A stretch of DNA of 64,000 nucleotides from Hyphomicrobium sp. (GTDB lineage: Bacteria; Pseudomonadota; Alphaproteobacteria; Rhizobiales; Hyphomicrobiaceae), in the NCBI RefSeq assembly GCF_019744875.1, contig NZ_JAIETU010000005.1, forward strand, positions 310,001-374,000, written 5' to 3'. Both the position numbers and the translations under genes were made by a program. Positions 1 to 64,000 of the stretch are shown in pieces; the stretch's first letter is position 1, and every line of letters starts with the position of its first letter. The notes beneath the pieces were generated by a model that worked only from the letters and a program-made list of their open reading frames with translations, ran no database searches and was not told the DNA's origin.

Positions 1-51
1 GCGTGATCAATATTCCGTTAATCGGCCGGTTCGGGAGACTGAAGAGCGGCC

Positions 52-774
52 CTAGTAGCGGGTCGTAAGCTCCGTGAGCCAGGCGGGGGACGCCGCCACG
101 AGCGCGGCCTCGATCGACTTGTCGAGCCCGGTCAGGATGAGCAGCGCGACGGCGATCAACAGAGCCCCGAGCACCGCCTTGCCGCCGCTGCCCGCCTGCA
201 TCAGGCGGCTGCGCCAGCGGATCATGGCCTCGCGCGAGAGAAGCCCCATGAGCAGCAACGGCAGGGCGGCGCCGATGCCGAACACCGCCATGGTGGCGGC
301 GACCTCGCCGAGATTTTCGCCGCGGGCCGCGAGCAGCGACGCCGCGCCCAGCGTCGGGCCGACGCACGGCGCCCAGACCGCGCCGAGCAACAGTCCCAGC
401 AGGAACTGCCCTTGAGAGCCGCGCGTCGAAAACCGGCCGAAGGTTTCCTCGATGGTGTTTCCGAACGGGCTGCCGGCGGCGGCGAGCCGGACCTGCAGCG
501 GCTGGACGACGAGGACCAGCCCGATGACCAGCAAGACCCCAGCCGCAATGGTGCGAAACAGCCCGGCATCGAGGCCGAGTGCAAAGCCGATCGTGGCGAC
601 GAACAGGCCCAGAACCGTGAAGGACAGCGCCACGCCCAGCGCAAGCGCCGCGGGCGCCCAACGGTGCTCCGCCGCCGCCGCGCCGAGCACGATCGGAAGC
701 AGCGGCAGCACGCAGGGCGACAGCACCGACAAGACGCCTGCGAGCGCGGCGAGGGCGAGAGCACCGAGTGTCAT
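52..774 (-). CDS. CcdA/DsbD-type transmembrane thiol transporter
   Basis: A 240-residue, very hydrophobic protein with about six membrane segments. The family marker is a pair of cysteines in proline-rich membrane motifs, SPCVLPLLP near residue 20 and WAPCVGPTL near residue 135. In the CcdA/DsbD/SoxV family these carry electrons from cytoplasmic thioredoxin across the inner membrane to periplasmic thiol proteins. It is the last gene of a minus-strand group, 29 bases after an exported thioredoxin, which is its probable periplasmic partner. No cytochrome c maturation genes are near, so cytochrome c maturation, a SoxVW-like role or general periplasmic disulfide reduction cannot be separated. Family confident, specific role not. 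Confidence 0.88.
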   Translation of the reverse strand: MTLGALALAALAGVLSVLSPCVLPLLPIVLGAAAAEHRWAPAALALGVALSFTVLGLFVATIGFALGLDAGLFRTIAAGVLLVIGLVLVVQPLQVRLAAAGSPFGNTIEETFGRFSTRGSQGQFLLGLLLGAVWAPCVGPTLGAASLLAARGENLGEVAATMAVFGIGAALPLLLMGLLSREAMIRWRSRLMQAGSGGKAVLGALLIAVALLILTGLDKSIEAALVAASPAWLTELTTRY

Positions 775-803
775 GCCTCAAGACCGTCGTTGGACCGATC
801 CAC

Positions 804-1199
804 CTAAAGCGCCGACTTGATCAGAGCCTCGATGCCCTTGGCGCTCGTGTCGCCGGCGGAGCGGCCCGTTTCCGTCTTGCCTTTGTAGGCGATGAGCGTG
901 GACTGGCTGCGCGCATTCAGCTCTTTCAGCGCTGCGCCGCCGGTGTCGAAGTCGAGCTCGTACAGCACCACGTCTTTCAGGGCGGGCTCGTCCTTGATGG
1001 TGTCGATGGCCTTTTTCTGAGCAGTGCACGTTGGGCACCAGGGCGCAGACACATGGATCACGACGGCCTTGCCCGCCGCCTGATCGGCAGCGACGGCGGC
1101 GGCGTCATAGGTCTTTCTTTCCAGGGCGGCGGCCGGTTCCGACACGGCGAGGCCGAACGACAGCATCACGGCGGCGAGCATCATAAGGCGTTTGATCAT
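804..1199 (-). CDS. exported thioredoxin-fold protein (SoxW/DsbE-like)
   Basis: A 131-residue thioredoxin-fold protein with an N-terminal signal peptide (MIKRLMMLAAV.. ending near AAA). The active site is WCPTC, preceded by the usual beta strand VVIHVSAP. The chosen ATG at 1199 follows GGGAGAG at good spacing and opens directly on the signal peptide; the frame stays open another 20 codons upstream to 1259, but those do not look coding. It should act in the periplasm as a thiol-disulfide reductase, recharged by the CcdA-like membrane protein encoded 29 bases downstream. The pentapeptide-repeat gene lies about 100 bases upstream on the same strand. The substrate is unknown. Confidence 0.85.
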   Translation of the reverse strand: MIKRLMMLAAVMLSFGLAVSEPAAALERKTYDAAAVAADQAAGKAVVIHVSAPWCPTCTAQKKAIDTIKDEPALKDVVLYELDFDTGGAALKELNARSQSTLIAYKGKTETGRSAGDTSAKGIEALIKSAL

Positions 1200-1298
1200 G
1201 GTATTCTCTCCCAAGGGGGCCGGATTTGATTTGTCTCCCGACCGGTATGCGTCCGCCAATGGATACGCGGCCGGGCGGCTTCAGTTTCGCGTTGCACG

Positions 1299-2111
1299 TC
1301 AATTGCGGATCGCGCGGTCCAAATTCTTTGACTTGTCGAGATTGAGCGCCTGATCCGCGTTCTTCATGGCGCCGATGCGGGCCGAGTTGACGTCGGCCCC
1401 CTCGAAATCGGCGCCCGTCACATCGGCCCCCGTGAAGTCGGACCCGCCGAGCTCGCTGCCGGCCAGCGACGCGCCCGTGAGGTCGGCGCCATTGAGCACC
1501 GTGTATTCGATCAGAACGCGACGCATGTTCGCCCCCTTCATCGAGGCGCCCGTCAGATCGGCACTGCGAAACGTGCCGCGCATGAGACCCATCGACTGGT
1601 TCTTCTCGTCGGCCGAAAGATCAGCACCGTCCAGCTTGGCGCCCTTCAGGTTCGCTTTTGAAAAGTCGCCCGCGACGCGCGCGCCCGTCATGTCCGCGCC
1701 TTCGAGGTTGGCGCCGACGAGTTGCGTGCCGAACAGGCTCGCGCCCTTGAGATTGGCGCCGGTCCATTTCGAATTCAGCGACCAGGCGGAGTCGAGGTTG
1801 ACGCCTTCGAGGTTGGCGTTCGAGAAATCCGATCCCATCAGGCGGGCGGCCTGCAGGCTGACGCGGCGCAGGTCCATGCCGGAGAGGTCGAGCTTGTTCA
1901 AGGCCTTGCCGAACAGATCCAGCTTTTCGCCGGGCGCCAGCTTGGCGATGGCGGCCTCGATGTCGGCGCGGCTCATCTCGGCTTTCGTGAACTGGTCGGA
2001 CGAGAGATCGACCATGTCGAGCATGCTTTGGGCCGGAGAAGCGGCCGGATTGAACGCCACCGCGAGCACGATCGCGATTGAAACTTGCAGGACCTTCGAC
2101 ATGCGGGGCAT
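1299..2111 (-). CDS. exported pentapeptide-repeat protein
   Basis: A 270-residue protein with a signal peptide (hydrophobic stretch about residues 8-27). From about residue 70 to 250 it is built of pentapeptide repeats of the A(D/N)LxG type (ANLEG, ANLKG, ADLTG, ADFEG), which fold into a right-handed quadrilateral beta-helix. The conserved Leu/Phe at the centre of each pentad is visible in most copies. The longer segment near residues 170-190 breaks the repeat. Pentapeptide proteins have no single function; an exported one suggests a structural or protein-protein role in the periplasm. It is the first gene of the minus-strand group with thioredoxin and the CcdA-like protein, and divergent from the Crp/Fnr gene. 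Confidence 0.85.
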   Translation of the reverse strand: MPRMSKVLQVSIAIVLAVAFNPAASPAQSMLDMVDLSSDQFTKAEMSRADIEAAIAKLAPGEKLDLFGKALNKLDLSGMDLRRVSLQAARLMGSDFSNANLEGVNLDSAWSLNSKWTGANLKGASLFGTQLVGANLEGADMTGARVAGDFSKANLKGAKLDGADLSADEKNQSMGLMRGTFRSADLTGASMKGANMRRVLIEYTVLNGADLTGASLAGSELGGSDFTGADVTGADFEGADVNSARIGAMKNADQALNLDKSKNLDRAIRN

Positions 2112-2211
2112 GAGCGCTCCTTCTCTTTTTTCTCAAGTCGACGGCGCCGTGGCCGGATTTTATCACTTCTGCCGTGAGAGAGTTGGGTATTCGAGCTATA
2201 GAAACGCATCT

Positions 2212-2225
2212 GTAACCTGGGTCAC
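2212..2225. promoter_or_regulatory. inverted repeat in the divergent promoter region
   Basis: GTAACC-TG-GGTCAC is an inverted repeat with a single mismatch. It ends 14 bases before the Crp/Fnr start codon, in the 128-base gap between that gene and the divergent pentapeptide-repeat operon. Its position and symmetry would suit autoregulation by the Crp/Fnr protein. It is neither a textbook FNR nor a textbook CRP site, so the assignment is only inference. Confidence 0.3.
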
Positions 2226-2239
2226 GGACGCCTCTCGCA

Positions 2240-2914
2240 ATGACGACAGCCGAACTTGAGGAGCGCTGGCTCGCGCTTTTTCCGCCGCTCGCCGCGCTCG
2301 CGCCCGAGCACTTGTCGTTTGCGCTGAGCCAGGTTCGCTTCCCCGAGTTGCGCGAAGGCGATGCGGCCTATCGGCAGGGGTGGGATTGCCCGAACTACGT
2401 GATGTGCCTGGGCGGCGGCACGCGCACCTTCAAAACCTCGAGCTCGGGCCGCGAGTTGCTGCTCTACAAGGTGGCGGCAGGAGGCACGTGCGTGTTCACG
2501 ACGCAGTGCCTGCTGGCGGGCGGCACGTTTCCGGCCGAGAGCGTCGCGGAAAGCACGACGCGGCTCGCCGCCCTTCCCTCGGCCGCGTTCCATCAGCTCA
2601 TGGGCCAATCGGTGCCCTTCCGGCAGTTCGTGCTCGACGACTACAGTAAGCTGCTCGCAACCATGATCTCGCTCGTCGACGAGATGGCTTTCGCGTCGCT
2701 CGAGCAGCGGCTCGCCGGCCGCCTGATCGCAGAAGCGGACGCGCAGGGCTGCGTGGCTAAAACCCACCAGCAGATCGCGCTCGATCTCGGCAGCGTGCGC
2801 GAAGTCATCAGCCGCTATCTCGGCGAATGGGAACGGGCCGGATGGATCCGCACCTCGCGCGGCAGGATCGAGATCCTCGACCGCAAGGCGCTCGCAACGC
2901 AGCGGGGAGTGTGA
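2240..2914 (+). CDS. Crp/Fnr-family transcriptional regulator
   Basis: A 224-residue regulator with an N-terminal cyclic-nucleotide-binding fold (about residues 15-130), a dimerisation helix and a C-terminal winged helix-turn-helix (about 165-215, with THQQIALDLGSVREVISRYL as the HTH). Four cysteines sit in the sensor domain, at 50, 56, 84 and 90, the last pair in GGTCVFTTQC. This is not the N-terminal four-Cys cluster of classical FNR, but it belongs to a recognisable subgroup with a conserved Cys pair. Redox or reactive-sulfur sensing is therefore possible, though unproven. It faces the thioredoxin/CcdA/pentapeptide operon, a natural target, and precedes the TlpA-like gene on the same strand. 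Confidence 0.88.
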   Translation: MTTAELEERWLALFPPLAALAPEHLSFALSQVRFPELREGDAAYRQGWDCPNYVMCLGGGTRTFKTSSSGRELLLYKVAAGGTCVFTTQCLLAGGTFPAESVAESTTRLAALPSAAFHQLMGQSVPFRQFVLDDYSKLLATMISLVDEMAFASLEQRLAGRLIAEADAQGCVAKTHQQIALDLGSVREVISRYLGEWERAGWIRTSRGRIEILDRKALATQRGV

Positions 2915-3051
2915 GGTTTTTCAAACGATTGCATGCCGCCATCCCCAAGCGGGGCAGGGTTGCAGGTTGTGCCGCTGACGCCTCGGGGAAATCCGGCTAA
3001 GGTGGCGCCAACGCATCCGCCTCTCCCCCGAGGCCAACAAAGGACCGACCG

Positions 3052-3861
3052 ATGTTCGACCCTGAAAATCCGCCCGAGATCCAGACCTCCGCCTGGCTCA
3101 ACGTCGACAAGCCGCTGACGCTGAAGGGCCTCAAGGGGCGCGTGGTGGTCGTGGCCGCCTTCCAGACCCATTGCCCCGGATGCCTCAAGCACGGCCTGCC
3201 CCAGGCGGCGCGCCTGGCGGCCGCTTTCAACGACGACGAGGTGGTCGTAATCGGTCTCAACACGCCGTTCGAGGAGCCGGAGAAGCAGGACAAGGCGGCG
3301 CTCGAAGCGTTCGTCGCCGAGAACGAGTTCACGTTCCCGATCGCGCTCGACAAGACCGGCGGAAAGGGCTCGCTGCCGAAGACGATGGAAGATTACGAAA
3401 TCCGCGGCACGCCGTCGGTGCTGGTCTTCGACCGGCAGGGACGCCTGCGGCGGCACTATCTCGGCCAGGTGGACGATCTCCGCATCGGCGCGGAGGTGAT
3501 GGCGCTCACCATCGAGGCGCGCGATGCGCCGCGCGAGCAGTCGATTGCGCTCGAGCGCCGGCTCGCGGCGGTGCTGACCGATCCGAACGAGCATCACCAT
3601 CATGGCGATGGCTGCGGCTGCGGGCATGACCACGGTCACGATCATGGTCATTCGCATGACCATGGACACGACCACGGGCACGCTCACGCCGAAGGTGGCG
3701 GCTGCTGCGGCGGACATGGCGCGCACGATCACGAGCACGGCCACGAGCATGCCCACGCGGAAGGCGGCGGGTGCTGCGGTGGCCATGACCATGCGCACGA
3801 TCACGGCCATGAGCACGCCAAGCCCAAGGCGAAAGCCGCCACGGCGAAGGCCTCCCGCTAG
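3052..3861 (+). CDS. TlpA/AhpC-like redoxin with a His/Cys-rich tail
   Basis: A 269-residue protein. Residues 1-175 form a TlpA/AhpC-type thioredoxin fold with the redox motif CPGC near residue 41 and the cis-proline loop RGTPSVLVF. There is no signal peptide, so it is probably cytoplasmic. The last 90 residues are a low-complexity tail with about 28 histidines and 6 cysteines. It is built of HDHGHDHG runs and two near-identical EGGGCCGGH blocks, and then ends in a Lys/Ala stretch. Such tails bind Ni, Zn, Cu or Co in known metallochaperones. The fold and tail are seen directly; metal storage or delivery coupled to thiol chemistry is inference. The ATG follows AAAGGA. Repeat expansion probably built the tail. 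Confidence 0.85.
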   Translation: MFDPENPPEIQTSAWLNVDKPLTLKGLKGRVVVVAAFQTHCPGCLKHGLPQAARLAAAFNDDEVVVIGLNTPFEEPEKQDKAALEAFVAENEFTFPIALDKTGGKGSLPKTMEDYEIRGTPSVLVFDRQGRLRRHYLGQVDDLRIGAEVMALTIEARDAPREQSIALERRLAAVLTDPNEHHHHGDGCGCGHDHGHDHGHSHDHGHDHGHAHAEGGGCCGGHGAHDHEHGHEHAHAEGGGCCGGHDHAHDHGHEHAKPKAKAATAKASR

Positions 3862-3910
3862 TCGACTTCCGAGACGATCCTTGAGGCGTCCCTCCCTCTC
3901 CCCGGTCGTG

Positions 3911-3976
3911 GCGAAGCCATGCTCCGCATGGGGCGAAGCCATGCTCCGCATGGGGCGAAGCCATGCTCCGCATGGA
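3911..3976. repeat. three tandem 22-bp units with inner palindrome
   Basis: Three head-to-tail copies (3911-3932, 3933-3954, 3955-3976) of a 22-base unit that contains CCATGC-TCC-GCATGG, an inverted repeat able to form a six-base-pair hairpin. It lies between the convergent TlpA-like and prfH genes. Related palindromes occur near 9160 and 52503, so this looks like a small dispersed REP-like family. There are no spacers, so it is not CRISPR. Confidence 0.85.
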
Positions 3977-4000
3977 CCGGAGAGAGGGGAATGCTGGCGG

Positions 4001-4639
4001 TTAGCGACGCTCCCGAAACGCCGCGCCTTCGAACGTGCGGATAGGCTTGCCGCGTTCGAGGGCATCGTGCTGGGCCCAGCGGTCGTGCTCGGCGTGGCGC
4101 CTCGCGGCGGTTTCTCCTGCCGCCAACAAGCCCGCCAGACGCGCCAGCGCGAGCTTCTTGTTCATCGCCTGAGAGCGCTCCTCGCGCGCCGTCGCCACGA
4201 GCCCGGTGGGCTTGTGCGTCGCGCGCACCGCGCTCTCCGTCTTGTTGACGTGCTGGCCGCCGGGGCCGGACGCGCGCATGGCTTCGAAGGTGACGTCCGA
4301 CACGCGAAGCGCGGTGTTGCCGGTGTCCAGCGGCGCCAGCGCCTCGACGCCGACAAACCAGTTCTTGCGCTTGTGGGTTGGCCTCAGAGGCGACGGGCAG
4401 ACCCAGAGCACGCTGCCCCGGTTCTTGAGCGCGAAATCGCTCGCGCCTTCGCCTTCGAGAGACAGCAGTGCCGAGAGCAGCGCGCCGCGAGCATCGCCTT
4501 CGACCGTCTCCAGCACCTCGCAGGCGAGGCCGCGTTTCACCGCCTCCTTCTGCAGGACGAGCGCGAGCTTCGTCACGGCGAGCTGGCACTCGGCGGGGCC
4601 GCGTCCGGACGTGATGTGCAGCCACAGAAGCTCACTCAT
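4001..4639 (-). CDS. prfH: peptide chain release factor homolog PrfH
   Basis: A 212-residue member of the class I release factor family without the stop-codon-recognition domain. The peptidyl-tRNA hydrolysis motif GGQ is at residues 127-129 in the context SGPGGQHVNKT, followed by the usual basic helix. The length and the N-terminus (LLWLHITSGRGPAECQ) match PrfH rather than ArfB or RF1/RF2. PrfH genes typically sit beside an rtcB homolog, as here: the prfH start overlaps the rtcB stop by 8 bases, so translation is probably coupled. PrfH is reported to act on ribosomes with damaged decoding-centre rRNA, releasing the stalled peptide so that RtcB can reseal the rRNA. Confidence 0.93.
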   Translation of the reverse strand: MSELLWLHITSGRGPAECQLAVTKLALVLQKEAVKRGLACEVLETVEGDARGALLSALLSLEGEGASDFALKNRGSVLWVCPSPLRPTHKRKNWFVGVEALAPLDTGNTALRVSDVTFEAMRASGPGGQHVNKTESAVRATHKPTGLVATAREERSQAMNKKLALARLAGLLAAGETAARRHAEHDRWAQHDALERGKPIRTFEGAAFRERR

Positions 4640-5804
4640 CGCTCGCCCTCCGCACTTTGTACGTCAAGACCGGTCGGTAGACGGCGATGGTGGTGATGAG
4701 GTCGGCCGCTTCGAGATCCGCGATCACCTGGGCGATGTCCTTGTAGGCCTGCGGAGCCTCGTCGTAGAGCAGCTCGCGATCCTCGCAGATGACGCGGCCG
4801 CCCAGTTCCGTGCGCTGCAAGTCCTCGACGCGATACTTGTGCGAGAGGCGCGACTTCGCATAGCCGCGCTGCCAGCGGCGGCCCGCGCCGTGGGCGAGCG
4901 ACCAGGCGGCCTTTTCGCCCGCGTCTGTCGCGCGGACGAGATAGCTCGGCGTGCCGCGCGATCCCGGGATCATCAGCGCGCCCGCCGCGAGGGCTTCGCG
5001 CGTCGACGCGGCACCCTTGCGATGGATCCAGGCCGGTGCGCCCTCGAACTCCTCACGCGTCACCATGTTGTGGGCGACGTCCGACACGCCGCGCGCCTCC
5101 GCGCCGATCTCGCCCGCGAAGCGATGGGCAATCAGCGCGCGGTTGGCGCGGGCGAAACGAAGGCCATGCTCGTGGCGCGCGAGATAGTGCGAGGCCGCCT
5201 CACTGCCCTCTTCGAGCGGGTTTGCGCCGTGACGCGCGATCAGCTCCTGGAAGATGTCCTGGCCAAGGGCGCGGCTGCCCGAGTGGACCAGGATGGCCGC
5301 ATTGGCCTTGTCGAGGCCGAGGCCCGCGAACGCCGCTGCGTCGCGCACCTCCTCCACCACCTGCAGCTCGGCGAAGTGATTGCCGCCGCCGATGGTGCCG
5401 AGGCCCGCATCCGCGAGCGACGGCGCAAGCTGGAAGCGCGCGCGCCAGGGATCGAGGTCGCCGTCCCACGGCTGCTCCAGCCCCGCGATGCGTTTCTCGA
5501 TCCGGTCGAGCTTGAGCTTGCGGGCGGGAAGATCCGTTGCCCAGAAGCTCATGCCGCAGCCGATGTCGTTGCCGGCGAGCGCCGGATAGAACAGACCACG
5601 CGAGACGAACGCGGCGCCGACGGCGATGCCCTTGCCGGGATGCAGATCCGGAAAGCCAGCCGCCATCACCATGCCGGGAAGGCCTGCGGTGTGGTTCAAT
5701 TGTGCGAGGGCCGCGCCCTCGATCCAGGATTTGTCGGAAGTAAAAAGGCGGACGTTGCCGTGCGGCGTGCCGCTATGCAGCGTGTCCGAATTCGAATTGC
5801 CCAT
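4632..5804 (-). CDS. rtcB: RNA-splicing ligase RtcB (PrfH-linked type)
   Basis: A 390-residue RtcB-family 3'-phosphate/5'-OH RNA ligase (Mn and GTP dependent). It shows the early PDLHPGKG motif, the metal-binding cysteine in GNDIGCG (residue 83 from the chosen start), GGGNHFAE, HSGSRALG, and the histidine that becomes guanylylated in HGAGR (residue 305). It is shorter than canonical RtcB (about 408 residues), as usual for the prfH-linked subgroup. The ATG at 5804 is preferred; the frame extends to 5852 with a weakly supported N-terminus. A small ORF with a much stronger ribosome-binding site overlaps this start. The pair probably repairs cleaved rRNA or tRNA after toxin or stress damage. Confidence 0.92.
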   Translation of the reverse strand: MGNSNSDTLHSGTPHGNVRLFTSDKSWIEGAALAQLNHTAGLPGMVMAAGFPDLHPGKGIAVGAAFVSRGLFYPALAGNDIGCGMSFWATDLPARKLKLDRIEKRIAGLEQPWDGDLDPWRARFQLAPSLADAGLGTIGGGNHFAELQVVEEVRDAAAFAGLGLDKANAAILVHSGSRALGQDIFQELIARHGANPLEEGSEAASHYLARHEHGLRFARANRALIAHRFAGEIGAEARGVSDVAHNMVTREEFEGAPAWIHRKGAASTREALAAGALMIPGSRGTPSYLVRATDAGEKAAWSLAHGAGRRWQRGYAKSRLSHKYRVEDLQRTELGGRVICEDRELLYDEAPQAYKDIAQVIADLEAADLITTIAVYRPVLTYKVRRASDE

Positions 5805-5895
5805 TGGGAAGCCCGAAGAAAACAGAGGTATCCATGCCCGCGATGACGCCACCGCGGACGGCTGTGATCAGCGTCTCGTTGGTGGCTGGGCGCAT
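5773..5895 (-). CDS. possible leader peptide overlapping the rtcB start
   Basis: A 40-codon open frame beginning MRPATNETLITAVRGG and ending FEFGHAA. Its ATG at 5895 is preceded by AAGGAGA at good spacing, a far better ribosome-binding site than the one before rtcB. It stops 31 bases inside rtcB in another frame. It could be a leader peptide that delivers ribosomes to the rtcB start, or a real small protein. It has no run of a single amino acid that would mark a classical attenuator, and I do not recognise its family. The ribosome-binding site and frame are seen; function is inference. Confidence 0.4.
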   Translation of the reverse strand: MRPATNETLITAVRGGVIAGMDTSVFFGLPNGQFEFGHAA

Positions 5896-5982
5896 GGAGG
5901 TCTCCTTCGGCAATTCTTTTTTCGCGGTTCGCGAGAGCGGGGCTTCTACGAGCGAATTGCGACGGAAACAAGCCGTATCCTG

Positions 5983-6009
5983 ATAAAAACGCCGTGATTG
6001 CGCGGCGTT
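5983..6009 (-). terminator. terminator-like hairpin upstream of rtcB-prfH
   Basis: Read on the minus strand, a perfect seven-base-pair stem (AACGCCG / CGGCGTT, eight-base loop, 5988-6009) runs into a short T tract. It lies upstream of the small ORF and rtcB on their own strand. It is thus either an attenuator in their leader or a stop for antisense transcription from the HAD gene side. The stem is short, so confidence is moderate. Confidence 0.4.
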
Positions 6010-6090
6010 CAAGTTGTGCATCCCGCCTGTCGCCGCCTTCAGCACGCCACCCGAATCGGGGGACTGTCTTGCCAGTTGGCAAGAGGCAGG

Positions 6091-7059
6091 ATGACGATGA
6101 CTGAGCGCGCGACGGGGCAGAGCAAAGAGCGGGGCGAGACCGAGGTTTCGGCCGAGCACGAGACTTCGACCGCCGCGAAATCGAAGAAGAAGCCAAAGCC
6201 GGCCGAGACCTTCAACAAGAAAACCATCGCGCTCGTCTACGATTTCGATGGCACGCTTTCGCCGCGTCCGATGCAGGAATACTCGTTTCTGCCGCAGCTC
6301 GGCATCGAGGCGAAGGCATTCTGGGACGAGTGCACGCAGGTTGCGCGCGCGCAGGGCGCCGATCCGCTCATCACCTACATGCACCTGATGTACAAGAAGG
6401 CCAAGGAAAAGGGCCTGCGCATCGACCGCGCCGATCTCGTGCGCCAGGGTGCATCGGTGGAGCTGTTTCCGGGTGTCGAGACGTGGTTCGACGCCATTGC
6501 GGACTACATCAAGATCCGCGCCGAAAGCGCCGGCGTGGAGCTGCGCCACTACCTCGTCTCATCGGGCCTGACCGAGATCATCGAGGGCACGAAGATCCGC
6601 CCGCACTTCCACAACGTGTTCGCCTCGGAATACTGGTTCGACGCCTACGAGCTGCCGTACCCGAAGCGCGTGATCACCGACACGGGCAAGACGCAGTACC
6701 TGTTCCGCATCAACAAGGGCATCGAGGATCTCGGCGAGAGCATCAACGCGCACATGCCGGAAGAACAGCGGCCGATCCCGTTCCGCAACATGATCTACTT
6801 CGGCGACGGCGAGACCGACGTGCCGTCGATGGCCTTGATGCGCAAGAGCGGCGGGCACGCCATCGCCGTGCATCCGGCCGAGAAGGGCCGCGGCTACGCG
6901 ACCTGCCTGGACTTGTTCCGCGCGGGGCGCGTGGACTTCTACGCCACCGCCGACTACCGGCGCGGCAGCGACCTCTTCAAGCGGACGTGTCTGCTGCTCG
7001 ACCGCATGCTCGCCGACATCGCCGTGCAGGAGGAGGTTTGGAAGGTGGGAAGGGGATAG
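6091..7059 (+). CDS. HAD-superfamily hydrolase
   Basis: A 322-residue haloacid-dehalogenase-type phosphohydrolase. HAD motif I is visible as YDFDGTL (nucleophile and acid/base aspartates), motif II as LVSSGL, and motif IV as YFGDGETDVPSM. The first 35 residues are a charged, lysine-rich, probably disordered extension. There is no signal peptide, so it is cytoplasmic. The long cap between motifs I and II suggests a small-molecule or phosphoprotein substrate, but nothing identifies it. The ATG at 6091 follows an AGAGGCAGG-type ribosome-binding site; the frame extends upstream to 5998 without support. It is divergent from the rtcB-prfH pair. Confidence 0.82.
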   Translation: MTMTERATGQSKERGETEVSAEHETSTAAKSKKKPKPAETFNKKTIALVYDFDGTLSPRPMQEYSFLPQLGIEAKAFWDECTQVARAQGADPLITYMHLMYKKAKEKGLRIDRADLVRQGASVELFPGVETWFDAIADYIKIRAESAGVELRHYLVSSGLTEIIEGTKIRPHFHNVFASEYWFDAYELPYPKRVITDTGKTQYLFRINKGIEDLGESINAHMPEEQRPIPFRNMIYFGDGETDVPSMALMRKSGGHAIAVHPAEKGRGYATCLDLFRAGRVDFYATADYRRGSDLFKRTCLLLDRMLADIAVQEEVWKVGRG

Positions 7060-7060
7060 A

Positions 7061-8608
7061 CTAACTGGACGAAGAAGCCGATTTAAGTTTGCTAAGTACC
7101 TTTAGCTCGATCTCACAATAATTCGGCTGGTAGGTCTCGATTCTTGGTCGCGCGACTCCACGATACCATCTCTGAGCGATGCCGGAACGGTCTTTTCTTT
7201 TTTGCTTTTCAAAAAGATCTCTATACCGAAAAGGCGAGATACCTTTAAATGCCTCGAATTGCACCTTCTTCGTATCGGCCCCCTCGATATCAATCGAGTC
7301 CTGATGGAGATCGGTCGCATAGCTTTTTGGATACGGTTCAATGTAAACAACGCGATCAATTCCTGCGGCAACAATATGCTTTGCACACATGTGACATGGG
7401 AACGTTGTGCAATAGAGGGTTGCGCCTTGGGTATCAAGGCCGCTTCGAGCAGCGTCGCATATAGCAGACATTTCCGCGTGAATAACGCGTCCGAACTCCA
7501 ATATATCCATGAGTTTCGATTCTTTAAATACGGCGCTCCGCGACAGCTCTTTCGCGATCTCCGACGCGTCACCCTTGGCGCATAACTCCGGTGACAAGCA
7601 ACTTCCAACCCGCATCCTTTCTACAAGATCAACGAACACTTCAAACTTCTTTTGGTCGTTCGGGTCGCAACCTAGGACAAAATCCCGCGCATCATTCGCA
7701 TCGCCGGCCCAATATGTCCCTCCTCGCGCCTTCGGCACTTCGTTACAACCCAGCGATATCACCTCTCCCGTTGTCCGAAATATCGCGGCACCGACCTGAC
7801 GAGAAAGATCGGCTGAACGGAGCGAAGCAGATTTCGCCATATACATTCCGTACTCATCTCGATTCGGCGTTACACTGTTGTCGCCGAAAAGCAGCTGCAC
7901 GAAACGCTTTATGTTCGCCTCAGCGGCTGGTTGCGATGTTGCATCGATGAAGACGTCGCCGAGATGGAACGCGTCTCTAACTTTCTGACCGTGCACATCG
8001 GTCCCTTCGTTGTCGTCTTTCATTACAAGCGCGAAAGCGCTGTTGCGCACTACGACGTCCTTAGTGAGCCCTCCACACGACCTCTTTTCGCTAACCTCGA
8101 TTCTCCGTATCCGCGCTGATTGCGGTGCGAAGTTAGACAACAAGATGAACTGCCTACCGTACACTCGACGCAAAAGGGCGACCTCCTCGGGCCTTTTCAG
8201 CTGCCTAATAATGTAAGCCTGATTGGGAAGGGGGATTTCTCTCGGATCTTTTCCGTTGTCCTGTCCCTGTGCCATCTCAGAATGTGGCTGCCTTCGAAGC
8301 CATTCTTCTGCTCGGAACTTTCGTATTCCACCAATTGCCAGCGCAGCTAGTGCATCGTCACCCAGTCTGGCCCTCACAGCATTGGCATAAGCAATTTTCT
8401 CCTCATACGATTTTATGAATGCGGACGCGACAATCGGCGGCTCGCCATCAATTTCCGTCATTATCTCCGTAAGCTTCAAAAGATGAGAACCGTACCCCAT
8501 CTCTAACAGCTCTTGTTTCAGGATGTCGGTTATGAGATCGAGGTCCACACCAATAGGTGCCACGAGCCCAAAAACCAGTTCGGGTGCAGATTCAAGTGAT
8601 TCATCCAT
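7061..8608 (-). CDS. anti-phage dCTP deaminase
   Basis: A 515-residue two-domain protein. The C-terminal half is a zinc deaminase of the cytidine/dCMP type, with HAE at residues 377-379 and the zinc ligands in FPCHMC (C405 and C408). The N-terminal half begins LVFGLVAPIGVDLD and resembles a P-loop kinase-like fold of the dNMP-kinase type. This arrangement matches the anti-phage dCTP deaminases, stand-alone defence enzymes that convert dCTP when infection stops host transcription and so deplete a DNA precursor. The gene is clearly AT-richer than its neighbours, a sign of horizontal transfer, and lies end to end with the convergent HAD gene. Family confident; activity not tested. Confidence 0.88.
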   Translation of the reverse strand: MDESLESAPELVFGLVAPIGVDLDLITDILKQELLEMGYGSHLLKLTEIMTEIDGEPPIVASAFIKSYEEKIAYANAVRARLGDDALAALAIGGIRKFRAEEWLRRQPHSEMAQGQDNGKDPREIPLPNQAYIIRQLKRPEEVALLRRVYGRQFILLSNFAPQSARIRRIEVSEKRSCGGLTKDVVVRNSAFALVMKDDNEGTDVHGQKVRDAFHLGDVFIDATSQPAAEANIKRFVQLLFGDNSVTPNRDEYGMYMAKSASLRSADLSRQVGAAIFRTTGEVISLGCNEVPKARGGTYWAGDANDARDFVLGCDPNDQKKFEVFVDLVERMRVGSCLSPELCAKGDASEIAKELSRSAVFKESKLMDILEFGRVIHAEMSAICDAARSGLDTQGATLYCTTFPCHMCAKHIVAAGIDRVVYIEPYPKSYATDLHQDSIDIEGADTKKVQFEAFKGISPFRYRDLFEKQKRKDRSGIAQRWYRGVARPRIETYQPNYCEIELKVLSKLKSASSSS

Positions 8609-8718
8609 GCAACGCCCTCGGAGGAAGGAAGGAATAGAAGGGGGGAACTTACATTTAAATGTTGAGTTGGTTGGAGATAGGCGTCTTACTCTGGCTCACA
8701 CCAAGAGGGGGTTCGCAG

Positions 8719-8901
8719 ATGTCAACGGAAATGAAATCAAGCGCGGGCTGGCTCAAGGATGACTTGGAGCGCGCCGCAAAGCGGTTGGAACAACTGACAC
8801 GTGCTGAGCGAAGCGTGACATGCCCCGCCGATAGGCTACGCGATAGTGTTGAGACCTCTCGAAATTGCGAACGGGCAACCGTCGACAATAAAAGAAGATG
8901 A
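8719..8901 (+). CDS. small conserved-looking protein
   Basis: A 60-residue soluble, charged peptide starting MSTEMKSSAGWLKDDLERAA. The ATG at 8719 follows a GAGGGGG ribosome-binding site with an eight-base gap. The amphipathic segment SAGWLKDDLERAAKRLEQL looks like small proteins often seen in Hyphomicrobiales, but I cannot name a family. The C-terminal third is less regular. It is divergent from the dCTP deaminase, with about 110 bases between them, so it may belong to the same acquired segment or mark its edge. Confidence 0.5.
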   Translation: MSTEMKSSAGWLKDDLERAAKRLEQLTRAERSVTCPADRLRDSVETSRNCERATVDNKRR

Positions 8902-9028
8902 CTCGGCTATCGTCAAGGATAGTCCGCTAACGTTCTAATGTTAGTCGGATTGCGCTGCTGACGATGCTTCACCTTTCCTTCGGCTTCACAACCGCGATGA
9001 TGTCGGTTTGAACGATGCCGTCTTGATT

Positions 9029-9208
9029 CCGTCATCCCGGCGGAGGCCGGGATCTACGGCACCCAGCAAATTGGCTGATCGTTTTTCGGCATGCCGACGG
9101 TGAGGCGGTCAATGCCTTGCCTCCACACTAAGCGCGCATCTGCGGAAACTTGCATGGATCCCGGTCGTCCATGCGCAGCATGGCTTCGCCATGACCCCGG
9201 GATGACGG
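9029..9208. repeat. 180-bp MITE-like element with 12-bp terminal inverted repeats
   Basis: The segment is bounded by CCGTCATCCCGG (9029-9040) and its exact reverse complement CCGGGATGACGG (9197-9208). Inside are further short inverted repeats (ATCCCGG, and CATG-containing palindromes near 9160-9195). There is no open frame for a transposase. This matches the non-autonomous palindromic repeats common between alphaproteobacterial genes. A degenerate relative lies at 43171-43304. It fills most of the gap before the methyltransferase gene. Confidence 0.7.
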
Positions 9209-9378
9209 AGGGAGGCGCCGCGTCGCTTGCTAGGTAGCTCTCCCCGTAGCGGTTACATTGCTTTGATCGGCGATGTGCACCGCTCACTATGCTTCGGGGT
9301 TGTGATTGTGCGTGTTGTTCGCCATCTACGGCCGGAGTGGCAGCAGCACGGGGCGCGATCATCCATGACGAAACTCCC

Positions 9379-10134
9379 ATGACGGACGTGGCAGAGGATT
9401 TCACGCGGCGACTGCTGGCCGATGCAGGCGTGCGCGAAGGCATGCGCGTGCTCGACATTGGGTGCGGCTTCGGCGACGTCGCGTTTCTGGCGGCGCAGCT
9501 CGTTGGGCCGCGCGGACAGGTTCTCGGCATCGACCGCAGCGAGGCGCCGCTTGAGACGGCCCGCGCCCGAGCGCGCGACCGCGGTCTCGACAGTGTTCGC
9601 TTTGCGCGGGCGGATCTGGCGACGCTGTCGCCGGAACTCGGCACGTTCGATGCCGTCGTCGGACGGCGCGTTCTCATGTACCAGCCCGACGCGGTCTCCT
9701 GCCTCGCGCGACTCGCGGCCGTGCTCGCGCCGGGCGGCCTGATCGTGCTGCAGGAGCATGACTCGACGTCGATGCCGCTCTGCCAGCCGGCCATGCCGTT
9801 GCACGAAAAGGTGCACGCCTGGATGTGGGCGACCGTCAGGAGCGAAGGGGCCGACGTGCAGATGGGCCTGCATCTCTCCGCGCGCCTGGAGCAGGCGGGG
9901 TTCGGGGTCGAGCGCGTGCGCGCGGAAGCAACCGTCGTGACGCGGGATCAGCCGCATACCATCGCCTCGATCGTGCGAGCCATGGAGGGCCGTATGGTAG
10001 CCGCGGGCGTGGCGACGGCGGACGAGCTTCAGGTGGCGACGCTGGATGAGCGGCTGGCCGCCGAACGCGAGACGACAAACGGCATCTGCCTCTGGGAGCT
10101 GGTGTTCGGTGCGTGGGCGCGAAAGCCGGGCTGA
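9379..10134 (+). CDS. class I SAM-dependent methyltransferase
   Basis: A 251-residue methyltransferase. The SAM-binding glycine motif VLDIGCGFGD is near residue 23, the acidic end of strand 2 follows in LGIDRS, and the post-motif FDAVVGRRVLMY and PGGLIVLQE correspond to motifs II and III. The C-terminal part varies among relatives and sets the substrate, which is unknown. The start is uncertain: no good ribosome-binding site precedes ATG 9379, and the frame continues to 9289; a GTG near 9338 is another candidate. It stands alone, after the MITE-like repeat and convergent with the peptidoglycan-binding-like gene. Confidence 0.82.
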   Translation: MTDVAEDFTRRLLADAGVREGMRVLDIGCGFGDVAFLAAQLVGPRGQVLGIDRSEAPLETARARARDRGLDSVRFARADLATLSPELGTFDAVVGRRVLMYQPDAVSCLARLAAVLAPGGLIVLQEHDSTSMPLCQPAMPLHEKVHAWMWATVRSEGADVQMGLHLSARLEQAGFGVERVRAEATVVTRDQPHTIASIVRAMEGRMVAAGVATADELQVATLDERLAAERETTNGICLWELVFGAWARKPG

Positions 10135-10161
10135 TCCTCGACCCAGGTTTTTCGTGTCGCC

Positions 10162-11217
10162 TCAAAAGAGCTTGTTGAGGCTGCGCTGCAGGCTTTTGAA
10201 GCCCTTCGACACCTGACGCGAGAAGGACGGCTGCTTCTTGTAGCGGCGCGCGACGCGTGGGCGATCGGGACGTGCGGCCTTGCGACTGACGGCGGCGGCG
10301 GCAGCCGCAGCAGGAAGGGCCGCCGTTTCGAGGCCCGCTTCGGACGCGGACGGCTCAGGATCGACCGCGGCCATCTCGCGGTTTTCCGTCTCGCGTGTTT
10401 CCGTCTCGCGCGCGCTTGGCAGTGGTGCTTCTGCGCGGCTTTCCGGCTGGGCGGGATCTTCGTCAGTCAGGGCGGGCGGCGCAACCTCCGGCGTGTCGTC
10501 GGCGACCGTGCGCTCGGCGGAACGGTCCTCGCGACCTTCTTTCAGTGTTGCAAGCTGTGGTCTCGCATCTTGCGCGGCAGCGGGCGCGCCGCAGGCCTCG
10601 CCGCCGTCGCGCGCGCAGTCCGGCGAGCATAGCGCGGCGGGATTGGATTCGATCAGCACCAGAAGAACCGGGTCGGCGCGGTTGACGGGCAGGCGCGCGT
10701 TCACGACGGTGGTGAAAGCGGCCATGGCCTTGCGCGTCGACGGAGACCAGACGCCGTTGACGCGGCCGCTGTAGCAGCCCGCGCGCTTTAACTGCTGCTG
10801 GACGGCGCGCACGACAGACACCTGATCCGCGAAGCGATCGGGGTCGGCCAGGCCGTCGGCGCCTTGCGCATTCGCTGTGTCGTCGTCGTGCGGCGCGTCG
10901 GCGGCATCGCGCGCGCGGGGACGAGCGGCCGGGACGGGCATGGGCGGCGTGAGTGCGACGGTTTTGAACACGGGGCTGTTGACGACCACCTCGTCGCTCG
11001 GAGGGCTTTCACCCCCGGTCCAGACCACGTAGCCGACAATCGCCGTCGCGAGCACGGCGCTGCTGCTCGCCACGATTGCGGTTAGACTCGGCAACGCGAG
11101 GCTCGGAAGCCGCAGGCTTGGGATCGTGAGGCTTGGTAGTCCTATACTTGGCAGCGCATCGCGCGCCGGAAGGCGATCCGCAATGGAATGCCAAAAAGCT
11201 GCAGGATCGAAACGCAT
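10162..11217 (-). CDS. membrane-anchored peptidoglycan-binding-like protein
   Basis: A 351-residue protein with one membrane segment near residues 48-68 (AIVASSSAVLATAIVGYVVW) and a large periplasmic part. Residues about 135-200 form a peptidoglycan_binding_1-like domain (VQQQLKRAGCYSGRVNGVWS, then a helix and an SNPAALC end with a Cys pair). Just before the membrane helix are five tandem pentads of the xPS(I/L)x type (residues 22-46). The region after the domain is Ala/Glu/Pro rich and disordered, ending in a basic KGFKSLQRSLNKLF. The ATG at 11217 is preferred over a frame that opens at 11328. It is probably an envelope structural protein; the partner is unknown. Confidence 0.72.
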   Translation of the reverse strand: MRFDPAAFWHSIADRLPARDALPSIGLPSLTIPSLRLPSLALPSLTAIVASSSAVLATAIVGYVVWTGGESPPSDEVVVNSPVFKTVALTPPMPVPAARPRARDAADAPHDDDTANAQGADGLADPDRFADQVSVVRAVQQQLKRAGCYSGRVNGVWSPSTRKAMAAFTTVVNARLPVNRADPVLLVLIESNPAALCSPDCARDGGEACGAPAAAQDARPQLATLKEGREDRSAERTVADDTPEVAPPALTDEDPAQPESRAEAPLPSARETETRETENREMAAVDPEPSASEAGLETAALPAAAAAAAVSRKAARPDRPRVARRYKKQPSFSRQVSKGFKSLQRSLNKLF

Positions 11218-11434
11218 CGACGCCACCCACCGATACACTGGACTCCGGCCGCGCCTCCTGCCGGAAGCCCTCCAACCGGACGCAGAGCGGCCAACACAGC
11301 CCCTCAGCGATTGCCACGTAGTCCCCACTCATCCCGCACACGGCCTTGAGCTTAGCACGTGCGCGCCGTCATCACATCGTGTCGTCCACTGTCTTGTTGC
11401 GCACGTGTCTCGCAGCTCCCGTGTGCTGGGCCAT

Positions 11435-11815
11435 TCACCGGTCCGGCTTCAAGAAGCGCGCGGCGACCCAGCCCTGGTGGCCGCGATACTCGACGCGGCA
11501 CCACGGAAGCTTGGCGTTGGCGCGCTCGTCCGCCGTCATCTCGGCCCAGCGGTCGAAACTCGGCTCGGGCGTGATGCAGCCGAAGCCCTTGAGGCCCTTC
11601 GCCGTCGGCGGGATGTCCGCCAGGATCTTGCTGTCGCCATGCGGCACGTCCCGCATATGCAGAACATCGTCCGATGTGACGCCTGTCACAGCCCATGTTT
11701 GCGAGGGGGCCGGTGCGGCCTCCTCGGCGCGCGCGGGCTGCCCGGCCGCGAGCGACCCTGCAGCGAGTGACGCCAGTCCCCCAAAAATCGTGCTGCGGAT
11801 GATCCCTTTCGTCAT
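11435..11815 (-). CDS. exported bacterial SH3-domain protein
   Basis: A 126-residue protein with a signal peptide (about residues 1-33, ending AARAEE). The mature part has the layout of a bacterial SH3_3 domain: VLHMRDVPHGDSKILADIPPTAKGL, a loop with a Cys, then WCRVEYRGHQGWVAARFLKPD. These domains bind peptidoglycan peptides or other envelope ligands. One cysteine in each half could form a disulfide. The ATG at 11815 is chosen because it opens directly on the signal peptide. It stands alone about 100 bases upstream of the previous minus-strand envelope gene and may be co-transcribed with it. Confidence 0.78.
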   Translation of the reverse strand: MTKGIIRSTIFGGLASLAAGSLAAGQPARAEEAAPAPSQTWAVTGVTSDDVLHMRDVPHGDSKILADIPPTAKGLKGFGCITPEPSFDRWAEMTADERANAKLPWCRVEYRGHQGWVAARFLKPDR

Positions 11816-12006
11816 CGTCCCCCCTGCGGTGAGCCTATCCGCCGCCCCCCAGCGGTCCGTTGCCGATTGCATCGCAACTTCGGGAAACCCACATCAAGAA
11901 TATGCCCTCGCTGTGACGAGAGCGGCCGGAAAAGCGCGTCGCGCATGGATCCATAACGCGGCTTGCGCGTTCTTATTGCGGGTGAAATTAGCTCTGGGAG
12001 ACGACC

Positions 12007-12213
12007 ATGGCCTTCGAAGACGTTACGGCGGAAGCCGGCATATTGCTCACACGCATGCAGAACGAGCCGGAAGACCGGCATGAAATCTATCTGCAGCTCC
12101 GCGAGAAGCTGAACGAGCTGCGCGCCTTCGGGATGCCGGTGCCTCAGGATCTCCTGGATTTCGAAGCGGCGCTCGAGGCCGAGTTTTCGAGCGAGCAGGA
12201 CGTTTCGAAGTAA
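12007..12213 (+). CDS. small conserved hypothetical protein
   Basis: A 68-residue acidic, mostly helical protein beginning MAFEDVTAEAGILLTRM with a conserved-looking core DRHEIYLQLREKLNELRAFGMPVPQDLL. A GGGAGACG sequence before the ATG serves as ribosome-binding site. There is no signal peptide or membrane segment. The regular charge pattern and codon use like its neighbours support a real gene. I recognise the type as a small protein found widely in Hyphomicrobiales, without known function. Confidence 0.7.
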   Translation: MAFEDVTAEAGILLTRMQNEPEDRHEIYLQLREKLNELRAFGMPVPQDLLDFEAALEAEFSSEQDVSK

Positions 12214-12332
12214 CCCCGTTAGGCACCCGCACGATCGTCCGACTTGAGCGCCGTCATGCGAGCCGCTAAGCGAAGAGGCGTGCCGCCCGTGGCGGCCCCG
12301 CACCGCGATATCCGCATGACCTAATTGCCCGC

Positions 12333-12620
12333 ATGACCCATGACGCCGACAGCCTCGACAGCCGACGTACCCCGGCCGTTCTGCGTCTTCTGACGCTCGT
12401 CGCCGGAAGCCTCGAAGTCATCGCCTTCACACTCTCGGCCCACCTCATGCTGTTTTCGGACGCGGCGGGCCCAGATACTGCGCTTCTGATCCTGGCTCCG
12501 CTCCTTGGACTGACGATCCCGGGCATGATGCTCGCTCTCGCCGACCGGGCTCCAGCGATTGCGCTCGCGATGGTGACGCTCGCCCTGCCGGCCGCAGCCG
12601 TGGCGCTGACCTATATCTAG
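12333..12620 (+). CDS. small integral membrane protein
   Basis: A 95-residue protein with a short polar N-terminus and about three hydrophobic segments (LTLVAGSLEVIAFTLSAHLM, ALLILAPLLGLTIPGMMLAL and IALAMVTLALPAAAVALTYI). No clear ribosome-binding site precedes the ATG, and no family is recognised. Composition favours a real membrane peptide, but the call rests on that alone. It precedes the first pqqA copy by 200 bases on the same strand. Confidence 0.5.
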   Translation: MTHDADSLDSRRTPAVLRLLTLVAGSLEVIAFTLSAHLMLFSDAAGPDTALLILAPLLGLTIPGMMLALADRAPAIALAMVTLALPAAAVALTYI

Positions 12621-12730
12621 GCCAGCCGATTGATATGGCGCGCCTTTCCTGAGCGCTCATCCGTCCGGTCGATAAGCATATCTATAAGTTGCAATAATTT
12701 TCCCTGATGCACGGATCACGAACTTGCGAT

Positions 12731-12759
12731 TTGCCGTTATTGGGGTGCTTGCCTATATA
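12731..12759 (+). promoter_or_regulatory. candidate promoter of pqqA copy 1
   Basis: TTGCCG (12731-12736) and TATATA (12754-12759) are separated by 17 bases, a plausible sigma-70 type promoter about 60 bases upstream of the first pqqA start. The region is visibly AT-richer than its surroundings. Prediction by eye only. Confidence 0.35.
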
Positions 12760-12819
12760 CCTACCAGCGACAGACGGGCTGGCGGCCCGCTGAGCACCAA
12801 AACTTAGGAGGAATATATC

Positions 12820-12909
12820 ATGAAGACCTGGATGAAGCCCTCGGTTCGCGAGCAGGAAGTCGGCCTCGAGGTTACCTCGTATCTGCCGGCTGAGATCGAC
12901 ATCATCTAA
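12820..12909 (+). CDS. pqqA: PQQ precursor peptide PqqA, copy 1
   Basis: A 29-residue peptide, MKTWMKPSVREQEVGLEV followed by TSYLPAEIDII. It has the PqqA hallmark, a Glu and a Tyr separated by three residues (E17 and Y21 in EVTSY), whose side chains are joined by PqqE and become the PQQ skeleton. The EVTSYxxAEID stretch closely resembles the Methylobacterium precursor. AGGAGG stands eight bases before the ATG, and a perfect stem-loop terminator follows 26 bases after the stop. It is thus a monocistronic precursor gene: no pqqB, C, D or E is in the window, so maturation must come from elsewhere in the genome. A near-identical copy lies 0.5 kb downstream. Confidence 0.9.
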   Translation: MKTWMKPSVREQEVGLEVTSYLPAEIDII

Positions 12910-12934
12910 CGTCGATCGGCTTTCAGTCGAATTC

Positions 12935-12970
12935 AACGGCGGCCGCTAAAGCGGCCGCCGTTTTCTTTTG
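12935..12970 (+). terminator. Rho-independent terminator of pqqA copy 1
   Basis: A perfect 12-base-pair stem (AACGGCGGCCGC / GCGGCCGCCGTT) with a TAAA loop at 12935-12962, followed by TTCTTTT. Very strong and directly after the first pqqA stop codon, which indicates that the short message ends here. Confidence 0.9.
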
Positions 12971-13324
12971 TGGCGCCTTCAAACGCTTCTCCGCCGCGGT
13001 TTTCGCCGAACCTTTCCGCCGCGCAATCGTTTCGACTTCAGACCTTTCGAATTCGATGGTCCTTAGGCGACGCATGCGCTTTCAGCGCATTTACCGGCGG
13101 CGCCATGCACCGGATCGCATCATTGCTCGATGCGCGACTTGTGCCCGGTTTTGCTGGCCCAGGCGTTCCACGTCGCCTTCTCCGTCGCCTTCTCCCCGAT
13201 TTCCGCTCCCGCGAAACGTCGCCGGCTCGCTCCGCCTTTCTCTTTTCGCGTGAGCGCGCGCCTCTCGTGCAAAACGCTACATAGTAGCATCAGACGCACT
13301 GATGGATTTGAATTGAAAATACGA

Positions 13325-13354
13325 TTGGCAACTCCGGCCGCGACTCCCTATTTA
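13325..13354 (+). promoter_or_regulatory. candidate promoter of pqqA copy 2
   Basis: TTGGCA (13325-13330) and TATTTA (13349-13354) with an 18-base spacer, about 58 bases upstream of the second pqqA start. This suggests that the second copy is transcribed on its own, since a strong terminator closes the first. Prediction by eye. Confidence 0.35.
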
Positions 13355-13412
13355 TCATGGTGCGCGACGTTGTTTTCGAAGCGCGTTTTTCAAATCCAAG
13401 GAGGAACTACTC

Positions 13413-13502
13413 ATGAAGACCTGGATGAAGCCTGCCGTTCGCGAACAGGAAGTCGGCCTCGAGGTTACCTCGTACCTGCCGGCTGAGATCGACATCATCT
13501 AA
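13413..13502 (+). CDS. pqqA: PQQ precursor peptide PqqA, copy 2
   Basis: A 29-residue peptide differing from copy 1 at one residue only (Ala for Ser at position 8). The reactive Glu17 and Tyr21 are unchanged. At DNA level the two frames differ at five positions, and 9 bases after the stop codon are also shared, so this is a recent duplication or one kept alike by gene conversion. AAGGAGG stands eight bases before the ATG. It has its own strong terminator. Upstream sequences of the two copies are not alike, so expression may differ. It probably adds precursor for PQQ-dependent methanol or other alcohol dehydrogenases. Confidence 0.9.
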   Translation: MKTWMKPAVREQEVGLEVTSYLPAEIDII

Positions 13503-13523
13503 CGTCGATCGTTTTCGGTCTTT

Positions 13524-13561
13524 AGCGCGGCGGCCGCCACGTGCGGCCGTCGCGCTTTTTT
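13524..13561 (+). terminator. Rho-independent terminator of pqqA copy 2
   Basis: A 14-base-pair stem (13524-13537 with 13543-13556, one G-U pair, five-base loop) followed by TTTTT, 21 bases after the second pqqA stop codon. It resembles the terminator of copy 1 in its GCGGCCG core. Confidence 0.9.
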
Positions 13562-13650
13562 ATGCGGGGCCGGTCGCGTCAAGCCGCTGGCCATGCGCGC
13601 AGAAAGCGCAAATGATGACGGGCCCTTCCGTTCACGAGAGGCCCCAGAGA

Positions 13651-14088
13651 ATGCTCATCCGCCATCCCGTACCGAGCGACGAAGCCGCCTGGCGTGGGCT
13701 TTGGGCGGGCTATGTCGCCTTCTACGAAGCCGACGTCGCCGAGGCCGTCACCGCCCGGACCTGGGAGCGGCTGATCCATAAGCAGGACGGGCTCGTGTGC
13801 CGGGTCGCCGAAGCGGACGGCACGATCTGCGGCTTCAGCCTTTCGGTGCTGCATGCCGGCACGTGGAGCCTCACGCCCGTCTGCTACCTGGAGGACCTGT
13901 TCGTTGCTCCCGAGCAGCGCGGCCGCGGCATCGGGGAAGCCCTGATCCGCGATCTTGTGGCGATGGCCAAGAGCCAGGGGTGGTCGGGCCTCTACTGGCA
14001 CACGCGCGCCTCGAACGCGAACGCGCGCCGCGTTTACGATCGCTTTACCGTGGCCGACGATTTCGTCCGCTATCGGCTGCTTTTCTAA
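13651..14088 (+). CDS. GNAT-family N-acetyltransferase
   Basis: A 145-residue acetyltransferase of the GNAT fold. The acetyl-CoA pyrophosphate loop is seen as APEQRGRGIGEALI (the Q/RxxGxG/A motif), preceded by the strand YLEDLFV and followed by LYWHTRASNANARRVYDRF. The substrate is unknown; small GNATs of this type acetylate amino groups of metabolites, antibiotics or proteins. ATG 13651 is chosen because the fold starts there (MLIRHPVPSDEAAW); the frame opens at 13612. It follows the second pqqA terminator, with no sign of co-transcription. Confidence 0.85.
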   Translation: MLIRHPVPSDEAAWRGLWAGYVAFYEADVAEAVTARTWERLIHKQDGLVCRVAEADGTICGFSLSVLHAGTWSLTPVCYLEDLFVAPEQRGRGIGEALIRDLVAMAKSQGWSGLYWHTRASNANARRVYDRFTVADDFVRYRLLF

Positions 14089-14195
14089 CGGCTTCCGCCG
14101 CATGCATCCGAAAAAGGAACGGCTTTTGCTCATGCTCGGGCAGAAGTGCCGAAGCGTCTCGCCGTGAGACGCCGGCCGAGGTATGAGGCGCGAAA

Positions 14196-15251
14196 ATGGC
14201 ACGTAGCGAAGCCGGACAGGACACCCGGTTGGCGTGGGTCGATGTAGCCAAGGGGCTCTGCATCCTGCTGGTGGTGCTGATGCACGCGACCCTCGGCGTC
14301 GAGAAGGCCGTGGGCTTCGACACCGGCCTGCACGGCTTCATCGAGTGGGCGCGGCCGTTCCGCATGCCGGACTTCTTCCTCATCTCGGGGCTTTTCCTTG
14401 CCGCGCGGATCGACCGGCCGTGGCGCAGCTATCTCGACACGAAGGTCGTGCACTTCGCGTATTTCTATGTGCTCTGGCTCACGATCCAGTTCGCCATGAA
14501 GGCTCCTGGCATGGTGCAGGAGAACGGGGCGGCGGCGACGCTCGCCGACTACCTCACCAGTTTCGTGGTGCCGTTCGGCACGCTCTGGTTCATCTACCTG
14601 CTGGCCGTCTACTTCGTGGTTGCGAAGCTGCTTCGGCCGCTGCCCAAATGGCTGGTTCTGGCGGGCGCGGCTGCGCTGCACGTTTTCGCCCCGCACACGG
14701 ACGTCTTCATCGTCGACGAGTTCGCAAGCCGCTTCGTATTCTTCTTCGCAGGCTATGCGCTGGCGCCTCAGGTGTTCGCGTTCGCCGACCGCGTGCGCGC
14801 GGTTCCTGTGGCGGCCATCGCGGCCGGGCTCGGCGTGTGGGCCGTGTTCAACGCGGTTGCCGTCTCCTCCGGCGCGGCGCATCTGGCGGGCCCGGACCTC
14901 GCGTTCTCGTTCATCGGCATCGGCGCCGTCATCGCGCTCAGCGTCGCCATCACGCATCGCTTTGCCGGGCAGGTGCTCGGGTACTGCGGACGCAATTCGA
15001 TCGCGGTCTACCTGGCGTTCCCGCTGTTCATGGGGCCGGTGCGGATCGTGCTCCTGAAGCTCATCGGCGCGGACGCGGCGACCGCCATCGCCGTTGCTTC
15101 GGCGCTCGCGGGCGTCGTCGGCGCGCTTGCGATGCAGTGGGCGCTCAAGGGCACGCGCCTGAGCTTCCTGTTCACCCGTCCGGCGGCGTTCCGGCTGCAG
15201 TCGCGCCGTGACGCCAGACCGGCTTCCTCAGCGAGCCCCGCCGCGGCCTGA
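14196..15251 (+). CDS. acyltransferase-3 family membrane protein
   Basis: A 351-residue integral membrane protein with about ten membrane segments and the acyltransferase_3 signature: WVDVAKGLCILLVVLMHA at the N-terminus with the conserved His, and FRMPDFFLISGLF in the second helix. Members move acyl groups (acetyl, succinyl and others) onto surface polysaccharides, lipids or peptides, usually facing the periplasm. The protein lacks the C-terminal SGNH domain of OafA. The neighbours do not show its substrate. It begins about 100 bases after the GNAT gene and could share its transcript. Confidence 0.85.
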   Translation: MARSEAGQDTRLAWVDVAKGLCILLVVLMHATLGVEKAVGFDTGLHGFIEWARPFRMPDFFLISGLFLAARIDRPWRSYLDTKVVHFAYFYVLWLTIQFAMKAPGMVQENGAAATLADYLTSFVVPFGTLWFIYLLAVYFVVAKLLRPLPKWLVLAGAAALHVFAPHTDVFIVDEFASRFVFFFAGYALAPQVFAFADRVRAVPVAAIAAGLGVWAVFNAVAVSSGAAHLAGPDLAFSFIGIGAVIALSVAITHRFAGQVLGYCGRNSIAVYLAFPLFMGPVRIVLLKLIGADAATAIAVASALAGVVGALAMQWALKGTRLSFLFTRPAAFRLQSRRDARPASSASPAAA

Positions 15252-15271
15252 CCGCCGCGCGGAGCAGAGCC

Positions 15272-15757
15272 TCAAAGCGGAACTTCGGGCTGCTTTTTGG
15301 CTTCCCGCTCCAGGCGGTCGATGCGCTCCTTGAACTTCTTCACCATGCCCTCGACGTAGTCGAACATCTTGTCGACGTCGCGCTCGTTGGGTACGGGCAA
15401 ATCGCCGGGAGGGGGCGGTGGGGCCGCATCTCCTGCGGACGGCGCGCCGAGCGGTCCGTCGCGCAGGCGCTTCTCCGCTTCGAGCGCGCGGGCTTCGGCT
15501 TCGAGTTGCTCGACGCGCTTCTTCAGCTCGCTTTCCTGCACCGGCATATCCTTGCAGGACCACGCGCCGTCCTTGCCGGTGCAGAACGACATCGCCCCCG
15601 TCTCACGATCGAGGCGAATGACGCCGCCGTCCGCCGGCATCATCGAGTACCGACCGGCCTCCTCGCCGGCCGCAGCGGCCGGGGTTGCCAATACCGCCAA
15701 GAGGGTTGCGACCAGCCAAAGACGCACCGTGCCTTGGCGACCATTCCAGTGTTCCAC
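15272..15757 (-). CDS. exported hypothetical protein with coiled coil
   Basis: A 161-residue protein with a signal peptide (hydrophobic stretch at residues 13-29, AAAA end). The start of the mature part, GRYSMMPADGGVIRLDRETGAMSFCTGKDGAWSCK, with two cysteines, is a small domain I recognise as recurring in Hyphomicrobiales but cannot name. A coiled-coil stretch follows (about residues 74-100, SELKKRVEQLEAEARALEAE), then a Pro-rich linker and a second helical segment. It is probably periplasmic. It is convergent with the acyltransferase gene. Confidence 0.72.
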   Translation of the reverse strand: MEHWNGRQGTVRLWLVATLLAVLATPAAAAGEEAGRYSMMPADGGVIRLDRETGAMSFCTGKDGAWSCKDMPVQESELKKRVEQLEAEARALEAEKRLRDGPLGAPSAGDAAPPPPPGDLPVPNERDVDKMFDYVEGMVKKFKERIDRLEREAKKQPEVPL

Positions 15758-16129
15758 CGCTGCTCTCCATTACAGAAATACGGGCCCACGTCACACGTCC
15801 GCGCGCCGGTCCTTCCCGGCCCCGGATGGGCTCCAAATTCCCTCTGATTTAGCAACCGATTGTGACCGCGTCCGGCCTGCCGGCGGCCGATTGTGCGAAT
15901 CACCTCGTCCCTCCCCAGCCGAAAAGCGGTCGGAAAGCCCCGATTTGTGCCCGCGCAGCACGACTTAACGCATCGTTTACTGGCGGCTGTCAGCTTGAAC
16001 CCGATCGGGTTTTTGGTTTGTGCCTCGTCTGACCCTTCGAACGCGTCTCGACCCGGCACACCGGAGCGGTTTTGACCGCTCTACCCCCTCCACTGGGGAA
16101 CGGCCGGCGACGAACGCCGCACTGCCACC
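15758..16129. other. intergenic region between divergent genes
   Basis: About 370 bases between the minus-strand exported protein and the PodJ-like gene. I see no coding frame or RNA gene. It should hold the two divergent promoters. Confidence 0.6.
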
Positions 16130-18880
16130 GTGGGGACCGCGATGTTGCATAGTGACCAAAAGGGTTGGCCAGCGCCGCACGGCGCCTATGGCTGGCCGCA
16201 AGCCACGGGATTTGATGGCGACGCCATCTCCATGGGACCTGATGGCGCTGCCATCCAGGCCCTCGCGCGCGATATCGAAGACATGCAGCGCCGCCAGGGC
16301 GACAGCATCGCGCACATCATGGGCCGCCTGAAAGCGCTCGAAGCGAACGCCGCCGCACGGCGCGCTGCGCCGGAAAGCGTGCGGGCTCCGGCAGGCGATG
16401 AGCCTTGGGATGCGGCCAACGCCGAAGCCCTGATGCAGAGCTACGAAGCGCATGCCGCTTCCCCCCCGCACGGCGCCGGATACGGCCCGGCCTACAGACC
16501 CGACCAGAGCGGCCATGCGCCCCACTACGGCGCCGGCCCCGCACACAGCGCCCAGGACTGGATCGGCCATCGGTTCAGCGATGTCACGGACCGCATTCGC
16601 CGCACGCTGACCGACCTCAAGCCCGGCAGCACGATGGCGCTGCTCGAAGAGCGCCTGGACCAGTTCCAGCGCCACATCGCATTGGCGCTCGAAGACGTCG
16701 TGCGGCGCTCGGATATCGAGGGCATTCGTCTCATCGAAGCGCACGTTGCCGATCTCGGCGACAAACTGGTCGATCTCGAGCGCCAGGTTGCGCGGCTCGA
16801 CGGCATCGAAGCCGACGTCCGCAGCGTCATCGAACAGGTTTCCGATGAGCGCATCGCCAAGCTGATCGACGGCAACGCCCGTTTCACCGCCGACCTCGAA
16901 GCGGTCGCACGCCGCGCGGCCGAGGAAGTTCACGCCCGCCTCGGCGGCACGCACGAGCCCGACACGCGCGCGCACGATGACCTGCGCGCCATGATCGAAG
17001 CCTCGATCCAGGATCGCCGGGCGGCCGAAGCCGAGGCCGCCACGCTCGTGAACGGCCTGTCGGGCCGTATGAGCGCGCAGGCCGACCGCTACGACGAACT
17101 CAAAGCGCTGATCGTGCAGGCAACGCAGGAGCAGCGCCAGGGCGAGCAGACCGCCATCGGCATGCTCGACACGCTGCAGCAGGCGCTGGTGCAGGTGCTC
17201 GACCGCATAGACGTGCTGGAGCAGCGTCAACCGGTCTCGGCAGCGATGGCCGTCGCGCCGATGGCCGCAGAGCCCGCCGCGCCGGTCTTCGGCTTCGGCT
17301 CAGCAGACGCATTCCGCCCGTCGCCGCGCAGCGCCGTGATGGCCACCTATGAAGCTGACGAATCGCAGCGGAGCGAGTTTCACGCCGAGCCCGCGCCGTT
17401 CGCCGCCACGCGTGAGTTCCCCGCCGACCTTCCGGAAGCCGGCGACGGCGAGCCGCATTTCGACCGCATGCGCCGCGATTTCGTCGCCGACGCCCGCCGC
17501 GCCAAGATGAAGGCGGCCGCCAACCGCGCCGAAGCCGTGTCCAGCACGCCCGAACCGGCCAAGAGCCGCGGCGTCGACAAGACGCGTGCCGCGCTTGCGC
17601 AGGTGGCCGGCATTCAACTTCCGAACGTGGGCGGCAAGCTGTTCGGCGCTTCGCCGAAGCTGCTGGCCGGCGCGCTCGCGCTCATCGTCGCCATCAACGG
17701 CGGCCTGCTGCTGCTCAACCGCAAGGACACGCCTGCGGCGGCTCCTCCCGTGATCGTGCAGCCGTCGCAAGACCCCGCTGCCGCACCGGATGCGCCCGCC
17801 GCAGATCCTTCTGCCGGTCCTGCCGCCGATCCGGGGCCGCGCTCCGATACCGGAAGCGAGGGCACGGGCTTCGCCGAGGTTGAGCCGCCCGCGGATACCG
17901 ATACGGCCGCGACGCCTTATGGCCTGCAGGACGACGTTCTCGATCCGCCCGCGGCCACGACGCTCGACGGCTCGGCCGCCCTCGTTCCGAGCGGCATGAC
18001 GATCGCGCGTCCGGCGGGATCGATGCCCGACGAAATGGTCGCCGACGTCTACCAGCAGCAGGTGCTCGCCAGCCTTTCCGGCAAGCTCGGAAATGCAGTC
18101 GCCGGAAAATCGACGGATGCGTTGCTGCCCGACGCCAATGGACGCATCGACAACATCGCTCATTCGCCGACCGCCGCCCAGGACGGCGCGGCTGGTGATC
18201 GCACAAGCGCGCTCGACCTGCCGCCTGTCTCGGTCGGACCGCTCTCGCTGCGCATCGCGGCCGCCAACGGCGACGCCTCGGCTGAATTCGAAGTCGCGGC
18301 GCGGCTTGCGGAAGGCAAGGGCACCGAGCAGAACTACGGCGAAGCGCTGCGGTGGTATCAGCGCTCGGCTGCCAAGGGCTTTGCGCAGGCGCAGTATCGC
18401 CTCGGCACCTTCTACGAACGCGGGCTCGGCGTGCCGCAGGACGTGGAGCGGGCCAAGGTCTGGTACACGCGTGCAGCCGAGCAGGGCAACGTCAAGTCCA
18501 TGCACAATCTCGCCGTGCTTGCCGCCGGCGGCGACAGCAGCAATCCGGACTATGCGGGCGCCAGGTCGTGGTTCGTGAAGGCGGCCGAGCACGGCCTCGC
18601 CGACAGCCAGTACAATCTCGGCGTGCTCTTGGAGAACGGTCTCGGCACGAAGGTCGACAAGGCCAACGCCTACAAGTGGTATGCGCTGGCGGCCAAGAAC
18701 GGCGACACGGACGCGCTGGAACGGCGTGATGCTCTGAAAGCCGCGTTCACGCCTGAAGTCCTGAAGGCGGCCGATCGCCTCGTGGCCGACTTCAAGGTCC
18801 GCCGCGCCACGCCGCTCGCCAACGATGCGCGCGCAGCCGGTGAAGATTGGAAGAAGCGCGCAAACAACGGCAACGGCTAG
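16130..18880 (+). CDS. PodJ-like polar localisation protein with Sel1 repeats
   Basis: A 916-residue protein with the layout of PodJ and related polarity factors. A cytoplasmic, coiled-coil-rich region fills about residues 40-400 (DIEDMQRRQGDSIAHIMGRLKALEAN and many later heptads). One membrane segment lies near 510-530 (LLAGALALIVAINGGLLLL), then a Pro/Ala-rich disordered periplasmic linker, then three to four Sel1 repeats from about 704 to 860 (AEFEVAARLAEGKG, AQYRLGTFYERGLG, SQYNLGVLLENGLG). No peptidoglycan-binding domain follows the repeats. In stalked and budding alphaproteobacteria such proteins organise the pole. The start is GTG 16130 or ATG 16142. Confidence 0.75.
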   Translation: MGTAMLHSDQKGWPAPHGAYGWPQATGFDGDAISMGPDGAAIQALARDIEDMQRRQGDSIAHIMGRLKALEANAAARRAAPESVRAPAGDEPWDAANAEALMQSYEAHAASPPHGAGYGPAYRPDQSGHAPHYGAGPAHSAQDWIGHRFSDVTDRIRRTLTDLKPGSTMALLEERLDQFQRHIALALEDVVRRSDIEGIRLIEAHVADLGDKLVDLERQVARLDGIEADVRSVIEQVSDERIAKLIDGNARFTADLEAVARRAAEEVHARLGGTHEPDTRAHDDLRAMIEASIQDRRAAEAEAATLVNGLSGRMSAQADRYDELKALIVQATQEQRQGEQTAIGMLDTLQQALVQVLDRIDVLEQRQPVSAAMAVAPMAAEPAAPVFGFGSADAFRPSPRSAVMATYEADESQRSEFHAEPAPFAATREFPADLPEAGDGEPHFDRMRRDFVADARRAKMKAAANRAEAVSSTPEPAKSRGVDKTRAALAQVAGIQLPNVGGKLFGASPKLLAGALALIVAINGGLLLLNRKDTPAAAPPVIVQPSQDPAAAPDAPAADPSAGPAADPGPRSDTGSEGTGFAEVEPPADTDTAATPYGLQDDVLDPPAATTLDGSAALVPSGMTIARPAGSMPDEMVADVYQQQVLASLSGKLGNAVAGKSTDALLPDANGRIDNIAHSPTAAQDGAAGDRTSALDLPPVSVGPLSLRIAAANGDASAEFEVAARLAEGKGTEQNYGEALRWYQRSAAKGFAQAQYRLGTFYERGLGVPQDVERAKVWYTRAAEQGNVKSMHNLAVLAAGGDSSNPDYAGARSWFVKAAEHGLADSQYNLGVLLENGLGTKVDKANAYKWYALAAKNGDTDALERRDALKAAFTPEVLKAADRLVADFKVRRATPLANDARAAGEDWKKRANNGNG

Positions 18881-19192
18881 CAGCCGCTCAAGGTCTTCCG
18901 TACCAGTCCGACGATTTGAGCCACCGGCGGCGCGATCCAATCCGATCGCCCGCCGGTCGCGCGTCTATCCCGTTGTTTTGGCGCACGGCTTGGCGAAAAT
19001 CCGATCGGCCGGTCCGGCAAGCGCTCTAGCACTTGCCCACAAGGTTCAATACGATGCGGCGCGAGAGCGGCTCTGCCTCCGGGCCGCTTCGCCGCTCGGT
19101 CTGGGGCCGCTTCGCCGCCGCGCACCGTGGCGGTTTTCGTTCTGCTCCCCATTATGACGCTCACTGCGACGAAACGGGTCTCAGCGTACAGT
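18881..19192. other. intergenic region before the exporter gene
   Basis: About 310 bases after the PodJ-like gene. No convincing gene or terminator is seen. It probably holds the promoter of the TauE/TIGR02186 pair. Confidence 0.55.
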
Positions 19193-20122
19193 ATGCATAT
19201 CTACCTGCCGATCGCCGAGATGTCCGCCAACGTGCTGCTGTTTCTCGGCATGGGATGCGCGGTGGGGTTCCTCTCGGGGCTGTTCGGCGTCGGCGGCGGG
19301 TTTCTCATGACGCCGCTTTTGATTTTCTCCGGCATCCCGACGGCGGTTGCGGTCGGCACGGGGGCGGCGCAGATCGTGGCGGCCTCAGTATCCGGCGCGG
19401 TCGCCCAGTACCGGCGCAACAACGTCGACATCAAGATGGGCGTGGTGCTGCTGGCAGGCGGCGTCGTGGGCTCGGTCATCGGCGTCAAAATGGTGCGCAT
19501 CCTGCGCATGGCGGGGCAGTTCGACCTGTTCGTGGCGCTCGCCTACGTGACGTTCCTCGGCGTCATCGGCACGTTGATGCTGATCGAGAGCGCCAGCGCC
19601 ATCCAGGCCGCGCGCAGCGGCGCGCCCCGGGCGCGGCGTCAGCCGGGACAGCATTCCTGGATCCACAAGCTGCCGTTCAAGATGCGCTTCCATCGCTCGA
19701 AGCTCTACATCAGCGCACTGCCGCCGCTGATGATCGGCGCGTTCGTAGGCTTCCTGGGCGCCATCATGGGGGCCGGCGGCGGCTTCATCATGGTTCCCGC
19801 GATGATCTATCTCTTGCGCGTGCCGACCAATGTCGTGGTGGGCACGTCGCTGTTCCAGATCGTGTTCGTCTCGGCCGTGACGACGGTGATGCAGGCGTCG
19901 GAAAACTACAGCGTCGACGTGGTGCTGGCGCTGCTGCTGATCGTCAGCGGCGTCGTAGGCGCGCAGTACGGCGCGGCGGCCGGCGCTCGTCTCAAGGGCG
20001 AGCAACTGCGGCTGTTGCTTGCGGCGCTGGTGCTACTGGTCTGCATCCGCATCGGCTGGGATCTCGTCGTCACGCCGCCGGAGCTGTTCAGCATCACGAC
20101 CTCGCTGGGGGCTCCGGAATGA
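19193..20122 (+). CDS. TauE/SafE-family (TSUP) anion exporter
   Basis: A 309-residue membrane protein with eight to nine helices and the internal repeat of the TSUP family: LSGLFGVGGGFLMTPLL in the first half and LGAIMGAGGGFIMVPAMIYLL in the second. These transporters move sulfite, sulfonates or other organosulfur anions. The chosen ATG at 19193 gives MHIYLPIAEMSANVLL, a start typical of this subgroup; the frame opens at 19127. The stop overlaps the start of the TIGR02186 gene by four bases (ATGA), a frequent partner pair in alphaproteobacteria. The actual ion is unknown. Confidence 0.88.
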   Translation: MHIYLPIAEMSANVLLFLGMGCAVGFLSGLFGVGGGFLMTPLLIFSGIPTAVAVGTGAAQIVAASVSGAVAQYRRNNVDIKMGVVLLAGGVVGSVIGVKMVRILRMAGQFDLFVALAYVTFLGVIGTLMLIESASAIQAARSGAPRARRQPGQHSWIHKLPFKMRFHRSKLYISALPPLMIGAFVGFLGAIMGAGGGFIMVPAMIYLLRVPTNVVVGTSLFQIVFVSAVTTVMQASENYSVDVVLALLLIVSGVVGAQYGAAAGARLKGEQLRLLLAALVLLVCIRIGWDLVVTPPELFSITTSLGAPE

Positions 20123-21039
20123 CCCGTCGCTGGATCGCGCTCTCCGTTGTTTTTGCAGCTCTTGCCGCGGTCGCGGCTCCGGCGCACGCCGCGCCATCGG
20201 AGCCCTCAGCAACGTCGCGTGAAGCCGCGCCCGCCCGAGCCGCCTCGCCCAACATCGAACTGGCCCAGCGCCCGCGCAAACCGCTGCCGGGCAAGCCGCC
20301 TGCGGGCGCGCCCAAGGAAAGCGTGGAGGCGGATGTCTCCTCGCGCACCATCGCCGTCACGTCGGGCTTCACGGGTACGGAAATCGTGGTCTTCGGCTCG
20401 GTCGTCAACAGCCGCCAGACCAGCGCGGAGGCGGGCTACTACGACGTCGTCGTCGTGCTGGAAGCGATGGCGACCCCGCTGCTGGCGCGCCGCAAGTCGA
20501 ACGTTGCGGGGCTCTGGGTCAACACGACTTCGGTCGGGTTCGAAGGAGCGCCGAGCTACTACGCCATCGTCTCGACGCGGCCGATCGAAGAGATCGCCGA
20601 CGAAGACCTGCTCGAACGCCACGCCATCGGGCTCGATTTCGTGCGCCTCGCGCCGGCCGCCCGCTCGGCCATCGAAACGCAAGCGAGCGACCTCAAGGCG
20701 TTCAAGGAAGCGGTCGTCCGGCTCAAGCAGAAGGAAGGGCTCTATATCAAGGCGGACTATGGCGTCATCTTCATCGGCCAGAGCCTATTCCGCAGCTCCA
20801 TCACGCTGCCCGCCAACGTGCCGGTCGGGCCGCTGACGGCGCGCGTCTATCTGTTTCGCGAGGGGGAATTGCTCAGCACGTTTTCGTCGCGCGTGAAGTT
20901 CGAGCGCGAGGGCATCGAGTTGTGGCTCTACCGCTTCGCGATGCGCCAGCCGGTGCTCTATGGGCTGTTTGCGGTGTTCGTTGCGGTCGCGGCCGGACTG
21001 ATCGCGTCGACGGTGTTCCGGCGCCGAGATGCGGCGTGA
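20119..21039 (+). CDS. TIGR02186 family exported membrane-anchored protein
   Basis: A 306-residue protein with a signal peptide (RRWIALSVVFAALAAVAAPAHAA), a Pro/Ala-rich linker, a beta-rich periplasmic domain (from about VEADVSSRTIAVTSGFTGTE) and a C-terminal membrane helix (VLYGLFAVFVAVAAGLIAS). The core features YYDVVVVLEA and GLWVNTTSV fit the TIGR02186 family. It starts inside the exporter stop codon, so the two are translated together and probably work together, perhaps as a periplasmic subunit for sulfur-anion export. The biochemical role is not known. Confidence 0.85.
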   Translation: MTRRWIALSVVFAALAAVAAPAHAAPSEPSATSREAAPARAASPNIELAQRPRKPLPGKPPAGAPKESVEADVSSRTIAVTSGFTGTEIVVFGSVVNSRQTSAEAGYYDVVVVLEAMATPLLARRKSNVAGLWVNTTSVGFEGAPSYYAIVSTRPIEEIADEDLLERHAIGLDFVRLAPAARSAIETQASDLKAFKEAVVRLKQKEGLYIKADYGVIFIGQSLFRSSITLPANVPVGPLTARVYLFREGELLSTFSSRVKFEREGIELWLYRFAMRQPVLYGLFAVFVAVAAGLIASTVFRRRDAA

Positions 21040-21043
21040 AGGT

Positions 21044-21071
21044 GGGCAGTGGGCAGTGGGCAGTGGGCAGT
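21044..21071. repeat. four tandem GGGCAGT units
   Basis: Four perfect head-to-tail copies of the 7-mer GGGCAGT directly after the TIGR02186 stop codon. A simple-sequence tract that could vary in copy number by slippage. It lies outside any gene. Confidence 0.9.
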
Positions 21072-21085
21072 AAAGTGTGACTTGT

Positions 21086-21133
21086 CAGTCTTCTTTCAGA
21101 AGACTTCTTTCCTTCAGTCTTCTTTCAGAAGAC
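21086..21133. repeat. duplicated hairpin at the pdeM 3' end
   Basis: Two 19-base copies (21086-21104 and 21115-21133) each contain the perfect inverted repeat GTCTTCT-TTC-AGAAGAC. The right copy covers the last codons and the stop of pdeM; the left copy repeats that end just downstream. The duplicated hairpins may act as a weak bidirectional terminator between the convergent genes, although no T tract follows. Confidence 0.7.
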
Positions 21134-21854
21134 GGGCGGCAATCGGGTAGAGGCCTTCCTGGCCCATGACCAGAACTGACAGACCGTCGTTGCCGAACAG
21201 CGGCGCGAAGGCGTCGTCCAGCACATTGAGACCGCCCGCGTAGGTGCCGAAGGCCGGCATGACGAGGCGGTTGCCGTTGGCGACGAAGCACGGACGGCGG
21301 ATGACGTGGCCGTGGAACGAAACGCGCGCCGCCGGGTGGAGATGGGCCGCGACCTCGTGCGTCACTGGGCTCGCCGTCGGCTCATGGCGGAACGTGATGC
21401 CCGAAACGGTGATCTCCGACAGCACACGGCCGCCGAAGCAGGACGCGATCTTCGGATCATGATTGCCGTTCAGCCAGATCCAGGTGCGATCTTCCTGCAG
21501 GATGCCAAGCGTTTCGCGATCGCGGACGCTCATGCGGTCGGCGGCTCCGACATCGTGGAAGCTGTCGCCGAGGCAAATCACGGTAGAAGCGGAGTAAGCA
21601 TCGAGCGTCGCGGCAAGGCGCTCCAGCGTGGCCGCCGTGTCGTAGGGCGGCAGCAGGATGCCTCGCGAGGCGAAGGACGAGCCCTTTTCCAGATGGAGAT
21701 CGGCGACGATCAACGCGTCTTCGGCGGGCCAATAGAGCGCGCCCGAGACGTCGGCGACAAACGAGCGGCCCGCAATCGAAAGGGGCTGGCGGCTGAATTC
21801 GCCCACGTCGAGGCGCTCAGGCTTGAGTTCGAGCCGCTGTGTCGCGCTTCTCAC
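21114..21854 (-). CDS. pdeM: ligase-associated DNA repair endonuclease PdeM
   Basis: A 246-residue calcineurin-like metallophosphoesterase. Its metal-binding motifs are DLHLEKG (D-x-H) near residue 52, GDSFHD near 96, GNHD near 131, and the late HGHVI. The surrounding sequence and length match PdeM, the nuclease of the ligase-associated DNA damage response cluster. It overlaps the Lhr-type helicase gene by four bases, the normal arrangement. The exonuclease and ATP-dependent ligase that complete the cluster are not in the window. The C-terminal codons are duplicated downstream (see the hairpin repeat). Confidence 0.9.
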   Translation of the reverse strand: MRSATQRLELKPERLDVGEFSRQPLSIAGRSFVADVSGALYWPAEDALIVADLHLEKGSSFASRGILLPPYDTAATLERLAATLDAYSASTVICLGDSFHDVGAADRMSVRDRETLGILQEDRTWIWLNGNHDPKIASCFGGRVLSEITVSGITFRHEPTASPVTHEVAAHLHPAARVSFHGHVIRRPCFVANGNRLVMPAFGTYAGGLNVLDDAFAPLFGNDGLSVLVMGQEGLYPIAARLLKED

Positions 21855-24478
21855 GTGGCCTCCCCGTTCCCCGCCCGCGTCGCGTCCGCGATCAGCTCGG
21901 CGGCCGCATCCCGCAGAATATCCTCGCGCGTCACGCCGCCGACCGGCTCAATTCCGATTTCGAGCAGGATCGGGACAGAAAGCGGCGACACGCTCACCAA
22001 TGGTTGATGCCTGATTCGCCCACGGATGCGGGCCAGGAATTGGCCGAGCCGGACAATATCCAATAGCCCTGTTGCCGCGTCCTCCCATGCCGCTTCGAGC
22101 AAAATATGGCCGGGATCGTGGCGGCGGAGCACATTGTAAATCAGGTCCGTGGAGAAGGTGATCTGACGGCCGCTCTTCTCGAGCCCCGGATGGCGGCGCT
22201 CGATCAGCCCGGCAATGACGGCCACGGTACGAAACGTGCGGCGCATCAAGGCGCTCTCGGCCAGCCAGGATTCGAGATCGTCGCCCAGCATGTCCTGGGC
22301 GAACAGGTCCGCGAGGTCCAGCGTGCCATCCGCGATGTGCTGGCCGAGATCGCCCAGCGCCCAGACGGCAAGGCCGTAGTCGTTGGCGACAAAGCCGAGG
22401 GGACGGGCGCCCGCGCGTTCCAGGCGGCGGGTGAGCAGCATGCCGAGCGTCTGGTGCGCAAGGCGGCCCTCGAACGGATAGATGAGCATGAAATGCCGGC
22501 CGCGACGCGGAAACGTCTCGATCAGCACGTCATCCACGCCGGGAAGCTGGGAGACGCGCTGCTGGAGCGTCAGCCATTCCGCGACGGGCGTGGGCAGGCC
22601 CGACCACTGCTTCGGATCGGCCAGCATGGCGCGGACGCGCCGGGCAAGATGCGTCGACAGCGGAAACTTGCCGCCGGCGTAGCTCGGGATCATGGCGTCG
22701 GCGCCCGGCGCGCGGGTGACGTAGGCTTCGGTCTCCTCCATGCCCTCGAAGCGGAGCACCTCGCCGGCGAACACGAACGTCATGCCGGGCGACAACTGCT
22801 CGACGAAATATTCCTCCACCTCGCCAAGCACGCGCCCTCCGACCAACGGGCGTGGCGCGCCCGGCTTGCGGGAGCGACGCCGGCCAACCAGGCGCACCTT
22901 GATCATCGGCGCTTCGACGATGGTGCCCGCGTTCATGCGGTACTGGCGCGCCAGGGAGGGGTGCGAGAGACGGAGCTTGCCGTCCTCTGTGGGGCGCAGG
23001 CGGGCGAAGCGCTCGTAGGCCTTCAAGGCGTAGCCGCCGGTCGAGACGAAATCGACGACGCGATCGAAGCGGTTGCGCGTGAGCCCGGCATAGGGCGTCG
23101 CGGCGCGCACCTCGCGATACAGCGCATCCGGATCGAACGGGCCGTTGCACGCCGTGCCCATGACGTGCTGGGCGAGCACGTCGAGGGCGCCGGACCTGGA
23201 AATGGTCGTGTCCTGCTCACCGGCCTTGGCGGCATCGAGCGCGGCGCGGCACTCCAGCACCTCGAAGCGGTTGGCGGGAACGAGCAACGCGGTTGAAGGA
23301 TCGTCGAGGCGATGGTTGGCGCGGCCGATGCGCTGCGTCAGCCGCGAGGCGCCCTTCGGCGCGCCGACATTGACCACGAGATCGACGTCGCCCCAGTCGA
23401 TGCCGAGGTCGAGGGTGGAGGTGGCGACGACGGCGCGCAGGCGGCCTTCCGTCATGGCCTGCTCCACCTTCTGGCGGCGCGTCTTGTCGAGCGAGCCGTG
23501 ATGGAGCGCGATGGGGAGAGACGCCTCGTTGAGCTTCCACAGCTCCTGAAACACGAGCTCCGCCTGCATGCGCGTGTTGACGAACACCAGCGTCGTGCGG
23601 TGGGCGGCGATGGCGCGGTAGATCTCGTGCATGGCGTAGCGGGCCGAGTGGCCGCCCCAGGGCACCGGCTCCTCGATTTCCAGGATCTCGATGACCGGGG
23701 CGGCGCCGCCGCGCGCCACCACCAGGTCGGCCATCGTGCGCCGGTCGTCCGGCTGGGTTTGCGGCATGAGGTAGCTAAGGAGCTCGCTCGGGCGGGCGAC
23801 CGTCGCCGACAAGCCGATGGTCATCAGGCCGGGAGAGAGGGTGTGAAGTCGGGCCAGTCCGAGCGACAGCAGGTCGCCGCGCTTCGACGGCGCAAGGGCA
23901 TGCAGCTCGTCGAGAATGATGGTGTCGAGCGAACCGAAGACATAGGACGCGTCCGGGCTCGCCAGCATCAGGGCGATCTGCTCCGGCGTCGTCAGCAGGA
24001 TGTGGGGCGGGCGCGCGCGCTGGCGGGCGCGGCGGGCGACGCTGGTATCGCCGGAGCGGGTCTCGATGGAGACGCGCAGGCCCATTTCCGTGATGGGGGC
24101 CACGAGATTGCGGGCGATGTCCTCGGCCAGCGCCTTCAGCGGCGAGATGTAGAGCGTGTGGAGGCCGCTCCCGGCGTCGTTGGACCGGCGGCGCGGCTGC
24201 TTTTCAAGGGCGACGAGGGTGGGCAGGAAGCCCGCGAGCGTTTTGCCCGCGCCGGTGGGCGCGACCAGCAGCGTCGAGCGCCGCTCCTCGGCCTTGGCCA
24301 GCAAGGCGAGCTGATGGGCGCGCGGGCTCCATCCCCGGCGTGCAAACCAGGCGTCGAACGGGGCCGGAAGCGCCGCCTCGACGGCGCGCGGGGACGCCGC
24401 CTCGTCAGCGGGCCGCCGTGCGGCGCGCCGCCTGGGATCGGCCGATACCCGTTTTGCCTTCTCCCTTACGCCTCGCAC
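21851..24478 (-). CDS. ligase-associated Lhr-type DEXH-box helicase
   Basis: An 875-residue superfamily 2 helicase. Walker A is APTGAGKT near residue 75, the DEXH box is ILDELHAL, motif III is GLSATV, and motif VI is QRIGRANHR. After the two RecA domains follow a winged-helix and the long Lhr-specific C-terminal part. This size is shorter than Lhr of E. coli and typical of the helicase of the ligase-associated repair cluster, which unwinds DNA 3' to 5' with a preference for RNA:DNA hybrids. It is translated together with pdeM through an ATGA overlap. No DNA ligase gene is seen beside it. Confidence 0.9.
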   Translation of the reverse strand: MRGVREKAKRVSADPRRRAARRPADEAASPRAVEAALPAPFDAWFARRGWSPRAHQLALLAKAEERRSTLLVAPTGAGKTLAGFLPTLVALEKQPRRRSNDAGSGLHTLYISPLKALAEDIARNLVAPITEMGLRVSIETRSGDTSVARRARQRARPPHILLTTPEQIALMLASPDASYVFGSLDTIILDELHALAPSKRGDLLSLGLARLHTLSPGLMTIGLSATVARPSELLSYLMPQTQPDDRRTMADLVVARGGAAPVIEILEIEEPVPWGGHSARYAMHEIYRAIAAHRTTLVFVNTRMQAELVFQELWKLNEASLPIALHHGSLDKTRRQKVEQAMTEGRLRAVVATSTLDLGIDWGDVDLVVNVGAPKGASRLTQRIGRANHRLDDPSTALLVPANRFEVLECRAALDAAKAGEQDTTISRSGALDVLAQHVMGTACNGPFDPDALYREVRAATPYAGLTRNRFDRVVDFVSTGGYALKAYERFARLRPTEDGKLRLSHPSLARQYRMNAGTIVEAPMIKVRLVGRRRSRKPGAPRPLVGGRVLGEVEEYFVEQLSPGMTFVFAGEVLRFEGMEETEAYVTRAPGADAMIPSYAGGKFPLSTHLARRVRAMLADPKQWSGLPTPVAEWLTLQQRVSQLPGVDDVLIETFPRRGRHFMLIYPFEGRLAHQTLGMLLTRRLERAGARPLGFVANDYGLAVWALGDLGQHIADGTLDLADLFAQDMLGDDLESWLAESALMRRTFRTVAVIAGLIERRHPGLEKSGRQITFSTDLIYNVLRRHDPGHILLEAAWEDAATGLLDIVRLGQFLARIRGRIRHQPLVSVSPLSVPILLEIGIEPVGGVTREDILRDAAAELIADATRAGNGEAT

Positions 24479-24581
24479 GCGTCTCAGACTTCCTTCGCGG
24501 CCGGACGGCCCCTATGTTAAAGGGGCTTTGGCCGTTCGATTTTCACCGCGAGAGCTGGCCCTTCGAGCCGACCCGCAATTG

Positions 24582-24869
24582 ATGGATCCCGACTGCATGG
24601 ACCGTAACACGATTTTCGGCGGAAACCCGTTCGGGGTGCTGCTTCGCCTCGCGCTGATTTCGATCGTGGTCGGGATCGTGATGAAGGCGCTCGGCATCGA
24701 CCTCGGCAATTTCTTCCAGCGCATCAACGAGCTGTTGCGCAACATCTACGACCTCGGGTTTGGGGCTATCGAGTGGATCGTCGAGTACATGCTGCTCGGC
24801 GCGCTGGTGGTGGTGCCGATCTGGCTGATCGCGCGGCTCGCGGGCGCATCGCGGTCGAAGTCGGAGTAG
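24582..24869 (+). CDS. DUF6460 family small membrane protein
   Basis: A 95-residue protein with two hydrophobic segments: VLLRLALISIVVGIVMKALGI and YMLLGALVVVPIWLIARLAG. They flank a conserved-looking stretch NFFQRINELLRNIYDLGFGAIEWIVEY. This matches the DUF6460 family of Hyphomicrobiales, whose function is unknown. The start is uncertain: ATG 24582 or 24597; neither has a good ribosome-binding site, and the frame opens at 24528. It is divergent from the Lhr-type helicase. Confidence 0.78.
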   Translation: MDPDCMDRNTIFGGNPFGVLLRLALISIVVGIVMKALGIDLGNFFQRINELLRNIYDLGFGAIEWIVEYMLLGALVVVPIWLIARLAGASRSKSE

Positions 24870-24875
24870 GCGCGC

Positions 24876-25964
24876 CTAATCCAGCGGTCTGGCGGCCCAC
24901 TCGTCGGCGCGCGTGCCGGTGAGCTGGCCGATGGAGGCGACGCCTCGGTCGGCGCAGGCTTTGGCGAGATGGGCGTGGATGCGGGCGATCAGCCCCGGGC
25001 CCTCGTAGATCAACCCCGTATAGAGCTGCAGCAGCATTGCTCCAGCCTCGATCTTGGCGAGCGCGGCTTCGCCGCTGTCGATGCCGCCGATGCCGATCAG
25101 CGGCACCCGGCCCTCTGTCGCCCGGAACACCCGCGCGAGCATGACCGTGGCACGATGAAACAGCGGACGGCCGGACAATCCGCCCGCCTCAGCCGCCGTT
25201 TGGCCGGACACGCCGGGACGGGCGATAGTGGTATTCGAGACGGCAATGCCGTCGACGCGATGGGCCATGAGCGCGGCGGCGATCTCGGCGACGTCGCCAT
25301 CGGCGATGTCGGGCGCGAGCTTGACGACGATGGGTCGGCTCGGATGTCCTTCCGCGATCTTGGCGTCCCGCGCAGCCATGATGCGCGACAGCAGCGCCTC
25401 CAGCGCCTCGGGCGACTGGAGATCGCGCAGGCCCGGTGTGTTGGGCGACGAGATGTTGACCGTGAAATAGCTGGCGACGTCGTAGAAGGCATCGAGCCCC
25501 GCGACGTAGTCCGCGATGCGGTCGGCGCTGTCCTTGTTGGCGCCGATATTGATGCCGACGATGCCGCGGCGGGGGCGCGCGCGAAGACGCTCGAGCGCGG
25601 CCGCGTGGCCTGCGTTGTTGAAGCCGAGGCGGTTAATCACCGCGCCCTCGGACGGCAGCCTGAACACGCGCGGGGCGGGATTGCCCGGCTGCGCCTTCGG
25701 CGTGGTGGTGCCAATTTCCGCGAAACCACATCCGAGCCCCAGCACCGCATCCGGCACGCGGGCGTCCTTATCGAAACCGGCCGCGATACCTAAGGGATTT
25801 GGGAACGCCATGCCCCAGAGCGCCACCTCCAGCGAGCGGGCCGGGGCCGATGGCGGACGAGGGTAAACGCCGAGCTCAAGGCCGCGCAGCGTCAGCTCGT
25901 GCGCCACCTCCGGCTCGAAAGCGAGCAGCATGGGCCGGGCGAGATTTGAGAGCGCGTTCAGCAC
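24876..25964 (-). CDS. pyrD: quinone-dependent dihydroorotate dehydrogenase
   Basis: A 362-residue class 2 dihydroorotate dehydrogenase (pyrimidine synthesis, dihydroorotate to orotate with a membrane quinone). It shows the N-terminal helical membrane-binding part (LARPMLLAFEPEVAHELTL), PLGIAAGFDKDA, the NRLGFNNAG loop, the SSPNTPGLRDLQ active-site region with the catalytic Ser of class 2, and GIGGIDSGEAALAKIEAGA for FMN phosphate. The start chosen is GTG 25964, which gives VLNALSNLARP, the normal family N-terminus, and overlaps the DUF952 stop by seven bases. The frame stays open upstream to 26096 only because of the overlap with DUF952. Confidence 0.93.
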   Translation of the reverse strand: MLNALSNLARPMLLAFEPEVAHELTLRGLELGVYPRPPSAPARSLEVALWGMAFPNPLGIAAGFDKDARVPDAVLGLGCGFAEIGTTTPKAQPGNPAPRVFRLPSEGAVINRLGFNNAGHAAALERLRARPRRGIVGINIGANKDSADRIADYVAGLDAFYDVASYFTVNISSPNTPGLRDLQSPEALEALLSRIMAARDAKIAEGHPSRPIVVKLAPDIADGDVAEIAAALMAHRVDGIAVSNTTIARPGVSGQTAAEAGGLSGRPLFHRATVMLARVFRATEGRVPLIGIGGIDSGEAALAKIEAGAMLLQLYTGLIYEGPGLIARIHAHLAKACADRGVASIGQLTGTRADEWAARPLD

Positions 25965-26314
25965 GCCAGCATGTCCTGCGGGATGATCGGCGCGCCGTCG
26001 GGCGCGAGCGTCACCGGCTTCTCCCACAGCGCGAGCGCCGTCGGCAAGGGCGTATAGAGATGCGGGAAGAGATCGCCTCCGCGGGCGGGCTCCCAAACCA
26101 AACCGGGAAGCGCCTGCTCGTCGAACGCAACCAGCAGGATGTTCTCTCGCCCCCTATAGTACTTTTCCGCTGTCGCACGGACCTGATGCGGCGCGGATAA
26201 ATGAATGTAGCCATCGCGCGCGTCGTCGGGCGAGCCCTTGAACGCGCCGTCCCGGCACGCCTCGGCCCAGGCCTCGCGGGCTACAAGCTTGAACACGATT
26301 TTCTCTGCGCGCAT
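25958..26314 (-). CDS. DUF952 family protein
   Basis: A 118-residue cytoplasmic protein with the DUF952 pattern: KLVAREAWAEACRDGAFKGSPDDARDGYIHLSAPHQV near the start and LVWEPARGGDLFPHLYTPLP in the second half. The conserved HLS and FPHLY motifs resemble an ADP-ribosyltransferase-like fold, but no activity is established. It overlaps pyrD by seven bases and is very often found beside pyrD in alphaproteobacteria, so the two are co-expressed. Confidence 0.88.
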   Translation of the reverse strand: MRAEKIVFKLVAREAWAEACRDGAFKGSPDDARDGYIHLSAPHQVRATAEKYYRGRENILLVAFDEQALPGLVWEPARGGDLFPHLYTPLPTALALWEKPVTLAPDGAPIIPQDMLAC

Positions 26315-26677
26315 TCCGTTTCACTCTCTGCCGGCCGTCGCGTTTTGTTCGACACATGTCGATGCGCTTTCGTCGTATCGGGAATTTATATCCTCGTGCC
26401 GACGCATACGTTTCGTATACACTGAGCTCGGCTAAGCGCAATTTTCGGCGCTTCGATCGACAGCTTTTTTACGCGGTGGATTTTCAGCGCTGACGTGGGC
26501 GTGCGCTCGCCCTGCATTTTGTCTCATGCCCTGCCTCATCGCTCTGCGTTTGATTGTGGCGGCGCCCGATGCGACCGCCGGCCGGAGGATCACGACCGAA
26601 CGACACTCGAAACGACCAACACTCGAACGACCAAGCCACGATCTACCACGAGCGACCAAGCCAAGGGCGTCCCTAGC
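26315..26677. other. intergenic region with short imperfect repeats
   Basis: About 360 bases between the divergent DUF952 gene and the DUF262-DUF1524 gene. Around 26595-26660 are repeated imperfect units of the form ACGAC(CAA)CACTCGA and ACGACCAAGCC. The frame of the downstream gene stays open through this part, but the encoded low-complexity sequence does not look coding. The left part is relatively AT-rich and probably holds the promoters. Confidence 0.5.
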
Positions 26678-28303
26678 GTGCACGAACGGATTTCAGTCAG
26701 CGTTGTTACGCTCGGTACTTTGTTTTCGGAAGCTTACCAGTTCAAGCTCCCCTACTTCCAGCGCGCCTATGCGTGGCAGACCGCCGAAATCGGACGGCTG
26801 CTGACCGACATCGTGGCGGCCATGCTGCGAGACGACGGACAGCGCGGCTACTTTCTCGGCAAACTCTCGGTTGCGAAAAAAAAGGGCGAGCCGGAAACCG
26901 CCCTGGTGGACGGGCATCAGCGCGTTATGTCGCTCACGATCCTGTTTGCGGTGCTGCGCGACCTCGAAAGCGATCCCCGCCGGCAGGAGCTGTTGAGCAG
27001 CTTCATTCGCGGCGAGACGCTACGTCTCACGCCGCAGGACGCGATGGCGCTGACCTGCGAACGCTTCGTGCAGGCGCCCGGCGCGACGTCTCTCGACTTC
27101 GACGAGGATCGCGACACCCTGTCCGAGACCGAGCGCAACGTGATCGACAACCGCGATCATCTCAAGGCGGAGCTCTCGTCCAGCGACTACACACCGGAAA
27201 TGCGCCACGCGCTCGTCACCTACCTGGCCGAGAGATGCTGCGTCATCGTCTCGTCGGTCGAGGATGTCGAAGAAGCGTGGCATTTCCTCAAGACCGAGGA
27301 AGAGACGCGGGTCGATTTCAGCAAGGCGGACCGGGCGAAATTCCACCTGTTCGCCATCGCGCGGCCCGAAGAGCGCAACGAATGCCAGGCGATCTGGAGT
27401 GCGTGCGAGGCGTCGATCGGCGCCGAGGACATGCACGCCCTGCTCGGACACTTGCGGACGCTGAAAAAGCGCAAGATGAGCGGAAAGCCGATCGAAAGCG
27501 ACATCGCCGAAAGCTATGCCTTCAACAAACCCGGCGCCTGCCTTTCGTTTCTACGCAACGGCCTTCAACCGGCAGCGGAGCAGCTCGCCAATCTGCGACG
27601 GGGGGCCGACGTGACGATCCGCCCCCACACGGAGCGCCTGAGCTGGATCGACCCTCAGCTCTGGGTTCCCGCCGCGCTGCTCTGGTTGCAGCGCCCGCGC
27701 GCCGAGGCGCAGACGGCGCTGTTCTTCAAGCGCCTCGACCGGCTCGTCTGGATGATGAAGATCGCGGGCTTCGATCCGACGAAGCAGTCCAACCGGATCA
27801 TCGACCTGCTCGGCGAAATCGACAGAACCGACGATGTCGTGAAGATGCGCGCGCTCGACGTGACGGGCGCGCTGCGCACTGCCGCGCTGGCCAACCTGCG
27901 CAGCACGACGTTCGACCAGAAGCATTATTGCGGACGCGTGCTCCGGCGCATCTGTCTCAACCTCGGACAGGATCCCGGGCCGATCGAAAAGAATACGCTC
28001 ACGCTCGAGCATGTGCTGCCGCGCAGCTATTCGGCGAAAAACGGCTGGGTCGATGCGTTTCCGAACGCGAGAGCCGTCCACCAGTATTCTCACCGGCTCG
28101 GCAATCTGGCGCTGCTGTCGCCCGCCGAGAACCAGGCGGCTGCCTCGCTCGACTGGGAGAGGAAGCGGCAGATCCTCTCGCGTTCGAATTGCGTGCTATC
28201 GCGCCAGCTTGCCGACACCCCGGTCTGGTCGCCGGCACGCATCGTCGAGCGCACCGAGGAGATGATCGGCGTCCTGTGCAGCGAATGGGAGATCAAGCCC
28301 TAG
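26678..28303 (+). CDS. DUF262-DUF1524 (GmrSD-like) single-chain protein
   Basis: A 541-residue protein that joins an N-terminal DUF262 domain to a C-terminal DUF1524 domain. DUF262 features are LPYFQRAYAWQ near residue 25 and DGHQRVMSLTIL at 78-89; the usual motif is DGQQR, so Gln is replaced by His. DUF1524 has the HNH nuclease signs LEHVLPR (H445), HRLGNLALL (472-480) and N485, all present. Related proteins such as GmrSD, BrxU and SspE restrict phage with modified or unmodified DNA by nucleotide-controlled cleavage. The start is probably GTG 26678; the frame opens at 26495. It stands alone, end to end with lysS. Defence is inferred from the family. Confidence 0.82.
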   Translation: MHERISVSVVTLGTLFSEAYQFKLPYFQRAYAWQTAEIGRLLTDIVAAMLRDDGQRGYFLGKLSVAKKKGEPETALVDGHQRVMSLTILFAVLRDLESDPRRQELLSSFIRGETLRLTPQDAMALTCERFVQAPGATSLDFDEDRDTLSETERNVIDNRDHLKAELSSSDYTPEMRHALVTYLAERCCVIVSSVEDVEEAWHFLKTEEETRVDFSKADRAKFHLFAIARPEERNECQAIWSACEASIGAEDMHALLGHLRTLKKRKMSGKPIESDIAESYAFNKPGACLSFLRNGLQPAAEQLANLRRGADVTIRPHTERLSWIDPQLWVPAALLWLQRPRAEAQTALFFKRLDRLVWMMKIAGFDPTKQSNRIIDLLGEIDRTDDVVKMRALDVTGALRTAALANLRSTTFDQKHYCGRVLRRICLNLGQDPGPIEKNTLTLEHVLPRSYSAKNGWVDAFPNARAVHQYSHRLGNLALLSPAENQAAASLDWERKRQILSRSNCVLSRQLADTPVWSPARIVERTEEMIGVLCSEWEIKP

Positions 28304-28321
28304 GCTGCGCGCCGCCGTCGA

Positions 28322-29986
28322 TTACGACGCCTTTTCTTCCGCCGCAACCAGCTCGCCATTGAGGGCGGACGCGATCAGCGCACGCGTCTCGGCTACGCCA
28401 TAGAGCGCGATGAACGAGCCGAAACGCGGCCCTTTGCTTTCGCCAAGCAGGATCTCGTAGATGCTGTTGAACCAGGCATTCGAGACGCCGGGCTTTTCGG
28501 GCGTGGCGTTCTTGGCCTCGAAATCCTGATAGCGCGGCACGGCGCGGCCGACGTCGTAGATGATCGCCTGCAGGTCCTCGGCGCTCGCGCCGGATGGCGC
28601 CTTGGCGAGCGCGTCCGACAAGGCCGTGAGGGCGGCCCGTTCCACCTCGTCGGCGGCGCGATGGCGCTTCTTCGGCTTCACGAAGTCGGTGTAGTAGCGC
28701 ACAGCGTAGCCGGCGAGTTGATCGAGCAACGGCGAGGCTTCCGGGCTCGTGCCCGGGAAGTGCCGCTTGATGAAGCCCCAGAGCACGGACTTGTCCTCGG
28801 CGTTCGAAGCCGCCACCAGATTGAGCAGCAGGGCGAACGTCACCGGCAGCTCGGTTGCGGGCGGGGTGCCGCCATGGATGTGCCACACGCCGTTGTCGAG
28901 CTTGGCCTTGCCTTCCTGCCACGGATAGGCCGCGAGCAACTGCAGGTATTCGTCGACGGCGCGCGGAATGACGTCGAAATAGAGCTTCTTGGCGCTGCGG
29001 GGCTTCTGGAACATGAACAGCGCAAGGCTTTCCGGCGAGGCGTAGGTCAGCCACTCGTCGATCGTGAGGCCATTGCCCTTGGACTTCGAGATCTTCTCGC
29101 CGTTCTCATCGAGGAACAGCTCGTAGACATAGTGCTCGGGGGGCGTGCCGCCCAGAACCTGACAGATCTTGTCGTAGATCGGCGCGTTGGTCTGGTGGTC
29201 CTTGCCGAACATCTCGAAATCAACGCCCAACGCGGCCCAGCGCGCGCCGAAATCCGGCTTCCACTGCAGCTTCACGTTTCCGCCGGTGACCGGCAGCGTC
29301 ACGTCGCGGCCGTCCTCGTCGGCGAAGGTGACGGTGCCGTCCTTGGCGTTCACCTCCTTCATCGGCACGTAGAGCACGCGGCCGCTGATCGGCGAGATGG
29401 GCAGGAAGGGACTGTAGGTTGCCTGGCGCTCGGCGCCGAGGGTCGGCAGCATCACGTCCATGATCGCCTGATAGCGCTCGGCGGCGCGCAGCAGCACCTC
29501 GTCGAAGCGGCCGGACTTATAAAATTCGGTGGCGCTCGCGAACTCGTAGTCGAACCCGAAGGTATCGAGGAAGCGGCGGAGCATCGCGTTGTTGTGATGA
29601 CCGAAGCTCGGATAGTCGCCGCCGAACGGATTGGGCACCGCCGTCAGCGGCATCTGCAGGTAGGGCTCGAGCGCGGCGCGATCGGGGACGTTGTCCGGGA
29701 TCTTGCGCATGCCGTCCATGTCGTCCGAGAAGCAGAGCAGCCGCGTCTTGATCTGGCCGCCCGTCAGCGCCTCGAATGCGCGGCGAACCATCGTCGTGCG
29801 CGCGACCTCGCCGAACGTTCCGATATGCGGCAGGCCCGACGGGCCATAGCCGGTCTCGAACAGAACGGTCCCGTCGAAGCCTTTGCGCTTCTCGATGCGC
29901 TTGATCAGACGGCGCGCTTCCTCGAAGGGCCATGCCCTTGCGTCCGCCAGGGCGGAGAGGACTGAATCGCTTGCGGCGTCGGACAT
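28322..29986 (-). CDS. lysS: lysyl-tRNA synthetase, class I
   Basis: A 554-residue class I lysyl-tRNA synthetase (charges tRNA-Lys). The class I signatures are seen: the HIGH-type motif GLPHIGT near residue 53 and KISKSKG near 300. The C-terminal helical domain binds the anticodon. Most bacteria use the unrelated class II enzyme; class I is usual in Hyphomicrobiales and supports the taxonomic call. The ATG at 29986 ([10 protein letters not shown]) is chosen; a TTG at 30013 keeps the frame. It is convergent with the DUF262-DUF1524 gene, with only 18 bases between. Confidence 0.93.
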
Positions 29987-30097
29987 CGGGAAGGCCTTCG
30001 AGTTTGGCGGCAAATCAATGGAGCGCGCAACGTATGGGGCAGGGCATGGCGCGTCAATTGCGGGCGATCCGGCCGCAACATCCCGCTGGCATTTCGC

Positions 30098-31927
30098 TCA
30101 GGCGGGCGTTTGGGCGGGGCCGGCCGGGTGGCGTGGCCGGCGCGGGCGGAAGAGGCGACGCACGAGAAGCAGGACAAAGAGCATCGCCACGCCGAGACCG
30201 GCGACCACAACGGGATGCTTCTCCCAAATCAGGATCGGCGCGATCTGCCCCTCCCATGCGGCCTTCGCGTCCTCGATGATGGCGGTCGCGCCGCCGCTGC
30301 CGTCGCGCAGCAGCATGTCGACGGCCCGGGCCTGATCCCGGCTGGCCAGAACGGCGTTGCGGACGCGCGGTCCGGCCAGGTCCTGCATCTTGCCGGGCGT
30401 GGCGGCCAGCGCGGCCAGGATGCGGCCGCGCGTCTGAGGGTCGAGCCCATCGAGGTAGCGAGAGAGCGCGTCCAGCTCGGCCTGGGAGAAGCTCGCGGCC
30501 AGACGCTTGAGATCGATGGCGGGAAGCTCGAGCAGCCGGTCGCGCGCTTCGGGCGTCAGCGACGCGAGCCGCGTGATCGCGACATGATCTTCGATGGCGA
30601 GCAGCTTGCCCAACGTCGGGCGCGTGAAGCCTTGCGGGTCGGCGTGCCGATAGATCTCGTGCTCGATCACCTTGGGAAGCTGCTCGCCCGCCAAGGCCTG
30701 CCAGCCGAGCGCCGCATCGAGCGAACGCGTGTCGCGCGCAATTGTCATCGACGTTTCGGGCAGGAAGCGGACGGCCTCGTTGAGCGTGCCGTCTTCGAGC
30801 CGCTGCAGCACGCCGGCCTCGCCGCCGGAGGCCAGCACGAGGGCCACGACCTCGTCGAGGCGCGCCAACTGCTCGGGCTTCACGGTATCCAGGAACTTGC
30901 GGAATGCGTCATTCTTCGCGGCGAGTTCGAGCGCGGCCTGATGCGCCTTGCGGAACGTCTGCCAGATTTCCATGACGCGATCGGCCGACTTGGCGGCGAT
31001 CTCGTTCAGGTGCGTGCCGATCTGCTCGCCGATCGACTTCGCGATCTCGTCCTTGACCATGCCCTTCGTTGCATCTGACTTCATTTCGTCGGCAATGATG
31101 GGCAGTACGCCATTGCGCAGCTCCCAGATGTCCTTGGCAACGAGTACGAGGCCGACGCCTCCCGCGGCGACCGACACCAGCCGCGCGACGATGCTGCCGG
31201 CCAGGCGCTGGCCGAGGCGGGCGGCGATGTTGGCGAGCTGGCGGCGCACGAGCAGCAGGGCGGCGCCCGCTATGCCGTCCCTGGATTGGGAGACGACCGC
31301 GCCCGACGAGATCGGCGCGCGCCCAGCCGACGCCTTGACGCCGAAATCGTGCTCGACGTCGGCCGATACGACGCCGGTGACTGTCGAGCCGTAGCGGTCG
31401 CCGAGAAACGCCCGCAGGCATTCGAGCGAGGGCGCGATGGCGTCTGTGCTCGCAAGCTCCAGCGTGCGGCCGACATCGTTGCCCACTCCCGTGACGAGGC
31501 TTTCGATGGCGGTCTTCATCTCGTCCGAGCGATAGACGCGCTCGGCAACGGCGGTCGAGATCTCCTGGGCCTTCTCGGAATTGATGAGCGTCTGGGCAAG
31601 GCCCGCCCAGCTCGTTTCGCTGCGGACCTCTTCGATCGCCTTGTCGACGCGCTTGGCGAGAACGCCGTCCATGCCCTGGCGGCGCCACTGTGCGTCGACG
31701 AGCGCGCGATAATCTACGGTCTTGAGCCCCTCCTGCAGGGTTTTGAGGGACAGGGTCTCGATGGCGCGGCGAAACCCGGCTTCGTCGGCGGCCTGGCAGG
31801 CTTCATAGTCGGCGCGCGTCATGGGTGTGGCGGCGAACGCCGCCGGGATGACGTCTCGTGCGCCAATGGCCAATACGAGGATCGCCGTGCAGGCGGGACG
31901 CAGATACCCGGTCAACGACAACTCCAC
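30098..31927 (-). CDS. large exported or membrane-anchored protein of unknown function
   Basis: A 609-residue protein I do not recognise. From the GTG at 31927, which follows GAGGAC, it has a signal-like hydrophobic stretch (ACTAILVLAIGARDVIPAAFA). Two regions then rich in amphipathic helices flank a hydrophobic segment (IVARLVSVAAGGVGLVLVAKDIWEL), and it ends in a membrane helix (VVVAGLGVAMLFVLLLVRRLF) with an Arg/Pro-rich tail. The body is probably periplasmic and helical. It lies upstream of lysS on the same strand. The frame opens at 32023, but that part covers short GGTTGCCCC-type repeats. No enzyme motif is visible. Confidence 0.7.
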   Translation of the reverse strand: MELSLTGYLRPACTAILVLAIGARDVIPAAFAATPMTRADYEACQAADEAGFRRAIETLSLKTLQEGLKTVDYRALVDAQWRRQGMDGVLAKRVDKAIEEVRSETSWAGLAQTLINSEKAQEISTAVAERVYRSDEMKTAIESLVTGVGNDVGRTLELASTDAIAPSLECLRAFLGDRYGSTVTGVVSADVEHDFGVKASAGRAPISSGAVVSQSRDGIAGAALLLVRRQLANIAARLGQRLAGSIVARLVSVAAGGVGLVLVAKDIWELRNGVLPIIADEMKSDATKGMVKDEIAKSIGEQIGTHLNEIAAKSADRVMEIWQTFRKAHQAALELAAKNDAFRKFLDTVKPEQLARLDEVVALVLASGGEAGVLQRLEDGTLNEAVRFLPETSMTIARDTRSLDAALGWQALAGEQLPKVIEHEIYRHADPQGFTRPTLGKLLAIEDHVAITRLASLTPEARDRLLELPAIDLKRLAASFSQAELDALSRYLDGLDPQTRGRILAALAATPGKMQDLAGPRVRNAVLASRDQARAVDMLLRDGSGGATAIIEDAKAAWEGQIAPILIWEKHPVVVAGLGVAMLFVLLLVRRLFRPRRPRHPAGPAQTPA

Positions 31928-32225
31928 GTCCTCATGGCTGCAGCCCCGTATTCCGGACGGGTTGCCCCGCTTTCCGGGCGGGTTGCCCCCTCTGGCCGCG
32001 AACTGCGGCCGCCGATCCAACACCGGTTCCGTTCACTATAATCTCTTGGACTTTTTGGGCACAGTGACATTTCAGAAAGTCTTGCTGTGTCGCCGTGCCG
32101 TCACCTCTGCGGTGAGGCAGCCACGGGGGCGGCACCCCGGGGCCACGCACGAGGATGCAAACGTGCAACGTGTGCCATATGCGCTCCTACAATGGCAGGG
32201 TGCGGCAATCTGGCAGGCGCCCTAA

Positions 32226-32254
32226 AAATAGGCCGATGCGCCGTTCAATCGGCC
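32226..32254 (-). terminator. minus-strand terminator-like hairpin
   Basis: A perfect seven-base-pair stem GGCCGAT / ATCGGCC (32231-32254, ten-base loop), followed on the minus strand by TATTTTTAG. It has no assigned minus-strand gene upstream of it, which is why it hints at an RNA gene in the region to its right. Confidence 0.5.
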
Positions 32255-32774
32255 GAGAAAAATTAGAAAATCCAAACCCATTCGCGTTCGATTTTCGGCC
32301 CGCCGCCAACCGATGATCAGCCTACGCTTGCGATGCCCAGTCACATTTTCGCCATCCCGAGGGACGACCACCCCAACCGGTGCCGCGCCACTGGTCGGCA
32401 CCTACTCGGCAAGTTGAGAAGTCACTCGAATGTGACACTGCAAATGCAGATGTAATTTGCCGACTTAACGTTGCGACCGATAGCCCCATAGTCAACCCTG
32501 GTGCGGGAGTTGCAGGTAGTGACCGACGGGGATGGCGGGGCCTTTAAGGTCGACCTGCCGAGCCGCCGGAGCGGTCGCGGACCAAAGGCGGCGAATTCAA
32601 ACCTTTGAATTCAATTCTCGTCGCCAGCGACATGGTAAAGGCCGGGGTTAAGACCGGGCGGTGCCGTGTGGAACTTCACGGGCTGCTTAACGGAGCTACA
32701 CTTCGATTACTCTTCTGGCGCAACGATAATAAGGGCTGCTTCGAAGGAAATTAAAGATTGCATTTCGTATGCGT

Positions 32775-32819
32775 GATTAATGAGATGGCAACTCTCTGCT
32801 TGGCATCTCCCAATTAATC
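32775..32819 (+). promoter_or_regulatory. long hairpin in the leader of the hydrolase gene
   Basis: GATTAAT-GAGATG-GCAA pairs with TTGG-CATCTC-(CCA)-ATTAATC around an eight-base loop, with one mismatch and a three-base bulge. It ends 48 bases before the ATG of the alpha/beta hydrolase gene. It could be an mRNA leader structure or a pair of operator half-sites. No riboswitch class is recognised. Confidence 0.4.
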
Positions 32820-32867
32820 GGCTTTATTTCCTTTCGGCGGGTCACACAGCGGGTAAGTCCTAACTGC

Positions 32868-33746
32868 ATGAATAAGAAAGAAAAATTCAATGCCTTTCGG
32901 GGCAGCTTGGTTATTCCGGGCGGCCGCGTGGGCGTGCTTTTGGTGCATAGCCTCGGCGGAAATCCCGTCGAATTGAGGTTCGTGGCGCAGGGCATTGCTC
33001 GCCTCGGCCACACCGTTTATTGCCCGCTCGTTCCGGGACTTGGCGGCGGTACGGACACGTCTGGGCTGTCGTCCTGGCAGGATTGGTATTCGGCGCTCGA
33101 ACAGGCGCACGACGAACTCAAAGCGCATTGCGACGTCGTCATCGTCGGCGGTCTTTCCGCGGGCTCGATGCTTGCGCTGCGGCTCGCCCGCGAGCGCGCA
33201 AAGGATGTCGATGGTCTGCTGCTGTTTGCGCCCACGATCTGGCCGAACGGCTGGGCCATTCCGATGCACTTCATCTTCTTCAAGCTCGTCTACCACAAGT
33301 GGGTTGCCTCGCTCATGCGCCTGCAGCAGCGCGCGCCCTACGGCATCAAGGACGAGCGCATCCGCAAGTTCGTGATCGACAGCTTCAAGAGCGAGGGACG
33401 TCCGCTCGAGGATCTGTTCGGCCGCGGCGGCGGGCTGGTTTGGGAATTCAAGGCGCTGGCGCGCGATGTGCGCCGCAGGCTCGGCGAGATCACGCAGCAC
33501 GCGTGCGTGTTTCATCCGCGCTTCGACGATCAGAGCGATCTTTCGAACGCGTTCAAGCTGCAGCGCAAGCTCGGCGGGACGGTCGAAGTGACGGTGCTCG
33601 ACGACAGCTATCACATGGTGACGCTGGACCGTCAGCGCTCGCTCGTCGTCGACCGCACGGTCGAGTTCGTTCAGCGCCTGACGCGCGGCATCGAGGAAAA
33701 GGCCGCGGTTTCGCGCCTTGTGAAAGGTTCGGGCGTGGCTGAGTAA
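32868..33746 (+). CDS. alpha/beta hydrolase (carboxylesterase/lipase-like)
   Basis: A 292-residue cytoplasmic alpha/beta hydrolase. The oxyanion-side motif VLLVHSLGG is near residue 25, the nucleophile elbow is GGLSAGSM near residue 95 (Ser in GxSxG), and the catalytic His is probably in DDSYHMVTLD near 250; the acid is likely in PRFDDQSDL. The general plan is like thermostable carboxylesterases (Est30) and monoacylglycerol lipases. The substrate is unknown. A strong terminator follows 42 bases after the stop. Upstream lies the unassigned 0.9-kb region with a hairpin in the leader. Confidence 0.85.
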   Translation: MNKKEKFNAFRGSLVIPGGRVGVLLVHSLGGNPVELRFVAQGIARLGHTVYCPLVPGLGGGTDTSGLSSWQDWYSALEQAHDELKAHCDVVIVGGLSAGSMLALRLARERAKDVDGLLLFAPTIWPNGWAIPMHFIFFKLVYHKWVASLMRLQQRAPYGIKDERIRKFVIDSFKSEGRPLEDLFGRGGGLVWEFKALARDVRRRLGEITQHACVFHPRFDDQSDLSNAFKLQRKLGGTVEVTVLDDSYHMVTLDRQRSLVVDRTVEFVQRLTRGIEEKAAVSRLVKGSGVAE

Positions 33747-33788
33747 GCCGCCCGCCGTTCTCGGTTTCAACGTTTGCGCATAAAAAAG

Positions 33789-33825
33789 CCGGCCGGTACG
33801 CAATGTACCGGCCGGTTTTGTTTTT
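33789..33825 (+). terminator. Rho-independent terminator after the hydrolase gene
   Basis: A perfect 11-base-pair stem (CCGGCCGGTAC / GTACCGGCCGG, loop GCAAT, 33789-33815) followed by TTTTGTTTTT. An A run on the other side means it may also work for the convergent DUF2147 gene. Confidence 0.92.
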
Positions 33826-33878
33826 CATTGATCGGCGCTTGCGGCCAGCGCGCGAATTCTCCGGCCGCGACAGCCCTT

Positions 33879-34397
33879 TTACTGGGCCGGCGGCGGGGCA
33901 CCTTCACAGCGCGGCAGATCGGCCGGTGCGCGACGCCAGGCGAACGACTTGCCGAGCATCTTCACGCCGAGATAGCCGGTGACGGTCAACTGATCCTTGG
34001 CGGCCAGCACGAGGGCGGAGCTGTACTGCTTGCCGGTTTTCGGATCGTAGATCCAGCCGCCGTCGAACCCGCCGTCGCTCATCAGGCCGAGGTTGCCGAG
34101 GATCTGCAGACCGCAAATCGGGCGCGCCTGATTTTCCGGCTTGGGATTGTAGCGGTCGTGCTTCGGCACGCCTTCGGCGTTCAAGGGATCCTTGAGCCAG
34201 ACGATGCGGCCGCAGAGGCGGTTCGCGTTGTCGGCGCAGATGTAAACCTCAACGGCGCCCTCGCCGCTGTCGTTGTACCAGACGCCGAGTTCCGGGCGTG
34301 CGGCCTGGCTGGATGTGGACATCGCGACCAGTCCGACGAAAAGCGCCGGAAGGGCGCGCGCGACGGGACGGGCGAAGGCGAGCAATCTCTGTCTCAT
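33879..34397 (-). CDS. DUF2147 exported protein
   Basis: A 172-residue protein with a signal peptide (residues 1-32, ALPALFVGLVAMSTSSQAA). The mature part fits DUF2147: GVWYNDSGEGAVEVYICADNANRLCGRIVWLKDPLN, then ICGLQILGNLGLMSDGGFDGGWIYDPKTGKQYSS, ending with GYLGVKMLGKSFAWRR. Cysteines at about 53 and 62 and a C-terminal Cys could form disulfides. The beta-barrel-like family is periplasmic and of unknown function, sometimes linked to envelope stress. It stands alone between the hydrolase and the ABC exporter. Confidence 0.88.
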   Translation of the reverse strand: MRQRLLAFARPVARALPALFVGLVAMSTSSQAARPELGVWYNDSGEGAVEVYICADNANRLCGRIVWLKDPLNAEGVPKHDRYNPKPENQARPICGLQILGNLGLMSDGGFDGGWIYDPKTGKQYSSALVLAAKDQLTVTGYLGVKMLGKSFAWRRAPADLPRCEGAPPPAQ

Positions 34398-34827
34398 GTG
34401 GGGGGACCTGATGTGGGGACCTAATGGCTAATCGGGCGGCTTCACTGAACACGCCTGCGCCGAACGGTGTCCCTTCGTCGCAGGAAGCCTACACTGCAAT
34501 CAAAAGCGGCAAAAACACGAGTAATGCGTTATCGGACAAGTGCCCCAGGACATCAAGGGGCGGCGGGCGCTTACCATTTTTCTACCCCAGGACTTTGTTT
34601 TTGAAGCTTTTCCGTGCCGGGGGTAGTGCGCAACACTTTCTAAGCCTATATTCCGGCACAACAGGCGGCCATAAAAGTCCGGATGTGCCTGTCGGATTGG
34701 GCCGCCCATTGCGCTCTGGCCATTCGACACGGCCCGGTTCGATTTTCCGCCAGTCCATCAGGTGCGCCACGTCCTTGTCAGCCCTGTTTCGTAAGCTAGT
34801 CCGGCAACCCGATCGGTTCTTGAGACC
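34398..34827. other. intergenic region before the ABC exporter
   Basis: About 430 bases between divergent genes. A duplicated ATGTGGGGACCT-type unit lies at 34396-34422. The rest shows no gene. It should contain the promoters of the DUF2147 gene and the exporter operon. Confidence 0.5.
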
Positions 34828-35958
34828 ATGATTCTCACTCTCGCGTTCCGCAATCTTTTCCACGATCGGATCCGCTTGGCCGTCACGCTGGTCGGCATCC
34901 TGTTCTCGATCGTGCTGGTTGCGATCCAGCTCGGCATGTACCTCGGCTCGAGCCAGATGATCACGGCGATGATCGAGCGCTCGAACAGCGACCTCTGGAT
35001 CACCGCATTCGGCGCCAAGAGCTTCGAGGAAGGCGGTATGCTGCTGTCCAACCGCGAGCGCCATCAGGCCCTCGCGACGCCCGGCGTGAAAGCCGTCGTG
35101 CCGCTGGTCGTCGCGTTCGCGGAATGGCGCAAGCCCGAGGGCGGATCGACCCGCGTCGTGCTCGTGGGCACGGATGCCGAGGACGGCGCGCTCGAACCGT
35201 GGTCGCTTGTGTCGGGCACCTGGCAGGACATCAAATCGCCCGACGCCATCTCGGCCGACGACACGTATTTCAAGGAACTCGGCATCGAGGGCATCGGCGA
35301 TACGGCGCAGATCGCCATGGGGCGCGTGAAAGTGAAAGCGCTGACCCATCGCATTCGCTCGTTCACGCAGTCGCCCTACGTCTTCACGACGCTTTCGCGG
35401 GCGAGAAGCCTGCTCGGCACGGACAGCGACAAGGCGACGTTCTATCTCGTCCAGCTCGAACCCGGCGCCAATGTTGAAGCGGTGCGCCAGGAGCTGCGCA
35501 ACCGGCTCGAAGGCGCCGAGGTTCTCACCAAGGCCGAATTCGAAGACCGCAGCTTGCGCCAATGGCTGTTCCGCACGGGCGCGGGCCTGGCGCTGATCGG
35601 CGGCGCGCTGCTCGGCATTCTCGTCGGCACGGTGATCGTGGCGCAGACGCTCTATTCGAGCACGAAGGATCATCTCAACGAATTCGCGACGCTGCGCGCG
35701 CTCGGATCGTCGTCGGGCTACATCTACAAAGTGATCCTGGCGCAGGCCGGGCTCAGCGCCGTGATCGGGTACGTGCTCGGAATTCTGATCTCGCTCGGCA
35801 TTCTCTACATCAGCCGCAACACGCCTCTGCCGCTGGTGATGACGCCCGGGCTCGCAGGCGCTCTGTTCGGTCTCACGCTCTTCATGTCGGCAGTTTCCGC
35901 AATCTCGGCGATCATCAAGGTCACGAAGATCGATCCAGCCACGGTGTTCAGCAGATGA
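34828..35958 (+). CDS. DevC-like ABC exporter permease
   Basis: A 376-residue FtsX/MacB-type permease with four membrane helices: one at the N-terminus (RLAVTLVGILFSIVLVAIQLGMYLG) and three at the C-terminus (GLALIGGALLGILVGTVIVAQTL, AGLSAVIGYVLGILISLGIL, LAGALFGLTLFMSAVSAISAI). A large extracytoplasmic domain lies between. The N-terminal region and operon order match DevC rather than LolC. It is the first of three overlapping genes coding for a DevBCA-like tripartite exporter, which works with a TolC-type outer membrane channel (not in the window). Cyanobacterial DevBCA exports glycolipids; here the cargo is unknown. Confidence 0.88.
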   Translation: MILTLAFRNLFHDRIRLAVTLVGILFSIVLVAIQLGMYLGSSQMITAMIERSNSDLWITAFGAKSFEEGGMLLSNRERHQALATPGVKAVVPLVVAFAEWRKPEGGSTRVVLVGTDAEDGALEPWSLVSGTWQDIKSPDAISADDTYFKELGIEGIGDTAQIAMGRVKVKALTHRIRSFTQSPYVFTTLSRARSLLGTDSDKATFYLVQLEPGANVEAVRQELRNRLEGAEVLTKAEFEDRSLRQWLFRTGAGLALIGGALLGILVGTVIVAQTLYSSTKDHLNEFATLRALGSSSGYIYKVILAQAGLSAVIGYVLGILISLGILYISRNTPLPLVMTPGLAGALFGLTLFMSAVSAISAIIKVTKIDPATVFSR

Positions 35959-36704
35959 CGATCCCGGTTCTCGAAGCAGAAAACGTCGTCAAGGAACTCG
36001 GCAAGGGCGCTGGCAAGGTGCAGGCCCTCAAGGGCGTGAACCTGTCGCTCGTCAAAGGCGAGCTGACGTTGCTGATGGGTCCGTCCGGCAGCGGCAAGAC
36101 GACGTTGCTCTCCATTCTCGGCTGCATTCTCACGCCCACGTCGGGCATCGTGCGCGTCGCGGGAGAGGAAGTCGCTGGCAAGGGGCCAGAGGAGCTGGCG
36201 GAGCTGCGGCGCAAGCACATCGGCTTCATTTTCCAGTCGTACAATCTGTTTCCGACCCTTTCGGCGCTCGAGAACGTCCGCATCGCGCTCGACGTCATCG
36301 GGCGCAAGGGCTACCAGGCTTCGTCGCGCGCCGAAGAGGTGCTGCGCGAGGTCGGTCTCGGCAACAGGCTCCGGAATTATCCCTCCAATCTTTCAGGCGG
36401 AGAGCAGCAGCGCGTCGCCGTCGCACGCGCCATCGCGGCCTCGCCCTCGGTGGTGCTCGCGGACGAGCCGACCGCCGCTCTCGACAGTGAAAACGGTCAC
36501 GCCGTGATGGCACTGCTGGCGCGCATCGCCAAGGACCAGAACCGCAGCGTTCTGGCCGTGACTCACGATCCCCGGACCCTCGGATACGCCGACCGCGTCG
36601 TGCGCATCGAGGACGGACTTATCGTCGGTGAGGAGCGCAGGCCCGCTGGCCTCGACGCGCCGGAAATCACCGACCTCACAAAGAGGCGCAAAGCGAATGG
36701 TTAA
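35955..36704 (+). CDS. DevA-like ABC exporter ATPase
   Basis: A 249-residue ABC ATPase. Walker A is GPSGSGKTT near residue 43, the Q loop is [18 protein letters not shown], the signature is [14 protein letters not shown], Walker B is [12 protein letters not shown] and the switch His is in AVTHDP. It belongs to the MacB/LolD/DevA group. It overlaps the permease stop by four bases (ATGA) and the fusion protein start by eight bases, so all three are made together. The C-terminal 20 residues are a charged tail outside the ATPase fold. Confidence 0.92.
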
Positions 36705-37797
36705 ACTCGACCCCACATTCTCGGCTGTCGCCGCGGCCGCGGTGGCCGCGATCGCGACGAGCGTGATGCTGAACCAGCTCAGCCCGCGGCTTGCTGCCGA
36801 AACGCAGGTGATGGCCGGCGGAAACGCCTATGCGGCGGGCGAGAGCAAGACGCCGCCCGTTTGGGCCGCGTCCGCGACCGGACGCGTGGAGCCGAAGGAC
36901 GGCGAGGTGCGCATCGCAGCCGAGATGCCAGGACGCATCGTCGAGGTGAGTGCAACCACCAACGATCAGGTGCAGGCCGGCGACGTGCTGGTGACGCTCG
37001 ACGGCGGAGACCTGGCGCAGAAGCTCATCGCGGCCCAGTCCGAAGCGCTGGTGCGCGTGCTCGAACGCGACGAAGAGGCGGCGACCGGTCCTGCTCTCGA
37101 GCGGCGCAACGCCGAAGACGCGGTCAACACCTCGGAGCGGGCGCTGTTCCAGGCGCAGCAGGCATTCGATGCCGCTTACGTGGCGAGCAAGCGGGCCGGT
37201 GGCGACGCCACGCCCGTCAAGGCTGCCCGCGACGCTCTCGAAGAGGCGACCAAAAAAGTGCGCGCCGACAGGGAGGCCTTGGCGGCGGTGCTCGCCAAGC
37301 CGGACCAGCCGCTGCCGACGCGCGTCGAGTCTTCGCTGCTGGTCGCGCGCACGGATCTTTCGCAGGTCGAGAATGCCATTGACCGCACGCGCGTGCGCGC
37401 GCCGCAGGACGGCACCGTGCTCAACGTCTGGGCCAAGCCTGGCGAAATGGCCGCTCCCTCCAACGATGCCGCGCTCGTGCTGTTCGGCGATGTCTCGTCG
37501 ATGCGTGTGCGCGCCGAGGTCGAGGAGCGCGACGTGACGAAGATCCGGGTCGGCCAGCGCGTCGTCGTGCGCGCAGACGGGTATCCGGACAAGGACTTCG
37601 AAGGTGTCGTGACGCAGGTTGCGCCCGCGCTCGGGCCGCCGCGCATCACCACGCGCGGGCCGCGCCGTCCGAACGACGTCGAGGTGCTCGAAGTTCTGAT
37701 CGGGCTCGACGGCACGCCGCCGCTGCTCACCGGCATGCGGGTCGATGCCTTCTTCCGCCACGAAGCCTCGGCGTCGGCACAGCCCGTCAAAAAGTAG
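36697..37797 (+). CDS. DevB/HlyD-like membrane fusion protein
   Basis: A 366-residue periplasmic adaptor. An N-terminal membrane anchor (FSAVAAAAVAAIATSVMLNQL) is followed by the first half of the lipoyl/biotinyl domain (GRVEPKDGEVRIAAEMPGRIVEVSATTNDQVQAGDVLVTLD) and a long coiled-coil hairpin of about 150 residues. The second lipoyl half is RVRAPQDGTVLNVWAKPGEM, and a beta-barrel follows (RVRAEVEERDVTKIRVGQRVVVRADGYP). It links the DevC/DevA pump to an outer membrane TolC-type channel. It is convergent with the RND operon, 72 bases apart. Confidence 0.9.
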   Translation: MVKLDPTFSAVAAAAVAAIATSVMLNQLSPRLAAETQVMAGGNAYAAGESKTPPVWAASATGRVEPKDGEVRIAAEMPGRIVEVSATTNDQVQAGDVLVTLDGGDLAQKLIAAQSEALVRVLERDEEAATGPALERRNAEDAVNTSERALFQAQQAFDAAYVASKRAGGDATPVKAARDALEEATKKVRADREALAAVLAKPDQPLPTRVESSLLVARTDLSQVENAIDRTRVRAPQDGTVLNVWAKPGEMAAPSNDAALVLFGDVSSMRVRAEVEERDVTKIRVGQRVVVRADGYPDKDFEGVVTQVAPALGPPRITTRGPRRPNDVEVLEVLIGLDGTPPLLTGMRVDAFFRHEASASAQPVKK

Positions 37798-37869
37798 GCG
37801 CCCCCAGGAAGCGGCCGCCTTCCACGGCACCGTTTTCCACTTCTCTGACTTGTTGCATCCGGCGCGGGG

Positions 37870-40800
37870 TTACTCCGCCGGGTGTGGCGCCTTCGGGCGG
37901 GGAAGCAGGCGCGGCGCTTCCTCGGGCTCGTCGGCACTGCCGATCTGGCCGCTGAAGAAGTGCCAGATCCACTTCGCAAAGTCGTCCATCAGCGCGAACA
38001 CGGCCGGCACAAACAAAAGGCTCAGCACGGTCGACGAAATCAGGCCGCCGATGACCGCAACGGCCATGGGCGCGCGGAACTCGCCGCCTGACTCCAAGGC
38101 CAGCGCTGACGGCAGCATGCCGCCGACCATGGCGATGGTCGTCATGATGATCGGGCGGGCGCGCTTGCGGCCTGCATCGATGATCGCTTCGTTGCGCTCG
38201 ACACCGCGGCGGATTTCCTCGACCGCGAAGTCCACAAGCATGATGGCGTTCTTGGTCACGATGCCCATCAGCATCAGCACGCCGATGACGACGGGCAGAC
38301 TGATCGAATCTCCGGTGATCGCGAGCGCTGTGATCGCGCCGCCGATCGAGAGCGGCAGCGAGAACAGGATCGTGATCGGCTGCAGGAAGCTCGCGAACAG
38401 AAGCACCAGCACGGCGTAGACCATCATCAGGCCGGAGCCCATGGCTTTCTCGAAGCTCTCGAACACCTCGCCCATGACCTCGGCGGCGCCGAACTGCTTG
38501 ATCTCGACGCCTTCGGGCAAATCTTTTGCCGCGGGAAGCGCCATCACAGCGTCGACGGCGTCGCCCAGCGGCGTGCCCGTCACGAGGCCCGCACCGAGCA
38601 CGATGCGCCGAGTGCGGTCATAGCGGTCGATGGCCGTCGGGCCCTGGCCATAGTCGAACGTGGCGACTGTCGAGAGCGGAACGGCGGCTCCGGAGGTCGT
38701 CGCGATCTTCAGCTCTTCGATCAGCTGGCGGCTCTCGCGCGCGCCCTCTTTCAACTGCACGCGGATCGGCACCTGGCGATCGCCGATGTCGAACTTGGCG
38801 AGGTTGGCGCCGACGTCGCCGATGGTTGCGATGCGCACGGTTTCGGAAATCGCCTCGGTGTTGACGCCGAGCTCGGCCGCTACTTCCGAACGCGGATAGA
38901 CGCGCAGCTCAGGCCGATCCAGCTCGGCGGTCGAGACGACATTGACGAGGGATGGGACGCGTTTGGCCTGGCTCGTCAGGTCGGCTGCGACTTTCGTCAC
39001 GGCGTCGCCGTCGCGTCCGGTGACGACGAGCTGGAACTGGCGCTGGCCGTCGTCCTCGACGAAGAAGTAGCGGATATCGGGCATATCCGAGATGTCGCGT
39101 CCAATTTCTTCCTGGATCTGGCTTTGCTTGAGCTTGCGCTCGTCGCGCGGCTTCAGCGTGATGATCAGGGTTGCCTTGCGGACTTCCTCGCCGCTGCCGA
39201 GCAGCGTGCCGCCGATGACGAAAACGTTGTCGACGTCGGCGCGCGCCTTGATCCTGCGCGTCACTTCGGTGGTGGTGCGGTCGGTGTCGCCGATGCGGGA
39301 GCCGGGCGGCAACTCGACGCCGAGCAGCATGCGGCCCGAGTCTTCCTGCGGAATGAAGCCCTTGGGGATGAGGTAGAAGCTCCCGATCGACGCAAAGAAA
39401 ATCAGGAATCCGAGAGCAACCGTCTTGATGCGGTGGCGCACCGACCAGCCGACGATGCGCGTGTAGGTGCGCATCAGGCGCCCTTCCTCGGGGGCCGATC
39501 CGTGGGGTCGCATGAAGTAGGCGGCGAGCAGCGGCGTGATGAGCCGCGCGACAAGCAACGAGAAGAAGACGGCGGCGGCGACGACGAGACCGAACTGCTT
39601 GAAATATTGCCCGGCGATGCCGCCCATGAACGAGACCGGCGTGAACACCGCGATGATCGTGGCCGTGATGGCGATGACCGCCAAGCCGATTTCGTCGGCC
39701 GCCTCGAGGGAGGCGCGGTAGGGCGATTTGCCCATCTGGATATGACGGACGATGTTCTCGATTTCCACGATCGCGTCGTCGACCAGGATGCCGGTGACGA
39801 TGGTGATGGCGAGAAGGCTGATGAGGTTCAACGAGAAGCCCATCGCCTCCATGGCCCAGAAGGCAGGGATGATCGACAGCGGCAGCGCGATGGCGGCGAT
39901 GACCGTGGCGCGCAAGTCGCGCAGGAAGATGAACACCACCACGATCGCCAGCACGGCGCCTTCGAGCAGCGTCTTCATCGTCGATTGGTAGACGCCGAAG
40001 GTGTAGTCGACCGTGTTGTCGATGCGCTTCAGCGCGACATCCGGGTAGAGCTTCTTGATTTCCTCGATCTTGTCGGCGGTGGCGGCCGCGACAGTCGTAT
40101 CGCTCTCGCCCTTGGCGCGGGAAATGGAAAACGCCACGATGCTCTGGCCGTCGAGCTTGGCGTAAGTGCGCGGCTCCTCGATGGTGTCGGTCACGGTGCC
40201 CAACTGGTCGAGCCGCACCTTCCGACCGCCCGGCAGCGCAATGGCGGTCTGAGCGAGCTCGACGACCGTCTGCTTGCTGGCAAGCGTGCGGATGGCCTGC
40301 TCGCGTCCGGCAATTTCGCCGCGTCCGCCCGCGAGATTGACGTTCGAGGCGCGGACCTGGCGATTGACGTCGCCGGCTGTCACGCCATAGGCGAGCAGGC
40401 GGTCCGGATCGAGGTTGACGCGGATCTCGCGCAGCACGCCGCCAATACGCCTCACCTCCGACACACCCTTCACGCCCTGCAGCAGGCGAACCAGCGTGTC
40501 GTCCACGAACCACGACAGCTCCTCGGGCGTCATGGCGGGGGCGCTGGCTGCATACGTGACGATGGGCAGACCTTCGATCTCGACGCGCGTAACGACCGGC
40601 TCCTCAATGGTCCGCGGCAGATCGGTGCGGATGCGCTGCACGGCATCCTTGATGTCGTTCAAGGCACGGTCGGGGTCGATTTCGAGGCGAAACTCCACCG
40701 TCGTCACGGACGACCCTTCGGTCACGGACGAGGTGATGTGCTTGACGCCGTTGATGCCGGCGATGGCATCCTCGACCCGCTTCGTGACCTGCGTTTCGAG

Positions 40801-40974
40801 CTCAGAGGGCGCGGCGCCGGACTGGTAGATGCGCGCCTGAATGATCGGCAAGTCGATGTTCGGAAACTTCGTGACCGGCAACGACCGGAAGCTCGCGAGG
40901 CCGAGGACCAGAAGCACGAGGAACAGAACGAGCGAGGGAACGGGGTGGCGGATGGACCAGGCGGAAATGTTCAT
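37870..40974 (-). CDS. RND-family efflux pump permease (HAE-1/AcrB type)
   Basis: A 1034-residue resistance-nodulation-division transporter with the two-fold repeated plan of six helices plus a large periplasmic loop. N-terminal MNISAWSIRHPVPSLVLFLVLLVLG is typical. The proton-relay aspartates are in GILVDDAIVEIENI near residue 400, and the helix 6 region IFLRDLRATVIAAIALP is present. It exports drugs, dyes, detergents or similar compounds with the adaptor encoded just upstream and an outer membrane factor located elsewhere. The ATG lies in the adaptor stop (ATGA overlap). The sequence is nearer to the multidrug than to the heavy-metal (CusA) type, as no methionine triad is evident. Confidence 0.92.
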   Translation of the reverse strand: MNISAWSIRHPVPSLVLFLVLLVLGLASFRSLPVTKFPNIDLPIIQARIYQSGAAPSELETQVTKRVEDAIAGINGVKHITSSVTEGSSVTTVEFRLEIDPDRALNDIKDAVQRIRTDLPRTIEEPVVTRVEIEGLPIVTYAASAPAMTPEELSWFVDDTLVRLLQGVKGVSEVRRIGGVLREIRVNLDPDRLLAYGVTAGDVNRQVRASNVNLAGGRGEIAGREQAIRTLASKQTVVELAQTAIALPGGRKVRLDQLGTVTDTIEEPRTYAKLDGQSIVAFSISRAKGESDTTVAAATADKIEEIKKLYPDVALKRIDNTVDYTFGVYQSTMKTLLEGAVLAIVVVFIFLRDLRATVIAAIALPLSIIPAFWAMEAMGFSLNLISLLAITIVTGILVDDAIVEIENIVRHIQMGKSPYRASLEAADEIGLAVIAITATIIAVFTPVSFMGGIAGQYFKQFGLVVAAAVFFSLLVARLITPLLAAYFMRPHGSAPEEGRLMRTYTRIVGWSVRHRIKTVALGFLIFFASIGSFYLIPKGFIPQEDSGRMLLGVELPPGSRIGDTDRTTTEVTRRIKARADVDNVFVIGGTLLGSGEEVRKATLIITLKPRDERKLKQSQIQEEIGRDISDMPDIRYFFVEDDGQRQFQLVVTGRDGDAVTKVAADLTSQAKRVPSLVNVVSTAELDRPELRVYPRSEVAAELGVNTEAISETVRIATIGDVGANLAKFDIGDRQVPIRVQLKEGARESRQLIEELKIATTSGAAVPLSTVATFDYGQGPTAIDRYDRTRRIVLGAGLVTGTPLGDAVDAVMALPAAKDLPEGVEIKQFGAAEVMGEVFESFEKAMGSGLMMVYAVLVLLFASFLQPITILFSLPLSIGGAITALAITGDSISLPVVIGVLMLMGIVTKNAIMLVDFAVEEIRRGVERNEAIIDAGRKRARPIIMTTIAMVGGMLPSALALESGGEFRAPMAVAVIGGLISSTVLSLLFVPAVFALMDDFAKWIWHFFSGQIGSADEPEEAPRLLPRPKAPHPAE

Positions 40975-42290
40975 CGCATGGCCTCGCGGTCAACCGCGTT
41001 CGTGCCGGTGGTCGTGGTATGGCCCTTGCTGCTGAGGACCGCATCGGGCTCGACGGGGCGCACGGCGTCGCCGTCACGCAGGAACGTGCCGGCCTTGGCG
41101 ACAACGAGATCGCCGCTCGTAAGACCGCTCGTCACGGCGATCATGCCGGCGGTCTCAAGCCCGGTTTTGACGGCGTGCGTCGAGACCTTGCCGTCGGAGA
41201 CAACCTGCACGCTCGGCCCGTCGTTCGAATAGAGCACGGCGGAAAGCGGCACGGCGATGCCGCGGCCGCGCCCCGTCTCGATGGTGCCGCGTCCGAACGC
41301 GCCGACCTTGAGCTCAGGATGGCCGCTGCCGAGGAAGATGCGAACGTGGCCGAGGCGCGTCGCCTTATCGACTTCCTCCGCCACGAGGCGAACCGTTCCT
41401 TCGACTTCCTGCCCGCTGGCGGAGGTAACGCGCGCTTTCTGGCCAGCCTTCACTTTCCAGAGATGCGTTTCGGCCACGTCGGCATTCAGCTCGATTTCTC
41501 CGTTCTGGATGATGCGAAACATCGGATCACCGCCGGAGAACGAATTGCCGAGCGCGAGACCGCCGATGCGCGCGCCACGGCGGCTGACGATGCCATCAGC
41601 CGGAGCGCGGACCTCGGCGCGGTCGAGACGCCATTGCAGCTCGCGGCCCTGCGCTTCGGCCTGAACCAGCTCGGCTTCCGCCTGGGCGAGCCCGCCTTTG
41701 GCCGACGCGAGCTGGGCTTCTGCCGATTTGGCGGCCAGCTCTCGCTGATCGAGGACGCTTTCGGAGAGGTACTGCGATTTCGCCAGCGGCTTTGCGCGTT
41801 CGAACTGCGACTTTGCCTCCGCGACTCGTGCTTCCATTTCCTTGATCTGGCTCTTGGCGCGCTCGATCGATGCGGACGCGCTGCCGCGGGCCGCCTTGTT
41901 CGCCGCGAGCTGGGCTTCAAGCTGATCGGTGACGAGCACGGCCAGGAGATCGCCTTTCTTGACGCGGTCGCCTTCCTCGGCATTCAGCTCGAGCACGCGC
42001 AGGCCATCGACCTCGGGGGCGACGATGATTTCTTCACGCGGGGCGAAAGAGCCCGTGATCATCACCGTTTCGACGAAGTCCGCTTCGACGGCCTTCACCA
42101 CCGAGACGGCAGGTGCCGGCACCACGTCCTTGGTCTCGGCGACTGCGGCGGCTTCCGGCTTGGCGCGGTGGGCCGCCAGATAGGGCTCCAGCATGCCAAA
42201 CTGATGCGCCATCAGGGCGGCGCCGAGGATGGCCAGAACGAAGATGAAAACGCGCGTTTTCATGGTGCTCACTCGTTTCAAGGCGCTCAT
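40971..42290 (-). CDS. RND efflux periplasmic adaptor
   Basis: A 439-residue membrane fusion protein. A membrane anchor (VFIFVLAILGAALMAHQFGML) precedes a lipoyl half (DFVETVMITGSFAPREEIIVAPEVDGLRVLELNAEEGDRVKKGDLLAVL), a coiled-coil hairpin, the second lipoyl half (VRAPADGIVSRRGARIGG) and beta-barrel domains. It carries substrates between the RND pump and an outer membrane channel. The ATG at 42290 overlaps the stop of the TetR gene (ATGA), which favours this start over the internal ATG at 42263. The three genes form one operon: regulator, adaptor, pump. Confidence 0.9.
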   Translation of the reverse strand: MSALKRVSTMKTRVFIFVLAILGAALMAHQFGMLEPYLAAHRAKPEAAAVAETKDVVPAPAVSVVKAVEADFVETVMITGSFAPREEIIVAPEVDGLRVLELNAEEGDRVKKGDLLAVLVTDQLEAQLAANKAARGSASASIERAKSQIKEMEARVAEAKSQFERAKPLAKSQYLSESVLDQRELAAKSAEAQLASAKGGLAQAEAELVQAEAQGRELQWRLDRAEVRAPADGIVSRRGARIGGLALGNSFSGGDPMFRIIQNGEIELNADVAETHLWKVKAGQKARVTSASGQEVEGTVRLVAEEVDKATRLGHVRIFLGSGHPELKVGAFGRGTIETGRGRGIAVPLSAVLYSNDGPSVQVVSDGKVSTHAVKTGLETAGMIAVTSGLTSGDLVVAKAGTFLRDGDAVRPVEPDAVLSSKGHTTTTGTNAVDREAMR

Positions 42291-42970
42291 TGGGCGGCCT
42301 CGGATTTGACTTTCGCTTTGGGTGCGGGCGCTTTGGGCGCGGGCGAGGCGGTGCCTGCGGCACTTGCGGCGCGATTCTCGACGGGGTTGAGGAGCGCGCT
42401 CACGAGGCCGACAAGCACGGGCAGCAATTTCTGCGCATCGAATGCGGGATCCACGGCGCGACGCCAGAACAGGCCATCGCCCAGCAGCGAGACAACCTCG
42501 GCCAGCGTGCGCGCATCGTGCGCCGGGGCAATCTTGCCGTCCTGCTCGGCGCGCTCGAAAATCCGCTCGAAATTCTGACGGCAGAATTCGTCGACGGAAT
42601 AGAACGTCTCGCCCACGGCGGGATTGCGGGTCGCCTCGCAGCCGATCTCGATGTTGAGCACTCGCTTATGGGGCGGCTCTTCGATGGCGTAGTGCTCGCC
42701 GAGCTTCGAGAGAGCGGAGAGCAAATCCGGAGCATCCGATAGCTCCGCAAGCTTCGCGGCGAGCTTGGTGCGATCACGCTCGACGATGCCGGCGATCAAG
42801 TCCTCTTTGGAGGAAAAGTACACATAGAGCGCGCCGGGACTGATGCCGGCTTCCTTGCAGATGTCCTGCATCGTGCAGCGGTGAAAGCCGGAGCGCGCGA
42901 AGCACAGCTCCGCAGCATCGAGGATGCGCGCGCGGCGCGCTTGTTGTGTGGCAGGTGTGAGCTTGGGCAT
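42287..42970 (-). CDS. TetR-family repressor of the RND operon
   Basis: A 227-residue TetR regulator. The helix-turn-helix is in residues about 15-60 (RRARILDAAELCFARSGFHRCTMQDICKEAGISPGALYVYFSSKEDLI). A ligand-binding helical domain with a TetR_C-like end (FDAQKLLPVLVGLVSALLNP) follows, then an Ala/Pro/Lys tail. It heads the efflux operon and is translated together with the adaptor. A perfect 26-base palindrome 65 bases upstream is its probable operator, so it most likely represses its own operon until a pump substrate binds. ATG 42970 opens the fold directly; the frame upstream to 43246 is not coding. Confidence 0.92.
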   Translation of the reverse strand: MPKLTPATQQARRARILDAAELCFARSGFHRCTMQDICKEAGISPGALYVYFSSKEDLIAGIVERDRTKLAAKLAELSDAPDLLSALSKLGEHYAIEEPPHKRVLNIEIGCEATRNPAVGETFYSVDEFCRQNFERIFERAEQDGKIAPAHDARTLAEVVSLLGDGLFWRRAVDPAFDAQKLLPVLVGLVSALLNPVENRAASAAGTASPAPKAPAPKAKVKSEAAQ

Positions 42971-43034
42971 CTGAGACGCTTTCCGACCGGGCTCCGAGTG
43001 TCGCCGGGCCCGCAATTCCGGGCTGTTCCCTGTG

Positions 43035-43060
43035 AAACAAAACGAATGTTCGTTTTGTTT
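43035..43060. promoter_or_regulatory. TetR operator-like perfect palindrome
   Basis: AAACAAAACGAA-TG-TTCGTTTTGTTT, two exact 12-base arms around a two-base centre. It lies 65 bases upstream of the TetR start in the promoter region; a TTGACG box on the minus strand (43081-43086) stands just upstream. The inner AACGAA/TTCGTT halves look like known TetR-family operators. Function is inferred. Confidence 0.75.
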
Positions 43061-43170
43061 GTTGACTCGGAATGTGGCTGCGTCAAGGCACTTTTGGTCT
43101 CGCGTGGCGTCTCGTCCGGCCTTGCTCGTGCGGCTGATTATCCGCTTGCTGGTAAAACTGTCTGCGGGCG

Positions 43171-43304
43171 CCATCCTCGGGCTTGTCCCGAGGGTCCAGG
43201 GCTCAGCACGGGAAAGCGGTCCGCAATCGAGGCGCGGCGTATCCACCCCATCCGCTCTTCGTCATCGCTGCGCGATGGATCCTAGGCACAAGGCCTAGGA
43301 TGAC
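43171..43304. repeat. degenerate palindromic repeat element
   Basis: The ends CCATCCTCGG (43171-43180) and CCTAGGATGAC (43294-43304) are a weakened version of the terminal repeats at 9029-9208. Inside is TCCTAGG-CACAAGG-CCTAGGA, a perfect hairpin (43280-43300). There is no coding frame. It probably belongs to the same dispersed repeat family. Confidence 0.5.
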
Positions 43305-43400
43305 AGTGAGGTGTGGCGGCGCCATGAGCACGGGCGGTCGGAATCCGCGCAAGCTTCATGCGGGTGATTGGCGCGCTCTGGGATGGCTCGGACGGCCCGG

Positions 43401-44270
43401 TCAGAACTGGGTGAGCCAGTTGACTGTTGCGTAGGGCGAGAGTTCGGTGCCGTCGTCGCCTAAGGAGTCGCCCAGCACACCCACGCCCAACGACGCTTCG
43501 CCCGTTCCCCACTCGTAGCGGGCGAACACCCCGGCGCGCGCATAGTCGAGCAGCTCGGCCCGGCCGTCGTCAGTCGGGTCGCGCAAGCACCCCGAGACGC
43601 TGGGGCCCTGCATGCGGCATTCGCCCTGGGAGTCGAGGTTGAGGCCGCCTTCGAGGCCGAGCGACAGCTTCGGCCAGACGCGATAGCCAAGCCGGGTGCG
43701 CGCCGTGCGCGTGTTGTGCGCGGAGGTCCAGGACAAATCGAGCGAACCCCAGCCGCGCTCGCCCATGTTGAGCCACAGCTCGACAACGCCCTTGATGCCG
43801 ACCTCTTCGCCAATCGCCACGGTTTCCTCGTCTTTCGGCGAGATCTCGTGACTGATGATGGCGGCGCCGACGAAGCCCTTCGCCGTCAGCTCGCCATAGC
43901 GCGCGAGGTAGCCCACCAGAATGTCGGCGAAATAGGTTTGCGCGGTCAGATGCGTTGCTCGGGGGCGCCGCCTCGGATCAGGCGTCACGTCCGCGTCGCG
44001 GTCGTAGCTGTAGCCGCCGTAGCCGCCCGCCGCGCGGAAGCGCAGGCCGGGATCATGAATGCCGCTCCACGGCGCCAGAGTGACGCCGGAGTACAGGAGC
44101 CAGACGTTGGAGGCGACGTCGGCCCCAACCCAAGCCTGGCGGCCGCTTTCCGGCTTCTGGTCGGCCGTGGCCGGAAGGGGGGCGAGGGCTGCGGCAGCAG
44201 CGATCAGGGGCCACGCGCCAAGGCGGCGGCACAACGCGCAGCAGCGAACACTTTGCCCCCAACCCCACAT
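43401..44270 (-). CDS. bcsS: BcsS-type outer membrane beta-barrel (cellulose-linked)
   Basis: A 289-residue exported protein. A signal peptide (LGAWPLIAAAAALAPLPATAD) is followed by a beta-rich barrel typical of the BcsS family: WVGADVASNVWLLYSGVTLAPWSGIHDPGLRFRAAGGYGGYSYDRD, repeated amphipathic strands, and an aromatic C-terminal end (SPYATVNWLTQF) as in outer membrane proteins. BcsS genes often go with cellulose synthase, but none is in the window. The ATG at 44270 is chosen; a GTG at 44282 is possible. Two Cys in the loop ECRMQGPSVSGC may pair. Confidence 0.78.
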   Translation of the reverse strand: MWGWGQSVRCCALCRRLGAWPLIAAAAALAPLPATADQKPESGRQAWVGADVASNVWLLYSGVTLAPWSGIHDPGLRFRAAGGYGGYSYDRDADVTPDPRRRPRATHLTAQTYFADILVGYLARYGELTAKGFVGAAIISHEISPKDEETVAIGEEVGIKGVVELWLNMGERGWGSLDLSWTSAHNTRTARTRLGYRVWPKLSLGLEGGLNLDSQGECRMQGPSVSGCLRDPTDDGRAELLDYARAGVFARYEWGTGEASLGVGVLGDSLGDDGTELSPYATVNWLTQF

Positions 44271-44484
44271 GACGCGCGACACGGCGAAGTTGCAAAGGCA
44301 TCAGCAAAGACCGTTAAGGTTAATCCTGTCAATGATTGTCAGATAACAAATTGATGATATCAATCATAAGTTGCATGTCGGTATTGATTGCCATTTCCGG
44401 CTGCCCGCCTCTCCGGTATTGGCTTCCGGCGTTCGCCGGGGATAGGGTCGTGCGTCCGATCTCAAGGTTCACGCAGCCCTGTCC

Positions 44485-44679
44485 ATGACGTCCAAGCCCC
44501 CAAACCCGCCCCGTCCGCCGACCCGGGAAGACAGGCTCGCCAAGGCCTTGCGCGAAAATCTCGCGCGCCGCAAAGCGCTGGTACGGACCAGAAAAGCCCA
44601 AGCCGAGGGGGAAGGCCCGGCGCCCGAGGACGTCGCCGGAGACCCGGCAAACCCTGGGGACGACGGCGGACCGTTGTGA
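44485..44679 (+). CDS. small basic protein upstream of murA
   Basis: A 64-residue Pro/Arg/Lys-rich peptide with a helical core (REDRLAKALRENLARRKALVRTRK) and an acidic, Gly/Pro-rich tail. A small protein of this kind commonly precedes murA in Hyphomicrobiales, which supports a real gene. There is no membrane segment, and the function is unknown. No strong ribosome-binding site is seen before ATG 44485. Confidence 0.58.
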   Translation: MTSKPPNPPRPPTREDRLAKALRENLARRKALVRTRKAQAEGEGPAPEDVAGDPANPGDDGGPL

Positions 44680-44829
44680 CTTCGCGAAGAACAGCGATTG
44701 CGCAGACCAGCCGGGACCGACTAGTCATCTCAGCCATGATCCCATTCACGACCTCCGACGGCGGCACCATGCGCCTCTCTCGACGCGCGCATCGGCCCCA
44801 CGATCCAACATCATAAGGGCCTCACACGC

Positions 44830-46122
44830 ATGGACCGCATCAAGATCACCGGTGGCGCGCGGCTCCAGGGATCGATCCCGATCTCGGGAGCAAAGAACGC
44901 CGCTTTGCCGCTGATGATCGCGTCGCTGCTCACCGATGACCGGCTGACGCTCAAGAACGTGCCCAACCTGGCGGACGTCAACCTGCTGGCGCGCATCCTG
45001 CGCAACCACGGCGTGGATCTCGCCGTGGACGGCAAGCGGGCCGGCGGCACGGCGCACCTGGGCGAGACGTTCCATCTCACGGCGCGCGACATCTCCGATA
45101 CCACCGCGCCCTACGAGCTCGTGTCGCGCATGCGGGCGAGCTTCTGGGTGCTGGGTCCGCTCGTGGCGCGCATGGGACAGGCCAAGGTTTCGCTGCCGGG
45201 CGGATGCGCCATCGGCACGCGGCCGGTGGACCTTCACCTGCAGGGCCTGAAGAAGCTCGGCGCGGAAATCGAGATCGACGCCGGATACGTCATTGCCCGG
45301 GCGCCGAAAGGCCTCACCGGCGGGCACGTGATCTTCCCGATGGTTTCGGTCGGCGCGACGCACAACGTGCTGCTCGCCGCGACCTTGGCCAAGGGCGAGA
45401 CCGTGATCGAGAATGCCGCGCGCGAGCCGGAAATCGGCGACGTCGCCAACTGCCTCGTCAAGATGGGCGCGGAGATCGACGGCATAGGCACCTCGACGCT
45501 GCGCGTGCAGGGCAAGTCGCGCCTCGAAGGCGCGGTACACGCCGTGCTGCCCGACCGCATCGAAACGGGCACGTTCGCGTTTGCGGTCGCGGCGACGGGC
45601 GGCGATGTGGTGCTGCAGGGAACGCGGCGCGACCTGCTGTCGACGGCGCTGGAAACCCTGGCCCTCACGGGGGCTTCCGTGACGGACACCGAAGACGGCC
45701 TGCGCATCGTTCGCAACGGCGCGGGCCTTGCGCCAGTCAGCGTGGAAACGCAGCCGTTTCCGGGCTTTCCGACCGACCTGCAGGCGCAGCTCATGGCGCT
45801 CATGGCGCGCGCCGAGGGCTCAAGCGTGATCCGCGAAACGATCTTCGAAAACCGGTTCATGCACGTGCAGGAGCTGGCGCGTCTCGGCGCGGACATCAAG
45901 CTGCACGGCGACACGGCGACGATCCACGGCGTGAAGGCGCTGCGCGGCGCGCCTGTCATGGCGACCGACTTGCGCGCGTCCGTCTCGCTGGTGATCGCGG
46001 GCCTGATGGCGGAAGGCGAGACGACGATCAACCGCGTCTACCACCTCGATCGCGGCTTCGAGCGGCTCGAAGAAAAGCTGTCGCGTTGCGGCGCGCAGAT
46101 CGAGCGTCTGTCGGCGGGATAG
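44830..46122 (+). CDS. murA: UDP-N-acetylglucosamine 1-carboxyvinyltransferase
   Basis: A 430-residue MurA, the first committed enzyme of peptidoglycan synthesis (transfer of enolpyruvate from PEP to UDP-GlcNAc). The inside-out alpha/beta barrel repeats are clear. The catalytic cysteine is C126 in [19 protein letters not shown], the target of fosfomycin, so this is not the naturally resistant Asp type. The N-terminal [11 protein letters not shown] (Lys22) and the C-terminal [12 protein letters not shown] are standard. It starts the conserved block with DUF2948, hisD and UPF0262. Confidence 0.96.
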
Positions 46123-46150
46123 CGCCCGGCGCTTGCGGCAGCGATAGCCT

Positions 46151-46522
46151 TCACAGGCTCTTGTTCATGCGGCGGATGCGGGTCGCAAGCTGGCGCATGA
46201 CGTAGAGCGAGAAAGCGGGATTGTGCCGCACAAGCTCAAGGAACGTGTCGCGATTGATGAGCGCGAGCTCGGTCGGCTCGGCCGCGATGGCGGCCGCAGA
46301 GCGCGGCGCGTTGTCGATCAGCGCCAGCTCGCCGAAGGTCCCGTGCAGACCGACGTTTTCGAGCACAGTGCCGAAGGTGACGATGCTGACCTTGCCCTCG
46401 ATGACGAGGTACATGAAGTCGCCAGGATCTTCCTCGAGGAAGATTTTCTCGCCCGGTGCATAGCGTTTCAGGGGAATCTTGAAACGCTCGAGAAAGTCGA
46501 AGTCGAAGGGCGCGCCCCACAT
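46151..46522 (-). CDS. cyclic-nucleotide-binding domain protein without HTH
   Basis: A 123-residue stand-alone cNMP-binding domain: YAPGEKIFLEEDPGDFMYLVIEGKVSIV, then the phosphate-binding cassette region FGELALIDNAPRSAAAIA, and a C-terminal helix. No DNA-binding domain follows, so it cannot be a Crp/Fnr activator; it may bind cAMP or cGMP as a small sensor or adaptor. ATG 46522 follows a GGAG; the frame opens at 46558. It is convergent with murA. An adenylate cyclase is encoded 4 kb away, a possible source of ligand. Confidence 0.85.
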   Translation of the reverse strand: MWGAPFDFDFLERFKIPLKRYAPGEKIFLEEDPGDFMYLVIEGKVSIVTFGTVLENVGLHGTFGELALIDNAPRSAAAIAAEPTELALINRDTFLELVRHNPAFSLYVMRQLATRIRRMNKSL

Positions 46523-46870
46523 GGCCGAACTCCACACCGGACCCTTGCCGATGATCACCGGCGACCGTCAAATTATAGCTCGGCCGCGGCCGCGTGTCGC
46601 CGGGCCTCGCGCGGCGGGGCCAGACTATTTGGCAATGCCAAGCGGCTCGGACCTTGCGCGCGCAAGCTTGAGCGGGGCGAAAAAGACGGTTACTCGTTCA
46701 GCTTGCCGCAGGTTCTCGCTTGCTTTGCCCGGCTGCCGCCATACTTTAAGATCATTGAGTAAGGTCAAAGACCTAAGGCGCAAAGTCGGTCACGCCTCAA
46801 GGCCACAAGGCCGGGCGCGGAGCGAAATTTTTGTTTGGGCGGAAGCCCAGTGACCGATCGGGAGACTCAC
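46523..46870. other. intergenic region before the DUF992 gene
   Basis: About 350 bases between divergent genes, with a relatively AT-rich part near 46735-46790 that probably holds the promoter of the DUF992 gene. No gene is seen. Confidence 0.5.
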
Positions 46871-47356
46871 GTGAAACCAATTGCAACGACGCTCGCAGCT
46901 TCGACACTCGCATCTCTTGCGGCCGTGATGCTGATGGGGACGGGCCCCGCGCTCGCGCAAGCCAAGATCCGCGCCGGCACGCTGACGTGCTCGGGCGGCG
47001 CAGGCGTCGGGCTCGTGCTCGGATCGAAGAAGCAGTACTCGTGCACCTACGAATCCGCTTCGGGCCGGCATTCGGAAAACTACGCGGCATCGATCACGAA
47101 GATCGGCCTCGACATCGGCGTGACCGAGAACAGCGTCATCGTGTGGACGGTGCTCGCATCGACCGACGCGATCCAGCCGCGCGGCCTCACCGGCAACTAC
47201 GCCGGCGCATCGGCCGACGTTGCTCTGGGCCTCGGCGGCGGCGCGAAGGTGCTGGTCGGCGGATCCAACCAATCGATCGTCCTGCAGCCGCTCAGCGTGC
47301 AGGGACAGACCGGACTGAACCTCGCGATCGGCGTGGCGGAGCTTTCGATCCGTTAA
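46871..47356 (+). CDS. DUF992 exported protein
   Basis: A 161-residue protein starting at GTG 46871 after GGGAG. A signal peptide (ATTLAASTLASLAAVMLMGTGPALAQA) leads into a glycine-rich DUF992 domain: AGTLTCSGGAGVGLVLGSKKQYSCTYES, with two cysteines likely bridged, and ending PLSVQGQTGLNLAIGVAELSI. The family is common and usually abundant in the periplasm of Hyphomicrobiales; its role is unknown. It lies between the cNMP-domain gene and the DUF2948 gene, where the murA block is slightly expanded. Confidence 0.85.
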   Translation: MKPIATTLAASTLASLAAVMLMGTGPALAQAKIRAGTLTCSGGAGVGLVLGSKKQYSCTYESASGRHSENYAASITKIGLDIGVTENSVIVWTVLASTDAIQPRGLTGNYAGASADVALGLGGGAKVLVGGSNQSIVLQPLSVQGQTGLNLAIGVAELSIR

Positions 47357-47444
47357 CGGGCTGGCGTGTATGCAAGACCGGCGGGCATGTCCGTTGCGCG
47401 CCCGCTAACTCCCCGTGGTCTTGCCCCGAAAGAGATCCAAGCCA

Positions 47445-47936
47445 ATGGCCGACCTCAAACTGATCGCGTTCGATGACGAAGATCTCGCCATCATCGGAGC
47501 CCATCTCCAGGATGCGGTGATCCGGGTCGAGGACATGGCTTACCTCAAAGCTGACCGGCGGTTCGCGCTCGTCGTCAATCGCTTCGACTGGAGCCTTGCG
47601 GTCAAAGCCGAGACGGCCAAGTCGAAGTCCGGGGCGAAGTCTGGCAAGTCCAAGTCGAAATCCAAGCTCGAACGGTTCGTTCGGAGGCGGGCGGGCGTGC
47701 GCGTGGAGCACGTGCGGGGCGCGCAGGTTTCCGGCATCGACCTCCTGCAGAAGGACCAGGTGCTCTCCCTCTTAACCTTGACGTTCGAGCCGGGCGAGGC
47801 GCCCCAGGGCACGATGCTGCTGACGTTTGCGGGCGGCGGACGCATCCGGCTCGAGGTGGACTGCATCGAGGCCGCCATGACGGACCTCGGAGCGGCCTGG
47901 GAAACTCAGCGCAAGCCCGAGCACGCCGGGGACTAG
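47445..47936 (+). CDS. DUF2948 family protein
   Basis: A 163-residue cytoplasmic protein: MADLKLIAFDDEDLAIIGAHLQDAVIRVEDMAYL at the start and LLTLTFEPGEAPQGTMLLTFAGGGRIRLEVDCIEA in the second half, the DUF2948 pattern. A Lys/Ser-rich insertion (residues about 58-75) is longer than usual and probably disordered. The gene lies between murA and hisD in many Hyphomicrobiales, as here. Its function is unknown. Confidence 0.88.
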   Translation: MADLKLIAFDDEDLAIIGAHLQDAVIRVEDMAYLKADRRFALVVNRFDWSLAVKAETAKSKSGAKSGKSKSKSKLERFVRRRAGVRVEHVRGAQVSGIDLLQKDQVLSLLTLTFEPGEAPQGTMLLTFAGGGRIRLEVDCIEAAMTDLGAAWETQRKPEHAGD

Positions 47937-48136
47937 CGCCTAGCGCGCCCGGCCGCAGCCCGGGAACCGCCTCCCGGATCCCACATTCAAAGTTGCGCAA
48001 GCCTGTGACTCAAGTGCGCTTTCGCCTTCGGCGGGGGTCGCCTATAACGGGCGCGTCTCTTTGCGCCGGTGGCGCAGGTTCGGTTGCGCCGGTGGCGCGG
48101 TTTTAATTGCGCTTGTGGCGCGTATACGGAGCTTCA

Positions 48137-49441
48137 ATGCCGCTGCGGCTGACATCGTCGGATTCCGGCTTCGCCACCGCCTTCGAGGCGTTCCTCGCCA
48201 CGAAGCGGGAAACGTCCGACGATGTGGACGTGGCCGTGCGCGCCATCGTTGCCGACGTCCGCACCCGCGGCGACCAGGCGCTGATCGATCTCTCGCGGAA
48301 GTTCGATTCCGTCGACCTCGCCCAGCGCGGCATTCGCGTGACGGCCGGCGAGGTTGAGGACGCGTTCCGCGCCTGCAGCCCGGACACGCTGGACGCGCTC
48401 GCCTTCGCGAGCGACCGCATCACGTCCCATCATCAGCGTCATCTGCCGTCCAGCGAGGCCTACACCGACGCCGCCGGCGTGACGCTGGGGCACCGGTGGA
48501 CGGCGGTCGACTCCGCCGGCCTCTACGTGCCGGGCGGGCTCGCGTCCTATCCCAGCTCCGTGCTGATGAACGCAATTCCGGCCAAGGTGGCCGGCGTCGA
48601 GCGGCTCGTCATGGTGGTGCCGTCGCCGCGCGGCGAGCTCAACCCGCTCGTGCTGGCCGCCGCCAAGATGGCGGGCGTCGAGGAAATCTATCGCGTGGGC
48701 GGCGCCCAGAGCATCGCCGCGCTCGCCTACGGCACCGAGACCATCCGCCCCGTGGTCAAGATCGTCGGCCCGGGCAACGCCTATGTGGCAGCTGCCAAGC
48801 GGCAGGTGTTCGGCACCGTGGGGATCGACAGCATCGCCGGGCCGTCGGAAGTGCTGGTGATCGCCGATCGCTTCAACGATCCGGAGTGGATCGCAGCTGA
48901 CCTGCTGGCGCAAGCCGAGCACGACACGGCGGCGCAGTCGATCCTGATGACGGACGACGCCGCGTTTGCCGACGCGGTCGCCACGGCCGTCGAGCGGCAG
49001 CTCCAGGAGCTTCCGAAGCGCGACATCGCATCGGCGAGCTGGCGCGACTTCGGCGCGATCATCCTGCTGTCGTCGCTCGAAGAGGCCCCCGCGCTCGCCG
49101 ACCGCATCGCGGCTGAGCATCTCGAAATCGCGACCCGCGATCCGGACGCTCTCGGCGCGCGCATCCGCAACGCCGGCGCGCTGTTCCTTGGCGCCTATAC
49201 GCCTGAAGTGATCGGCGACTATGTCTCCGGCTCCAATCACGTTCTGCCGACGGCGCGCAGCGCGCGCTTCTCGTCGGGACTCGGAGTTCTCGATTTCATG
49301 AAGCGCACGTCGATCCTCAAGCTCGACGAAGGTTCGCTCGGAAAGCTCGCTCCCGCCGCCATGACGCTGGCCGCCGCCGAGGGGCTCGACGCCCATCGCC
49401 GCTCCGTCGCCATCCGGCTTTCGAAAAGGGACAAGGCATGA
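48137..49441 (+). CDS. hisD: histidinol dehydrogenase
   Basis: A 434-residue HisD, which catalyses the last two oxidations of histidine synthesis (histidinol to histidine, NAD and Zn dependent). Seen are YVPGGLASYPSSVLMNAIPAKVAGV, GGAQSIAALAYGTETI, KIVGPGNAYVAAAKRQV, GIDSIAGPSEVLVI, the zinc and catalytic region QAEHDTAAQSIL, and GSNHVLPTARSARFSSGLGV. ATG 48137 starts the fold; the frame opens at 48107. Other his genes are elsewhere, as usual in this group. It overlaps the UPF0262 gene by four bases. Confidence 0.96.
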   Translation: MPLRLTSSDSGFATAFEAFLATKRETSDDVDVAVRAIVADVRTRGDQALIDLSRKFDSVDLAQRGIRVTAGEVEDAFRACSPDTLDALAFASDRITSHHQRHLPSSEAYTDAAGVTLGHRWTAVDSAGLYVPGGLASYPSSVLMNAIPAKVAGVERLVMVVPSPRGELNPLVLAAAKMAGVEEIYRVGGAQSIAALAYGTETIRPVVKIVGPGNAYVAAAKRQVFGTVGIDSIAGPSEVLVIADRFNDPEWIAADLLAQAEHDTAAQSILMTDDAAFADAVATAVERQLQELPKRDIASASWRDFGAIILLSSLEEAPALADRIAAEHLEIATRDPDALGARIRNAGALFLGAYTPEVIGDYVSGSNHVLPTARSARFSSGLGVLDFMKRTSILKLDEGSLGKLAPAAMTLAAAEGLDAHRRSVAIRLSKRDKA

Positions 49442-49944
49442 TCGAAGCATCGTCCGAGCCCGTCGCGACCACGCACAGGCTGAGCGAAGTTCTGCTCGAC
49501 CCAGCATCGATCGGGCGCGGCAATGCCAACATCGAGCACGAGCGCGAAGTCGCGATCTACGATCTGCTGGACGAGAACTCGTTCGAGCTCGAAGGACGCG
49601 AGGACGGGCCTTACAAGCTGACGATCGGCATCGTGGACGACAGGCTGGCGTTGTCGGTCTATGCGGCGTCCGGATCGCAGGACGAACCTCTCGTCACCCA
49701 CCTGCTTTCGATGACGCCGTTCAAGCGCATCATGAAGGACTACTTCCTGGTGCTCGACAGCTACTACCAGGCCATCCGGACGGCACAGCCGTCGCGCATC
49801 CAGGCCATCGACGTCGGGAGGCGTGGCCTCCACGACGAAGGCAGCCGCGTTCTCATCGAGCGGCTGGACGGCAAGATCACTCTCGATTTCGACACCGCGC
49901 GCCGCCTTTTCACTCTGATATCGGCCCTGCACTGGAAAGGTTAG
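49438..49944 (+). CDS. UPF0262 family protein
   Basis: A 168-residue cytoplasmic protein of the UPF0262 family, almost always found right after hisD in alphaproteobacteria. Features are LDPASIGRGNANIEHEREVAIYDLLDENSFEL, YKLTIGIVDDRLALSVYA and PFKRIMKDYFLVLDSYYQAIRTAQPSRIQAIDVGRRGLHDEGS. Its ATG lies in the hisD stop (ATGA), so they are translated together. The function is unknown. Confidence 0.92.
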   Translation: MIEASSEPVATTHRLSEVLLDPASIGRGNANIEHEREVAIYDLLDENSFELEGREDGPYKLTIGIVDDRLALSVYAASGSQDEPLVTHLLSMTPFKRIMKDYFLVLDSYYQAIRTAQPSRIQAIDVGRRGLHDEGSRVLIERLDGKITLDFDTARRLFTLISALHWKG

Positions 49945-49948
49945 TGGC

Positions 49949-50410
49949 GTGGACCGCGAGCGCGAAGCGCCTCGTTCGGTGCTATTTGCGTGCGCCTTGA
50001 ACGCCGTGCGCAGCCCCATGGCCGCAGCCATCCTGCAGCACCTTATCGGCGGGCGCATCCATGTTGCCTCGGCGGGGGTGAGGGCCGGACTGCTCGACCC
50101 TTATGCCGTGGCCGTCATGGACGAGATCGGCATCGACATGTCGGACCATGAGCCTGCGCCGCTCAACGCGATCGAGGGCGAGACATTCGACCTGATTGTC
50201 ACGCTGTCGCCGGAAGCGCATCACCACGGCGTGGAGCTGACCCGCGTCATTCCCGCCGAGATCGAATACTGGCCGACGCCCGACGCGACCGTGATGCTCG
50301 AAAGTGGAGACCGCGAGCAGATCATGACCGCGTACCGGGCCGTGCGGGATTCGCTGTTCCAACGCGTCAAGACGCGCTTCCTGCCGGCCGGCGGCGGTCC
50401 TTCGATCTAG
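49949..50410 (+). CDS. low-molecular-weight phosphatase family protein
   Basis: A 153-residue protein of the low-molecular-weight tyrosine phosphatase / arsenate reductase fold. The P-loop C-x5-R-S is seen in FACALNAVRSPMAAAI near residue 12, and the catalytic Asp region is near WPTPDA. It starts at GTG 49949, four bases after the UPF0262 stop. In related genomes this is part of the hisD block. Whether it acts on phosphotyrosine, arsenate or neither is not decided by sequence. Confidence 0.88.
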   Translation: MDREREAPRSVLFACALNAVRSPMAAAILQHLIGGRIHVASAGVRAGLLDPYAVAVMDEIGIDMSDHEPAPLNAIEGETFDLIVTLSPEAHHHGVELTRVIPAEIEYWPTPDATVMLESGDREQIMTAYRAVRDSLFQRVKTRFLPAGGGPSI

Positions 50411-50458
50411 CGTGTCCTGAGTTCGCCCGTGACGGAGACGGCGCGGGAGAGCGCCAGC

Positions 50459-51775
50459 TCAGAGCATTGCGCGCGGCGCAGGTTTCCGCTCTGCGAGCAG
50501 GAACCAGGTGGTCTGCTTGCCGACGCCCTTGATGTCGATTTCACCGCGCGGCTCGAACTCGAAGTCGCGGGCCAGCAGCGCATAGGTGTCGGGACAGACG
50601 TGAATGCGGCCGGGCACCGACGTGTTTTCCAGCCGCGCGGCGAGATTCACGGCGTCGCCCCAGATGTCGTAGCTGAACTTCTGCCGCCCGATCACGCCGG
50701 CCATGACCGGGCCGGTCGCGAGCCCCATGCGCATGGTGATCTGGTAGCCGGTCGCAGCGCGCACCTCGTCCACGGACTTTTGCATGTCGAGCGCCATGCG
50801 CGCGAGGCGGGCGGCGAAGTCCGGGGTCGGCACCGGCACGCCTGAGGCGACCATGTAAGCGTCGCCAATCGTCTTGATCTTCTCCACGCCGTGGCGCTCG
50901 GCCAGATCGTCGAACATGGTGACGAGCGTGTTGAGCAGCGACACCGTCTCTCCGGCGCCGAGGCTGCGCGCGAGGGCGACGAAGCCGGAAATGTCCGCAA
51001 AGAGCGTCGAGGTGTCCGTGAAGGTATCCGCGACGTGCTCGGCAGGCTTCTCCTTCAGGCGCTCGACGATGGAGTCGGGCAGGATGTTGCGCAGCAGCGC
51101 TTCGGTTTCGGCCTTGGCATTTTCCGCCAGCCGGAACGAATAGAATACCGCGGCCGCGATCAGGCCGAAGGTGGTGATGGCGGCCTGCACGTAGAGGGAA
51201 TCTAGAACGTTCTGATCGGTGGGCAGGGCTGGAACTGGAAACCAGAACCAGCACACGATGTGCAGCACCAGCGCGACGAGGATCGACGGCAGGATCAGCC
51301 AGACGCGGCCCAACCCGTAAACGACGAACGCAGCAGCCGAGAAGGCGATGTACTGGATGTGCAGTCCCGAGTCGCGCCCAAGATAGTATGTGAGGGCGAA
51401 CAGCGCGGCGCATTCGGTGATCAAGATCAGCAACGCGGCCGCCACGGGGCCGAAGCGGTGCACCAGCGGCACGGCGGCGACGATCACCACGATGGCGAAG
51501 TTGATGTGGATGATCGGCCAGAAGCGGTCGTAGTCGAGGAAGGTCTGCTGGAGCGCATAGATCAGCGTCGTGACCACGATCAGGTAGGCGATCATGTTCA
51601 GGATCATGAGGCGGCGCTGCGTATCCGGCGGATAGCCGTGCGTGCCGGCCTTTGCCAGGCGGTTCAGCCCGTGGCCGAGATCAGCCAGCCGGTGCGACGG
51701 CCACAAACGGATCACGGATCTTCCGGGCCGCGATGCGGGGTCCAACCCAGGCTCCTTCGGTGGCGGCACGTGCAC
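50459..51775 (-). CDS. class III adenylate/guanylate cyclase, membrane-bound
   Basis: A 438-residue protein with about six N-terminal membrane helices (residues 55-215) and a C-terminal class III cyclase domain. Metal-binding aspartates are in LFADISGF and TIGDAYMVASG, and the transition-state region is in YDIWGDAVNLAARLE, so it looks catalytically complete. The product is probably cAMP; the guanylate alternative cannot be excluded. The gene starts six bases after the stop of a Crp-like regulator on the same strand, forming a likely signalling operon. The pair interrupts the block that normally runs from the phosphatase to maf. Confidence 0.9.
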   Translation of the reverse strand: MHVPPPKEPGLDPASRPGRSVIRLWPSHRLADLGHGLNRLAKAGTHGYPPDTQRRLMILNMIAYLIVVTTLIYALQQTFLDYDRFWPIIHINFAIVVIVAAVPLVHRFGPVAAALLILITECAALFALTYYLGRDSGLHIQYIAFSAAAFVVYGLGRVWLILPSILVALVLHIVCWFWFPVPALPTDQNVLDSLYVQAAITTFGLIAAAVFYSFRLAENAKAETEALLRNILPDSIVERLKEKPAEHVADTFTDTSTLFADISGFVALARSLGAGETVSLLNTLVTMFDDLAERHGVEKIKTIGDAYMVASGVPVPTPDFAARLARMALDMQKSVDEVRAATGYQITMRMGLATGPVMAGVIGRQKFSYDIWGDAVNLAARLENTSVPGRIHVCPDTYALLARDFEFEPRGEIDIKGVGKQTTWFLLAERKPAPRAML

Positions 51776-51781
51776 GCCCCC

Positions 51782-52477
51782 TCATGATCCTGCGGTGTCT
51801 TCGAGCTCGTCGATATCGCAGGTAAAGCGGCTCTCCTTGCGCTCGATGGCGCCGCGGTCTTCCAGCATGGCAAGCGCCGCGTTCACCTTCGGACGGCTGG
51901 CGCCGATGAGGAGCGCAAGCTCGCTTTGCGAGATCGGGAGATCGAGGACCACTTTCGCGCCCGGCTTGAACTCGGACTTCTGGCGTGCGGCGGCCAGGAA
52001 AAAGCGGGCGAGGCGGACTTCGATGGGGTAGAGCGCGATGCCTTCGAGCTGGTGGTCGGCCTCGCGAACGCGGCTGCACAGGAACTTGATGACCGACTCG
52101 CGCACGATGCTGCGCTGCTCGATCAGGCGGTTCAGCGCGCCTTTCGAAAGCGTCATGACCGTGACCTTGGTGACGGCGGTGGCGTCGGCGGTTCTGACGC
52201 CGCCATCCAGAACGGAGATTTCGCCAAAGACCTGCCCGGGCTCGGAATGGGCAAACGACAGCTCCCGGCCCTCGGCCGTCAGAACGGAGAGCCGGACGCG
52301 GCCGGCCGTCACGAGATAGATGTCGCGGCCGGCGTCGCCGCGCGCGAAGATGGACTGTCCCGCGTCGTAGGACGTTTCACGCATCTCCTGCGCGACAGCC
52401 TTCTTGTCGCCCTCCTCGAGGGCCCCGAACAGCGCCGTCCGGCCCAGCATTTCGAGTAGAGCTTCCTTGGAGATCAT
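51782..52477 (-). CDS. Crp-like transcriptional regulator
   Basis: A 231-residue Crp/Fnr-family protein: cNMP-binding domain (ALFGALEEGDKKAVAQEM .. GRDIYLVTAGRVRLSVLTAEGRELSF .. GQVFGEISVLDGGVRTADATAV), a dimer helix, and a winged HTH (LPISQSELALLIGASRPKVNAALAMLE). The FGEISVLDGGVRTADA cassette is close to that of cAMP-binding Crp (Glu and Arg present), so cAMP is a likely ligand, made by the cyclase encoded six bases downstream. ATG 52477 is chosen because the frame upstream runs through hairpin repeats. Confidence 0.9.
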   Translation of the reverse strand: MISKEALLEMLGRTALFGALEEGDKKAVAQEMRETSYDAGQSIFARGDAGRDIYLVTAGRVRLSVLTAEGRELSFAHSEPGQVFGEISVLDGGVRTADATAVTKVTVMTLSKGALNRLIEQRSIVRESVIKFLCSRVREADHQLEGIALYPIEVRLARFFLAAARQKSEFKPGAKVVLDLPISQSELALLIGASRPKVNAALAMLEDRGAIERKESRFTCDIDELEDTAGS

Positions 52478-52502
52478 TGCGTGCTCCAGACCGCAGCCAA
52501 AC

Positions 52503-52567
52503 GCCGTGCTTTGCACGGCGACCATTGCCGTGCCCCGCACAGCCATCGATCACCGTGCTCCGCACAG
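52503..52567. repeat. three REP-like palindromes
   Basis: Three related 17-base hairpin units: GCCGTGC-TTT-GCACGGC (52503-52519, perfect), a second at 52527-52543 and a third at 52551-52567 with a mismatch each, about 24 bases apart. They resemble the CCATGC-TCC-GCATGG units at 3911. They lie between the Crp-like gene and maf, upstream of both, where about 340 bases hold no protein gene. Confidence 0.75.
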
Positions 52568-52817
52568 CTACCAATCACGGCGCGGAGTTTCGCGGGAACC
52601 GGGAGGAATGGCAACGTGCTTCTTGCTTTTCGGGGAAGCTCTCTGCATTCTCCGCTCGGAATTCAAAGGGGTTTCTTGTCGTCACCCCGCGTTTCGGGGC
52701 TCCGCCCCTGCCCTCGTTCCGTCATAGTCGCGCGTCCAAGTCTGGCTGTGGCTCGCGTGTCCCGCCACAGCCTTGCACGCACATCATGCCCGTTCGTAAC
52801 ATCTGAAGCGGACCCCC

Positions 52818-53564
52818 ATGAGCTCGGTCAAGGCCGGTTTCCTCTCCTCCTTCAAGCGCACCGACAGTCCGCGCCGTGAAACGCTCCGGCGCGAGCTTGC
52901 CCGGGAGCGTGCCCGCGAGGGCGGCCCGCCGGGCGCGCACAAGCTCGTGCTTGCAAGCGCAAGCCCGCGCCGGTTGACGCTGCTCGCCCAGGCCGGGATC
53001 GAGCCCGTTGCGCTGCGGCCGGCCAGCATCGATGAAACCGCGCGCCTCGCGGAGATGCCTCGCTCGCTCGCCACGCGGCTGGCGCGATCCAAGGCGGAGA
53101 CGGCGCGCGACCAGATCGCCAACGATACGGATATCGCCGACGCCTACGTGCTGGCGGCGGATACGGTTGTCTCCGTCGGGCGGCGCGTGTTCGGAAAGCC
53201 CGAGCACATCGAGGAGGCCGTCGCGACGCTGGAACGGCTATCCGGGCGTTCGCACCGCGTTTTGACGGGCGTCTGCCTCATCACTCCGGACGACCGCATC
53301 CGCACCAAGATCATCGACACGCGCGTGCGCTTCAAGCATCTCACCAAGCCCGAGATCGAGGCGTACATCGCCTCGCGCGAGTGGCGCGGCAAAGCGGGCG
53401 GGTATGCGATCCAAGGGCTCGCGGGCTGTTTCGTGCGCACCATCACGGGATCCTACACGAACGTCGTCGGCCTGCCGCTGACGGAGGTCGTGAGCATGTT
53501 GATCGGCGAAGGCTTCCCGGTGCATTTCAACTGGCTCCGCGCTGCGGAGGCCGATGCCGAATGA
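52818..53564 (+). CDS. maf: Maf-family nucleoside triphosphate pyrophosphatase
   Basis: A 248-residue Maf protein, which hydrolyses non-canonical or specific NTPs (dTTP/UTP or m7GTP type) to limit misincorporation. The core begins at about residue 42 with KLVLASASPRRLTLLAQAGI (the SxxR substrate motif). AADTVVSVGRRVFGKP carries the catalytic Asp, and WRGKAGGYAIQGLAG is the C-terminal signature. The first 41 residues are a basic extension not typical of the family, so the true start may lie later. It is followed by yacG and tRNA-Phe as in related genomes. Confidence 0.9.
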   Translation: MSSVKAGFLSSFKRTDSPRRETLRRELARERAREGGPPGAHKLVLASASPRRLTLLAQAGIEPVALRPASIDETARLAEMPRSLATRLARSKAETARDQIANDTDIADAYVLAADTVVSVGRRVFGKPEHIEEAVATLERLSGRSHRVLTGVCLITPDDRIRTKIIDTRVRFKHLTKPEIEAYIASREWRGKAGGYAIQGLAGCFVRTITGSYTNVVGLPLTEVVSMLIGEGFPVHFNWLRAAEADAE

Positions 53565-53571
53565 GGCCGGC

Positions 53572-53823
53572 ATGACGACGCCCGACGATCCAAACGCGCC
53601 AAAGGCGCCCGGCGGGCGATGCCCGATCTGCGGCAAGCCGACGGTTCATGCGATCCGCCCCTTCTGCTCGGCGCGCTGCGCCGACATCGACCTCGGCCGG
53701 TGGGTCGGAGGCGGCTACGTCATCGCCGGCGGCGAAAGCGATGCGGACGAAGACGGCGACGAGAGCATCGCCAAGGAGCTGGGCTCGCTCGACCACGGCG
53801 AGGATCCCGACGAGGAGCGTTGA
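53572..53823 (+). CDS. yacG: DNA gyrase inhibitor YacG
   Basis: An 83-residue zinc protein with the YacG four-cysteine site: CPICGKP and, 16 residues later, FCSARCADIDLGRWVGGGYVI. YacG binds the GyrB side of DNA gyrase and blocks DNA binding. The tail is acidic. ATG 53572 follows a GAGG; an ATG at 53554 in the same frame would overlap the maf stop by 11 bases and is an alternative start. It is next to maf, probably one transcript. Confidence 0.9.
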   Translation: MTTPDDPNAPKAPGGRCPICGKPTVHAIRPFCSARCADIDLGRWVGGGYVIAGGESDADEDGDESIAKELGSLDHGEDPDEER

Positions 53824-53976
53824 GGACCGTTTCGGAAGGCCTGCCAGCCGCAACCACCTGCCCGCGCATCATTTTAGCGTTCTCGCGGGGCGCGGCGGAA
53901 AAGCGCTTCACACTTCAACTGAACCACTCTATAAAGCCCGAGCTTTCGACGGCGATGCCGTCTCTCAAAGCAAAAA

Positions 53977-54052
53977 GCCCAGGTAGCTCAGTTGGTAGAG
54001 CATGCGACTGAAAATCGCAGTGTCGGGTGTTCAATTCACCCCCTGGGCACCA
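53977..54052 (+). tRNA. tRNA-Phe (GAA)
   Basis: A 76-base cloverleaf. Acceptor GCCCAGG pairs with CCTGGGC (54042-54048). The D arm is GCTCAGTTGGTAGAGC, the anticodon stem-loop is TGCGA-CTGAAAA-TCGCA with anticodon GAA, and the T arm is GGGTG-TTCAATT-CACCC. Discriminator A and an encoded CCA (54050-54052). It follows yacG as in related genomes; an AT-rich accessory gene follows, consistent with the tRNA as an insertion hot spot. Confidence 0.97.
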
Positions 54053-54444
54053 TTCTCCCGTCCTGCACTTAGCTGATCTCCCACACACACCCCTCACGCA
54101 CCTAGCGATCCGCACGCTCCCGCTCGGCTGACGCCTCGCTCTTTCCCCACCCTCGACACACTCGCAGGCTCATGTTCATCGTCCTCGGCTACGCCTCGGA
54201 TGAAGGTACGCGACTACCAACTAAGCTACCTTGGCCCCCGCTTGAGAACGAGATGCTGGCACAGGAGAAACAAAGGTGTGAATGCCCGTCATCCCTTCCC
54301 TTAGCGTTGCTGCTTGTCAGTATAAAATTTGCTCTTTCAGCAGAGCAAGCCTGACGCGAGTGGGGTTAGGTGGGTCGGCGCCCGGCCCTTCCGGCCTTGG
54401 ATTCGCCGCTCAAAATCCCTCATAGAAATTTCAAGCGGGGTTAG
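54053..54444. other. intergenic region with an inverted tRNA-like fragment
   Basis: About 390 bases between tRNA-Phe and the protease gene. It has two copies of CTCGGCT(G)ACGCCTCG (54123-54138 and 54184-54198). On the minus strand is AGGTAGCTTAGTTGGTAG (54214-54231), 17 of 18 bases identical to the D-arm region of tRNA-Phe. The sequence around it cannot fold into a whole tRNA. No integrase is seen. Confidence 0.55.
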
Positions 54445-55461
54445 ATGAGCCGAGGAACCTTCTTAGACCACCAGTTGTCTCGCCGTAGGCCAGACATTGA
54501 TGCGATCATTGATTTTTTAGACCTATACATACTTCACAAATCGCAATTCGACATCGTAGCGGATCAACTCGATGCACAGCGGGATGTTCGTGAACTTCTG
54601 AAACTCGGCCTCTTTGATGCACAGCGTGTAATTGATTTTCACCTGAAACTGCATAATCTCACATCCACAACCCATTCCGGTGAACTGATACGCCATGCAC
54701 TGCAGCGGCTCGTTGAATATGGTCTTATCGAGCGCCTCCCAAAAACGAGCCGCGGAGATGACCAATTCAGGCCAATAAATGCGTCAGCCAACATATGGTC
54801 GCGCTCACTGGCTGAAAACATTTGCTACTCAATCGACTTCTTGATCGACAAATACAGGCCGTCGATACCTTTCATCGAAGTCCGCCTGAAGAATGGAGAT
54901 TTGGGTATTGGAACGGGTTTTTTATTGCGTCATCCTTCTGGTCAGTGCTTCATAATAACTAATAAGCATGTCGCGGAGGGTGAGCAAATTGATACTATTT
55001 TGGCAATAGAGGCCGAAGGACATGCTTATGGATGGACAAGGCTTACTTTGTCTAGTCGATTCGATCTCGCTGCCATTGACGTGACCCCGCCACCTGGAGC
55101 GCATGGTTTCATCGTAAGCAGAGGCAAAGTTCTTCAGGACGTAATAGCATTTGGATATCCAAAGATCGCCGTTGCGGAGAAGCCTTTCTTGATGGCTCAT
55201 CGAGGGCAGATCAATGGCAACGTCGTGAACAAGTTCGATCGCAACGAGTATCATGCGATCTCTTGTTCTGTCGCTCCTGGAAATAGCGGGGGGCCAATAA
55301 TCTTAGAGCATGGAGGTGTGGTTGGTGTGGTTGTCCAATCGAGCGAATTTCGATCGGCCAGTGACGTTGTTGGCACTCATCATTTGGCCGTTCCAGCCGA
55401 TAGCTTGATTCAGTTCCTGACCGATGAAGTTCATGTCGGCGAACCAAATACTGATTCATAG
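54445..55461 (+). CDS. trypsin-like serine protease with unknown N-terminal domain
   Basis: A 338-residue protein. Residues 140-330 form a chymotrypsin/trypsin-like peptidase fold with a complete triad: H175 in ITNKHVAEG, D207 in SRFDLAAID, and S281 in APGNSGGPI. Residues 1-130 are a helical domain I do not recognise, possibly a winged-helix or adaptor part (ALQRLVEYGLIERLPKTSRG). There is no signal peptide, so the protease is probably cytoplasmic, unlike DegP. The gene is clearly AT-richer than its neighbours and sits behind a tRNA gene, both signs of acquisition. Similar solitary proteases occur in defence loci; that role is inference. Confidence 0.8.
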   Translation: MSRGTFLDHQLSRRRPDIDAIIDFLDLYILHKSQFDIVADQLDAQRDVRELLKLGLFDAQRVIDFHLKLHNLTSTTHSGELIRHALQRLVEYGLIERLPKTSRGDDQFRPINASANIWSRSLAENICYSIDFLIDKYRPSIPFIEVRLKNGDLGIGTGFLLRHPSGQCFIITNKHVAEGEQIDTILAIEAEGHAYGWTRLTLSSRFDLAAIDVTPPPGAHGFIVSRGKVLQDVIAFGYPKIAVAEKPFLMAHRGQINGNVVNKFDRNEYHAISCSVAPGNSGGPIILEHGGVVGVVVQSSEFRSASDVVGTHHLAVPADSLIQFLTDEVHVGEPNTDS

Positions 55462-55496
55462 ACACGGTCGAGGAAACGGCACCGTGGCTGCCCCGA

Positions 55497-56588
55497 TCAG
55501 AACGACCCGACCGCACGCTCGTCGATGGCCACGGCCTTGACCAGGGCATAGACCTCGCGTCCTTCCGTCAGCCCGAGATCGGCGACGGCGAGGCGGGTCA
55601 GGAGCGCCGAAATTTTATCTCCGCCGTCGAGCTCCACTACGACCAGCGCCGAGGCGTCGTCGCCCAGCGCCACGCTCCGCACGCGCCCCTTCAAGGCCGT
55701 TCTGACGCTCAGGCCATGGGGATGCTCGATCGCCAGCGTGACGTTTGTTGCGCGCACGGCGACGCGCAGCGATTTTCCCGGCGGCCCGAACTGGCTCGGC
55801 AGCGTGATCTCTCCGGCGGGATGGGCCAGCACCGTCATGCCGTAGTCCGGCAGCTCGCGGACAGCGGTGCCGGTCAGGAACGATACCAACTCGAAGCGGT
55901 CGCCGCCTGCCTCCGGAAGGGCGCTCGCGAAGACGTCGGCCGGTGGGCCCTCGGCGACGACGCGGCCCTGCGAGAGGCGTACCACCTTGGTGGCGAGGCG
56001 CGCGACCTCCTCGATGGCGTGCGAGACATAGATCATCGGCAGCGCCAGCTCGTCTCGCAGACGCTCGATGAAGGGCAGGATGTCGAGTTTGCGATCGGCA
56101 TCGAGCGAGGCCAGCGGCTCGTCCATGATCAACAGATGCGGAGACGCAAGAAGCGCGCGGCCGATGGCGACGCGCTGGCGTTCGCCGCCCGAGAGCGTCG
56201 ACGGGCGCGCGCCCAGAAGATGGCCGATGCCGAGCAGATCGACCACGGCGTCGAAGCCTGCGATGGAGGTGTCGTCCGGCGTGAAGTAGCGCCCGTAGTC
56301 GAGGTTCTGCCGCACGGTGAGATGCGGCAGGAGCTGGCCGTCCTGAAACACGAAACCAACGCGCCGGCGGTGGACGGGCGTGCGAACCCGCGCATCCGTA
56401 TCCACCAGCACCCGGCCGCCTACGACGATGCGGCCGCTGTCGGGATGATCGAGACCGGCGATCAGCTTGGCGATCGTCGTCTTGCCTGAGCCCGACGGGC
56501 CGAACAGCGCCAGGCAGCCGCTCGCGGCGTTGAAGCTCGCGTCTAGGGTGAAGCGCGGGCGAGCGAGGCGGCAGGAGAATTCGATCAT
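55497..56588 (-). CDS. modC: molybdate ABC transporter ATP-binding protein
   Basis: A 363-residue ModC. The ABC ATPase part (Walker [10 protein letters not shown] near residue 30, signature LSGGERQRVAIGRAL, Walker B LLIMDEPLASLD, switch region YVSHAIEEV) is followed by a C-terminal Mop/TOBE domain (ending near TEGREVYALVKAVAIDERAVGSF) that binds oxyanions and regulates transport. It starts inside the modB stop codon (ATGA). Its 3' end is 35 bases from the convergent protease gene of the inserted segment. A tungstate or sulfate transporter is less likely given the Mop domain. Confidence 0.92.
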   Translation of the reverse strand: MIEFSCRLARPRFTLDASFNAASGCLALFGPSGSGKTTIAKLIAGLDHPDSGRIVVGGRVLVDTDARVRTPVHRRRVGFVFQDGQLLPHLTVRQNLDYGRYFTPDDTSIAGFDAVVDLLGIGHLLGARPSTLSGGERQRVAIGRALLASPHLLIMDEPLASLDADRKLDILPFIERLRDELALPMIYVSHAIEEVARLATKVVRLSQGRVVAEGPPADVFASALPEAGGDRFELVSFLTGTAVRELPDYGMTVLAHPAGEITLPSQFGPPGKSLRVAVRATNVTLAIEHPHGLSVRTALKGRVRSVALGDDASALVVVELDGGDKISALLTRLAVADLGLTEGREVYALVKAVAIDERAVGSF

Positions 56589-57307
56589 TCGAAGCCCGCT
56601 CTGCGCTGGCCGGCGCGCCGGCTCATGATCTCGGACGCGATGAGGGCCGCAAACGAAATGACGACGGCAACGACCGAGAGGCGGAAGGCGCCGGCTTCAC
56701 CACCTGGTGTCTGGGTGTAGGCGTAGATGGCGCCGGGAATGGTCTGCGTCTCGCCTGGAATGTTGGAAACAAATGTAATGGTGGCGCCGAATTCGCCCAT
56801 CGCCTTGGCGAAGGCCAGCATGGCGCCCGCGATGATGCCCGGCAGCGCCAAGGGAAAGGTGACGGTGAAGAACACCCACAAAGGCGAGGCGCCGAGGGTG
56901 GCGGCGGCGTCCTCACTCCGCCGGTCGATTGCGTCCATCGAAAGGCGGATGGCGCGCACCATCAGCGGGAAGCTCATGATGGCGGCAGCCAGCGCGGCCC
57001 CCGTCCAGCGAAACGACAGGACAATGCCGAAGGTCTGCTCCAGAAACGCGCCGAAGGTGCCGCGGCGCCCGAATAGCACCAGGAGGATGTAGCCGGTGAC
57101 AACGGGGGGCAGGACGAGCGGCAGGTGGACGAGGCCGTCCAGCACGATCTTGCCCGGGAAGCGGGCGCGCGAAAGGATGTAGGCGACCAGGATGCCGAAC
57201 GGCAGGCTCACCAGCATCGCCACGGTGGCGACGCGCAGCGAGAGCTTGATGGCCACCATCTCTTCCGGCGTTATCGCCCACATGCCGATTTCTGCTTCCG
57301 CTGACAT
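56585..57307 (-). CDS. modB: molybdate ABC transporter permease
   Basis: A 240-residue permease with five to six membrane helices. The cytoplasmic EAA loop that contacts ModC is seen in EDAAATLGASPLWVFFTVTFPLALPGIIAGAMLAFAKAMGEFGAT. The N-terminal helix LSLRVATVAMLVSLPFGILVAYILSR and the overall length fit ModB. It is translated together with modC. No modA (periplasmic molybdate-binding protein) precedes it, as would be usual; the next gene upstream is a polysaccharide enzyme. ModA must be encoded elsewhere or has been lost. Confidence 0.92.
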   Translation of the reverse strand: MSAEAEIGMWAITPEEMVAIKLSLRVATVAMLVSLPFGILVAYILSRARFPGKIVLDGLVHLPLVLPPVVTGYILLVLFGRRGTFGAFLEQTFGIVLSFRWTGAALAAAIMSFPLMVRAIRLSMDAIDRRSEDAAATLGASPLWVFFTVTFPLALPGIIAGAMLAFAKAMGEFGATITFVSNIPGETQTIPGAIYAYTQTPGGEAGAFRLSVVAVVISFAALIASEIMSRRAGQRRAGFE

Positions 57308-57402
57308 GCGGCCGGCGCGATAGTCAGCATCCGGCCGGCCCTAGCTCGGCGCGCATCTTCGCGCACGGCCTCGCCGTTGCTAACAACTGCTGTCGATGTT
57401 GG

Positions 57403-59379
57403 TCAATGCAGCGTTTGGGGAACGACGTCGACCCAGTGCGTTTCGGCCGTCGCGGCCGGCCGCTCGGGGGCCGTGTGGGGAGTATGGCGGTAGCCTTCGA
57501 CCGTCCGCAGAAGGACGGCGCGTGCCGTCGTCATGTCGCGGGCCGCCATGGCGGCCCGCAGGCCGTCCAGCTCTTTCTTGAGCTCGGCGGATTCGAGGAA
57601 GGGCTCATCCGACTTGAAGATCCGCGGGTGCTCCGTCGCCTCCGTGTGGGCGCCGATCAGAAGCTCCTCATAGAGCTTCTCGCCCGGACGCAGGCCGGAA
57701 TAGACGATCTCGATATCGCCGTTCGGATTGTTGTCGTCGCGCACTTCGAGGTTCGACAGGCGCACCATCAGACGCGCGAGGTCGTCAATGCGGACGGGGT
57801 CGCCCATCTGCAGCACGAACACCTCGCCGCCCTTGGCCATGGAGCCGGCCTGCACGACGAGGGCGGCGGCTTCCGGTATCGACATGAAATAGCGCGTCAC
57901 CTCGGGATGGGTGACGGTGATCGGCCCGCCGGCACGGATCTGCTGGCGGAAGCGGGGTACGACGGAACCCGAGCTGTCGAGCACGTTGCCAAAGCGTACG
58001 ACGGTGAAGACCGTGGACGACTGCTCCGCCGCCATCGCCTGCAAAACGAGCTCGGCGAGCCGCTTGCTTGCGCCCATCGTGTTGGTGGGGCGAACGGCTT
58101 TGTCTGTCGAGATCAGAACGAAGCGCTCGACACCGGCGTCGCGCGCGCATTCCGCGACGATGCGGGTGCCGAACACGTTGTTGTCGAGTCCTGCGACCGG
58201 GTTGTGCTCGACGAGCGGCACATGCTTGTAGGCGGCCGCGTGGAAGATCGTCTCTATGGCGTTCTCGACGATCGTTTCCTTGACGAGCTTGGCATCGAGC
58301 ACGGTGCCCAGCACGGAGCGGATCTTTGGCCGTGGCGTACCTTCCGGGAACCCGGCGACGAGCTCCGTCACTTCCAGCTCGATCTTGTAGAGAGCGGGCT
58401 CCGACACATCGAACAGCACGATCTGGCGCGGACCCTGGCTGATCACCTGGCGAACCAGCTCCGAGCCGATCGAACCGCCCGCACCGGTGACAAGAATGGA
58501 CTTGCCCTTGGTATTGCGGGTCATCAGCTCCATGTTCGGCTTGACCGGATCGCGCCCGAGCAAGTCGCCTACTTCCACGTCGCGCAAGTCATTCACGTCG
58601 ACCTTGCCGGAGGCGATGTCTTCGTAGGCCGGCAGCACCTTTACGGCGACCGGCAGGCGCTCGAGCGAGCGCAGCACATCGCGGCGGTCGCGACGATGCG
58701 GAATGGCGACCAGCACCTCGCAAACGCCCTCGCGCTCGACGAGCCGCGGGAGGCGGTTGGGCGCGTAGACCTTCACGCCGTTGACGTACTGGCGCCATAG
58801 CGTCGGCGAGTTGTCGATGAAGCCCACAATCTGACGATCGCGCGCGCGCCGCACGTTGACCAAGAGCTCAAGACCCATGTGGCCCGCGCCATAGATCATG
58901 GTCGGCTTCGGCGGCACCTTGGGCGCCATGAGCGGCAAGCGGATGTCGATACTTTCGAGAGCGAACTTGATCGCGTAGCGCGTCAGGGTCAGGAACATCG
59001 CCGCGCACAGGCCAAACGGAATGATGACCGAGCGGGGAATGCTGTTCTGGCCGGTGAGGAAGACGATAAGCGACCAGATGAGCGTCGCCAGGCCGACCGC
59101 CATCCAGACCTGGGTGGTGCCGCGAGATCCGATGAAGCGCGTTACGAGGCGATAGACGCCGAACCACCACAGGGTCGCACAAACGATCAGCGGGGCGGCA
59201 ACAAGCAGCGCGATCGTGGCCGCGCTCTTCGGCACATAGCCCACCCCGAGACGGAAGGCGTGTGCCAGCCACAAGGCAAAGCTCAAAGCGATGAGGTCGA
59301 CGACAACGAGGACGGCACGCTTGTGGTAACGAGGCTTGTTCAGAAGCCAAGCACGTAGGCGAGCGGGCACGCCGCCCAT
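57403..59379 (-). CDS. CapD/FlaA1-type nucleotide-sugar 4,6-dehydratase
   Basis: A 658-residue membrane-bound enzyme. Four N-terminal helices (residues about 20-130) are followed by a CoA-binding-like Rossmann fold (TMIYGAGHMGLELLVNVRRARDRQIVGFIDNSP) and a C-terminal extended SDR domain. NAD binding is GAGGSIGSELVRQ near residue 302, and the region HAAAYKHVPLVEHNP and the Ser/Thr-x-Lys segment ISTDKAVRPTNTMGASKRLAE are the family catalytic parts. It makes 4-keto-6-deoxy-hexosamine precursors (usually from UDP-GlcNAc) for capsule, O-antigen or glycans. ATG 59379; a TTG at 59397 is possible. Confidence 0.9.
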   Translation of the reverse strand: MGGVPARLRAWLLNKPRYHKRAVLVVVDLIALSFALWLAHAFRLGVGYVPKSAATIALLVAAPLIVCATLWWFGVYRLVTRFIGSRGTTQVWMAVGLATLIWSLIVFLTGQNSIPRSVIIPFGLCAAMFLTLTRYAIKFALESIDIRLPLMAPKVPPKPTMIYGAGHMGLELLVNVRRARDRQIVGFIDNSPTLWRQYVNGVKVYAPNRLPRLVEREGVCEVLVAIPHRRDRRDVLRSLERLPVAVKVLPAYEDIASGKVDVNDLRDVEVGDLLGRDPVKPNMELMTRNTKGKSILVTGAGGSIGSELVRQVISQGPRQIVLFDVSEPALYKIELEVTELVAGFPEGTPRPKIRSVLGTVLDAKLVKETIVENAIETIFHAAAYKHVPLVEHNPVAGLDNNVFGTRIVAECARDAGVERFVLISTDKAVRPTNTMGASKRLAELVLQAMAAEQSSTVFTVVRFGNVLDSSGSVVPRFRQQIRAGGPITVTHPEVTRYFMSIPEAAALVVQAGSMAKGGEVFVLQMGDPVRIDDLARLMVRLSNLEVRDDNNPNGDIEIVYSGLRPGEKLYEELLIGAHTEATEHPRIFKSDEPFLESAELKKELDGLRAAMAARDMTTARAVLLRTVEGYRHTPHTAPERPAATAETHWVDVVPQTLH

Positions 59380-59397
59380 GTCACGCTTCGATGTCAA

Positions 59398-59810
59398 CGT
59401 CTGTCCTCAACCCATACAGCGCTGCGCGAGCAGCAACACCGGTTCGCAATAGGTTCCCGCCAGGCTTTGCTGAGCATCTGCGTCGGAGCTCAATCCTGTT
59501 CTGGGGCGCGTTCGCGATCCGAATTTGCGCCAGAAGAGCATTTGGGACCCGACTCGCCCTCCGGTGGAAGCGTATTCACATATCGCCTTGACGTTACCCG
59601 AACACACCGTGACGGCAAACGTGAATCGGCCCTTCGGCCGCAAAAAAGTACGTCGACTGTTGAATATCTCTATTCAATTGATAAATATGTCATTTATTTG
59701 AAAATAGCGCCCGGTTGGCGCGACAATTCGTGAGCCTGCTGACGAAGTTTTCGGTGACCTGATGACTCGTTGCATCACACCGAGGTGAACACAAATTTCC
59801 CGTTAGGAAA
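59398..59810. other. AT-rich intergenic region with stacked palindromes
   Basis: About 410 bases upstream of the dehydratase gene. An unusually AT-rich stretch at 59655-59705 carries TTGAATA-TCTC-TATTCAA (59660-59677) and ATAAAT-ATGTC-ATTTAT (59681-59697). This looks like a promoter or regulator-binding region. No gene is seen. Confidence 0.55.
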
Positions 59811-61148
59811 CTACGTGAGATCAGAATCTGTGGATTGTTTGACGTCGGGCGCCGCGAACAGGGCCAGCGTCAGGATCGAGACGACGATGGCGCACTGAAA
59901 CCAGTTCTGCCAAAGACCGTAAACCGGCACGAGGATCGTCATGCAGACGGCAGCCTGAGCGACGCCCATCGGGTAGCTGCGCGTCCCCATCAGCAACAGC
60001 TTTCGCAATAGGGCAAACCCCAGCGCGGCGAACGCCAGAACGCCCGGGATGCCGAGCTCATACCAAATCTGAAGGTAGATATTGTGCGGGTGCGCACGCG
60101 TTTGCGGCGCGACGACAAAATCCGGCGGGGTCACCAGCCCCTGTTTGACGTGCTCCTCGTCGAGAGGGCGAGTTGCGCTCGTGCCTACTCCGAGGATCGG
60201 GCTTTCCAGGTACCGCTTCGCCGTGAAGTCCCAGATGATCACGCGCGCGCGCGCAGACGCGAATAGACTGGGATTCTTATGCATATCGAAGGCAAAGAGC
60301 CCGAGTGAGAGCGGGATGACGAGGAACAGCAAACCGGCGAACGCCAGGTTCCACAGCCAGTACGACGCGCGCGGCAGGACATAGGCCAGCGGCAGCGCAA
60401 GAAGGGCTACGGCCGTCACAAGCTGAGCAGACTGCGATTCCGATTTCGGATGAAACAGGACGATGAACGCAAAGACGAAAACGGCAGCATAGGCCGCCCA
60501 TCGCACACGCCCCTCGGTATAGAGGCGCGCCGCGAGCACGGCGGGCCCCCACAGCAAAGAAATGACCGTTATCGGACGATTTCCGATGCCGCCTGTCATC
60601 CAGACGACCTGCCCGTTCACAATCGTCGCGTGCTTGCTGAGACCTCGCTCCAGCTCCGGAAAGTAGGTCAGGGCCAGCCGCACCAGGGCCTGTTGCATCC
60701 AGATTTCGTAGCAGACGAAGAGCCCCGCCAGGACGAAGCCCACCAGAAATCCTCGAGCGACCGCAGCGACATCCTCCGTTTCGATCCGATCGAACACAGT
60801 CGCGAGAAACAGCGCATGCACGATCAGCACGCTGAGGAAGGCGGCTTCACTCAGCGAATCCAGCGGTGTCACGGACCACGCGCATGCGATCAGTATCCAT
60901 GCGGGGAACGCCAGCTCAGGCCGCAGGAAAAAAGCTTTCGCGCGGTCCCGCGCGCCGGGTTTGAGCATATCCTGAACCGAGAGAACCGCAGCCGCGCTCA
61001 TCGTGAGGATCGCAATCACGAGCGGTCCGATACGCGGGACCATGACGCTGAGAAGCGTCGCAACTGCCGCCGCAACGCTCAGGAGAAGCGCGCGATGCCG
61101 CGTCGCCCCATCCCACCCAAGACGTAGCCTGCTCAGCGGCTGGTGCAT
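59811..61148 (-). CDS. O-antigen ligase / polymerase family protein
   Basis: A 445-residue membrane protein with about eleven helices and a large periplasmic loop. The Wzy_C/WaaL signature is in the loop and following helix: RAHPHNIYLQIWYELGIPGVLAF, with the conserved His pair and Gly. Members either ligate O-antigen to lipid A-core or polymerise capsule repeats. With the dehydratase on the same strand and the KpsF-type isomerase divergent, it belongs to a surface-polysaccharide region. ATG 61148 opens at MHQPLSRLRLG; the frame opens at 61280. Confidence 0.85.
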   Translation of the reverse strand: MHQPLSRLRLGWDGATRHRALLLSVAAAVATLLSVMVPRIGPLVIAILTMSAAAVLSVQDMLKPGARDRAKAFFLRPELAFPAWILIACAWSVTPLDSLSEAAFLSVLIVHALFLATVFDRIETEDVAAVARGFLVGFVLAGLFVCYEIWMQQALVRLALTYFPELERGLSKHATIVNGQVVWMTGGIGNRPITVISLLWGPAVLAARLYTEGRVRWAAYAAVFVFAFIVLFHPKSESQSAQLVTAVALLALPLAYVLPRASYWLWNLAFAGLLFLVIPLSLGLFAFDMHKNPSLFASARARVIIWDFTAKRYLESPILGVGTSATRPLDEEHVKQGLVTPPDFVVAPQTRAHPHNIYLQIWYELGIPGVLAFAALGFALLRKLLLMGTRSYPMGVAQAAVCMTILVPVYGLWQNWFQCAIVVSILTLALFAAPDVKQSTDSDLT

Positions 61149-61613
61149 GAATGCTTTCACAATTTCATTTTTGGACGAATGACATTGGCCGGTAGCGCGA
61201 ACGCCCCTCAGGCGAAATTCTCGGCACACGCTACAATGGGTGGCAAAGAGAGACAACGATCTTGGATCGCAGACAAACAAAGGTTTCCATCACCGAAGCA
61301 AGGGAACCCATTTCTACTTTCGACGACTGCGGCCACGATGGACGCGCGCTCTCGCACCGAACCTATCGCGCTTCCAGCGGGGGCTAGCCACCCGGGGCGA
61401 ATACGCCCTTCATAACCGCGCGAGCCTGCTTGACAGGGTGGGACCGCGGTGATCAGTACGACGCTATCGCGCTCGTTCGCACGCGGCGCCGCGCCGCTCT
61501 TGTGGGCGCTGCCGCGCATGTATGTGCAGGCGCTGCCGCGCTCGTTGGGTTGCGCAGCCGCGACTGTGACTTTAGCGCTGGCCCGCAAAATTCTTCCGAC
61601 AGAGGCGTCCTCG
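61149..61613. other. intergenic region between divergent polysaccharide genes
   Basis: About 465 bases between the O-antigen ligase and kpsF starts. The kpsF frame is open from 61449, but that part has no family similarity. The segment 61155-61180 is AT-richer and may hold a promoter. No RNA gene is seen. Confidence 0.5.
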
Positions 61614-62591
61614 ATGCGACAACCGAACGTCCAACAGGCCCTCGAACGAGCGCGCAGCATCGTCGATCAGGAAATCGAAGCGCTCGTCCAGTTGCGCGAC
61701 AGTTTCAATGAGACCCTGACGCAGGCCGTGACGCTCATTCATGCCTGCACGGGACGCCTGGTCGTAACCGGCGTCGGCAAGTCCGGGCACATCGGCGCCA
61801 AGCTCGCAGCGACGTTCGCTTCGACGGGCACTCCGTCCTTCTTTCTGCATGCCGCCGAAGCCTCGCACGGCGATCTCGGCATGGTGACGAGCCAGGACGT
61901 GGTGCTGGCGATCTCGAATTCCGGCATGACGAAAGAGCTTTTTCCGGTGCTCGACTTCTGTGCCGCCAACGGCACGAAGGTCATCTCGATGACAGCCAAC
62001 GAGTCCAGCCGGCTTTCGCGGCAGGCGGACATCGCACTCGTACTTCCGAAGGTGAAGGAAGTCTGCCCCAACAATCTCGCGCCGACGTCGTCCGCCGTCA
62101 TTACGCTCGCGGCGGGGCATGTGCTGGCCATCCTGCTCATGGAGCAGCGCTCGTTCGAGGATGCGGACTTCGGCAAGCTTCATCCGGGCGGCCGGCTCGG
62201 GCTGCTGCTGTCCTCCGTGCGCCGCTACACGGACGAGTTCAAGGACAAGGTGCCGACCGTCGAGCCGCAGGAGCTGCTCGGCCATGTCGTCATTCGTCTC
62301 GCCGAAGGGCAACGCGGCTGCGTCGTGGTGACGGAATCCAACACCAATCGCCTGCTCGGGCTGATCACCGAGGGCGACTTGCGGCGCGCGTTTTCGCCGG
62401 ACATGTTCGGAAAGACCGCGCAGGAGATCATGACCGTGCGGCCCTTTACGGTCGCCATCGACGACCTGATGAGCGCGGCGGTCTCGCTCATGAAGGAACG
62501 GCGCATCGCCAACGTCGTCGTCGTGGATGCCGGCGACACCGTGGTCGACGTGCTGCACAGCAAGGATCTCATGCAGCGCGGCTACATGTAA
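61614..62591 (+). CDS. kpsF: KpsF/GutQ-type arabinose-5-phosphate isomerase
   Basis: A 325-residue sugar-phosphate isomerase (ribulose-5-P to arabinose-5-P, the first step to KDO for lipopolysaccharide and capsule). The N-terminal SIS domain shows VTGVGKSGHIGAKLAATFASTGTPSFFLHAAEASHGDLGM and SNSGMTKEL. A tandem CBS pair follows (about residues 200-320, ending VVDVLHSKDLMQRGYM). ATG 61614 after AGAGG gives the family length; the frame extends to 61449. Whether it serves core LPS (KdsD) or capsule (KpsF) cannot be told. Confidence 0.92.
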   Translation: MRQPNVQQALERARSIVDQEIEALVQLRDSFNETLTQAVTLIHACTGRLVVTGVGKSGHIGAKLAATFASTGTPSFFLHAAEASHGDLGMVTSQDVVLAISNSGMTKELFPVLDFCAANGTKVISMTANESSRLSRQADIALVLPKVKEVCPNNLAPTSSAVITLAAGHVLAILLMEQRSFEDADFGKLHPGGRLGLLLSSVRRYTDEFKDKVPTVEPQELLGHVVIRLAEGQRGCVVVTESNTNRLLGLITEGDLRRAFSPDMFGKTAQEIMTVRPFTVAIDDLMSAAVSLMKERRIANVVVVDAGDTVVDVLHSKDLMQRGYM

Positions 62592-62624
62592 GCGGACCCG
62601 CAAACTCCGGCTGCACAAAACAGA

Positions 62625-62651
62625 AAGCCCTGCGCTTGCGGCGCAGGGCTT
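62625..62651 (-). terminator. terminator between kpsF and cheY
   Basis: A perfect 11-base-pair stem AAGCCCTGCGC / GCGCAGGGCTT with a five-base loop (62625-62651). On the minus strand it is followed by TCTGTTTTG, so it serves cheY best; it may also stop kpsF transcription from the other side. Confidence 0.82.
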
Positions 62652-62675
62652 CCGATGACTGTCAGAGGGGTCGAC

Positions 62676-63068
62676 TTAGGCGGCGACGGGTGTAGCCAGC
62701 GCGAGATCGATCTTCTCCTTCAGCACCTTTTCGTTGAACGGCTTGATGATGTAGCCGCTGACGCCGGCGCTCTTGGCGGCGTTGATGTTGTCCTGCTTGG
62801 ATTCGGCGGTGACGAGGATGAACGGCGTGTCGCTCATCGAGGCGTCCGCGCGGACGGCCTTCAACAGCTCATAGCCAGTCATCGGTTCCATGTTCCAGTC
62901 CGAGATGATCAGGCCGTACTTCTTCGCCTTGATCTTCTGCAGGGCTGCCTCGCCGCTTGCCGCGTCGTCGACGTTCTCGAAGCCAATCTGCTTCAGAAGC
63001 TTTTTGATAATCCGCACCATGGTGCTGTAATCGTCCACGACGAGTACAGGCATGTCGTTCGTGCTCAT
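62676..63068 (-). CDS. cheY: CheY-like chemotaxis response regulator
   Basis: A 130-residue single receiver domain close to CheY: acidic pair VVDDYSTM (D12, D13), phosphorylated Asp D57 in ISDWNMEPMTG, Thr87 in LVTAES, and Lys109 in IIKPF. No output domain. DWNM and MTGYELLKAVRAD are typical of CheY that binds the flagellar switch. It is divergent from cheB, which supports a chemotaxis locus continuing past the window. Its own terminator follows. Confidence 0.9.
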   Translation of the reverse strand: MSTNDMPVLVVDDYSTMVRIIKKLLKQIGFENVDDAASGEAALQKIKAKKYGLIISDWNMEPMTGYELLKAVRADASMSDTPFILVTAESKQDNINAAKSAGVSGYIIKPFNEKVLKEKIDLALATPVAA

Positions 63069-63366
63069 AACCCAATCCCCTTCAACTACCCGTCAATGGC
63101 GCCAACCCCGCCGCATGGGATCGTGCGCAATCCACCTCTGCATCCGAGCCCAAACTATGCCGGAGGATTGCTTGCGATTAGATTAATGGGACCTTTCATT
63201 CATCAGATGTATCGCGCGCGCCGCACTCCGGCAGTTCGCCATCCGCGTAACGGAATGGAAACCAATCGCTGTTAACGATGTGTTTCCATGAATTGCTGGT
63301 GCCCGGATTCCGCCCCAACTTTGGGGTCCGGCGTTCGCTCCAGCGGCCCGTAAGGAAGCTGCTCGC
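63069..63366. promoter_or_regulatory. divergent cheY-cheB control region with inverted repeats
   Basis: About 300 bases. ATGGAAAC (63255-63262) pairs with GTTTCCAT (63282-63289) around a core with ATCG/CGAT. CCCCAA-CT-TTGGGG (63313-63326) lies about 40 bases before cheB. These are candidate regulator sites or leader hairpins; no gene is seen. Confidence 0.4.
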
Positions 63367-64000
63367 ATGTCCGCACCTCTTATTCGTGTTCTGGTCGTGG
63401 ATGATTCCGCCTTCATGCGCGGCGTCCTTCCGACCAAAATCGAAGCCGACCCGCGTTTCAAGGTCGTCGGTATCGCGGCCAACGGGCGAGAAGCGATCGA
63501 CAAGACCATCGCGCTCAAGCCCGATGTCGTCACGCTCGACATCGACATGCCGGTGATGAACGGCATCGACGCGCTGAAGGAAATCGTCCGCGTCAGCACC
63601 GCGTCCGTGATCATGGTGAGCGCCCGTACCGAGCAGGGCGCGGCCATCACGCTCGAGGCGCTGGCGATCGGCGCTGTCGATTTCATTCCAAAGTCGAACG
63701 GCGTCGAGCGCATCCACGACAAGCTGCTCGCGGCCGTCGAAGCCAAATCTCACAGGACCCGGGCATTGGCTGCCCGGCCCGCCGGTGTCGTCCGTCCTTC
63801 GGGGCCGCCCCGTCCGACCGCAGGCGCGCGTCTCAGCGCCAAGATCTGCATCATCGGATCGAGCACGGGCGGACCGCAGGCGCTGCAGACGGTTCTGTCA
63901 CAGCTTCCCGAGAACCTGCCGGTTCCAGTCGTTGTCGCCCAGCACATGCCGCCCAACTTCACCAAGGCGCTGGCGCAGCGCCTGAACGACACCTGCAAGC
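63367..64000 (+). CDS. cheB: CheB protein-glutamate methylesterase (cut by window end)
   Basis: The first 211 codons of CheB; the frame is still open at the window edge. Residues 1-120 are a receiver domain (DD at 12-13, phosphorylated Asp D58 in TLDIDMPVMNG, SAR near 85, PKS near 109). After a Pro/Arg/Ala linker, the methylesterase domain begins at about 158 with IIGSSTGGPQAL (catalytic S166) and AQHMPPNF (H193); the third catalytic residue, Asp, lies beyond the window. CheB removes methyl groups from chemoreceptors when phosphorylated by CheA. Together with the divergent cheY this marks a chemotaxis cluster. Confidence 0.95.
   Translation, partial: MSAPLIRVLVVDDSAFMRGVLPTKIEADPRFKVVGIAANGREAIDKTIALKPDVVTLDIDMPVMNGIDALKEIVRVSTASVIMVSARTEQGAAITLEALAIGAVDFIPKSNGVERIHDKLLAAVEAKSHRTRALAARPAGVVRPSGPPRPTAGARLSAKICIIGSSTGGPQALQTVLSQLPENLPVPVVVAQHMPPNFTKALAQRLNDTCK

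Follow-up and report, generated by a model that had tools for sequence, protein, structure and literature searches.

The window, by which we mean the entire 64,000-nucleotide stretch of DNA analysed here, carries two short pqqA genes in tandem (Table 1). The encoded PqqA peptides are each 29 residues long and differ solely at residue 8 (Ser/Ala), and both retain Glu17 and Tyr21, the E-x3-Y motif that becomes PQQ. The genes are separated by 503 bases. Their open reading frames, together with scores of 30.8 and 30.4 bits against PF08042 (curated cut-off 21.1) and of 27.2 and 27.9 bits against TIGR02107 (curated cut-off 20), confirm the pair as an earlier note on this DNA had described it. The AGGAGG and strong terminator that the note had assigned to each copy were likewise found, the former at the same distance before both ATGs and the latter as terminator-like stems of 12 and 14 pairs. 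Judged from these elements, the two copies are apparently transcribed as separate units. On the 3' side of the pair lie a terminator-like stem and a gene for a GNAT acetyltransferase, not pqqB, and hence the locus is not a pqqABCDE operon.

Table 1. Features of the tandem pqqA locus, in window coordinates, and the other pqqA copies of the genome
Feature	Position	Strand	Basis or remark
First orphan pqqA (MKTWMKPSVREQEVGLEVTSYLPAEIDII)	12820-12909	+	PF08042 and TIGR02107 above cut-off
Second orphan pqqA (MKTWMKPAVREQEVGLEVTSYLPAEIDII)	13413-13502	+	PF08042 and TIGR02107 above cut-off
AGGAGG ribosome binding site, first copy	12806-12811	+	sequence; 8 nt 5' of ATG
AGGAGG ribosome binding site, second copy	13399-13404	+	sequence; 8 nt 5' of ATG
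First-copy terminator-like stem and T-rich tail	12935-12970 (stem 12935-12962, 12 pairs)	+	stem scan; aligns in relatives
Second-copy terminator-like stem and T-rich tail	13524-13563 (stem 13524-13556, 14 pairs)	+	stem scan; aligns in relatives
Small hairpin around stop codon (GATCGAY ... RTCGATC)	12894-12917 and 13487-13510		
Type I promoter module, first copy	12669-12759	+	conserved in 7/7; profile matches before pqqA in other genera
Type I elements	GATAAG 12671-12676; CTGAT 12704-12708; 18 nt; CGATTTG 12727-12733		
Type I candidate -35 and -10	TTGCCG 12731-12736; 17 nt; TATATA 12754-12759	+	assigned by eye
First-copy 5' leader stem-loop (contains GGGCTGGCGGCCCGCTG)	12771-12792	+	17-mer invariant in 7/7
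Type II promoter module, second copy	13276-13330	+	conserved in 7/7; R1 match E 1.5e-13 (training sequence)
Type II elements	GCTAC-ATA-GTAGC 13276-13288; ATCAG-N5-CTGAT 13289-13303; 18 nt; CGATTGG 13322-13328		
Type II candidate -35 TTGGCA	13325-13330	+	
Second-copy candidate -10 TATTTA	13349-13354	+	18 nt after -35; by eye from alignment, weak
pqqA, operon copy (locus L010)	contig C1		directly before pqqB, C, D, E
pqqA, MaoC-side copy	contig C1		between cupin gene and MaoC/patatin genes
pqqA, IMP-dehydrogenase-side copy	contig C3		between IMP dehydrogenase and FtsJ genes

Genomic context and age of the pqqA pair

The genome (4.52 Mb in 23 contigs, estimated to be 100% complete, the window being part of contig C2) yielded five pqqA copies, not two, when searched with the PqqA peptide. 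A complete set of PqqB, C, D and E, all above their NCBIfam cut-offs, is encoded on contig C1, and only one PqqE above cut-off was found in this genome. The earlier statement that the pair stands without pqqBCDE is thus true of the window locus but not of the genome, which possesses a complete pqqABCDE operon. Since the genome has the operon and the window genes lie elsewhere, they are orphan pqqA genes by definition. The PqqBCDE proteins needed for PqqA processing are encoded in the same genome, and a role in PQQ synthesis therefore survives the check for a genome devoid of them. The orphan peptides are almost identical to the PqqA of the operon.

Across 60 genomes (our own included), pqqA was present in 29, with at least two copies in 20 of the 36 family genomes and in none of the 24 from outside the family. 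Eight Hyphomicrobium genomes carry between five and eight copies each. The loci were compared in seven of them, the very fragmented G003 being left out, and all five positions described above are common to 7/7, with intact open reading frames. The tandem pair is kept in place in every one of the seven, with 501-648 bases between the genes, and the two genes of each pair match at 78-85 of 90 bases. This synteny rules out chance as the source of the window pair. It also led us to reject a recent duplication; judged by its shared position, the pair is old.

Candidate promoters of the orphan pqqA genes

Each pqqA of the pair is preceded by a block of sequence conserved in 7/7 genus genomes, and the first-copy and second-copy blocks differ. 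The block before the second copy, here termed type II, recurs at the MaoC-side copy and, in degenerate form, at the IMP-dehydrogenase-side copy. Type I, before the first copy, carries conserved extras of its own in the form of GATAAG/GATAA elements, a leader hairpin and the -10-like TATATA. In the leader stem-loop 11 pairs are predicted, one of them changed on both sides, and its 17-mer has no other exact copy in the genome. A scan for consensus sigma-70 promoters returned one weak site (12669-12698, 9/12 positions; chance alone would give 0.4), and the second copy had no site. The case for promoters therefore rests on conservation: the suggestion that each copy has its own candidate promoter finds no support in the consensus scan but is upheld by the conserved block before each gene. 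The differing upstream regions that had been reported are real, and because the blocks differ and are both conserved, different control of each copy is likely.

A search for STKAT and YRAWTNG, separated by 16-20 nt, within the 200 nt before each ATG revealed a core shared by both promoter types. The core STKAT-N17/18-YRAWTNG occurs in 27/28 orphan promoters of the genus (spacing of 18 in 22 and of 17 in five) and in 24/30 promoters of other genera (spacing of 18 in 24/24), counts that are not independent, since the pattern was derived from the genus set and the profiles had served to pick those from other genera. It lies 96-119 nt before the ATG, its second half overlaps the candidate -35, and no operon promoter contains it (0/7 genus genomes). 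In the rest of the window, the background is one match per 629 stretches of 200 nt. By its arrangement the core looks like an activator site.

Because this core, whose spacing barely varies, is common to types I and II, a single activator may serve both, and it could be argued that the copies differ in number only, the promoter differences being incidental. Such pure gene dosage would not account for the GATAAG/GATAA elements, leader hairpin and TATATA of type I being conserved in their own right, nor for both types being found in several genera, and we regard it as rather unlikely. We instead favor separate control, whereby one common putative activator would read the core and types I and II would answer to different additional signals; an activator probably controls the orphan copies separately.

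The operon promoter (L010, upstream of 7147) possesses a conserved block of its own, consisting of CACACGAAsTCGTGACG, GCTTGACAAGC and ATCCGCAGA, and gave no type I or type II match.

Specificity and distribution of the promoter modules

Three profiles were built: R1 for type II (21 sequences) and R2 for type I (seven genus sequences), both from module ranges set by hand, and R3 for type I (17 sequences from six genera). Across the eight genus genomes, R1 gave 24 strong matches (E<=1.8e-7), three per genome and each just upstream of pqqA, of which 21 are training sequences and the other three lie in G003, outside the R1 training set. One further match, weak (E 0.096), was not at pqqA. Among 103 family genomes, R1 returned 58 matches at E<=0.01 in 39 genomes. 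Thirty of these loci were opened: at 29 a pqqA follows on the same strand, its ATG lying 64-84 nt downstream, and the remaining locus is cut off by the end of its contig. Among loci from genomes outside the model, pqqA was confirmed at 22/23. The other 28 comprise 16 genus matches already known to lie at pqqA, one locus with pqqA (L261), ten unopened loci and a match in G022 (contig C73, E 0.008) that coincides with none of the pqqA genes listed there.

Within 397 genomes of the order, all R1 matches below E 1e-3 fall in Hyphomicrobiaceae, and the promoter design therefore seems confined to this family; the five matches beyond it (E 0.0014-0.0044) lack a pqqA in their vicinity. With R2, seven matches outside the genus below E 1e-3 among 40 relatives all lie just upstream of pqqA, and nine weaker ones (E 0.013-0.49) do not lie at pqqA. 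With R3, 297 order genomes gave 12 matches at E<=1e-6, every one with pqqA downstream and six of them in genomes outside the model; a weaker match (E 0.0011) also has pqqA, and no pqqA accompanies any of 11 weak matches outside the family (E 6.5e-5 to 0.0094). These figures describe sequences close to the profiles, and more divergent sites before other genes would escape them.

Many pqqA genes of other genera carry neither module. Of 20 pqqA loci in five other family genomes, six carry R2 matches (two being tandem arrays with three matches each) and three carry R1 matches, all upstream of pqqA, and 11 have neither. Around the best pqqA of other relatives (18 loci), R1 found nothing and R3 found one match (L035, upstream of pqqA), leaving 17/18 without a match. 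Neither R1 nor R3 matched at seven genus operon promoters, ten accessory-copy loci or three dehydrogenase loci. Where module-bearing loci were checked for pqqB-E, in fetched flanks of about 1.4 kb or less, pqqB was present at the G020 array only. A short pattern searched in our own genome matched exactly only at the second copy and with one mismatch at the MaoC-side copy; at two mismatches, the short patterns gave about as many matches as a reversed control pattern.

Silent sites and RNA structure

The first copy shows almost no synonymous change. Its codons differ silently in 28/534 comparisons among seven species (0.052), and none of 1591 overlapping 28-codon control windows from pqqB, pqqC, pqqE and the IMP dehydrogenase and FtsJ genes was as low (minimum 0.146). 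The MaoC-side copy (0.120) and the IMP-dehydrogenase-side copy (0.134) also fall below all 1591 windows, and the second copy (0.189, 18/1591 windows) and operon copy (0.210, 30/1591) rank within the lowest 1-2%. A further control, presumed to be highly expressed, came from related PQQ dehydrogenases of three genomes (about 89% identical); it gave 0.317, against 0.026 in these genomes for the first copy and 0.289 for the second. As the second copy is close to this control and the first far below it, the strong constraint belongs to the first copy and not to the pair.

Gene conversion, codon optimality and folding of the coding sequence, the last described below, each fall short as a cause of the frozen sites. 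Gene conversion alone does not suffice, since the first and MaoC-side copies differ more within genomes (14/178) than first copies do between species (28/534). Codon optimality fails similarly: 17/26 codons are the commonest, yet all seven genomes retain the rare GTT9 and GCT24.

The conservation strongly disfavors the notion that duplication left the extra copies behind as neutral remnants, drifting to loss without a role of their own. Nearly identical peptides would indeed be mutually replaceable, and copies beyond the five do differ between species; nevertheless, remnants would hardly keep the same positions in 7/7 genomes with intact reading frames, conserved promoters and conserved 3' stems, nor would a remnant have silent sites more conserved than every control window. 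We consider this origin extremely improbable.

Compared with dinucleotide shuffles, whole transcripts of the pair have more stable predicted folds (z -4.0 and -3.1). A small hairpin surrounds the stop codon in 6/7 first and 6/7 second copies, the latter showing a compensatory exchange between C-G and U-A. Selected RNA structure within the coding sequence was rejected: whether or not the stop codon and 14 nt were included with the coding part, native sequences folded no better than synonymous recodings (0/35 sequences at P<0.05). The low z-scores are thus probably carried by the leader and terminator hairpins. No Rfam family reached its gathering score.

It is conceivable that the orphan copies serve a task unrelated to PQQ, either through their peptides or through their short, structured mRNAs. 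RNA regulation is one example and the handling of lanthanides another; the latter is suggested in the available part of PMC11317620, according to which the orphan copies of M. extorquens respond to lanthanide form. Such a task would suit the leader hairpin and near-invariant silent sites of the first copy, as well as the stop-codon hairpin with its base-pair swap. Opposed to it are the near identity of the peptides to the operon PqqA with Glu17 and Tyr21 kept, the failure of coding sequences to fold better than their recodings and the Rfam result. Overall, a non-PQQ task appears very unlikely, and we retain PQQ precursor supply as the probable function of the pair.

pqqA number, PQQ dehydrogenases and precursor supply

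Our genome has eight matches to PQQ-alcohol-dehydrogenases over the cut-off and one below. Over 60 genomes, the number of pqqA copies rises with that of the dehydrogenases (Spearman 0.86); the correlation is 0.71 in the 25 family genomes with pqqA and weak outside the genus (0.45, n=17, p=0.07). Two genomes have pqqA without a dehydrogenase match, and three show the reverse. A strict ratio of one pqqA per dehydrogenase is ruled out by G020 and G029, which possess seven and five pqqA copies respectively and a single PQQ-alcohol-dehydrogenase match each.

Each PqqA molecule is consumed to give one PQQ, and PqqB, C, D and E are catalysts that turn over. This asymmetry can explain why precursor supply is multiplied on its own and probably under its own control: a cell with several PQQ-dependent alcohol dehydrogenases to fill would gain from multiplying, and separately switching, the precursor gene only. 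Provided that the orphan peptides are made and converted to PQQ, the window pair would belong to a group of four orphan pqqA genes providing additional precursor in trans to a single PqqBCDE set, a reading that the sequence comparisons lead us to hold with considerable confidence. The precursor-dosage system suggested in the earlier note stands as the best explanation, with five pqqA genes, a single pqqBCDE set and a pqqA number that rises with dehydrogenase number; dosage does not account for the scarcity of silent changes in the first copy.

It is tempting to go further and propose a Hyphomicrobiaceae programme devoted to the PQQ substrate peptide alone. One putative activator would bind at STKAT-N17/18-YRAWTNG, practically only before orphan pqqA genes, the two promoter types would add separate signals and so uncouple supply from PqqBCDE, and the first copy would be under an additional, nucleic-acid-level constraint on its coding sequence. 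We would give this wider proposal about an even chance, a slightly lowered estimate because many pqqA genes of other genera are without modules and one weak R1 match lies away from any listed pqqA.

Relation to known systems

Taken together, the window pair is real and looks functional, and its kind, the orphan pqqA, is already known from methylotrophs, among them Hyphomicrobium denitrificans. According to the available part of PMC9851590, H. denitrificans FJNU-6, of the same genus name, also has five pqqA genes, one in pqqABCDE and three separate, two of the five being much more expressed. Its pqqA3-5 are likened here to the window pair by description and not by position, and, as far as that part of the report goes, it differs in that one copy lies in a second pqqADE operon, whereas our genome has only one PqqE above cut-off.

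Extra pqqA copies are also described in the accessible portions of reports on M. extorquens (PMC6520949, PMC6414531, PMC11317620), which by our inference mean the same two genes of strain AM1. Methylorubrum extorquens AM1 resembles our genome in having two extra pqqA genes outside the operon with consecutive locus numbers (META1p4628/4629), and differs in that the promoter design is seemingly restricted to Hyphomicrobiaceae among 397 order genomes, a set perhaps without AM1 or a close relative. From what is available of PMC6414531, PMC5784242 and PMC11317620, orphan pqqA genes behave differently from pqqBCDE in Methylobacterium/Methylorubrum: those of AM1 change more strongly than pqqBCDE in one comparison (PMC6414531), and pqqA1A2 and pqqBCDE of M. 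aquaticum respond differently (PMC5784242). Three pqqA copies are mentioned for Beijerinckiaceae RH AL1 in the part of PMC10848612 at hand.

Multiplication of pqqA only, usually beside a single set of the other genes, is a likeness to the Methylophilaceae, for which 3-12 copies are given in the available text of PMC4109929, and to Methylovorus sp. MP688, although these belong to another class of bacteria. The dosage idea for extra pqqA genes was published for the latter strain (Ge et al. 2015, as cited in the available part of PMC11317620). No description of a conserved orphan-pqqA promoter was found in the literature covered, namely open-licence PMC articles with few subscription journals. 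Three points may be new: a promoter design that spans the family yet is almost confined to orphan copies, how old the tandem pair is, and the near absence of silent change in the first gene.

With a promoter element found almost only before orphan pqqA genes across the family, the reason why the copies are kept becomes testable, and it becomes tractable to ask which signal (methanol, lanthanide, oxygen or nitrate) calls for precursor without more enzyme. The promoter also offers a means of influencing PQQ output in Hyphomicrobium, already used for making PQQ according to the available part of PMC9851590.

Further pqqA kinds in relatives

The seven genus genomes contain 45 PqqA profile matches, 41 of which were found by the pattern E-V-T-x-Y; the other four are of a divergent kind. 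This divergent pqqA occurs in 4/7 genomes (L043, L055, L061, L066), where a neighboring stretch of about 1 kb matches the operon loci, and the kind with its operon-like neighbor was not found in our own genome. The divergent loci are probably the pqqAED cluster that is linked to denitrification in the available part of PMC12423496.

Two more accessory kinds, distinguished by their peptides, are present in three of the seven genomes each (L046, L053, L058 and L049, L071, L076). The accessory peptides begin MKIWTAPEVREQNV... and M..WNAPQVREQAV..., and their loci in the relatives gave no type I or type II profile match.

Tandem arrays of three and four pqqA genes are found in two other genera. 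In one locus of another genus of the family (L183, G020:C109:24800-28300), four tandem pqqA genes, three of them with type I matches, are followed directly by pqqB.
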